In this document: piece by piece, positions 1-34,620 of the stretch
Numbering within the stretch: position 1 is the first letter of the stretch
Layout: each line of letters opens with the position of its first letter
Source: Candidatus Gastranaerophilales bacterium
Lineage (GTDB): Bacteria; Cyanobacteriota; Vampirovibrionia; Gastranaerophilales; Gastranaerophilaceae
Direction of reading: 5' to 3'
Assembly: GCA_944323535.1 (NCBI GenBank)
Contig: CALUSW010000012.1
Span: 1 to 34,620, forward strand
DNA length: 34,620 nucleotides
Position numbers and translations under genes: made by a program
The notes under the pieces: model-generated
Told to the model about the DNA's origin: nothing
What the model saw: only the letters and a program-made list of their open reading frames with translations
The model's database searches: none

Positions 1-192
1 TAAAAATTTTATTTATCTATAATTGCTATATTTTTTATATATAAAATATATCATTATCTTTTGGCTTTCCGCCTTTCTCTCTCTACAACAGGATTTTAAC
101 AGTATATATTTATCTTTACAAAACTTAATGGTTGCGTATAAAATTATTAATTTAATATTTATTTCTTTCTGTGTATTAAGTAAAATAAACTT

Positions 193-771
193 ATGTACGA
201 AATACAGCTGAAAAAAATTTACGATAAATGCAAAAATTGTCATAAATGTTCTCTTGCAGGGACAAGAAATAATATTGTATTTTCAGATGGAATTCCTAAT
301 AACAAGCTTATGCTGGTCGGTGAAGCTCCGGGATACTGGGAAGATCAAAAAGGAATTCCGTTTGTGGGTAAAGCAGGACAGCTGCTGGATAAAATATTTG
401 CCTGTGTAGGTCTTTCAAGAGAAAAAGATGTTTATATTTGTAACACCATTAAATGCAGACCGCCTGAAAACAGAAATCCTCTGCCGGAAGAAAAAGCAGC
501 CTGCCGGGAGTACCTTGATGCCCAAATCGAAATCTTAAAACCCGGGATTATTCTTATATGCGGCGGAGTCGCTTTAAATTCTTTGCTGCCCGATAAAGGC
601 AGTATTACAAAGGTTAGAGGCAGATGGTTTGACGGCCCGTACGGCGCAAAAATGATGCCGATATTTCATCCCTCTTATCTTCTAAGAAATGATTCAAGAG
701 AAAAGGGCAGTCCAAAGTGGCTTATGTGGCAGGATATAAAAGAGATAAAACGCGTATATGACGAAATTTAG
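193..771 (+). CDS. Uracil-DNA glycosylase, family 4 (Fe-S type)
   Basis: 192 residues, the usual length for bacterial family 4 enzymes, which remove uracil from DNA at the start of base-excision repair. Visible signatures are the active-site loop GEAPG (43-47) followed by ED..G.PFVG.AGQLLD (50-66), and the HPS motif near the C-terminus (159-161). Four cysteines suited to the 4Fe-4S cluster lie at C13, C16, C88 and C104, in the order known for the family. The ATG at 193 is the only sensible start because an in-frame stop lies 12 bases upstream at 181. No Shine-Dalgarno sequence is visible, so the transcript may be leaderless or translated by another route. The 3' end overlaps the next gene by 14 bases, so the two are probably co-transcribed. 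The 192 bases before it are very AT-rich and hold no supported gene. Confidence 0.93.
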   Translation: MYEIQLKKIYDKCKNCHKCSLAGTRNNIVFSDGIPNNKLMLVGEAPGYWEDQKGIPFVGKAGQLLDKIFACVGLSREKDVYICNTIKCRPPENRNPLPEEKAACREYLDAQIEILKPGIILICGGVALNSLLPDKGSITKVRGRWFDGPYGAKMMPIFHPSYLLRNDSREKGSPKWLMWQDIKEIKRVYDEI

Positions 772-1720
772 AAAAATTATTAATATAATTGGCTGTATTT
801 TTATATTTATTTTTTCTTTTATTGCTATTCTCGTTTTATATGCTGTTTTTATAGAACCAAACATATTAATAATTAAAAATTATAATTTATATATCCCGAA
901 TTGGAATACGGAACATAACGGAATCAAAGCAGCCGTAATTTCTGATTTCCATGCCGGCGGTTTAGCAACGGATGAAAAGCAGCTCAGAAGAATTGTTAAA
1001 AAAACAAATGAACAAAATGCCGATTTTATATTTTTACTGGGAGATATTGATTCAATAAGGATACGAAAAGCGGGAATCAATCCAAAAGAAGTTTCCGAAA
1101 TATTTTCGCAATTTAGTGCCAAATACGGAGTATATGCCATTTTGGGAAATCATGATTATAATAAACCATCAATAAAAAAAATATTAAAAGACGCGAACAT
1201 AAATCTTCTGGAAGACTCTGTGTCAATTCAATCAATAAATTCAAAACCTTTAAAAATATATGGTCTTCGTGATTTTTGGTATTATGATTATAATAAAAAT
1301 TTAATCGATAAAAATGATAAATCAGGCTCTATAATAGTACTATCACATAATCCGGATACATTTCCTTTTATTCCGGGAAATACATCAGTAACATTGAGCG
1401 GACATACTCACGGCGGGCAGATTTATCTGCCATTTCTGGGCGGCATTTTTTGCTCCTCAATGTATGCACAAAGATTTATAAAAGGATATGTCGTTGAAAA
1501 CAATAAACATATATTTATTACCAGCGGAGTTGGCAACAGTGCACCTGCAAGATTCGGAAATATTCCCGAAATTGTAATTCTGCATTTATACTCACAAAAA
1601 GATTTTCCGGATAAAAAAATTTTAAATACGAAAAAAAGAACAGGCATAACAAATATATACCTGCTTCCTATGTATTTTGATTTTATGCGGAAAGTTTTTA
1701 AAAAAGATGTTCAATATTAA
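758..1720 (+). CDS. Membrane-anchored metallophosphoesterase (YkuE-like)
   Basis: 320 residues with one N-terminal hydrophobic segment (about 9-31) followed by a calcineurin-like phosphoesterase domain. All metal-binding motifs are visible: D63 and H65 (SDFHAGG), D96 (GDID), N131-H132 (GNHD), H197 (SHNPD) and H216/H218 (GHTHGGQ). This layout matches the YkuE/LpxG-like group, several of which act on phospholipid or lipid A precursors at the membrane; the substrate here cannot be read from sequence. It starts 14 bases inside the preceding glycosylase gene, implying one transcript. Its stop codon overlaps the stop codon of the convergent hydrolase gene (1717-1720), leaving no room for a terminator between them. 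Confidence 0.9.
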   Translation: MTKFRKIINIIGCIFIFIFSFIAILVLYAVFIEPNILIIKNYNLYIPNWNTEHNGIKAAVISDFHAGGLATDEKQLRRIVKKTNEQNADFIFLLGDIDSIRIRKAGINPKEVSEIFSQFSAKYGVYAILGNHDYNKPSIKKILKDANINLLEDSVSIQSINSKPLKIYGLRDFWYYDYNKNLIDKNDKSGSIIVLSHNPDTFPFIPGNTSVTLSGHTHGGQIYLPFLGGIFCSSMYAQRFIKGYVVENNKHIFITSGVGNSAPARFGNIPEIVILHLYSQKDFPDKKILNTKKRTGITNIYLLPMYFDFMRKVFKKDVQY

Positions 1721-2643
1721 AAGGAATTATTATGAACTCTTTTAAAGAAATTTAATACATCCTGATATTCTTCATCAGGTGTTTCATGCCCTGCCATATA
1801 TTGTTTATATTCAAGAGGAATACCAAGATTACGCGCAGCTTCAACGAATATTTCCGCATTCTTTAATCTAAATTCATCATCCATTGTACCAATACCTATA
1901 AAATACTTAACATCTGTTTTCTTTTCGGGTTTCACTCTTGCACCGCTGGCAAGTATTGCACAGGCTTCTACCATTTCAGGATAAATAAGGGAAAATCTTG
2001 ATGAAAATTGGGCACCGGCAGAAAAACCCACCAGATATAATTTAGAATAATTTAATCCGCCTCTTTTTGCTTTATTAAGCATGCGGATTAAAGCCTGCCC
2101 TGACCATGCAGCGGGATATTGATATGATTTTTCGTTTTCAAAATCTTCATTATCAAATTTAAACGTCGGAGTAAGTATGCCAAAATTATTCTCATCCGCA
2201 AATCCATAGAAACTCCACGGCAGGCATTCTTCTCCGTCTGAATCAAGCCCCGGAACATATACAATTACGGGAATGGCCATGTCCGGATTTTGAACTGCTT
2301 TTGCAGGTATATAATACATGAATTTGACATTAGGATTGGCAGAATTTGTTGTAGTCATCGTTGTCGTTACTTTTTTGGGTTCCGCTTTTGCCTGCTGTAT
2401 TTGAGAACTGCTTTTATCTGCTTTAACTCTGTTTTTTTGAGAACTTAAATTATTATTCTGCACCCCTGACGGCATTTGCTCCGGCTGCGATTTAAAAATA
2501 CCAAAAGGATCATAAGGTTCTTCGTCTTTTCCACTTGTATCAACAAACCATGAACCTGTATTATCCTCTGCGTCTACGGTCAAATAGATATTTGTATAAA
2601 GCATACACAATAACAATAATACGGTTAGTCCTTTTTTCATCAT
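1717..2643 (-). CDS. Exported alpha/beta hydrolase (esterase-like)
   Basis: 308 residues. An N-terminal signal peptide (about 1-25) is followed by a low-complexity Ser/Thr/Gln/Lys-rich linker to about residue 105, then an alpha/beta hydrolase domain. The nucleophile elbow is GFSAG (206-210, Ser208). A candidate acid is D255 or D256, and the catalytic His is probably H286 in the AGHE motif. The fold resembles the polyhydroxybutyrate-depolymerase/feruloyl-esterase-like exported hydrolases, but the substrate is unknown. It is the last gene of a four-gene reverse-strand operon, 9 bases after glgA. The start has an AGGG a few bases upstream; a second ATG follows immediately, so the exact start could shift by one codon. 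Confidence 0.8.
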   Translation of the reverse strand: MMKKGLTVLLLLCMLYTNIYLTVDAEDNTGSWFVDTSGKDEEPYDPFGIFKSQPEQMPSGVQNNNLSSQKNRVKADKSSSQIQQAKAEPKKVTTTMTTTNSANPNVKFMYYIPAKAVQNPDMAIPVIVYVPGLDSDGEECLPWSFYGFADENNFGILTPTFKFDNEDFENEKSYQYPAAWSGQALIRMLNKAKRGGLNYSKLYLVGFSAGAQFSSRFSLIYPEMVEACAILASGARVKPEKKTDVKYFIGIGTMDDEFRLKNAEIFVEAARNLGIPLEYKQYMAGHETPDEEYQDVLNFFKRVHNNSF

Positions 2644-2652
2644 TTACCCTTT

Positions 2653-4104
2653 TTATTTATCTTTTACAAGTTCATTATATATTTTTTTATACTGCATTGC
2701 ACTTTTTTTCCATGAAAAATCCGCATTCATTGCATTTAATATTAATTTAGACCATTCATATTTATTTTTATAAACTTCTATTGCGTATTTAATACAATTA
2801 AGCATTTCGTGCGCATTGTAATTATAAAATTTAAAACCGTCTGCATCCTTTTCCGGATAGGCTTTAATAGTATCATCAAGTCCGCCTGTTGCCCTGACAA
2901 CAGGTATTGTGCCGTATTTTAGCGCAATTAACTGCGACAGACCGCAGGGTTCAAACCTTGAAGGCATTAAGAACATATCTGCACCGGCATATATTCTGTT
3001 ACAAATATCTGCCCTATATTCTATTCTTGCCCTTATATTTTTTGAGTTATAGCTCATCCAGACAAAAAAATCCTCATATCTTTTTTCGCCCGTACCTAAA
3101 ATTATAATATCGGCATCAAGTTTTTTTAGATCATTCTCAACGGCTTTTAAAAGATCTATACCCTTTTGTTCTACCAGCCTTGAAATCATTGCTATGAGCG
3201 GCCGGCCTTTTTTATATTCAAGCCAGTAATCTTTTAAAATATCCTGTTTGCATTTTTCTTTATTTTCTATATCAGAAGGAGAATAATTATATTTAATAAG
3301 TTTATCGTATTGCGGGTTAAATTCTTCATAATCAATACCGTTTAAAATACCGCATAATTTATTTTTATTAATATTTAAAGTCCAGTCCAAACCTTCTCCG
3401 TACTCATAAGTAAGTATTTCCCGCGCATATTTCGGAGATACTGCAATAACTTTATCCGCATAGTTTATTGCACCCTTCATCCAGATTAAAGAGCCGTAAT
3501 GTTCAAGTCCGTACTGGTGGAATACCTCGTTTTTATCTATTCCCGCAAAATCAAGAATTTCAGGGAAATATCTTCCCTGATAGGCTAAATTATGTATTGA
3601 AAATACCGTTTTTGAGTTTTTAAAAAAATCATCATTCTTATATGAAGTTTTTATCCAAACGGGAATCATAGCTGTATGCCAGTCGTTGCAATGAATTATA
3701 TCAGGTTTAAAATTTAAAAGCCTTGCATATTCAAGCACAGCCTTTGAAAATGTAATAAATCTTTCCTGCTCATACCAAGAATCAATCCCCGCAGGATATA
3801 CACAATTAAAGCATGAAAAAAACTTCGGATTATCTATAAAAAATACATTTATATCCGTATGCGGCAATTTGCACATTTTAAGCGTAAATATATATTCCGC
3901 ATAACCGAATTTCAATCTTAAACGGGAATTCGGAATATCCTGAATATTATATTTATCTGCATTTATACTACCTATAAAAGGAGTAAAAATTGCCATTTCC
4001 ATACCTTCACCCTGAAGATACTTAGGCAATGACCCCATTACATCAGCCAGCCCCCCGACTTTTGTAAACGGCGCAAGTTCAAATGATGCAAACAGAATTT
4101 TCAT
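2653..4104 (-). CDS. glgA: Glycogen synthase (ADP-glucose, GT5)
   Basis: Adds glucose from ADP-glucose to alpha-1,4-glucan. From the ATG at 4104 the protein has 483 residues, normal for bacterial GlgA. Family motifs seen (numbered from this ATG) are the N-terminal KVGGLAD (about 15-21), which binds ADP-glucose, SRLVEQKG (about 308-315) and the C-terminal PSRFEPCGLSQ (about 381-391) with ATGGLDDT behind it. An upstream GTG at 4116 would add four residues, but the ATG at 4104 is preferred because GAGG sits about seven bases before it and the GTG has no such signal. It follows ruvA directly, and the Shine-Dalgarno region overlaps the ruvA stop codon. No other glycogen gene is in the window. Confidence 0.95.
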   Translation of the reverse strand: MKILFASFELAPFTKVGGLADVMGSLPKYLQGEGMEMAIFTPFIGSINADKYNIQDIPNSRLRLKFGYAEYIFTLKMCKLPHTDINVFFIDNPKFFSCFNCVYPAGIDSWYEQERFITFSKAVLEYARLLNFKPDIIHCNDWHTAMIPVWIKTSYKNDDFFKNSKTVFSIHNLAYQGRYFPEILDFAGIDKNEVFHQYGLEHYGSLIWMKGAINYADKVIAVSPKYAREILTYEYGEGLDWTLNINKNKLCGILNGIDYEEFNPQYDKLIKYNYSPSDIENKEKCKQDILKDYWLEYKKGRPLIAMISRLVEQKGIDLLKAVENDLKKLDADIIILGTGEKRYEDFFVWMSYNSKNIRARIEYRADICNRIYAGADMFLMPSRFEPCGLSQLIALKYGTIPVVRATGGLDDTIKAYPEKDADGFKFYNYNAHEMLNCIKYAIEVYKNKYEWSKLILNAMNADFSWKKSAMQYKKIYNELVKDK

Positions 4105-4112
4105 ATATAACC

Positions 4113-4739
4113 TCACATTTTAGAAAGATATTCCAATGAATATTTTAATATATCCTCCGCTTTGGTAAATCCTTTTTTACTGTTTATGATTTCTTTTATT
4201 GCGGACTTTGCTTCATTTGCGGAATACCCCAGAGATATTAATACACTTTGAACTTCTGCTATTGAATCTTTATCAATCTCTTTTGCTTCAATATCCGATA
4301 CATCAACCGGAGTTACATTTGACCAGTTTATTAGTTTATCCTTTAGCTCTAAAATGATTTTCTGCGCTACTTTTGCCCCCACGCCTTTTGCTCTTGAAAG
4401 TTCTTTAAAATCCTCTCTTATCATTATATCTATAAGCTCTGTAATGGAAAATTCATCCATAATTAACAAGGCAAGCTTTATTCCTATGCCTGATACACTT
4501 TGCAGTATGTTAAAAATATCACGTTCTTCTTTTGTCAAAAAACCTGTCAATGACATAGAATCTTCTTTATGAGATAAAGATACATATACCTTTATCTCCT
4601 CTTCCGGTGGGATATTTTCTATTGTCCTTTTACCGGTATTAATTAAATATCCGATATTATTTACATCAAGAACTATATGAGAACCTCTGTAAGAATTTAA
4701 CTGTTTCGAAATTATATGTCCCTTTAAATAATCATACAT
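4113..4739 (-). CDS. ruvA: Holliday junction branch migration protein RuvA
   Basis: 208 residues, typical length. RuvA tetramers bind the four-way junction and load the RuvB helicase. The N-terminal OB-fold region starts MYDYLKGHI. Two helix-hairpin-helix motifs follow, SVSGIGIKLA (81-90) and RAKGVGAKVAQ (116-126). The C-terminal RuvB-contacting domain is the conserved stretch from about 160 (V..LI.LGY....A). It sits two bases after the TPR gene and its stop overlaps the glgA leader, so it is the second gene of a four-gene operon. RuvB and RuvC are not in this window. Confidence 0.95.
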   Translation of the reverse strand: MYDYLKGHIISKQLNSYRGSHIVLDVNNIGYLINTGKRTIENIPPEEEIKVYVSLSHKEDSMSLTGFLTKEERDIFNILQSVSGIGIKLALLIMDEFSITELIDIMIREDFKELSRAKGVGAKVAQKIILELKDKLINWSNVTPVDVSDIEAKEIDKDSIAEVQSVLISLGYSANEAKSAIKEIINSKKGFTKAEDILKYSLEYLSKM

Positions 4740-4741
4740 AA

Positions 4742-5335
4742 TTATGCTTCTTCTTTTTCTTTTAATTTATTATATGTATCAAGTGCTTTTTTCATTTCTT
4801 TTTCATTATCAAGTTTTTGATAAGTATATGCCAGATTATAATAAAAGTCTGCTTCATCCTTTTTTAAATTTATTGCCTTTTTAAATGCAGATCTTGCATA
4901 TCTGTATTCATTTAGTTTTAAATATGCACATCCTAAATTATAATAATAATACGCAAAATCTTTTTTATATTTGATTGCAAGCTTATACTCTCTTGCAGCA
5001 CTGTTATATCTTCCCTCTTTCATATATATATTGGCAAGGTTATAATGTGCTTTATCAAAATCAGGCTTCATCAAAATTGATTTTTGAAGGAAAAAAGATG
5101 CATTCGTATCGTTATCCATATCCTGGGAAATATTCCCGAGCAGATACCATAATTCGTAATCTCTTTCATCTTCGGTTATTCTGGAAATCATATTATATGC
5201 TTCTTCCAAATTATTGGAATTATATAAAGCAATAATATCTTTCTTTTTTTCTTCAAAAGACTGAGCGGCATAGCTCTGCCCTATAAATAAAATAAAACAT
5301 ATAAAAAATATTAAAAGCTTAATGTTTCTTTTCAT
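4742..5335 (-). CDS. Exported TPR-repeat protein
   Basis: 197 residues with a signal peptide (about 1-23, ending SYAAQ) and about four tetratricopeptide repeats between residues 61 and 195. The repeats show the W..LG / A.F..A / P..A..N.A pattern; the clearest is the one containing AHYNLANIYMKEGRYNSAAREY. TPR arrays are protein-interaction scaffolds and no enzymatic residue is visible. It is first in the TPR-ruvA-glgA-hydrolase operon. Its position directly before ruvA says nothing certain about its role, since the protein is exported and RuvA is cytoplasmic. Confidence 0.85.
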   Translation of the reverse strand: MKRNIKLLIFFICFILFIGQSYAAQSFEEKKKDIIALYNSNNLEEAYNMISRITEDERDYELWYLLGNISQDMDNDTNASFFLQKSILMKPDFDKAHYNLANIYMKEGRYNSAAREYKLAIKYKKDFAYYYYNLGCAYLKLNEYRYARSAFKKAINLKKDEADFYYNLAYTYQKLDNEKEMKKALDTYNKLKEKEEA

Positions 5336-5432
5336 AATCTACCCGATAATATTATAAGTTAACTATAAAAATCTTTCTATTTCAGCAAAAAAATCATGTA
5401 AAGAATTGTAATGATTTCTGTTTTTTATTAAA

Positions 5433-5462
5433 TTGAACATAAAAAAAAGACTTTATTATAAT
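5433..5462 (+). promoter_or_regulatory. Probable sigma70-type promoter for the MgtE-N-like gene
   Basis: A TTGAAC -35 (5433-5438) and a perfect TATAAT -10 (5457-5462) are separated by 18 bases, in the divergent gap between the TPR gene and the gene at 5485. The predicted start of transcription is near 5469, giving a leader of about 16 bases. Confidence 0.6.
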
Positions 5463-5484
5463 ATAAACAACAATACGGGCAGAT

Positions 5485-6387
5485 ATGATCAGTTTAGATT
5501 TAGATTTATCATATTTCAGCAGATACTATAACATTGGCAGTGCGGCATTAGCGCAGTACCAAGATAAGAGTATTATGCAAATAATGCAGATTGAAGCCGA
5601 AAAAGGCAATATGCAGGCTGCAAAACTTATGATGCAGGTTGCAACCAATCCGCAGGAGCTTGCCGTATTATTTCAACTTGTAAATCCCAAAAACAGGTTT
5701 TTAATCCTTGCAAATATGAATCAAAATGATTTAATGGAGGTTATGGAATATTTGGATCCCGAAGAATTAATTCTCGGTTTAAGCATCTTTACACAGGAAG
5801 CATTGATAGAACTGATGATGAAGCTGGACCCCGAAAGTCTTGCAACCGTTGTTTTAAGTGAAATGGATCTTAATAAATTTTTAAAAAATCTGCCTGAAGA
5901 ATATCTTGATGAATTCTTTACTTCTGATAAACTCGACCGGAATATGTTTATGAAAGCATTGGAAGATGTTGATGAAGTACAGCTCCAAAAAATGATGGAA
6001 AGTGTTACGGGACAAACCTGCACGGAAGATAGTGATTCTATCTTGCAAACGTTAAGCTCTATGTCCGATGATGATTTTATGCGCGCGATATACTCCTTTG
6101 AACCAGACGGAAAACAACAGCTTATTTCAAATCTTATACAGGAAAAACCCGATTTGTTTGAAGAATTTTCTGCTGAAGCAATGGTTCATCCTTTTACCAC
6201 AATGAAGAAAGATGATATTCTTAAATCGCTGGGAGTTCTTGAAACAAAAGAAATGCTTCCTATGGTGGAGGACCTGCCTAAGGATATAATGGCTTTAATT
6301 GCAACACAAATTAATCCGTTGAAATTTGCCGAGCTTTTGACTGCAAACTTTGCAGATGTTATAGCTAATTGCGGTTTCGCTATGTAA
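5485..6387 (+). CDS. Soluble MgtE-N/FliG-like helical repeat protein
   Basis: 300 residues, no signal peptide and no membrane segment, acidic and rich in Met and Leu. From about residue 55 to 170 it shows successive helical hairpins of about 25 residues with the rhythm F..L.P..R..IL..M....L.EVM..L.PEEL. This is the look of the MgtE intracellular N domain and of FliG-type right-handed superhelices. The magnesium channel and CBS domains of MgtE are absent, and there is no FliG C-terminal motor signature. A structural scaffold or regulatory role is inference only. It has its own promoter, with a weak GGGCAG before the ATG. A small ORF follows on the same strand after 135 bases. Confidence 0.7.
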   Translation: MISLDLDLSYFSRYYNIGSAALAQYQDKSIMQIMQIEAEKGNMQAAKLMMQVATNPQELAVLFQLVNPKNRFLILANMNQNDLMEVMEYLDPEELILGLSIFTQEALIELMMKLDPESLATVVLSEMDLNKFLKNLPEEYLDEFFTSDKLDRNMFMKALEDVDEVQLQKMMESVTGQTCTEDSDSILQTLSSMSDDDFMRAIYSFEPDGKQQLISNLIQEKPDLFEEFSAEAMVHPFTTMKKDDILKSLGVLETKEMLPMVEDLPKDIMALIATQINPLKFAELLTANFADVIANCGFAM

Positions 6388-6413
6388 GCTTTCCTGCCTA
6401 AAATAACATTTTT

Positions 6414-6435
6414 TGCGCTAATCCGGCGTATTTTA
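6414..6435 (+). terminator. Weak candidate terminator
   Basis: A 5-bp stem, TGCGC (6414-6418) with GCGTA (6426-6430) including one G-T pair, has a 7-base loop and is followed by TTTTA. It sits 26 bases after the MgtE-N-like gene. The stem is short, so this is tentative. Confidence 0.3.
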
Positions 6436-6478
6436 TATAATATTAAGATTTGTAAATTTAAAATCTCTTTTTAAGCAA

Positions 6479-6508
6479 TATATACTTTAGTATATACTTT
6501 ATATATAC
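6479..6508 (+). repeat. Direct repeat, 11 bp, 12-bp period, before small ORF
   Basis: TATATACTTTA occurs at 6479-6489 and again at 6491-6501, followed by TATATAC as a partial third unit. The repeats lie 20-45 bases upstream of the small ORF at 6523. They contain TATACT, so they may double as -10 boxes or as a binding site. In DNA this AT-rich, chance is possible. Confidence 0.5.
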
Positions 6509-6522
6509 AAGAGGATAAAATT

Positions 6523-6684
6523 ATGCAATTTAAAAATATAAACTGCAAAATGAAAGAGATTTATTTTAATCCCGTTATTATAAAAGAAGATGATAAAATA
6601 TGCGAGTTCGAATCTAAGTTCTGGAATTCCATGAACATAATAGGACTGCAGAATATGACAATGCAAAGTTTAAAAATGGCATAA
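6523..6684 (+). CDS. Small hypothetical protein, 53 residues
   Basis: An open frame of 53 codons with ATG at 6523 and TAA at 6682-6684. It is supported by a GAGG Shine-Dalgarno at 6511-6514, eight bases before the start, and by fitting exactly between its neighbours: its stop directly abuts the stop of the convergent gene at 6685. The protein begins MQFKNINCKMKEIYF and has Cys at residues 8 and 27, a mixed-charge middle (KEDDK) and a Met-rich C-terminus. No signal peptide or membrane segment is visible. I do not recognise a family. It may be co-expressed with the MgtE-N-like gene upstream. Confidence 0.6.
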   Translation: MQFKNINCKMKEIYFNPVIIKEDDKICEFESKFWNSMNIIGLQNMTMQSLKMA

Positions 6685-7461
6685 TTATTTTAAATTCCAT
6701 TTCTTTTTAAGAGCTTTAATTGTTCCGTCTTTTGACATTCTTGTAATTATAACATCAAGATTTTTCTTCAAACTTTTATCTTCTTCATTTATTTTTATAC
6801 CAATTGCATAGGGTTCATGTGATATCTTATTCTTTAAAATTCTATAACCCTGATTATCCATTAGAAAACCTGAAAGAATGGTATCATCCGTGCTTATGGC
6901 ATCAGCCTTGCCCTGTTTAAAGGCTTCAAAAGCTTCTTTGTAGTTTTTATAACCTACTAACTTTGCAGTAGGAATAATTCTTCTTATATTTTGTTCGGAG
7001 GTTGAGCCAAGTAATACAATTGTTGTTTTATGTTTTAAATCAGCAAAAGTGTGTATATTGCTGTTCTCTTTTACAAGAGCGGTTTGCCCCGCGAGATAAT
7101 ACGGAAGCGAAAAATCGATTAAAAATTTTCTTTGCGGAGTAATTGACATAGTTGCTATTACCATATCAACCTGTCCGGAGGTTATTGCTTCTATTCTTGT
7201 ATTTGGATTTACACTTACAAATTTTATTTTTCTTTCACTGCCGAGAATGTCTTTTGCTATATATTTTGCCACATCAATATCAAAGCCGTCATTCTCTCCG
7301 GTTACAGGATCAATAAACCCAAACGGTTTTGAATCCGTTTTAACTCCAACTGTCAGCACATCGCGTTCTATTATTTCATCAATCTGCGTTTTCACCTCTT
7401 TTTTTGTACAAGAGGTAAAAAATAAAAGAAATAATATTAACAGACAAAGTATCTTTTTCAT
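6685..7461 (-). CDS. Amino-acid-type ABC transporter substrate-binding lipoprotein
   Basis: 258 residues. The N-terminus is a lipoprotein signal ending in FTSC (Cys18), so the protein is lipid-anchored at the membrane. The rest is a periplasmic binding protein of the polar amino acid family (SBP_bac_3): L.VGVK.D..PFGF.D..TGE..GFDIDVAK.IA near the start, the core ITPQR..LIDFS.PYY (about 106-121) with the substrate-contacting Arg, and a lobe with GSTSEQNI. Polar amino acids such as Gln, Arg or His are the likely ligands, but the specific one is not readable. No permease or ATPase gene lies beside it, so its transporter partners must be elsewhere. No Shine-Dalgarno sequence is visible before the ATG. 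Confidence 0.88.
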   Translation of the reverse strand: MKKILCLLILFLLFFTSCTKKEVKTQIDEIIERDVLTVGVKTDSKPFGFIDPVTGENDGFDIDVAKYIAKDILGSERKIKFVSVNPNTRIEAITSGQVDMVIATMSITPQRKFLIDFSLPYYLAGQTALVKENSNIHTFADLKHKTTIVLLGSTSEQNIRRIIPTAKLVGYKNYKEAFEAFKQGKADAISTDDTILSGFLMDNQGYRILKNKISHEPYAIGIKINEEDKSLKKNLDVIITRMSKDGTIKALKKKWNLK

Positions 7462-7519
7462 ATTTTTAATTAAAACATATTTATTTTATGTATAAAATCC
7501 TGTTAAAGATGTATAAATA

Positions 7520-7547
7520 TTCACTTTCAAATAAATATCAGTATAAT
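7520..7547 (+). promoter_or_regulatory. Promoter predicting a leaderless transcript
   Basis: TTCACT (7520-7525), a 16-base spacer and a perfect TATAAT (7542-7547). Transcription would begin about seven bases downstream, at or next to the A of the ATG at 7554. No ribosome binding site is present there. Confidence 0.5.
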
Positions 7548-7553
7548 AAAAAT

Positions 7554-8165
7554 ATGAAAAGATTTTTTACTGTATTAATTTTATTAATTACAACGGTTAT
7601 AACATCAGGTGCAGGTTATATGGGAACACTGCCGAATATAGAAGCTGAATTTTCTTATCTAAGAAAAGAAGCAAGCGAAAAATCAATGGCACCGTTTTCT
7701 ATTGAAGAACTTGATAAACAAAATGAAAAAAATCTGCGGCCTATTCCCAGAGATAATGACAATTATGTTGACATAATAATAAAAAAAGATAAGAACACAC
7801 AATATTTCAGCGATATAAATACAGTTATAATTATTCTGGAAAAATTAAGAAAATGCCTGAACACAAATCAGGATATACAAAAGTTTAATGCAATAGTCAG
7901 TAACTTAATTGACAATGTTGAATATATAAAACAAGAATATAAAGACAAACCTGAAAGTAACTATCTTTCATATAACAGATTAATCACTATTTCTGCGCAG
8001 GCAAGAGACGCTGCTACTTTCAGAACAAGAGGTTTAGCTTCTCAAAAATATCTTCCGTATACTTCTTCTGAAAATATATATACAAAGGAAAATCTGGAAT
8101 CTAAGCTTGAAAGTCTTCTTGTTAGTGTAAATGAAACAATATTTATTTTAAAGAATCTTGAATAA
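7554..8165 (+). CDS. Exported protein of unknown function
   Basis: 203 residues from the ATG at 7554, which begins a clear signal peptide (MKRFFTVLILLITTVITSG). An upstream in-frame ATG at 7488 would put 22 polar residues before the signal peptide and would start upstream of the -10 box, so it is unlikely. The mature part is charged and mostly helical by eye, with conserved-looking Tyr/Asn patches such as NYVDIIIKKDKNTQYF. I recognise no domain. It is divergent from the substrate-binding lipoprotein, and the next gene also encodes an exported protein, so both may work at the cell surface or in the periplasm. Confidence 0.65.
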   Translation: MKRFFTVLILLITTVITSGAGYMGTLPNIEAEFSYLRKEASEKSMAPFSIEELDKQNEKNLRPIPRDNDNYVDIIIKKDKNTQYFSDINTVIIILEKLRKCLNTNQDIQKFNAIVSNLIDNVEYIKQEYKDKPESNYLSYNRLITISAQARDAATFRTRGLASQKYLPYTSSENIYTKENLESKLESLLVSVNETIFILKNLE

Positions 8166-8239
8166 TTATACTTTATTTTATCTTACTGTCTATTTAAAGA
8201 ACGGGTTTTATCCATATATTAGTAACAGGAGATAAAATA

Positions 8240-8920
8240 ATGCTGAAAAAATTATTTTTAATAAATATTGCTATGTTTAGTATTGCTCTTGCCGGTTACT
8301 GTTTTTCGGAAGAGCAGCTGTCTAAGATGGAAATTATAGAATACGGACAATCTTATCCGGATGAAAGCATTGCTTCAAGATTAAACAGACTTGAAACCGA
8401 TTATTTCGGAATGGTGCAAAGCGGTGATATAGATTCCAGAATGGATATGCTTAAAAGAATGTCCAATAATTCAAAACGAAGTGCAATTCTTCTTCCCGAA
8501 GATAATTATTATCCCGGAGAAAAACGAAGTGCTATGGGCAGATTCTGGGATAATGTTACCGATACTTTTTCAGGCGGAACGGTTACCGGCTTTACTCCGG
8601 GACTTGATATGAACTCTTACGGCTACTCAAACAGTGTTTACGGAAACGGTTTTAATAACTTTTTCAACAATCTTCCTTATTGCCCGTATCATAACAGATA
8701 TCATAACAACAATTTTTTCAACAGGGCATACCGAAATATTAACAGGTTTGCAAATTCCGGATTTAATTATAATTATCCGAATTTTAACAGACACTATTAC
8801 GGACGTAATCACTATAATCGTCCTTATTCTCCTTACTATGGTCCATACAGACGGATGATTCCGCAAAATAACCTGACTAATTTAGCAACGAGGTCCTCTG
8901 TTCATATTATTAAGGACTAA
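8240..8920 (+). CDS. Exported Asn/Tyr/Arg-rich protein
   Basis: 226 residues with a signal peptide (about 1-22). After it comes a motif of the form E.IEYGQ.YP.ES...RL.RLE.DYFG......R.D.L (about 30-70). I recall similar motifs repeated in exported proteins of cyanobacteria and their non-photosynthetic relatives. From about 127 onward the sequence is low complexity, dominated by Asn, Tyr, Phe, Arg and His (for example YHNRYHNNNFFNRAY), and likely disordered or adhesive. The ATG is supported by AGGAG at 8227-8231. Function is unknown. Long open frames inside this gene in other frames come from its biased composition and are not genes. Confidence 0.75.
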   Translation: MLKKLFLINIAMFSIALAGYCFSEEQLSKMEIIEYGQSYPDESIASRLNRLETDYFGMVQSGDIDSRMDMLKRMSNNSKRSAILLPEDNYYPGEKRSAMGRFWDNVTDTFSGGTVTGFTPGLDMNSYGYSNSVYGNGFNNFFNNLPYCPYHNRYHNNNFFNRAYRNINRFANSGFNYNYPNFNRHYYGRNHYNRPYSPYYGPYRRMIPQNNLTNLATRSSVHIIKD

Positions 8921-8933
8921 TTTTATACAATAA

Positions 8934-8963
8934 AAAAAAGAGAACTTCTACGTCCTCTTTTTT
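8934..8963. terminator. Bidirectional terminator hairpin
   Basis: Arms 8934-8945 and 8952-8963 pair over 12 positions with one A-C mismatch and a 6-base loop. An A-run on one flank and a T-run on the other make it usable from both directions. It lies between the exported-protein gene (+) and rpsR (-), which converge here. Confidence 0.75.
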
Positions 8964-8975
8964 ACTTTTATTCTT

Positions 8976-9002
8976 AAAGTGAAAATTCAATATTTTCGCT
9001 TT
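8976..9002 (-). terminator. Second hairpin just after rpsR
   Basis: AAAGTGAAAAT (8976-8986) pairs with ATTTTCGCTTT (8992-9002) over 11 positions, including one T-G pair, with a 5-base loop. It begins five bases after the rpsR stop. It lacks a strong T-run on the rpsR side, so it may be an RNA 3'-end stabiliser in front of the stronger terminator at 8934-8963. Confidence 0.45.
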
Positions 9003-9007
9003 CAAAA

Positions 9008-9241
9008 TTATGATTCAAAAACATAGCAAAGAAGAGAAGTTTCTCTTGCTTTTTTAACGGCTTTTGCCAGTTTTCTCTGATGCTCTGCGCAGGTGCCTGT
9101 TATTCTTCTCGGAAGAATTTTTCCTGCTTCCGTTAAATATTTTCTCAGCTTTTGTGAATCTTTGTAATCAATTTCTTCAACTTTATCTGCACAAAAACTG
9201 CAGTTTTTACGTTTTTTCTTGTCTAATTGTTCTTTTGCCAT
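9008..9241 (-). CDS. rpsR: 30S ribosomal protein S18
   Basis: 77 residues, the normal length. The S18 core is visible: CSFC....IDYKD...[31 protein letters not shown]18 binds S6 on the 30S platform, which fits its position as last gene of rpsF-ssb-rpsR. A GAGG about eight bases before the ATG supports the start. Two hairpins lie directly downstream. The N-terminal CSFC cysteine pair is of the kind found in zinc-binding S18 variants; whether it binds metal is not known. Confidence 0.97.
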
Positions 9242-9273
9242 TATATTTTCCTCTATTTTCTATTTTTTATTAA

Positions 9274-9675
9274 TTAAAACGGAATTTCTTCTTCACCTAT
9301 CAAAACATCATCCATTTCGGTTTCCGAAAATTTAACAACCTCATCTGCCGTTTTTTTAGCAGACGCATTTTGCATATTTGAAGAACCTAAAATTTCAAAG
9401 CTTGACAGATCTATTTCCATTACTTTCTTTTCTGTTCCGTCTTCACCTTGGATATTTGAAACCTGCAGTCTGCCTTCAACAACAATTCTGTCGCCCTTTG
9501 AAACAGCCTGTTCTATAGATTCCGCATTATTACCGCGGGCAATAACCCTTATTAAAGATTGTTCTTTTTCATCTATATTTAATGTAAAAGAAGTTACAGG
9601 AATATTATTCCCGGTAAATCTCTTTTCGGGATTTCTATATACTGTTCCTGATATTACTGCTTTTGCGATAGACAT
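9274..9675 (-). CDS. ssb: Single-stranded DNA-binding protein
   Basis: 133 residues, short for an SSB. The OB-fold occupies about 1-95 (start MSIAKAVISGTVYRNPEKRFT, strand GDRIVVEGRLQV). The C-terminal tail is brief and acidic, ending EEEIPF, the tip through which SSB recruits repair and replication proteins. It lies between rpsF and rpsR, the standard bacterial arrangement, 15 bases after rpsF. A GGAG precedes the ATG. The glycine-rich linker seen in many SSBs is almost absent here. A second ssb elsewhere cannot be excluded. Confidence 0.93.
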   Translation of the reverse strand: MSIAKAVISGTVYRNPEKRFTGNNIPVTSFTLNIDEKEQSLIRVIARGNNAESIEQAVSKGDRIVVEGRLQVSNIQGEDGTEKKVMEIDLSSFEILGSSNMQNASAKKTADEVVKFSETEMDDVLIGEEEIPF

Positions 9676-9690
9676 TGTTTTCTCCGTTGA

Positions 9691-9987
9691 TTATGCTTTA
9701 ACTTCAGAAGTTTCTAAAAGCATTATTCTTAATATGTTTTCATTCAATCTTAGCTGACGGTTGAATTTTTGAACCTGAGCCGGTTCCATTTCAAAATTAT
9801 GTACTACAAAATAGCCGTCTCTGAATTCTTTAATATCATAAGACAATTTTTTACGACCCATTTTATCAGTCGATAAAACTTTTCCTTCTAATGATTGTAT
9901 TGTTTCTTCTATTTTTCCGGAAATTTTTTCAAATTCTTCAGAATCAATATTTGGTTTTATTATTGATAATAATTCGTAAGTTCTCAA
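9691..9987 (-). CDS. rpsF: 30S ribosomal protein S6
   Basis: 98 residues with the S6 pattern MR.YELL.I..P, MGRKKLSYDIKEFRDGYFVV and the C-terminal LRLNENILR.ML. It is first in the operon with ssb and rpsR. The start codon is TTG (9985-9987). It is well supported by AAGGAG seven bases upstream and by the conserved N-terminal MR.YE, so this is a genuine non-ATG start. An imperfect ATGTT-N6-AACAT palindrome at 10032-10047 lies upstream in the divergent region shared with the XRE gene. Confidence 0.96.
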   Translation of the reverse strand: MRTYELLSIIKPNIDSEEFEKISGKIEETIQSLEGKVLSTDKMGRKKLSYDIKEFRDGYFVVHNFEMEPAQVQKFNRQLRLNENILRIMLLETSEVKA

Positions 9988-10150
9988 TTTATTTCTCCTT
10001 GACTTTTATTAATAATCTTTATATCAAGTACATGTTAGCATGAACATTTTTAAATACAAATATAGCTTGAAAAATTTTTACAAATTTAGTTGAATCTTTT
10101 TATATAATTTTTTAAATAAAAAAACAACACAGGATGTTCTCAAAAGGACT

Positions 10151-10190
10151 ACATACAAATATCAATAATTGTTTAAAAATATTTGTATGT
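10151..10190. promoter_or_regulatory. Perfect 12-bp inverted repeat covering the XRE start codon
   Basis: ACATACAAATAT (10151-10162) and its exact complement ATATTTGTATGT (10179-10190) are separated by 16 bases. The right arm contains the ATG at 10187-10189. Outside the arms, GTTCTC (10136-10141) and GAGAAC (10196-10201) form a further 6-bp complementary pair. It could be an operator for autoregulation by the encoded XRE protein or an mRNA hairpin hiding the start codon. A TATAAT lies upstream at 10103-10108. Confidence 0.7.
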
Positions 10191-10417
10191 TGCAAGAGAA
10201 CGAAAAATTAAGATTACTGGGAAGAAATATAGCCCGTATAAGAAAGGAAAAGGGCTATTCCCAAAATGAACTTTCGGAATTGTTAAATGTTTCAAGAGAA
10301 CATTTGGCTAAAATAGAAACCGCAAAAAGAGGGTTGAGCTTAAAGCTTCTTTTTAAATTAAACGAGGTTCTTAATGTTCCGGAATCTGCTTTTTTTGATT
10401 TTAATGAAAAAATATAA
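10187..10417 (+). CDS. XRE-family transcriptional regulator
   Basis: From the ATG at 10187 the protein has 76 residues, essentially one helix-turn-helix domain of the Cro/CI (HTH_3) type. The pattern is LGRNIARIRKEKGYSQNELSELLNVSREHLAKIE, then LLFKLNEVLNVPESAFF. A TTG at 10169 would add six residues, but neither start has a Shine-Dalgarno sequence. The ATG is preferred because the HTH core begins soon after it; experimental mapping would be needed to settle this. It has no sensor domain. It is divergent from the rpsF operon and is followed by a small terminator-like hairpin, so it seems to be transcribed alone. The inverted repeat over its start suggests self-control. Confidence 0.85.
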   Translation: MLQENEKLRLLGRNIARIRKEKGYSQNELSELLNVSREHLAKIETAKRGLSLKLLFKLNEVLNVPESAFFDFNEKI

Positions 10418-10435
10418 TCCGGTTTTGTATTAAAG

Positions 10436-10477
10436 TTAGAATTTGGGATTTTTATTCTAATTTTATCTTTTTTGTAT
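10436..10477 (+). terminator. Rho-independent terminator after XRE gene
   Basis: TTAGAAT (10436-10442) pairs with ATTCTAA (10454-10460) across an 11-base loop. Flanking A/T pairs extend the stem, and it is followed by TTTTATCTTTTTT. The stem is AT-rich but the T-runs are good. Confidence 0.55.
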
Positions 10478-10484
10478 ATTTGGT

Positions 10485-10513
10485 ATTACATTAAAGTCAT
10501 TTTGATTTATAAT
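10485..10513 (+). promoter_or_regulatory. Promoter very close to the YjbR start codon
   Basis: ATTACA (10485-10490), a 17-base spacer and a perfect TATAAT (10508-10513). The ATG at 10524 lies only ten bases past the -10 box, so the leader would be about four bases or none, and no ribosome binding site is visible. Confidence 0.45.
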
Positions 10514-10523
10514 ACAATTTAAT

Positions 10524-11189
10524 ATGACAGATTTCTTTACTAATAAAAAAAATAACAAAGCAAAGCTTTTAAAATTCGGTTTTACGCTGGAAAACGGTTT
10601 ATTTATATATAAACAAATTTTACCTGATAATAAGTTTAAGCTGACCGTTTTTATTGACGATAAAGGAAAACTGCACACAAAACTTATTGATCCCGAAACA
10701 AACGAATTATATACCCTGCATTTACTTGAAGGTGTTTCCGGGAACTTTGCAGGAAAAATAAAAAAAGAATACGAACAAATATTGCAAAAAATAGCCGGTG
10801 AATGTTTTGACCCTGATGTATTTAAAACACGGCAGGCTAATGATTTAATTAAATATATAAAAGAAAAATATAATGATGAACCTGAATTTTTATGGGAAAA
10901 ATTTGCAGGCAACGCAATAGTAAGACGAAAAGACAATCTAAAATGGTATGCCGCCTTTTTATCCGTATCAAAACAAAAACTCGGTTTTAGCGAAACTTCT
11001 TCTGTTGAAATAATTGATTTAAGAACAATTGACGCAGATAAAATAATAGACAATAAAACGGTTTTCCCCGGATATCATATGAACAAAAAACACTGGATAA
11101 CCATAATTTTGGATAATTCAGTACCGATGGATTATATAAAAAAAAGAATTGATGAGAGCTATATACTTGCAAAAAAGAATAAGAAGTAA
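10524..11189 (+). CDS. MmcQ/YjbR-family protein
   Basis: 221 residues. The C-terminal half (about 105-221) is the YjbR/MmcQ fold: FLWEKF..NAIVRR.DN.KWYA.F, then PGYHMNKKHWITIILD.SVP...I...ID.SY.LA, which is diagnostic. Family members have a DNA-binding-like fold, but no established biochemical role is known to me. The first 100 residues form a separate domain (FGFTLENGLFIYKQIL, then a beta-rich stretch). This long form appears in some anaerobes; the extension is not recognised further. It is convergent with recN, with only three bases between them. A 196-codon open frame on the opposite strand is a shadow. Confidence 0.8.
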   Translation: MTDFFTNKKNNKAKLLKFGFTLENGLFIYKQILPDNKFKLTVFIDDKGKLHTKLIDPETNELYTLHLLEGVSGNFAGKIKKEYEQILQKIAGECFDPDVFKTRQANDLIKYIKEKYNDEPEFLWEKFAGNAIVRRKDNLKWYAAFLSVSKQKLGFSETSSVEIIDLRTIDADKIIDNKTVFPGYHMNKKHWITIILDNSVPMDYIKKRIDESYILAKKNKK

Positions 11190-11192
11190 TTT

Positions 11193-12848
11193 TTAATTTA
11201 CTCCGAGAAGATTTTTAGCAAAAGATGTCGATTCTTCGTTTATTTCACCTGCTGCAAGAAGTGCAACCGCTTTAATTCTGTTTTCATCTTTTAAGTTATA
11301 AACACTTACTTTTGTTGTTTCACCCTGTTGCTTTTTGACATAGAAATGAGAATCGGCCTTTGCCGCAATAATCGGCTGGTGGGTTATTAATATAATCTGA
11401 TGTGATTTTGAAAGGTTTACTATTTCATCTGCAACAGCTTGAGAAGCTTTTCCTGAAATTCCGGTGTCAATTTCATCAAAGATTACGGTATTGGTTGAAT
11501 CTGCTTTTGCAAAAATGGTTTTTATTGCAAGCATTATCCTTGATATTTCACCGCCCGAAGCTGTTTTTGCAAGGGGTTTTAATGGCTCGGATACGTTTGT
11601 TGAAATAAGAAATTCAACTTTGTCAGTTCCGTTTTCACACATCGGAATATTTTCTACCGTTATTTCAAATTTTGATTTAGGCAGCTCCAATTTTTCCATT
11701 TCAACGGTTACTGCTCGGGATAATACTTTTGCAAGTTCTTTTCTTGCACTGCTTATAGTTTGTGATAATTCTGCCAGTTCATTATTTAATTCTTTTATTT
11801 CTTTCTCGGTTTGTATAATTTCATCCCCTGAAACTTCAATTGCATTCAACTCTGAAGATAATTTTTCATATGTATTCAAAACATCTTCAAGAGTAGGTCC
11901 ATACTTTCTTTTTAGTTTATCAAGCAGGCTCAAACGCTCCTGAATAAAGTCCATTCTTTCGTTATCATTTTCTTTGGAGTCAGCATAATCCCTTAGTTGA
12001 GAAGCTAAATCCTTAATGGTTTCATAAGTATTTATAAATTCCTCCTCCAGTTTGGAAGTTGATTCGTCAAGCTGAGATAATTTTGCAAGATTCGACTTAA
12101 CGGAGCCAAGCGCACTTATTATATTGTTATCCTCGCCGTATAATGCCCAGTATGAAGAAAAAGAAAGTTCTTTAAGTTTTTCTATATTAGATAAAATCTC
12201 AAGTTCTTTTTCAAGTTTTTCACATTCATCCGTATTTTCCACAGAAGCATTTTCAATCTCCTGCACCTGAAACTTTAAAAAATCTTTTTGCTGCTCTGAG
12301 GCATTAAGGCGGTCTTTCAATTCTTCAAGACGTTTGTGCAGCCCCAGAAACTTATGATATTTTTCTTTATACAACGCAATATTGTCCCTATGCGGTTTAA
12401 GGGCAAAATTATCCAATAAAATTATATGATTTTTAGGCTGAATATAATTATAACTTTGATGCTGGGTATGAATATCAAGAAGTTTTTCTCTTATCTCTTT
12501 TATAAAATCCAGAGTTACGGGAACTCCGTTAATTCTGGAACGTGCGGATGATAATGTGATTTCTCTTGATATTATTAACTCGTTTCCGTTTATATCTATA
12601 TCATTTTGACTAAAACAAGACCTGTCAAAATTGTCATCCAGTTCAATTAAAATTTCAATATATGCACGTTCTGCACCTGTTTTTATAACTTCTTTATTAA
12701 CCTTAGCCCCTAGTACAGCATCAATAGCACCTATTATTATACTTTTACCGGCTCCCGTTTCACCGGTGAAAACATTAAACCCTTTATCAAATTCAAGAGT
12801 CAGCTCGTCAATTAATATATAATTTTTTATATTGATAAGTTTAATCAT
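11193..12848 (-). CDS. recN: DNA repair protein RecN
   Basis: 551 residues, normal for this SMC-like ATPase that acts at double-strand breaks. The Walker A motif GETGAGKS is at 29-36. A long coiled-coil region runs from about 155 to 370, and the ABC signature region (TASGGEISRIMLA) precedes Walker B (VIFDEIDTGISG, about 450-465). The start at 12848 is supported by AAAGG five bases upstream, inside the end of nadK; only one base separates the two genes. recN next to nadK is a common pairing in bacteria. It ends the grpE-dnaJ operon. Confidence 0.95.
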   Translation of the reverse strand: MIKLINIKNYILIDELTLEFDKGFNVFTGETGAGKSIIIGAIDAVLGAKVNKEVIKTGAERAYIEILIELDDNFDRSCFSQNDIDINGNELIISREITLSSARSRINGVPVTLDFIKEIREKLLDIHTQHQSYNYIQPKNHIILLDNFALKPHRDNIALYKEKYHKFLGLHKRLEELKDRLNASEQQKDFLKFQVQEIENASVENTDECEKLEKELEILSNIEKLKELSFSSYWALYGEDNNIISALGSVKSNLAKLSQLDESTSKLEEEFINTYETIKDLASQLRDYADSKENDNERMDFIQERLSLLDKLKRKYGPTLEDVLNTYEKLSSELNAIEVSGDEIIQTEKEIKELNNELAELSQTISSARKELAKVLSRAVTVEMEKLELPKSKFEITVENIPMCENGTDKVEFLISTNVSEPLKPLAKTASGGEISRIMLAIKTIFAKADSTNTVIFDEIDTGISGKASQAVADEIVNLSKSHQIILITHQPIIAAKADSHFYVKKQQGETTKVSVYNLKDENRIKAVALLAAGEINEESTSFAKNLLGVN

Positions 12849-12849
12849 A

Positions 12850-13701
12850 TTAACCTTTCCAGGAGACTCCCCAGTGCAGTTTTTCTTTTAGTACAGAGTA
12901 AAAAGAATTTTTTTCAAGATTTAAAAGCAGCAAACGTGCCTGATATTTGCTTTTTCTTATTTCTATAAATTCATTGTCGCCCAAATTAAAAGTTTGCTGT
13001 CCGTCAGCAGAAATTTTTAACAGCGGTTTATTTTTGCTAGAAGTAACTTTTATTATTTCATCAGACGGAATAACAATTGGTCTTGCATTCATCGTATGAG
13101 GACATATAGGGACAATAACCATTGCATCAAGAACAGGAGATAATATCGGACCTCCCGCAGACAGAGTGTATGCCGTCGACCCTGTTGGCGTTGATATGAT
13201 TATTCCGTCTGCCAGATAATCACATACAATATTATCGTTTATATGAACATAAAGTCTTGAAGTTCTTGAAAAACTGTCGCCTTTTATAACAATGTCATTA
13301 AGAGCATTCATCCTGCCGTCAAGCGCTGTAAGCATAATACGATCTTCTATTTTAAAAGCTCCGTCCAGAATATATTTAATAGCTTCTTCCGTTTGTGTAG
13401 GTTTTGCCTGTGATAAAAAACCTAATCTTCCAAGATTTATACCAAGGATAGGAACTAAATATTTTGAATAATATCTTGCGGTTTTTAATATTGTTCCGTC
13501 ACCGCCCAGTACAATAGCAAATGTTATTTCTGGAGAGAATAAATCTGTTGTATGAATTTCTGCATTAATATCATTTTTCTTTAAATCTTCAGCCAATTTA
13601 AGCGCTGTATCCGCCGCTTTTTGATTTTCTTTATTATAAAAAACTCCGGTCTTTGAAAGATTGATTTCATCTCCGTTTACGGATTTAATTATACTCTGCA
13701 T
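12850..13701 (-). CDS. nadK: NAD kinase
   Basis: 283 residues. Phosphorylates NAD to NADP using ATP or polyphosphate in the cytoplasm. The GGDGT motif is at 66-70 and the NLGRLGFL motif at 89-96. The second conserved block reads DGIIISTPTGSTAYTLSAGGP (about 165-185). The ATG lies 13 bases inside the end of the methyltransferase gene, with AGGAG just before it, so translation is probably coupled. NADP supply is also connected to nadA at 32900-33811, but the two genes are far apart and not co-transcribed. Confidence 0.95.
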   Translation of the reverse strand: MQSIIKSVNGDEINLSKTGVFYNKENQKAADTALKLAEDLKKNDINAEIHTTDLFSPEITFAIVLGGDGTILKTARYYSKYLVPILGINLGRLGFLSQAKPTQTEEAIKYILDGAFKIEDRIMLTALDGRMNALNDIVIKGDSFSRTSRLYVHINDNIVCDYLADGIIISTPTGSTAYTLSAGGPILSPVLDAMVIVPICPHTMNARPIVIPSDEIIKVTSSKNKPLLKISADGQQTFNLGDNEFIEIRKSKYQARLLLLNLEKNSFYSVLKEKLHWGVSWKG

Positions 13702-14261
13702 AAACTCTCCTGCAATTTATACGCCATAAGAAGCCCGTCAGGCAAATCCAATATTTGTGTTTGATACTCATTATGCGAAGATACCGCATCAACAAACGGC
13801 TGCACTTTTTTTGCATGTGAAATTATATTATCCGCCAATATTACCCCGCCTTTTTTTAATAAAGGATGAACCGCCTCAAAAAACTTTATATATTCCTGCT
13901 TATTCGCATCTATAAATACAAGATCAAATTTTTCATTTATTTCATTCGTTATAATATCATATGCCTGACCCGTTTTAAATGTTACAACATCTGACAAACC
14001 GCAGTATTCAAAGTACTCTTTTGCAAGACATTGCCTTTTTTCCCAGAATTCTATAGTTGTTAAATGCCCGTTTGTTGTTTTTAAAGCTTCGGCAATCCAC
14101 AATCCCGAATATCCGTTTGACGTCCCTATTTCCAGAACATCTTTAATACCGGCAAGTTTAATCAGCATATTAATAAAATTACCGGTTTGATGGGAAACAT
14201 TCCAAAATTCTTCTGAAGTCTTTTCCAGTTTTTCTATAATTTCTAATGTTTTACTGTCCAT
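13689..14261 (-). CDS. SAM-dependent O-methyltransferase (caffeoyl-CoA OMT-like)
   Basis: 190 residues. The class I methyltransferase motif I is VLEIGTSNGYS (42-52). The metal-binding part typical of cation-dependent O-methyltransferases follows: FDLVFIDANKQEY (about 113-125), then GGVILADNI. Related bacterial proteins include tRNA methyltransferase TrmR (YrrM) and small-molecule catechol methyltransferases, so the substrate is open. It overlaps the propeller gene upstream by 11 bases and nadK downstream by 13 bases, showing tight coupling within the operon. Confidence 0.88.
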   Translation of the reverse strand: MDSKTLEIIEKLEKTSEEFWNVSHQTGNFINMLIKLAGIKDVLEIGTSNGYSGLWIAEALKTTNGHLTTIEFWEKRQCLAKEYFEYCGLSDVVTFKTGQAYDIITNEINEKFDLVFIDANKQEYIKFFEAVHPLLKKGGVILADNIISHAKKVQPFVDAVSSHNEYQTQILDLPDGLLMAYKLQESLCRV

Positions 14262-15882
14262 TTCTTCTTTCCAATATAGTAATCATATTAATATATTCAC
14301 TTATAGGCAGTGTTTGAATTGCTTTTTTCTTATCCATATCGAATACTACATATTTTAAATCAGCCATATTTGTAATAACAGCCAGATTAGAATCCGGAAC
14401 AGGCGCAAATGCTTTTGAAAAACCGCCGACCGGAAGCTTTGCTTCCAGCAGACTTCCGTCATTATTATTGTATGTATAAACCACATTATCTTCCGCGCAG
14501 AGTATATAGATATTTCCGTTATAAGAATACATATCTATAGGTTTTTTACCGATTTCAATATCTTTTATGCTGGTAGAATATGTTTTTAAGTTCTGTACCA
14601 GTTCCTCCGTTTCCTGTTCTTCTTCCTCAACATAATCATATTCCGTATACAAATCTTCAGTTATAGCTTCCGCCAATTCCTGCTGATCTTCTTTTTTTCT
14701 GAATTTTTCTTTTATAAGATCTTTTTTACTTTTTGCAACACTTATGTCCTGAAGCAAATCAAAATATATAATTCGCAGCTTAGGTTTAGTTCTTGATACT
14801 AAATAAATTATATTGTTATCCAGAATTAATTTTGTTGCATTAGGATAATTAGAAATAAGTTTATTTGCATAGTTATCATTCAAATCCAGAACATAAATAT
14901 TTGATGTTTTCAAATCAACATAAGCAATTTTGGTTCCGTCCTTTGATATCGAAAGTTTTTGAGGCGCACCTGCCAATTGGATTTTTTCCTTCAAGGTCAT
15001 AGAGTTTAAATCTATTACAAATAATGACTCATCTGTAACACTGGCAACATAAGCCTTTTTATTTGCATCATCTACGGCAATTTCAGAAGGAAATGCTGTC
15101 AAATCTATAGTTTTGGCAACATATTCATTAGTTATATCAATAACATCCAAATTCTTTTTATTATTTGTTGCAGCCAGAAGAAACTTACCGTTTAAAACAG
15201 GTTTTACATCCTTCATTACCCCTGAAGTTTTTAAAGAATATAAAGGCTCCGTAACAGTAGAAGAAAATATTTGAAGATATTCCGTCTGAAAATTATTAAC
15301 AAAAAACAATTTATTTTTTAAAACGGCAGGAACATTATAATTTCTGGTATCTTCAACTCTTTTACCGGTCGGGAGAGGCGCTGTTTTTCTTCTGGAAACA
15401 AATCCTGATGTTTTAGCACTTCCTATAAGAGGTATTTGTATATCTCCGAGTATTCCTGCGTAACACTCCGGCAGAACAAGACCTCTGGGAACTACTATAT
15501 CCTGAGGCAAAGCTCCTGTCTTAACTTCAACCGGCAAATTCGGTATTTCTCTAATTGTAAGTGTATTTGCGCCTGTTCTTATTATTTTAAGCAAAGAAAA
15601 GTTATTATTAAAAAGTATCAAATCAGGAAGTTTATCTATAGATTGATTTTCGGGATATGTACGAACAACTTCTACTTTTTCTACTTCTTCGGGATATGCG
15701 GGAAATACGGGAATATACATAACATTGTCGTTATATACTACTATTCCGTCAAACCTTACCGTAGGAACTTTCTTTTGTGTTTGCAGAAAATCCTTTATTT
15801 CTTTAGGCAGCTGTTTTGCATATGAAGGCACTGCCGCCATAAGAAATATTATCAAAGTAAAAATAAATATTTTAATTTTCAT
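14251..15882 (-). CDS. Exported beta-propeller repeat protein
   Basis: 543 residues from the ATG at 15882, which starts a clear signal peptide (MKIKIFIFTLIIFLMAAVPSYA) and has AGAGGA just before it. An in-frame ATG at 15909 lies inside the dnaJ end and lacks such support. After about residue 170 the sequence has YVTN/NHL-like beta-propeller blades of the form VIDL...T....I.L...P..L..S.DG.K..YV. A charged acidic stretch (about 405-425, rich in Glu) interrupts the blades. No enzymatic residue is recognised. It sits between dnaJ and an O-methyltransferase; an exported protein in a chaperone operon is unusual, and its role is unknown. Confidence 0.8.
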   Translation of the reverse strand: MKIKIFIFTLIIFLMAAVPSYAKQLPKEIKDFLQTQKKVPTVRFDGIVVYNDNVMYIPVFPAYPEEVEKVEVVRTYPENQSIDKLPDLILFNNNFSLLKIIRTGANTLTIREIPNLPVEVKTGALPQDIVVPRGLVLPECYAGILGDIQIPLIGSAKTSGFVSRRKTAPLPTGKRVEDTRNYNVPAVLKNKLFFVNNFQTEYLQIFSSTVTEPLYSLKTSGVMKDVKPVLNGKFLLAATNNKKNLDVIDITNEYVAKTIDLTAFPSEIAVDDANKKAYVASVTDESLFVIDLNSMTLKEKIQLAGAPQKLSISKDGTKIAYVDLKTSNIYVLDLNDNYANKLISNYPNATKLILDNNIIYLVSRTKPKLRIIYFDLLQDISVAKSKKDLIKEKFRKKEDQQELAEAITEDLYTEYDYVEEEEQETEELVQNLKTYSTSIKDIEIGKKPIDMYSYNGNIYILCAEDNVVYTYNNNDGSLLEAKLPVGGFSKAFAPVPDSNLAVITNMADLKYVVFDMDKKKAIQTLPISEYINMITILERRNGQ

Positions 15883-15892
15883 ACGTCCTCTG

Positions 15893-17017
15893 TTAATTAT
15901 GAAGTACATTCTTCATTTTATCAATGAACTTAGAAGATGTCTTTTTGTTACAATTGATTTCATAAAGTTTTTTATACAATTGTTTTTCTTCCGCACTTAA
16001 ATTTTGAGGTGTTTTTATTTTAACTACAAAATTATGATTTCCTCTTTTTGAAGAATTTCCCAGATAAGGAACTCCTGCCCCCTTTATCTGAAGAACTTTA
16101 TCCTGTACAACTCCTGCAGGAATTGTAAGCTGCTGCTTGCCGTCAAGAGTATTTACTTCAATTATATCGCCCAGAGCTGCCTGAGGAAATGTTATTTCTA
16201 CTGCCGAATATATGTCAACTCCGTCCCTTTTTAATTCTTTATGTTCTTTAACATAAATTACAACAATTAAATCCCCCGGTCTTCCTCCGTTTTTACCGCA
16301 ATTGCCTTCTCTTGCAAGTCCTATTCTGGAGCCGTTATCAACACCGGCAGGAATATTTATATGCAGTGTCCTTTCTACTTCAAGCCTGCCGTCGCCTTTA
16401 CATTTTGGACATGGATTAACATTGATTTTTCCGCTGCCATGACATTTCGGGCAAGTCGTAATTTGTCTGAAGCTTCCAAGAGGAGTCTGCGTCACCTGCT
16501 GCACACGTCCTGTGCCGCCGCAGGTCGGGCATGTTTCGGGCGCGCTGCCTTTTTTAGCTCCGCTGCCGCCGCACTCATCACAAGTTTCAAGATGTGATAT
16601 CTTTACTTCTTTTTTTACGCCGAATACTGCTTCTTCAAAGTCAATTTGCAAATTCAATCTTAAATCGGCACCATTTTGAGGACTGTTCGGATTTGTTGCC
16701 CTCTCGGAAAAGCCAAAGGCACCGCCGAAAAAGCTTTCAAATATATCATTTAGGTCTCCAAAGCCTGCATCAAAAGGTCCGGAAGTATTAAAACCCGCAT
16801 CTCTTAAACCGTCTTCGCCGTATCTGTCATAAGTTGCACGCTTATTGTCATCCATTAAAGTTTCATAGGCTTTTCCAAGCTCTTTAAATTTTTCTTCCGC
16901 ATCAAGCGCTTTATTTACATCAGGATGATACTGCCTCGCTTTTTTTCTGAAGGCGGCTTTTATTTCATCCTTTGTTGCATTTCTGCTTATCCCTAATATT
17001 TCATAAAAATCACTCAT
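15893..17017 (-). CDS. dnaJ: Chaperone DnaJ (Hsp40)
   Basis: 374 residues, full length. The J domain is at 1-70 with HPD at 31-33, which stimulates DnaK ATPase. A Gly/Phe-rich segment covers about 76-105. Four CxxCxGxG zinc-binding repeats lie at 146-153, 163-170, 189-196 and 203-210, and the C-terminal substrate-binding domain follows. It comes 29 bases after grpE. dnaK, the usual neighbour between grpE and dnaJ, is not here. Confidence 0.97.
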   Translation of the reverse strand: MSDFYEILGISRNATKDEIKAAFRKKARQYHPDVNKALDAEEKFKELGKAYETLMDDNKRATYDRYGEDGLRDAGFNTSGPFDAGFGDLNDIFESFFGGAFGFSERATNPNSPQNGADLRLNLQIDFEEAVFGVKKEVKISHLETCDECGGSGAKKGSAPETCPTCGGTGRVQQVTQTPLGSFRQITTCPKCHGSGKINVNPCPKCKGDGRLEVERTLHINIPAGVDNGSRIGLAREGNCGKNGGRPGDLIVVIYVKEHKELKRDGVDIYSAVEITFPQAALGDIIEVNTLDGKQQLTIPAGVVQDKVLQIKGAGVPYLGNSSKRGNHNFVVKIKTPQNLSAEEKQLYKKLYEINCNKKTSSKFIDKMKNVLHN

Positions 17018-17046
17018 TTTCTTCTTTTCTTTCAGCTAATGTTTTT

Positions 17047-17679
17047 CTATTTTACGGCAACAGCTACCATTGCGGGTCTTAAGACTTTATCTCCGAGTTT
17101 ATAGCCTTTTTGAAGCTCCTGTATAATAGTTTCTTCCGGATATTCATCTGTTTGTGTCTGCATTACAGCTTCATGTAAATTCGGGTCAAATTTTTCTCCT
17201 ACGCTTTTAATATGTTCCAGTCCGAGTTTAGACAAAGAATCGGTAAGCTGTTTATTTAATATGAAAAATGTTTCTTTCATTTTGTCTATATTATCTATTT
17301 TTTCAACCATTTCAACGGCTCTGTCAAAATTATCAACAACTTCTATTACTTTTTTCATACATTCCTGTGCACCGTATTTCAAGAGTGCTTCACGTTCCTG
17401 GACCTGTCTTTTTCTATAATTTTCAAAATCCGCCGCCAATCTTAAATATTGATTATTAAGATTTTCCAAATCCTGCTTCATTTTTTCGGTTTCGGAATCA
17501 GTATTTTCTTCTACTTTTTCCTCTGTATTCAGTATAGTTTCAGGTTCTTCTATTATATTTTCCTGTTCGGTTTCTTTTATTTCTTCTTCAGCCATAGTAT
17601 TTATTTCATCTCCTTTTTTATCATCCTTATTTATAAAAGGATTACCTTTATTCATTTTATTTTCAAAAAAGTTTTTCAT
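17047..17679 (-). CDS. grpE: Nucleotide exchange factor GrpE
   Basis: 210 residues. The first 65 are acidic and likely disordered. A long coiled coil follows from about 65, and the GrpE signature lies in the C-terminal half: AADFENYRKRQ....E.L.KYGAQE, then GLE.I...GE.FDP..HEAVM, and the closing GYKLGDKVLRPA.V.V. GrpE drives ADP release from DnaK. The start at 17679 has AGAGG four bases upstream. A later ATG at 17595 is possible but its AAGGAG lies too far away. It is first in the operon that continues through dnaJ to recN, and a promoter lies just upstream. Confidence 0.95.
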   Translation of the reverse strand: MKNFFENKMNKGNPFINKDDKKGDEINTMAEEEIKETEQENIIEEPETILNTEEKVEENTDSETEKMKQDLENLNNQYLRLAADFENYRKRQVQEREALLKYGAQECMKKVIEVVDNFDRAVEMVEKIDNIDKMKETFFILNKQLTDSLSKLGLEHIKSVGEKFDPNLHEAVMQTQTDEYPEETIIQELQKGYKLGDKVLRPAMVAVAVK

Positions 17680-17709
17680 AATTCCTCTGACTATTTTAAC
17701 TCTTTTTTA

Positions 17710-17737
17710 ATTATAAAATATCAATCCCGTTACTCAA
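17710..17737 (-). promoter_or_regulatory. Promoter for grpE-dnaJ-recN operon
   Basis: On the reverse strand, TTGAGT (17732-17737) and TATAAT (17710-17715) are 16 bases apart, about 30 bases before the grpE ATG. This looks like a vegetative promoter. No CIRCE inverted repeat (the HrcA operator) is seen between 17680 and 17829. Confidence 0.6.
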
Positions 17738-17829
17738 TAGTTATTAATTTTTTCTTAACTTTTTCTTTCCTTTTCTCTTGTCCGTATTGAAAAAAATGTT
17801 ATCATAATAATATAAGGAAGAATTAATTT

Positions 17830-18825
17830 ATGGCTAAAATCAAAAAAATCAGCTATGGAGATATTCTCCACGTTAAAAAACTTATCTCTGTTGTTTGTAA
17901 TGATAAGGTTATGAGTTACAGACGTCTATTTTTTCTTTCGGTTCCTATAACATATCTTCAAAATATAGTATATAGCGTTCACTTAAGAAAATTTCCCGAA
18001 ACATATGTTGTTTTTGATAATAACAAAAATTTAAAAGGAGTTATAAGCGTTAAAGCGCAAAGCGGCAATCCGTATAAATGGCAGATAAAAAGACTTTTCC
18101 TTGATAAAAATTCACACGAAGAAGGCAAACAGCTTATAGAATATATAATAGCAAAATTCGGTGCCAGAGGTGTTGATACTTTTTATATTTCCGTAGATGA
18201 TAATCAAAACGAACTGATTGATTTATTTATAAAAGGCTGCGGTTTCAGGTTTTGCTCCACTGAAACTTTATGGTCTGTTTCAAATGTAAATTTTATGACT
18301 GAAGAAATAGATGAAAGCATATTTAAATCCTTTAAAAACTCAGACTCTCAAAAAGCAGCCGATTTATTTAACGACAATTTGATAACCCATTATAAATATT
18401 CACTTTCAAAAGAAAAAGATGAATTTAATGATAATTTATATCATGGTTTTAATTCTGACATAAACTTCAAATATATAATTGAGGATGAAAAAAATAAGGT
18501 TTTAAAAACATTCATTGAAATTAAAACAATTGATAACAAAAATTATTTTCTAGATACAATCCTGCCGCCGCAATATGCAGATATATATCCTTTGATACTA
18601 TCTTTCGCTGTTAAAAAGATTCTTAAAAGAAACAAGAATTTTAAATTATATATTAAAAACAGAAAATATCTTCAAGGCGGTGAAATACTTGAAAACTTCT
18701 TTAAAGAAAACCGTTTTGAACTGCTTCAAAGTAATGCCGTTCTTGTAAGGGATTTCTTTAAAACCGTTAGAGAAGAATCAAGAAGCTTTAATAATGCCGT
18801 AGTTTTAAGCGGTTTTGAAGTTTAG
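17830..18825 (+). CDS. GNAT-fold acetyltransferase-like protein
   Basis: 331 residues. The N-terminal half resembles an N-acetyltransferase domain: strands ETYVVFD....LKGVISV, the acetyl-CoA-loop region WQIKRLFLD...HEEGKQLIEYII, and the C-terminal strand LFIKGCGFRFCSTETLW (about 135-155). The second half repeats a similar alternation of strands and helices, so a tandem GNAT-like architecture is plausible. The usual Q/RxxGxG/A loop is degenerate (KNSHEEGKQ), so catalysis is uncertain. It is transcribed divergently from grpE with AAGGAAG upstream, and converges on the radical SAM operon. Confidence 0.6.
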   Translation: MAKIKKISYGDILHVKKLISVVCNDKVMSYRRLFFLSVPITYLQNIVYSVHLRKFPETYVVFDNNKNLKGVISVKAQSGNPYKWQIKRLFLDKNSHEEGKQLIEYIIAKFGARGVDTFYISVDDNQNELIDLFIKGCGFRFCSTETLWSVSNVNFMTEEIDESIFKSFKNSDSQKAADLFNDNLITHYKYSLSKEKDEFNDNLYHGFNSDINFKYIIEDEKNKVLKTFIEIKTIDNKNYFLDTILPPQYADIYPLILSFAVKKILKRNKNFKLYIKNRKYLQGGEILENFFKENRFELLQSNAVLVRDFFKTVREESRSFNNAVVLSGFEV

Positions 18826-18866
18826 TTCTTATTATAAATATTTAATATCCCAATTAATTCAGCAGT

Positions 18867-19847
18867 TTAAATCAAATATTTTGCGCGGTCGCAAATTTCC
18901 AACCGGTAAAAATTCATTTCTTTTGATTTTGCAGCTACATATTTCATTAAGTCAATTATTCTTTTATCCGGTTCTTCTTTTCTATATCTGTTCAGCCAGC
19001 TGTTTTCAATATCTATTACAATAATACCTATATTATTATCTTTGTTAAATTTCAGCCAATTATCAATTTCAACAGTATTATCATTTATTTCCGGAATAAT
19101 AATATATTTGCTGATTACGTTATAAGAACCTCTTTGTGATTTTGCATATTTTTTTAAATTTTTGCATACCGTTTCATATTTGTCAGTTTGTTTTATTTTT
19201 TTATAGATTTCTTTTGATGAGCTGTCAACGGAAACAACAACGGAAAGCTGTCCGGTTGATATTCCTTTTGCTATAACGGGGGAATACTTAATTCCGGAAG
19301 AGGGCACCCTTATATTTGAAAATCCGTTCTTTAAAAATAAATTTATAAGTTTTTCAAATTCGGGAAGTATTGTCGGTTCACCGCCGCCAAAACCAATAGC
19401 ACCGCCTCTTTTTATTATTTTTTTATCAAACATATCTTTTATGATGGGATAAATGTTATATGTTTTTAAACTGTTATAACGTTTCTTATCTTCTTCAGTA
19501 TAACAATAGCTGCAGCAGCAATTGCATTTTGTAAAATGGTCAAATATTATGGAATCTATATAATCAATTTGCGGCCATTCATTCTCTTCAAGAAAAACAC
19601 ATCCTCTGCAGCCTTCAACTGTTTGACCGGATTTTTGTATATTCCTGTATTCATTTTTTATTTTAAAAAAGTTATCCCAGTTTATCTTTTCACCGTGATA
19701 ATCTTCAAATATCATAGAGTTGCCGCCGCCCGGGGCACTCATATAACAGCATAATTTTACATTTGAACCATATACTCCGTTATCAAAACAAACACCTGAT
19801 TCTAACCATTTACAGCTTATATACTTTTCTTTTTTTATTTCCTGCAT
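18867..19847 (-). CDS. Radical SAM enzyme with N-terminal Cys block
   Basis: 326 residues. The radical SAM motif CxxxCxxC is C108, C112, C115, followed by Y116; the glycine-rich SAM site FGGGEPT is at 153-159. Before the core there are cysteines at 12, 20, 33, 34, 80 and 83 spaced like a SPASM/twitch auxiliary-cluster domain, which normally follows the core. The order therefore looks permuted. C-terminal to the core there is only C319. The reaction is unknown; related enzymes modify peptides, sugars or lipids. It is third and last in the operon, seven bases after the other radical SAM gene, with AGG six bases before its ATG. No precursor-peptide-like small ORF was found beside it. Confidence 0.82.
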   Translation of the reverse strand: MQEIKKEKYISCKWLESGVCFDNGVYGSNVKLCCYMSAPGGGNSMIFEDYHGEKINWDNFFKIKNEYRNIQKSGQTVEGCRGCVFLEENEWPQIDYIDSIIFDHFTKCNCCCSYCYTEEDKKRYNSLKTYNIYPIIKDMFDKKIIKRGGAIGFGGGEPTILPEFEKLINLFLKNGFSNIRVPSSGIKYSPVIAKGISTGQLSVVVSVDSSSKEIYKKIKQTDKYETVCKNLKKYAKSQRGSYNVISKYIIIPEINDNTVEIDNWLKFNKDNNIGIIVIDIENSWLNRYRKEEPDKRIIDLMKYVAAKSKEMNFYRLEICDRAKYLI

Positions 19848-19854
19848 ATTATAC

Positions 19855-20829
19855 CTATTTAAAATTACAGTTTAAAAGCCTGCAATTTTTTGTACATTTT
19901 AAAATATTTTCCCTGACTTTATCCGCTTTTTCACTGTACCATAAATCCTGAGGCAAACTTTCTTTCAGATTTCCGATAGGTTCCATACAAAAACAAATAC
20001 GGCAATTTCCGTACGGATCGATTGCAAAATTATTTTCTCCGACCATACATTGTATATTTTGAATTTCCTCCGGAGTATCAATTAATATCTTAAATGCTTT
20101 CAGCTGGCTAAACCCGTTACATACAGGATAGCCTTCTTCTTTAAGACGTATCATTTCATCTATTGCATTTAATGCTGCTTTTTTTATATCACTGCCGTAT
20201 ATTTGATTGCCGGAGTCAACAAGAGTTGAAAAAGCATCTCCGTTATCCATCAGCTGATAGCTTACACCTATTCCCTCTGTTTTACAAAATTCCGCTATCG
20301 GTCTTATTTCAGATAAATTCGAAGGCATTACAACTGTTGATAAAAATATATTTTTCCATTTATGATTGCTGTCATATTTATTTTTGTAGACTAAATTTTG
20401 TATAGAATCCATAGTTCGTTGGAATGCGTCATTTCTTCCTCTTGAAGTATTATGGATAGAAGGATTTTCTACCGAATTAAGAGAAAAAGTAATATTTGTA
20501 AAAGAGGATTGCAATACTTTATCAAGTTTATCAGGCAGAGCAAGCCCGTTAGTAACAATATTTACAGTATCTCCCAAATCTGAAGCATACTTTGCCATTT
20601 CAAATACATCATCACGAATAAAAGGCTCTCCGCCGGAAATTATAAATTGATAATTTCCTATCCAGTTATGCATATTAAAAAGAACTTTTTTCCATTCTTC
20701 AAGCGTCATTTCTTTTTGCTGAACTTCAGCAGGCGTTTTCCAGCCGTTACAAGTAATGCACCTCGACTGGCACCTCTCTGTATTATTATAGGAGAAGGAA
20801 ACAGGTTTTTTATTTTTATCTATTGTCAT
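19855..20829 (-). CDS. Radical SAM/SPASM enzyme
   Basis: 324 residues. CxxxCxxC is C20, C24, C27, and the SAM-binding ISGGEPF is at 64-70. The C-terminus has a SPASM-type cysteine set at C261, C276, C279, C281, C312, C316 and C321, including the strand AIDPYGNCRICF, for extra iron-sulfur clusters. Enzymes of this architecture (MoaA/PqqE/anSME-like) carry out peptide or small-molecule modifications; the substrate here cannot be inferred. It starts three bases after the stop of the GGDEF gene and is followed closely by a second radical SAM gene, so the pair probably acts on the same substrate or in successive steps. Confidence 0.85.
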   Translation of the reverse strand: MTIDKNKKPVSFSYNNTERCQSRCITCNGWKTPAEVQQKEMTLEEWKKVLFNMHNWIGNYQFIISGGEPFIRDDVFEMAKYASDLGDTVNIVTNGLALPDKLDKVLQSSFTNITFSLNSVENPSIHNTSRGRNDAFQRTMDSIQNLVYKNKYDSNHKWKNIFLSTVVMPSNLSEIRPIAEFCKTEGIGVSYQLMDNGDAFSTLVDSGNQIYGSDIKKAALNAIDEMIRLKEEGYPVCNGFSQLKAFKILIDTPEEIQNIQCMVGENNFAIDPYGNCRICFCMEPIGNLKESLPQDLWYSEKADKVRENILKCTKNCRLLNCNFK

Positions 20830-20832
20830 ATT

Positions 20833-21711
20833 TTAATAATCCAAATTTACCTGTGAAAATAAAACTATTTTATTTTTACCGCGTTTTTTAGCATTATATA
20901 AAGCATGTTCCGCATACCTTATAAGAGAATTAGCATTTTCGTCAATATTATCAATCTGCGGATAAGAAGCAATTCCTCCAGAGACTTTTACCGGATGTCT
21001 TTCTACTTCGCCTGCCGGAATAAATGACATTTTTTCAATATCTCTTCTAAATCTTTCAGCAAAAATAAATGCATTCTCTTCACTTGTATCAGGAAGAATA
21101 ACCATAAATTCTTCATCACCGTATCTGGTAACGACATCTTCTTTTCTTGCTAAATTTTGAAGCATTTCCGCAACTTTTTTAAGAAGAACATCTCCCCATT
21201 CGTAGCCGTACATATCATTTACAACTTTGAAGAAATCAAGGTCAAACAAAATACAAGAGACGGTTGAATTATACCTTTTTGCTCTTGACATTTCAGATTC
21301 TAATCTTTCAAGCATAAATTTTCTGTTATGAAGACCGGTAAGTTCATCTGTTGTTGTTATATTATTTATTTTGTCTTTAAGTTCTTTTATTTTTATAAGA
21401 TTTTTTAATCGCACCGAAAATTCATATTCATTAATAGGATTAAGAATATAATCATAAGCCTCGCCTCTGACAGTTATATTTTCGGGTGTATCATCAGAAA
21501 CAACAAGAACAGGAACAGGAAATTTCATTATCATAGACAATTCTTTCAGTTTACCTAATGAAATATCAAAAATAGCAGCATCCGGATTTAAAACTTCAAT
21601 TTCCTTTATATCGTCAATATTTTTAACCGTAACTTCCGCCTCAAACAACTTTTTGACAAGATTTTCTATTGATGATGTTTTCCCCTCTGTATAAATAACA
21701 AGCCTGCTCAT
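20833..21711 (-). CDS. GGDEF protein with degenerate receiver domain
   Basis: 292 residues from the ATG at 21711, which has AAGGA about eight bases upstream; an ATG at 21789 would add 26 residues without such support. Residues 1-110 look like a response-regulator receiver: D49 fits the phosphorylation site, but the conserved Lys is replaced (LNP, N91). A GGDEF domain follows with TDELTGLHNR (121-130) and FDLDFFK (156-162). The signature reads RYGDEEF (196-202), so the second Gly of GGDEF is Asp. An RxxD inhibitory site (RKED, 189-192) is correctly placed. It may be a weak diguanylate cyclase, or a c-di-GMP or GTP sensor. It leads the operon with two radical SAM genes. Confidence 0.85.
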   Translation of the reverse strand: MSRLVIYTEGKTSSIENLVKKLFEAEVTVKNIDDIKEIEVLNPDAAIFDISLGKLKELSMIMKFPVPVLVVSDDTPENITVRGEAYDYILNPINEYEFSVRLKNLIKIKELKDKINNITTTDELTGLHNRKFMLERLESEMSRAKRYNSTVSCILFDLDFFKVVNDMYGYEWGDVLLKKVAEMLQNLARKEDVVTRYGDEEFMVILPDTSEENAFIFAERFRRDIEKMSFIPAGEVERHPVKVSGGIASYPQIDNIDENANSLIRYAEHALYNAKKRGKNKIVLFSQVNLDY

Positions 21712-21801
21712 TAATAAATCCTTTCCATATACCGCTTTTATTTTATCAAATTTATTAAAAAAGTTCAAAGGTTCTGTTTTTTGTTGCATATTTTAACAAA
21801 T

Positions 21802-21829
21802 TTGAAGAAAGCAGAAGTTTTAATATAAT
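21802..21829 (+). promoter_or_regulatory. Promoter for the beta-lactamase-like gene
   Basis: TTGAAG (21802-21807), a 16-base spacer and TATAAT (21824-21829), followed by a strong AGGAGG at 21837-21842. Confidence 0.6.
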
Positions 21830-21850
21830 ATAAATCAGGAGGAGTTAATT

Positions 21851-23011
21851 TTGCCGGAACCGAAATATAATAATTATGCGAAAACAGACTTATATACTTC
21901 TTTCTATGAGCAATACTATTTTAAGAATAAGCCTGCAAAAATAAAGCCGATAAAAAAATTTTCAGGTAAAAAGAAATCCGGAAACAAAATAGGCGTGGCG
22001 GCTTTTATAGTTTTTTCCGCTTTACTTTTTGTTGTTTGTACATTTTCTTTCAGAACTTTTATCGCAGATATATTTCCTTATAATACCAAAAATGCATTAA
22101 AAGCAGACTATCGAAAACTTCTTTATCCTACACATAATTATTTATATAAGGATTTATTTCTCGGTAAATACATAATACAGGATACTAACTATAGTAATCC
22201 GCTAATGATTGATATGAAAGAATCATATGAAAGAAACGGTTTAAAAAACAGATTGATTGCACTTGCAAATGATTATTCAAAAATAGAACCTTCCATATAC
22301 GTATGGGAATATACAGGTAAATCTTATGTTAATATAAATGCAGATATAGCTTTTCCTGCTGCAAGTATAATAAAAATTCCCGTATTAATTGAAATGTTCA
22401 GGGAGATTGAACATGGCAAGTTTTCTCTTGACGATAAAATGGTGTTGGAAGATCATTATAGAGCTCCGGGGTCAGGGAAACTTCAATATTCGCAAGGCGG
22501 TATTGCCCATACTATGGATTATCTGGCAAAAATAATGATAGAAAACTCCGATAACTCTTCAACCAATATGATAATTTCCAAAATCGGCGGAATGCCGCAG
22601 GTAAATAGAGCCATTAAAAGATGGGGGCTTAAAACAACCCATATAAATAACTGGCTGCCTGATATGGACGGAACAAACGTAACAACATCAAGAGAAATGG
22701 CTAAAATGTTTTACAATATTGATTCAACAAACATTTTATCCAACGAATCAAAAAGACATATTGCAAGATATCTTTCCCATGTAAAAAATAACAGACTTCT
22801 TCAAGCCGGATTACCTCAGGAGGCAATTCTTCTGCATAAAACCGGAGATATAGGCTTTATGCTCGGTGATGCAGGTATTGTAAAGACTGCAAACGGCAGA
22901 AAATATATTGTCGTTATTCTTGTAAAAAGACCTTACAATCATCATCAGGGCAAAGATTTTATTGTTAAAGCTTCAGAAATAATTTATAATAATATTTCTT
23001 ATCAAAATTAA
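21851..23011 (+). CDS. Membrane-anchored class A beta-lactamase-like serine hydrolase
   Basis: 386 residues. A cytoplasmic basic N-terminus and one membrane segment (about 47-66) place the rest outside the inner membrane. The penicillin-recognising motifs are all present: SxxK as S172-I-I-K175, SDN at 233-235 and KTG at 330-332. The omega-loop Glu of true class A beta-lactamases is not evident; the region reads NWLPDMDGTN. Peptidoglycan-related activity or a weak lactamase is therefore as likely as antibiotic resistance. The start codon is TTG, strongly supported by AGGAGG six to eight bases upstream and a promoter; no in-frame ATG lies nearby. Confidence 0.85.
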   Translation: MPEPKYNNYAKTDLYTSFYEQYYFKNKPAKIKPIKKFSGKKKSGNKIGVAAFIVFSALLFVVCTFSFRTFIADIFPYNTKNALKADYRKLLYPTHNYLYKDLFLGKYIIQDTNYSNPLMIDMKESYERNGLKNRLIALANDYSKIEPSIYVWEYTGKSYVNINADIAFPAASIIKIPVLIEMFREIEHGKFSLDDKMVLEDHYRAPGSGKLQYSQGGIAHTMDYLAKIMIENSDNSSTNMIISKIGGMPQVNRAIKRWGLKTTHINNWLPDMDGTNVTTSREMAKMFYNIDSTNILSNESKRHIARYLSHVKNNRLLQAGLPQEAILLHKTGDIGFMLGDAGIVKTANGRKYIVVILVKRPYNHHQGKDFIVKASEIIYNNISYQN

Positions 23012-23018
23012 AGAAATG

Positions 23019-23049
23019 TATCAATTTATACATTGATATTAATTTTTTA
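23019..23049 (+). terminator. Candidate terminator after serine hydrolase gene
   Basis: TATCAAT (23019-23025) pairs perfectly with ATTGATA (23032-23038) over a 6-base loop and is followed by TTAATTTTTT. An alternative overlapping hairpin, AATGTAT (23015-23021) with ATACATT (23028-23034), is mutually exclusive with it. Confidence 0.5.
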
Positions 23050-23077
23050 TCAAAAAAAATAATCTTGCTAATTTTTT

Positions 23078-23086
23078 TGATATAAT
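23078..23086 (+). promoter_or_regulatory. Extended -10 promoter for the symporter gene
   Basis: TGATATAAT (23078-23086) is a TGn-extended -10 box 21 bases before the symporter ATG. No good -35 is seen, which fits an extended -10 promoter. Confidence 0.45.
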
Positions 23087-23107
23087 TGGCATAGGAATAA
23101 GTATGAA

Positions 23108-24457
23108 ATGAAAACATCCAGACTCACCTTATATATATTTCTAGGTTTGATAGCAGGAATATTCGTCGGCTGGAAATTTCCTGGAATAGGAAAACAGATG
23201 CAGCCGCTGGCTCATATTTTCCTCAATATGATAAAAATGATAATTGCTCCGTTATTATTCTCTGTAGTAGTTACGGGAATTGCTTCTCATGGGAATATAA
23301 ATTCTCTGGGGAAACTGGGGATAAAAACAATAGTTTATTTTGCCTGTGCAACTTCATTTGCTCTTGTTATAGGATTGAGTGTCGGATTATTTTTTAAACC
23401 GGGCGAGGGATTTGCTTCTTTAGCCATATCGCAGAATATGCTGGATGCAGCTTCTACAATGGCGGCGCAGAATGTTCATGAATCCGTTATGGATATGGTT
23501 ATTCATATAGTTCCTACAAGTATAATAAAAGCAATGGCAAATGGCGATCTGCTTCCTATAGTTGTATTTTCGATTTTCTTTGCATTAGCTATATGTTCTG
23601 CCGGAGAAAAAGCGAAACCCGTTCTCGATTGTGTTTCTTCTCTTTCCGAAGTTATGTTTAAATTTACACAGATAGTTATGAACTTTGCTCCTCTCGGAGT
23701 TTTTGGAGCTATTGCATACACTATAGCTGAAAGCGGAATGGGAATAATGCTTAATTATGCAAAAATTATTTTTTCTTTGTACTTTGCTTTATTTTTATTT
23801 CTATTTGTAATTTTGAATATAGCCTGCAAGATTGTTGGAATTTCAGTGTTTTCGGTTCTCAGAGCAATAAGAGAACCGGCAATACTTGCATTTACAACTT
23901 CTACTTCCGAGGCGGCACTGCCTCAGGCTATGAAAATTATGGAAAACTTCGGAGTCCCCAAAAGAATTGTCGGATTTGTAATGCCAACGGGCTACACTTT
24001 TAATTTGGACGGCTCAACATTATATTTAGCACTCGCTATGCTCTTTTCAGTACAAATTGCAGGAATTCATCTTGCGCCTGTTAAATTAATATTTATTATG
24101 GGTACTTTAATGCTTACCAGTAAAGGAATAGCAGGAGTACCGAGAGTTGCACTCGTTATTCTTGCAGGAACTTTATCAAGCTTCGGTTATCCTCTTATCG
24201 GTGTTGCAATATTACTAGGTATTGACCAGATTCTTGATATGGGAAGAACTACCGTAAACCTTATCGGAAATTGTATTGCAACTCTTGTTATTGCTAAATG
24301 GGAAAATGAATTTAACTATTCCAAAATGGAAGAATTTAACAAACAGTATATAAAATCTAAAAAAGAAGATTTCCCTGTTTATAATAAAGATTTATTATCG
24401 CAAATTGCAATAGAAGAACATTCTGACTTCGGTATTGTAGAAAATAGTGAAAATTAA
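23108..24457 (+). CDS. Dicarboxylate/amino acid:cation symporter (DAACS, GltP/DctA type)
   Basis: 449 residues with the repeated hydrophobic segments of the glutamate transporter family. The diagnostic hairpin-1 motif is TTSTSEAALPQ (about 263-273), and TM7 carries MPTGYTFNLDGS (about 291-302). Hairpin 2 is TSKGIAGVPRVALVIL, and TM8 contains DQILDMGRTTVNLIGN, where the Arg and Asn contact the substrate carboxylate. Glutamate, aspartate or C4-dicarboxylates are the plausible substrates, moved with protons or sodium. It has its own promoter and an AGGA eleven bases upstream. It converges on the AsmA-like gene with a 14-base gap. Confidence 0.92.
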   Translation: MKTSRLTLYIFLGLIAGIFVGWKFPGIGKQMQPLAHIFLNMIKMIIAPLLFSVVVTGIASHGNINSLGKLGIKTIVYFACATSFALVIGLSVGLFFKPGEGFASLAISQNMLDAASTMAAQNVHESVMDMVIHIVPTSIIKAMANGDLLPIVVFSIFFALAICSAGEKAKPVLDCVSSLSEVMFKFTQIVMNFAPLGVFGAIAYTIAESGMGIMLNYAKIIFSLYFALFLFLFVILNIACKIVGISVFSVLRAIREPAILAFTTSTSEAALPQAMKIMENFGVPKRIVGFVMPTGYTFNLDGSTLYLALAMLFSVQIAGIHLAPVKLIFIMGTLMLTSKGIAGVPRVALVILAGTLSSFGYPLIGVAILLGIDQILDMGRTTVNLIGNCIATLVIAKWENEFNYSKMEEFNKQYIKSKKEDFPVYNKDLLSQIAIEEHSDFGIVENSEN

Positions 24458-24471
24458 AAATAAAATAATTT

Positions 24472-27400
24472 TTATAAATCTTGCATCATATCATCAAAAT
24501 CAGGAAGAAGTTCTTGATTAGTTTTTTTTTGCGTATTATCTGATACAATCCACATAAAGGAATTTATTGCATTTAAAGAATTAATATTACCATATATGTT
24601 AACTTTAAATGTATTTGTTTTTCTGCCGCCCTGATTATATAAATTCGGAATTTTTTCTATTATTTCACCGGGAATTCTTAAAATCGTTACATCTTTTTTA
24701 TCCTGAGAAGCATTAATCATTTCGGATATTGATACATCACCGAAAGAACCTAATTTTGATGTTATTTCATCAGAAATCCTGCCGTATATATCTATATTAG
24801 CCATATTGGTTAATAGATTATGACGTCCTTTCATATAAAGACTCATATTGGAACCTATAGTTTTGATTTCTTCCGTTATCAGATAACCGTTTTGTAAAAA
24901 TAACGTCCCCTGCGATTCTCGGTATTGGGCTGTATTATCATGAACAATAGTATTGGCTATACGGTTCAAAGTTGCATTTAAAATGCCGTGATAAAGTAAA
25001 TTCTGGGCATATAAATAATATTCAAATTTGCCAAGTGTTCCCATTCTGCCGTTTTTTGCATTAAATGAAACTTTTCCGTTTAAAGAGTTTATTACTTTTT
25101 TATAATCACCGGTCAATAATGATATATTAGCATTAAAATCCGCCTGCCCTAGAAGATTATCACTGATTTTACACAAATCATACAATGAATTTTTTATATC
25201 CAGACCACTCCCCGATAGATTAAGATTCAATAATCCGTTTGAAAAATCATAATCCGCTCTTCCTGATACATTGCCGTTATATGCTTTTGCTGAAATATTA
25301 AAGATTTTCAAAATATTATTCTCTATTGAAAAATCATTACTTATATCTCTTGCACTAAGATCCAGAATTTTGAAATTATTAATTGTAGCAATTCCTTTTT
25401 TTACAGTAATTATTGAATTCATAAAAGGATTGCGTTCTTTTTCTATCATCGGAAAAAATGAGTTCAAATCAAGATTTAATGCATTTAACTGTATGTTTGA
25501 AACAACAATATTCTTAAAAGAATAATCAGGCAGAATATCAGCAACAATATTAATATGTGAGTTATTAACCTGTACATCAGGTGCAATAATTCTGATATTA
25601 TTATCAGCAAAACTTACATCCGCATTTTTTACCGCAGTTAAATATCTTTTGATATTATACTTGTGTATTTTAGCTTCACCTGTTACCTCAGGCGATTTTA
25701 ATGTTTTATTTAAAATAATATCAGCACTTAATGAAATTTCTTCACCTCCAAAGAAATTAGTAGAAACAGTCAATGCTTCCGGAATATTTACTTTAATATT
25801 TTTTAGTATTAGTTCTTTCTCTTTAATAACAGTACCGGTTATTTTTACTATTTTCTTTATCTTTTCAAGCCCTGTTTTTAATTCTGTTAATATAACATTT
25901 GAATTATCTTCCATTAAAGATATATCTTTGATAAACAGAGTATTTTTATTGATATCGAAATCTATATTAAGAAGAGACGGTTTATTTAACAACTCTTTTA
26001 TAACAATGTACGAAAGGTAATTATTTTTATTTGCCTGCATTTGAGTTTTAAGGTTTATTTTATCATCTGCAATTATAATTTCTCCCGCACTGTTTATGTT
26101 TCCTACCGCTTTATAAGGCATTTGTATATAGTTTTTTAAAATTTCGGCTGCTGAAGACGAAGGAATATTGCCATTAAATTGAATATTTCCTGTTGGATTT
26201 TTTGTATAATTATTTATAATGCCATTTAATTTAATAATTCCGGGAACAGAAATTATACCTTCTTTAATTGTAATTTTTTTATCATCAAATAAAACACTTA
26301 CTTTTTCTGCTTTTATTTTTTCTTTATTTATATAAGCAGCAAAATTATTACATAAAATATCTCCCGAATATTTTTTATCATTACTGTTTATATTAACAGC
26401 TGCAGAATCAATAATTAACGGAATATTACTTTCTTTATGTCTTAATTTCAAAGAATTTATATTTATTAAAGTTTTTGCATTAAAGGATTTATTTAATTTC
26501 CCCTGTATTTCAGAATTAACTTCCAAAAAACCATTATTAACAATTACCGGCAGTTTTTTATTAAATTTAAAAAGAGAAATAACATCGGCAATATTTAATT
26601 TATCAGCTGATAATTTTAAATCGTATGAAACATCTTCATTTATAACACCATTCAGATTTACGGGAGTTTTATTAATATTAGCAATTGCTTTTTTAATAAT
26701 TATCTTATTATTATTAAAGTCCAAATCCGCATTAATGCCGGTGAGCGCATACGGAAGCTGTTTATATTGCACTCCGGCATCTATAATTTTTGCAGTTCCT
26801 GTTGATTTTAATTTTACAAAATCGGAATTAATATTAAAATCTGCATTCAAAAGACCTTTAACATCAATATCTTTTAAACAATTTTTTATATTTAAACTTT
26901 CACAGACAGATGTAACTATCTTTACAAGATTTTCTATATTAATTTTTTTTGCATTAACACTTAAATCAATTTTTTGTTTTTTACCAAAACAAAATTTTCC
27001 TTTTAATAAAGCAATATCTGAATTTGATGTATGTAATTCGGAATTTATATTAACTTCATTTCCATTAAACTCAAATTCAGCTTTGTTATCAGTTAATGTT
27101 ACATCATCTATCTTCAAAGATATATCATTTACTTTCAGGCTTCCTGTTATTAAATTGTTTTTATCAATGTTTAAATGCCCGTATATATTTCCTTTAATAT
27201 CAGATTCATAAATTTGCTTAAAAGGCGAAAAATCAAACTGTTTTGTTTTATTCTTTAATGAAGAAATAATATCAATATCATATTTCAAGTATTCTTTTTG
27301 ATTTTCGAAAAGAGATCCTTTTAAAATTAAGTGTGCTTTTTCATTCAACTTTATATCTTTTAATAAAAGTTCATCTCCCTCAAGATAAAATATTTTTGAA

Positions 27401-27903
27401 ATTGATTCATCTTTTATTTTTAACTTATAACGCTCACATAGAGTATTTACAATTAACACATCAAGTTTAAAACCGTTAGTCATAACCGGTTTTGAAATAT
27501 CAATGTATTTTTCGAGAGAAGTGGAAAAATCTTTATACAAAGTAATATTGACTATAGGTCTCGTTAATTTGGCATCTTTAATAACAATTCTTTTTAAAAA
27601 TAAAGGAAGAACTTTTATCTTTAAATCTGCCTCTCTTAACTTCAGAAATACTTCATCATCAGGATACAAAACAATTGTATGGTACATATGAATTTTAAGG
27701 TACGGAGTATAACTGCGTATAAAATGAATATCTTCACAATTAATCTTAAAACCGGTCTGTTTTTCCAGTTCTTCCGATACAGATGCTTTAAACTTATTCA
27801 AATCTATACAGGATGGAATAATTATAAGTGCAGAAAAGTATAATGCGGCAAACGAAACCGCACAAACACTTAAACTTATACCTAAGAGTTTTAATTTTCG
27901 CAT
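24472..27903 (-). CDS. AsmA-like (AsmA/YhdP/TamB-type) envelope protein
   Basis: 1143 residues. One N-terminal membrane segment (about 7-28) anchors a very long periplasmic part made of beta-strand repeats with the rhythm IKKAIANINKTPVNLNGVI...YDLKLSADKLNIADV, typical of repeating beta-groove proteins that bridge inner and outer membranes for phospholipid or LPS homeostasis. The C-terminal 250 residues match the AsmA-like end domain, with N.NLSG.GLDI, SLNGKVSFNAKNGRMG and the closing NTFKVNIYGNI. It starts nine bases after atpG with no obvious Shine-Dalgarno sequence, so it appears to be the last gene of the ATP synthase operon. Confidence 0.85.
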   Translation of the reverse strand: MRKLKLLGISLSVCAVSFAALYFSALIIIPSCIDLNKFKASVSEELEKQTGFKINCEDIHFIRSYTPYLKIHMYHTIVLYPDDEVFLKLREADLKIKVLPLFLKRIVIKDAKLTRPIVNITLYKDFSTSLEKYIDISKPVMTNGFKLDVLIVNTLCERYKLKIKDESISKIFYLEGDELLLKDIKLNEKAHLILKGSLFENQKEYLKYDIDIISSLKNKTKQFDFSPFKQIYESDIKGNIYGHLNIDKNNLITGSLKVNDISLKIDDVTLTDNKAEFEFNGNEVNINSELHTSNSDIALLKGKFCFGKKQKIDLSVNAKKINIENLVKIVTSVCESLNIKNCLKDIDVKGLLNADFNINSDFVKLKSTGTAKIIDAGVQYKQLPYALTGINADLDFNNNKIIIKKAIANINKTPVNLNGVINEDVSYDLKLSADKLNIADVISLFKFNKKLPVIVNNGFLEVNSEIQGKLNKSFNAKTLININSLKLRHKESNIPLIIDSAAVNINSNDKKYSGDILCNNFAAYINKEKIKAEKVSVLFDDKKITIKEGIISVPGIIKLNGIINNYTKNPTGNIQFNGNIPSSSAAEILKNYIQMPYKAVGNINSAGEIIIADDKINLKTQMQANKNNYLSYIVIKELLNKPSLLNIDFDINKNTLFIKDISLMEDNSNVILTELKTGLEKIKKIVKITGTVIKEKELILKNIKVNIPEALTVSTNFFGGEEISLSADIILNKTLKSPEVTGEAKIHKYNIKRYLTAVKNADVSFADNNIRIIAPDVQVNNSHINIVADILPDYSFKNIVVSNIQLNALNLDLNSFFPMIEKERNPFMNSIITVKKGIATINNFKILDLSARDISNDFSIENNILKIFNISAKAYNGNVSGRADYDFSNGLLNLNLSGSGLDIKNSLYDLCKISDNLLGQADFNANISLLTGDYKKVINSLNGKVSFNAKNGRMGTLGKFEYYLYAQNLLYHGILNATLNRIANTIVHDNTAQYRESQGTLFLQNGYLITEEIKTIGSNMSLYMKGRHNLLTNMANIDIYGRISDEITSKLGSFGDVSISEMINASQDKKDVTILRIPGEIIEKIPNLYNQGGRKTNTFKVNIYGNINSLNAINSFMWIVSDNTQKKTNQELLPDFDDMMQDL

Positions 27904-27912
27904 ACTTTTTCG

Positions 27913-28833
27913 CTATTTATTTATAGCAGCACTGCCGCCGACAATTTCCGTCAATTCTTGAGTTATCATTGCCTGCCTTGCTTTATTGTAATCAACTGTC
28001 AGTTTCTGTATCATTTCTTCCGCATTGTTGCAGGCAGCAGACATTGCAGTCATTCTTGATGCTAACTCACTTGCTATAGATTCTAGCATAGCCTGGAAAA
28101 TTATGCTTGATATAAATAGAGGAACTAATTCCGATAATACGGCAGACAATCCCGGTTCTATTTCCATATCCGAAAATTCTTCTTTTGTATAGTCAAAATC
28201 AATTTCATCAAGAGGCAGAATATCCCATTTTTCAACGGAATATGACATCATATTTTTAAATCTTGTAGTAATAATTTCCATTGAATCAATATCACCGTTA
28301 ACGAAAGCTCTAGCCATATCTGCCGCTACAAGCCGTGACTGCGAAGATGTCGGGGTTTCACTGAAAGACAAATAAGTCTGATTTATTTTAAAATCATATT
28401 CTTTTTCCTGACGTTTCAGTACATTATACCCCTTTTGACCTATAATAAATAATTCACATTTAATACCTTTTTCTTTATATTCATTAATTGTTTTTAATGT
28501 ATATCTTGCAAGATTTGCATTAAATGCTCCTGATAATCCTTTATTAGAAGTTATTATAAGAAGACCTGCCGTTTTTATTTCTCTTTCTTCCAATAATACG
28601 GGATAGTTATTTAAAGGCTCTTTAAAATCAACCTGTTTTGTTTCTATTTCATTTATGGAATGAAGAAGCCGGTAAAACATTTTTTCAAGTTCAAAAGTGA
28701 AAGGTCTTGAAGCTTTAACTCTGTTTTCAAACTTTTTAACCTTTGCAGAAGCAACCATTTTCATTGCACGCGTTATTTTTTGTGTGCTTACGATTGAATT
28801 GATTCTTGTTCTTATCTTTTTTAAATTAGCCAT
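27913..28833 (-). CDS. atpG: ATP synthase subunit gamma
   Basis: 306 residues. Central rotor stalk of F1. The N-terminal helix MANLKKIRTRINSIVSTQKITRAMKMVA and the C-terminal helix with ESIASELASRMTAMSAACNNA are the conserved coiled-coil pair. Between LLILPLDEIDF-type residues and the C-terminal helix there are only about 20 residues (LPLDEIDFDYTKEEFSDMEI), so the roughly 35-residue regulatory insertion of photosynthetic cyanobacterial and chloroplast gamma subunits is absent. It lies 15 bases after atpA and is the last ATP synthase gene of the cluster. Confidence 0.96.
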   Translation of the reverse strand: MANLKKIRTRINSIVSTQKITRAMKMVASAKVKKFENRVKASRPFTFELEKMFYRLLHSINEIETKQVDFKEPLNNYPVLLEEREIKTAGLLIITSNKGLSGAFNANLARYTLKTINEYKEKGIKCELFIIGQKGYNVLKRQEKEYDFKINQTYLSFSETPTSSQSRLVAADMARAFVNGDIDSMEIITTRFKNMMSYSVEKWDILPLDEIDFDYTKEEFSDMEIEPGLSAVLSELVPLFISSIIFQAMLESIASELASRMTAMSAACNNAEEMIQKLTVDYNKARQAMITQELTEIVGGSAAINK

Positions 28834-28848
28834 TTCTACCCTGCTTAA

Positions 28849-30366
28849 TTATTTGAAGAAATTTACTTTATATTTATTTATAGTATCTCTAAGTGCGTTC
28901 ATATCATCATCAGATAATTTATCACCCGCATTTAATTTTTCGGATAAATCTTTCATATTTGCATCAAAGAAATCAAACCAGCCCTGTTTAAAATCTTTAA
29001 TTTTTGTATTTTCGATATCGTCAAGAAATCCTTCATTTGCAGCGAATAAAATACTTATCTGCTGTGCAACGCTCAAAGGTGAATACTGCGGTTGTTTTAA
29101 CACTTCTGTAAGTTTTTGTCCTCTTGTCAACTGATCTTTAGTGGTTTTATCAAGATCGCTTGCAAATTGGGCAAATGCTTCAAGTTCTCTAAATTGAGCC
29201 AAATCCAATCTTAATTTACCGGCAACCTGCTTGATACCTTTTGTTTGAGCGGCACCGCCGACACGTGATACCGATATACCGGCATTTATTGCAGGACGTA
29301 TACCGGAGTTAAACAGATTAGATTCAAGGAAAATCTGACCGTCGGTAATTGAAATAACGTTTGTCGGGATATACGCCGATACATCGCCCGCCTGAGTTTC
29401 AATTATCGGAAGCGCCGTAATACTTCCGCCTCCGAGTTCATCATTTAATTTGCAGGCCCGCTCCAGTAGTCTTGAGTGCAAATAGAATACATCACCCGGA
29501 TATGCTTCTCTTCCCGAAGGACGTTTTAACAATAAACTCATTGCTCTGTATGCCTGCGCATGTTTTGATAAATCATCATAAACTATAAGAACAGATTTTC
29601 TCTGATCCATAAATTCTTCAGCTATGGCACATCCTGCAAACGGTGCAATATATTGCATAGGAGCAGACTCATTGGCAGGTGCTGAGACTATAATCGTATA
29701 TTCCATAGCACCGTAGTTTTCAAGAGTTTTTGCAAGCTGTGCAACCGTAGAAGTCTTTTGACCTATTGCAACATATATACAAATTACGTCTTTACCCTTT
29801 TGATTTATTATTGTATCAATTGCAATAGCTGTTTTACCGGTCTGTCTGTCTCCGATAATAAGTTCACGCTGGCCTCTTCCTATAGGAGTTAAAGCATCTA
29901 TAGCTGTCAATCCTGTTTGAAGCGGTTCGCATACGGATTTTCTTGTTACAATACCGGGGGCGACTCTTTCTATCGCCCTTGTTTTATCATAGTGAATTTC
30001 ACCGTTTCCGTCTATCGGAACTCCGGTTGGATCAATAATTCTTCCGAGTAAACCTTCTCCGACGGGTACAGATGCAATTCTTCCCGTTGTTTTTACGCTC
30101 ATGCCTTCTTTTATGTGAGTGTAATCACCTAAAATTACAACCCCGACATTATCTTCTTCAAGGTTTAATACAATGCCTAGAGTACCTTTTCCGTCATCAA
30201 ATTCAACAAGTTCTGACGACATTGCATCCGACAAACCGTATATTCTTGATATACCGTCTGCAACCTCAAGAACGGTACCTACATTCTTTACTTCTAACTT
30301 GGATTCATAGTTTTGTAACTTATCTTTTATAATAGAAGTTATTTCATCAGGATTAATTACTGCCAT
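28849..30366 (-). CDS. atpA: ATP synthase subunit alpha
   Basis: 505 residues, full length. The P-loop GDRQTGKT is at 172-179, and the family signature [17 protein letters not shown] lies in the C-terminal third. Alpha subunits bind non-catalytic nucleotide and alternate with beta in the F1 head. The ATG overlaps the end of atpH by 14 bases, implying coupled translation. The beta subunit gene is not in the window, as expected where atpB/atpE equivalents for beta and epsilon form a separate operon. Confidence 0.98.
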
Positions 30367-30925
30367 ATCTGTTTCCTTTTGTTAATTGTTTCTTCATATT
30401 TTCAAATTTTGTTTTTAGACTGCAATCTATAGTTTTATCACCTATTTCTATAATAAGACCGCCTATTATTTCAGAGTCAATCAAATATTCCGGCGATATC
30501 TTTTTATATAATTTACTCTGCAATTTCTCTACTATTTTATTTTTTTGTTCATTATTTAATTCAACTGCCGAAATTATAACCGGTTTGACGATATTATTAA
30601 GTTCATTGTATGAACCGGAAAATTGATTTAATATTTCATTCAAAATATTAAGCCTGTTATGCTCAGAAAGAAGATACAAGAAATCCAGAGTTATCTTTTC
30701 TATATGCACGGAAAAAACCTTCATTATAACTTCTTTTTTATCTTCAGCACTTATAATCGGACTTAAAAGAAAATCGGCAAACTGCTTATTTGTATTTATC
30801 GTTTCAACAATAAATACCAAGTCATTATATATTTTTTCAGTTTTATTCGAAGCTTGCGCAGTTTCCAACAGTGCATTGGAATATTTCTTTGATATTTTAA
30901 TGTTTTTTACATCGGTAGTTTTCAT
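30353..30925 (-). CDS. atpH: ATP synthase subunit delta
   Basis: 190 residues. Couples the peripheral stalk to the top of F1. The family pattern is visible: [13 protein letters not shown] near the start, [20 protein letters not shown] (about 61-80), and the C-terminal [29 protein letters not shown]. It overlaps atpF by four bases and atpA by 14 bases. Sequence is more divergent than alpha or c, as is normal for delta. Confidence 0.93.
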
Positions 30926-31422
30926 AGTTCAATCCTGTCAATTTCCGCAATAGCACTATCTATATATTTACTATGCAGATTTTTATCGGCACTTAACTGT
31001 TTTAAAGCATTGTTTTGAGCAATCTCAATTGACTTTAATGATAACAGATTTGTCAAATTTTCTTTAAATTTTCTTGTTTCAAGGTTAAATAATCTTGCTG
31101 CATTATTTTCAATATCCTGCTTTTGTGAAACTAAATCATTTTTAATTTTTTCTTCAATGCTTTTCACACTGTTTGCCGTACTTTTTTTAATATCATCAAG
31201 CTCTGCCGGAAGATTTTTTATTTGATTTTCTATATTTTGAAGAGCTTCCTTCGCTTTTTGTTTCTCATTCTCAGATTCTTCAACATAATTTTTAATATCG
31301 TTTCTTGCATTTTCAATTTTTTGTTTAATGTTAAGCTTTGAAATTAAGAAAATTAAAAGCAAAAGAACCAATATAAAATTCAGAGTATTTGTTTTTATTA
31401 TTATTTGCCAGATTTCCGCCAT
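30922..31422 (-). CDS. atpF: ATP synthase subunit b
   Basis: 166 residues. One N-terminal membrane helix (about 11-30) is followed by a long charged coiled coil, the peripheral stalk. Position between b' and delta identifies it. It differs clearly in sequence from the b' gene next to it, so the peripheral stalk is likely a b/b' heterodimer as in cyanobacteria. It starts one base after the b' stop. Confidence 0.9.
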   Translation of the reverse strand: MAEIWQIIIKTNTLNFILVLLLLIFLISKLNIKQKIENARNDIKNYVEESENEKQKAKEALQNIENQIKNLPAELDDIKKSTANSVKSIEEKIKNDLVSQKQDIENNAARLFNLETRKFKENLTNLLSLKSIEIAQNNALKQLSADKNLHSKYIDSAIAEIDRIEL

Positions 31423-31423
31423 T

Positions 31424-31891
31424 TTATACCTGCTCTTCTTTTATTTGCGACTTATCTATAGTATCAACACTGATTTCATCTCCGAGAATTTTTGAGGATA
31501 TATCTTTGGCAATATCAACAACTTTATCTTTAAGTGTATCTTTTGCCGAAAGAGCAGAATTTCTCAAATTTTCTTTTTCTTTTGCAATATTATCCATAAG
31601 ATTTTCTTTATATAAAGCCATTTCTTTAGAACACTCCTGTTTTAACTGCGCAGTTTTTTGCGCAATTTCGTTTCTGGCCTCATCTCTGGATTTTTCAAGT
31701 TCTCCGTCATGATACTTTGTCCTTCTGTCCGTTTCTTCATTTGTATGTTTTGCTTCCGTAAAATTAGAATCAACAAACATCTGTCTTTCCTGCATAATCT
31801 TCATAACAGGCGCATAGAGAATTTTGTTCATTATTATAACGAACAAAATAAAACTTATTGCAGCTATTATAAAGGTAGCATCAAAATCCAT
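31424..31891 (-). CDS. atpF': ATP synthase subunit b' (second b-type subunit)
   Basis: 155 residues. N-terminal membrane helix (about 6-25), then the LYAPVMKIMQERQ..V segment that marks b/b' subunits, followed by a coiled coil rich in Glu and Lys. Lying directly after the c-subunit gene and before b is the cyanobacterial position for b' (called atpG in cyanobacterial nomenclature). The pair of unlike b subunits is one of the reasons for the taxonomic inference. Confidence 0.9.
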   Translation of the reverse strand: MDFDATFIIAAISFILFVIIMNKILYAPVMKIMQERQMFVDSNFTEAKHTNEETDRRTKYHDGELEKSRDEARNEIAQKTAQLKQECSKEMALYKENLMDNIAKEKENLRNSALSAKDTLKDKVVDIAKDISSKILGDEISVDTIDKSQIKEEQV

Positions 31892-31899
31892 ATTTAATC

Positions 31900-32142
31900 C
31901 TATATCTTACCGATTAACATTAACGCAACAACTAAAGCATATAAAGCACAGGCTTCTGCCAGAGCAGCACCCAAAAGGAAGAAACCTACAGCTTTACCTG
32001 CAGCTTCAGGCTGTCTTGCTACTGCTTCCATAAGTCCTTTAATACCTACACCTATACCAAGACCGGCACCCAGACCCGCAAGCCCGATAGCCAAACCGGC
32101 ACCAAGTTGTGCTAAATCTGATATTGTTTTTGCTTCTACCAT
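31900..32142 (-). CDS. atpE: ATP synthase subunit c
   Basis: 80 residues, two membrane helices joined by the polar ARQPE loop (42-46). The ion-carrying carboxylate is E63 in ALAEACALYALV. The Gln of helix 1 and the Ser-Thr pair after the Glu that define sodium-binding c-rings are missing (V32, then A-C after E63), so proton coupling is the better reading. The glycine-rich first helix (GLAGLGAGLGIGVG) is normal. It follows atpB by 17 bases. Confidence 0.97.
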   Translation of the reverse strand: MVEAKTISDLAQLGAGLAIGLAGLGAGLGIGVGIKGLMEAVARQPEAAGKAVGFFLLGAALAEACALYALVVALMLIGKI

Positions 32143-32159
32143 TATATTTCTCCTTTCAA

Positions 32160-32834
32160 CTAATGTTCACTTGAAACTGCCGACGTTATATAAGCTATTG
32201 TCAGCATCATAAATACAAATGCCTGTATAAAGGCTACGAAAATTTCAAAAAGCATGATAGGAATCGGTGCTATTACCGCAACTAAACCCAATACTACCGA
32301 AACTAAAATCTCACCTGCAAGTATATTGGCAAAAAGACGAAGCGCCAAGCTTAACGGTCTTGTAATCATCTCCAGTATATCAACAAGTGTTGTTATTATG
32401 CCTGTTATACTAAAACCATGATATATATATCTGAACCCTTTTTCTTTAAATCCCTGATATAAGTAATAAACAAGAACAAGAACCGCAAGAGCTGCCGTAA
32501 GATTAATATCATTAGTAGGCGAAGCAAGTTCTCCTTCTTTCAGATGAATTAATCTTAAAGGCAATTGCCCCATTAAGTTAGCGGTTAAAATAAATAAAAA
32601 CAATGAAGCAACAATAGGTACATGCTTTTGCCCGTCTTTAACCTCCGATAAATTACCGAGGAAAAAATTCATTATACTTTCTGCAGCAGTCTGGGCTTTC
32701 CCGGGAATAATATTCAAATTTCGTGTTAAAAAGAAAGAAATTATTATAACAACTGCCATTGCAAACCACATTGTTATTAATGTATCCCAATGAACATGTA
32801 AATTGCCTATATACCCTGCCCAATGTTCGTCCAT
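32160..32834 (-). CDS. atpB: ATP synthase subunit a
   Basis: 224 residues with five to six membrane helices. The essential half-channel Arg is R166 in RPLSLALRLFANILAGE, and the second conserved block is AFIQAFVFMMLTIAYI near the C-terminus. Start supported by AAGGA about seven bases before the ATG. It is first of the seven ATP synthase genes; no atpI is seen before it. The 65-base gap to nadA upstream is almost pure A/T. It holds a CATAAT (32859-32864, reverse strand) that could serve as -10 for the operon. Confidence 0.96.
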   Translation of the reverse strand: MDEHWAGYIGNLHVHWDTLITMWFAMAVVIIISFFLTRNLNIIPGKAQTAAESIMNFFLGNLSEVKDGQKHVPIVASLFLFILTANLMGQLPLRLIHLKEGELASPTNDINLTAALAVLVLVYYLYQGFKEKGFRYIYHGFSITGIITTLVDILEMITRPLSLALRLFANILAGEILVSVVLGLVAVIAPIPIMLFEIFVAFIQAFVFMMLTIAYITSAVSSEH

Positions 32835-32899
32835 ATATATTTCCTTATATATTTCATAATTATGTTAGCACAAAAAAATAAAAAAATAAGATTTATTTT

Positions 32900-33811
32900 T
32901 TAACTTACTTTTATCATTTTTTCTATAGGCTTATATGCCGGCTTAATTATATCTTCCGGCACTGTAATCTCAAATGTTTCATTAATAAGAGAGTTATATA
33001 TATCTTCCGGTGTTATAAGTTTCATGCTTTGACATACCGCTTTATTTGAAATATGTATAAATTCTTTATCCGGATAATCTCTTTTCAAGCGTTCCGTAAC
33101 TCCGATTTCCGTAACAATAATAAAGCTTTTTTCACCGGAATTTTTAACATAATTCATAATACCTGTAGTAGAACCGATATAATCTGCTGTTTTTAGCACA
33201 CCGGCAGTACATTCCGGATGAACAAGAACTTTAGCTTCCGGATGAAGATTTTTTTGTTTTATAACTTCTTCAACAGTTAAATTGTGATGAACAGGGCAAT
33301 ATCCGTCATAACATATTATTTCTGTTTTTTCTATCTTAGATTGAACATAATTTCCGAGATTTTTATCGGGAACAAAAAGAACTTTATCAGAATTCAAAGA
33401 TTTTACTATATTTACAGCATTAGCGCTTGTACAGCATATATCTGACTGCGACTTTACTTCTGCCGTCGAATTGACATAACAAACAACAGGAGTTGAAGGA
33501 TATTTTTTCTTAAATGATTTTATTTGTTCAAGATTTATCATATCTGCCATTAAACAGCCGGCATTTTTATCGGGAAGTAATACTTTTTTATCGGGAGAAA
33601 GAATTTTAGCGGTTTCAGCCATAAAATATACTCCCGCAAAAACAATAATATCCGCATCTGTTTGTGCGGCCTGTCTGCTTAGATATAAAGAATCCCCGAC
33701 AAAATCAGCAACTTCATCTATTTCAATATTCTGATAACAATGTGCAAGAATAATTGCATTCTTTTCTCTTTTCAACTTTATAATATTTTTTATAATATCT
33801 TTATTTGTCAT
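32900..33811 (-). CDS. nadA: Quinolinate synthase A
   Basis: 303 residues. Condenses iminoaspartate with dihydroxyacetone phosphate to quinolinate in de novo NAD synthesis. The three cysteines that hold the 4Fe-4S cluster fit C86 (AGCLMAD), C172 (GYCPVHH) and C260 (KAVCQSM). The repeated-domain motifs ILAHCYQ, FVGDSLYLSRQAA and VHPECTAGV are all present. GAGG lies seven bases before the ATG. The partners nadB and nadC are not in the window. Confidence 0.95.
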   Translation of the reverse strand: MTNKDIIKNIIKLKREKNAIILAHCYQNIEIDEVADFVGDSLYLSRQAAQTDADIIVFAGVYFMAETAKILSPDKKVLLPDKNAGCLMADMINLEQIKSFKKKYPSTPVVCYVNSTAEVKSQSDICCTSANAVNIVKSLNSDKVLFVPDKNLGNYVQSKIEKTEIICYDGYCPVHHNLTVEEVIKQKNLHPEAKVLVHPECTAGVLKTADYIGSTTGIMNYVKNSGEKSFIIVTEIGVTERLKRDYPDKEFIHISNKAVCQSMKLITPEDIYNSLINETFEITVPEDIIKPAYKPIEKMIKVS

Positions 33812-33866
33812 TTATGTTCCTCATGTAAATATTTATCTATATGTTATACACTAAATAAAAAAAATA

Positions 33867-33915
33867 TGCTATAATGTTAGACCGCGATATAAGCGATTTA
33901 TTATAAGTGTTATAA
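33867..33915 (+). promoter_or_regulatory. Extended -10 promoter with adjacent inverted repeat
   Basis: TGCTATAAT (33867-33875) is an extended -10 box in the divergent region between nadA and the gene at 33943. Downstream in the predicted leader, TTATAAGTGTTATAA (33901-33915) is an inverted repeat of TTATAA that could bind a regulator. Confidence 0.45.
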
Positions 33916-33942
33916 AATATTAGATATAGAAAAGGAATTGAT

Positions 33943-34419
33943 ATGAGAGTTAGTAATTCTTATGCTGCAATAAGCCCTAAAATCAGCTTTAAAACAAAAC
34001 AGAATTATAGTAATTTAAATACTTCATCCTCAAGTACAACAGTTTGTGATGAAGGAAACATAGTAAAGCTCGGACTTATCGGGCTTGCAATAATAGGTGC
34101 TGCGGCAACAGGAAAAGCGGTTTTAAAACATAAAGGATTAACTCCTGCAAAATTAATAAAAGATACAGGTTCAAAAATTTATGAAAAATTTTCGAATAAA
34201 CCTCCCGTTGATCCGGCCATAAAAGCATTAAAAGGTAAAAGAGATGCAAAAGCTCTTGAACTATATAATTCAATACAGGCAAAGAAGAAAATAACGTCTC
34301 TTCACGATAAAATTCTTTCCGGATATTTTGACGGGAAGCCTAATAAAGTCTTTACTCATATAAGAAGAAATGAAAGAGCTCTTCAACGGCAGATAATTCA
34401 TAATGGATATAATTATTAA
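33943..34419 (+). CDS. Small membrane protein of unknown function
   Basis: 158 residues. A Ser/Thr/Asn-rich N-terminus (1-35, with PKISFKTKQ) is followed by one hydrophobic segment (about 40-60, IVKLGLIGLAIIGAAATG). A basic, Lys-rich C-terminal part follows (KALKGKRDAKALELYNSIQAK). No family recognised. AAGGAATTG before the ATG is a good ribosome binding site. Its last 17 bases overlap the start of the HydE-like gene, so they are probably co-transcribed. A link to hydrogenase maturation is possible but unsupported beyond position. Confidence 0.6.
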   Translation: MRVSNSYAAISPKISFKTKQNYSNLNTSSSSTTVCDEGNIVKLGLIGLAIIGAAATGKAVLKHKGLTPAKLIKDTGSKIYEKFSNKPPVDPAIKALKGKRDAKALELYNSIQAKKKITSLHDKILSGYFDGKPNKVFTHIRRNERALQRQIIHNGYNY

Positions 34420-34620
34420 AAAAGCATTAAATACACATAATCTTACACACAATGAAATTACCCGGCTGCTAAAATCGGATGATACTGATTTATATAAGGC
34501 AGCTGATTATGTATGTAAATCACACAAAAAAAATATTGTTCATTTAAGAGGGTTAATAGAATTTACTAATATATGCAAGTGCAGCTGCTATTATTGCGGC
34601 TTAAGATGTGAAAATAAGAA
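34403..34620 (+). CDS. hydE: [FeFe]-hydrogenase maturase HydE-like radical SAM protein (partial, 5' end)
   Basis: Only the first 72 codons are inside the window; the frame is still open at the edge. The read part ends in RGLIEFTNICKCSCYYCGLR, which contains the radical SAM CxxxCxxC motif (C59, C63, C66) in the context typical of HydE, where RG.IEFSN.C...C.YCGLR is characteristic. HydE makes part of the diiron subcluster of [FeFe] hydrogenase. Biotin synthase and PylB are close relatives, so the exact call depends on the missing C-terminal part. It starts inside the preceding gene and has no clear Shine-Dalgarno sequence, consistent with coupled translation. Confidence 0.75.
   Translation, partial: MDIIIKKALNTHNLTHNEITRLLKSDDTDLYKAADYVCKSHKKNIVHLRGLIEFTNICKCSCYYCGLRCENK

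Follow-up and report, generated by a model that had tools for sequence, protein, structure and literature searches.

What a GGDEF-domain protein has to do with two dissimilar radical SAM enzymes is the question raised by three consecutive genes in the window, i.e. the whole 34,620-nt stretch of Candidatus Gastranaerophilales DNA analysed here. The genes, with the enzymes named rSAM1 and rSAM2, are arranged as follows.

20833-21789, reverse strand: GGDEF protein gene (open reading frame from the first ATG; likely start at ATG 21711, giving 292 aa)
20830-20832, reverse strand: gap of 3 nt between the GGDEF gene and rSAM1 (read from the sequence; near-constant spacing in relatives)
19855-20829, reverse strand: rSAM1 gene, 324 aa (open reading frame)
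19848-19854, reverse strand: gap of 7 nt between rSAM1 and rSAM2 (read from the sequence; spacing also measured in relatives)
18867-19847, reverse strand: rSAM2 gene, 326 aa (open reading frame)

The open reading frames and the sequence itself agreed with a preliminary description of the trio, in its reverse-strand orientation and in its intergenic distances of 3 and 7 nt, and the internal start that it proposed for the GGDEF gene (ATG 21711) is the position from which relatives align. By eye, an AGG overlapping the rSAM1 stop codon is a candidate ribosome-binding site for rSAM2. An rSAM1 alignment, used to scan GTDB genomes, retrieved 76 loci; the titles name Gastranaerophilales MAGs, and the sample names indicate animal guts as the source, including rumen, rabbit, goat and deer. 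In 35 loci of relatives the spacing from the GGDEF gene to rSAM1 was -11 to 13 nt, mostly 1-2 nt, and in 33 loci that from rSAM1 to rSAM2 was -26 to 9 nt, mostly 5-9 nt. Conservation of the three-gene order across Gastranaerophilales, a point raised in the preliminary description, held in part: the order is kept in most MAGs with this rSAM1, in genera g1 and g19, but is split in genus g13, where all three genes lie apart, and in the lineage of G123, G452 and L140. In L140, rSAM1 still follows the GGDEF gene and other genes occupy the place of rSAM2, while in G452 and G123 the two rSAM genes are on separate contigs. Since order and spacing are conserved in g1 and g19, co-transcription of the operon genes is likely in the rSAM-bearing genera. 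Promoter-like sites in the operon region showed no excess over shuffled sequence (21 versus 16.3 +/- 4.3).

A divergent Beta-lactamase2 (PF13354) family gene (window 21851-23011, forward strand) adjoins the GGDEF gene, as it does in the majority of rSAM1 loci; in some family genomes without rSAMs, divergent genes of similar appearance stand beside the GGDEF gene. At one locus (L128:7089-7979, upstream of rSAM1) the GGDEF frame was not called in the MAG and an antisense frame is longest, possibly reflecting a frameshift or assembly error.

The first gene had been read as encoding a receiver-GGDEF protein. Its GGDEF domain is clear (PF00990, 150.5 bits, residues 146-307), but the receiver is degenerate: the N-terminal half gives a weak PleD-type alignment only and, by eye, has neither the acidic pair nor the lysine that receivers usually carry. 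The protein resembles receiver-GGDEF proteins of the DgcR/PleD type in its receiver-like plus GGDEF order (168-176 bits), but it falls below the cut-offs (474-500 bits), no Pfam receiver family is among its matches up to E 1, and the active-site motif, in the window protein and in 29 of 29 family proteins read, is RYGDEEF rather than the RYGG(D/E)EF expected of a diguanylate cyclase. The sequence RKED matches the RxxD I-site pattern.

The distribution of the GGDEF gene bears directly on its proposed role. It is present in 184 of 191 family genomes and in 41 of 41 genera, nearly always as a single copy; 170 of these 184 genomes are without rSAM1 and 14 have it. In relatives without rSAM genes, an unrelated convergent gene mostly follows the GGDEF gene. 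The preliminary description proposed a dedicated regulator of a two-step radical pathway and named in advance, as evidence against it, a GGDEF gene lying apart from the rSAM genes in most relatives, which is what we found. Because the GGDEF gene is a core gene, mostly without rSAM1, the dedicated-regulator reading is weakened. In the form given by the preliminary description, the protein would genuinely respond to c-di-GMP or another nucleotide and regulate both enzymes, with a second messenger switching the radical modification. This would be compatible with either class of substrate considered below, and the 1-2 nt spacing in most of the 35 loci, the order kept in g1 and g19, the I-site-like motif and the presence of seven GGDEF domains in the genome are consistent with it. 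However, the GGDEF gene is usually without rSAMs, the other rSAM2 copies have no such GGDEF gene alongside in the loci read, all 29 active-site motifs read are GDEEF and an EAL phosphodiesterase was not found in the genome, and we regard such regulation as improbable. The adjacency of the GGDEF gene and an enzyme gene is a warning against reading neighbourhood as regulation. In the explanation we lean towards, a core GGDEF gene of ancestral origin, whatever its role may be, is joined in this operon to a pair of anaerobic rSAM enzymes.

Across the whole genome of the window's bacterium (G000), the search that gave seven GGDEF domains and no EAL domain included two GGDEF proteins whose motifs were read: one is the canonical RYGGEEF and the other is the RYGDEEF of the window.

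The two enzymes differ in design, as had been described. rSAM1 combines a Radical_SAM domain (PF04055, 63.3 bits against a gathering score of 29.5) with a C-terminal SPASM domain (PF13186, 23.5 bits against 21.5), upholding its description as a SPASM-type radical SAM enzyme. In an alignment of 30 rows, the CX3CX2C cysteines (motif CQSRCITC; C20, C24 and C27) are invariant, as are C261, C279, C312, C316 and C321 in the C-terminal part. PqqE/AhbD/NirJ-type enzymes likewise have a radical SAM domain followed by SPASM, and rSAM1 scores 56-69 bits with these models, but far under their curated cut-offs of 381-650 bits. In rSAM2, by contrast, the radical SAM core starts at residue 104 (PF04055 alone, 56.7 bits against 29.5, residues 104-260; C108, C112 and C115) and an N-terminal domain carries four cysteines (C12, C33, C80 and C83). 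As this domain has no Pfam match to PF13186, and only profile-profile homology links rSAM2 to N-SPASM/rSAM proteins (Prob 98.4 over 254 columns), it is SPASM-like at most. The same domain order is found in proteins with an N-terminal SPASM and a radical SAM domain (PF13186 + PF04055, here rSAM3), which are interleaved with rSAM2 copies on contigs C5, C31 and C49, but rSAM2 has no PF13186 match and forms a separate clade. A second rSAM family with an N-terminal SPASM ('SFDEIWNGEKAKEFR') is interleaved with rSAM2 copies at L043, L052, L055 and L203.

Structure models were obtained with a pLDDT of 86.0 for rSAM1 and 89.5 for rSAM2. The solved fold nearest to rSAM1 is the cytosylglucuronate decarboxylase BlsE (PDB 7vob; Z 24.9, rmsd 2.9 over 286 residues, 16% identity), followed by SkfB and SuiB (Z 22.2). 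BlsE decarboxylates a nucleoside-linked hexuronate, i.e. it works on a sugar carboxylate, but it belongs to a nucleoside antibiotic pathway and rSAM1 has no such pathway alongside. The rSAM2 model has the general radical SAM fold, with closest folds including SuiB (Z 17.5), SkfB and anSME, which are peptide-modifying enzymes. Fold similarity of the two models does not settle the substrate.

The preliminary description inferred a two-step radical modification for this pair of enzymes. rSAM2 is not a unique partner: a search of its own ~1.9-Mb genome gave 31 matches, itself included. The other copies have 30-51% identity to it and are scattered across many contigs. For a gut bacterium with so small a genome, this family takes up a large share of resources. 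The four N-terminal cysteines (C12, C33, C80 and C83) and the CX3CX2C cysteines are invariant in 29 aligned copies, so the copies look functional. Similar expansions are present in G159 (33 copies), G142 (42), G018 (18) and G012 (10) and in 13 of 14 further g1 genomes (11-40 copies), with none in G103 or G451; where a MAG is incomplete or fragmented, its count is a minimum. Beyond three genera, rSAM2-like domains are more distant and number no more than one or two per genome. A literature search, itself partial, returned no prior description of this expansion.

A copy number of this kind could result from selfish or neutral gene amplification without a common function, and the scattered copies, the tandem arrays and the four of 31 paralogues that lack a reciprocal best hit in the sister species would fit such an origin. 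Against this, 27 of the 31 copies are reciprocal best hits between G000 and G159, and 22 of these also share a neighbouring gene. Their median identity is 82%, compared with 76% for other genes of the same loci. In 18 pairs, dN was 0.08-0.36, far below a dS that was >1 or saturated, and in the rSAM2 tree the majority of G000 copies have a G142 copy as their partner, several duplications being older than the g1/g19 split; the backbone of the tree does not resolve monophyly of the expansion. Individual conservation in best hits, dN/dS and the tree argues for separate, lasting roles of the copies. Also against amplification are the intact catalytic cysteines in the 29 aligned copies, the few stop codons in the matches and the absence of matches in phage or plasmid collections, and we consider it very unlikely. 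Carriage of rSAM2 by mobile elements was likewise discarded as an explanation, the one weak match in viral contigs being partial.

What the enzymes act on is suggested by the fusions and neighbours of their relatives. For rSAM1, a termite-gut-type Marinilabiliaceae MAG (L187) encodes rSAM1 and a Glycos_transf_2 (GT2) domain in one 653-aa frame, at locus L188 rSAM1 is flanked by GT2 and polysaccharide deacetylase genes, and Anaerolineae relatives of rSAM1 lie among GT2 and deacetylase genes. For rSAM2, frames of 705 and 693 aa in two sister-genus genomes (G119 and G392) join GT2 to an rSAM2-like domain. Other rSAM2-like singletons adjoin genes for GT2, PS_pyruv_trans (polysaccharide pyruvyl transferase), RgpF, RfbF/RfbG/RfbH, CDP-glucose 4,6-dehydratase, NeuB-like and CapA-like proteins, and some carry hexapeptide-transferase repeats. 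In the window's own genome, contig C5 has nine rSAM2 copies together with GDP-mannose dehydratase, DegT aminotransferase and GT2 genes. These fusions and loci point to rSAM1 and rSAM2 as anaerobic glycan-tailoring enzymes, which we hold to be somewhat the better-than-even reading of the sequences. On the other side, many of the 31 copies stand singly beside housekeeping genes, outside glycan loci, and thirty distinct sugar steps would be unusually many. Moreover, since the relatives with fusions or glycan loci are at best 35-40% identical to the window enzymes, the substrate class may have shifted. The partial literature search also returned no description of an rSAM/GT2 fusion, and these natural fusions offer a concrete starting point for assays.

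Several further observations concern these loci. A B12-binding radical SAM enzyme (L043:9472-10854, L196:5745-7145) shares the glycan-like locus with the nine rSAM2 copies, and the sister species has retained it. In polysaccharide loci of sister genera (L231, L232 and L235), RfbH and CDP-sugar genes occur alongside a gene for an acetolactate-synthase-like, thiamine-diphosphate-dependent enzyme, a combination that may indicate branched CDP-sugars. Inspection by eye had suggested that rSAM2 pairs with large membrane (GT-C-like) proteins; this was rejected, because such proteins were not enriched beside rSAM2 copies (4/67 versus 7/171). A common origin of the gene after a second rSAM1 on contig C6 and the L187 extension was also rejected, the former being a DUF815 ATPase and the latter GT2.

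A known arrangement with some likeness is the ~36-kb plasmid of Brachyspira hyodysenteriae (L228), where several radical SAM/SPASM genes stand in a row beside rfbF, rfbC, glycosyltransferase and RgpF-like genes. For these genes a putative role in LOS biosynthesis or glycosylation has been suggested (PMC4267127). The sequence match is to the rSAM3 type, over part of the protein only, and not directly to rSAM2, and the plasmid has a handful of rSAM genes in one cluster compared with ~30 dispersed over the chromosome here.

Radical SAM/SPASM enzymes usually modify peptides or cofactors, as the preliminary description pointed out. Glycosyltransferase fusions among the relatives of both enzymes make a peptide or cofactor substrate less likely than a glycan. 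The main rival is nevertheless a trans-encoded protein or peptide substrate: the rSAM2 paralogues would be maturases, each serving one or a few proteins encoded elsewhere, such as surface or pilin-like proteins, and no precursor would then be expected alongside. Many copies indeed stand alone beside housekeeping genes, and most have individually conserved orthologues, as one-enzyme-one-target pairs would. Among solved folds, rSAM2 comes closest to peptide enzymes of the SuiB, anSME and SkfB-like kind, SkfB and SuiB are matched by rSAM1 as well, and pilin-like genes adjoin both rSAM1 and rSAM2 in genus g13. However, the GT2 fusions of both families and the polysaccharide loci of rSAM2-like singletons argue against maturases, and the NCBIfam peptide-maturase models score far under their cut-offs, with no curated RiPP maturase model reaching its own. 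A peptide precursor beside the enzymes was rejected, as no small, precursor-like gene family recurs next to the copies; one encoded in trans would escape this comparison. We judge the chance of the maturase reading to be rather low, about one in a handful. A defence role as prokaryotic viperins was rejected too: the NCBIfam viperin scores were 57.1 and 41.1 bits against a cut-off of 180, and PADLOC pVip matched the core only (63.3 and 47.0 bits).

By eye, many proteins of these genomes have a short N-terminal stretch that closes with a PxF(K/G/S)-like sequence (for instance PVSFKG, PQVSFGN or PAFSGN), for example at L041:13937, L042:6126 and L058:3848, among others; this may be a sorting or leader signal.

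If the enzymes do tailor glycans, SAM and a [4Fe-4S] cluster bound by CX3CX2C would in each case yield a 5'-deoxyadenosyl radical. This radical would abstract a hydrogen from a carbon of one of the sugars in a surface glycan, be it activated, lipid-linked or still growing. An auxiliary SPASM-type cluster, C-terminal in rSAM1 and N-terminal in rSAM2, may bind the substrate or take up an electron, and the predicted product is an oxidised, epimerised, deoxygenated or decarboxylated sugar. As most of the ~31 rSAM2 paralogues are individually conserved, and each presumably has its own sugar or acceptor, the host would command a large surface-tailoring repertoire. Uncultured gut relatives of Cyanobacteria may then make many radical-derived sugars not seen so far.

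The rSAM genes also occur together or not at all. rSAM1 occurs in 14 genomes of three genera among the 191 family genomes, and the rSAM2 expansion was seen only in the same three genera, always together with rSAM1 in the genomes tested. G103 and G451, two sister species of genus g1 (100/99 in a carB tree), are without every rSAM1 and rSAM2 copy; as the carB tree does not fix the place of this pair within g1, the absence may be primary or secondary. We tentatively suggest, at less than even odds, that the 30-40 or so dedicated rSAM enzymes, which are dispersed on a small chromosome and which a genome has or lacks as a set, make up a single combinatorial system for surface modification. It would use radical chemistry to diversify sugars (or proteins), possibly on a scale not described before. 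The rSAM-free sister species provide a natural control. Another genome, G462, is without the window-type rSAM1 and a close rSAM2 orthologue and keeps 40 other copies and a second rSAM1 type.
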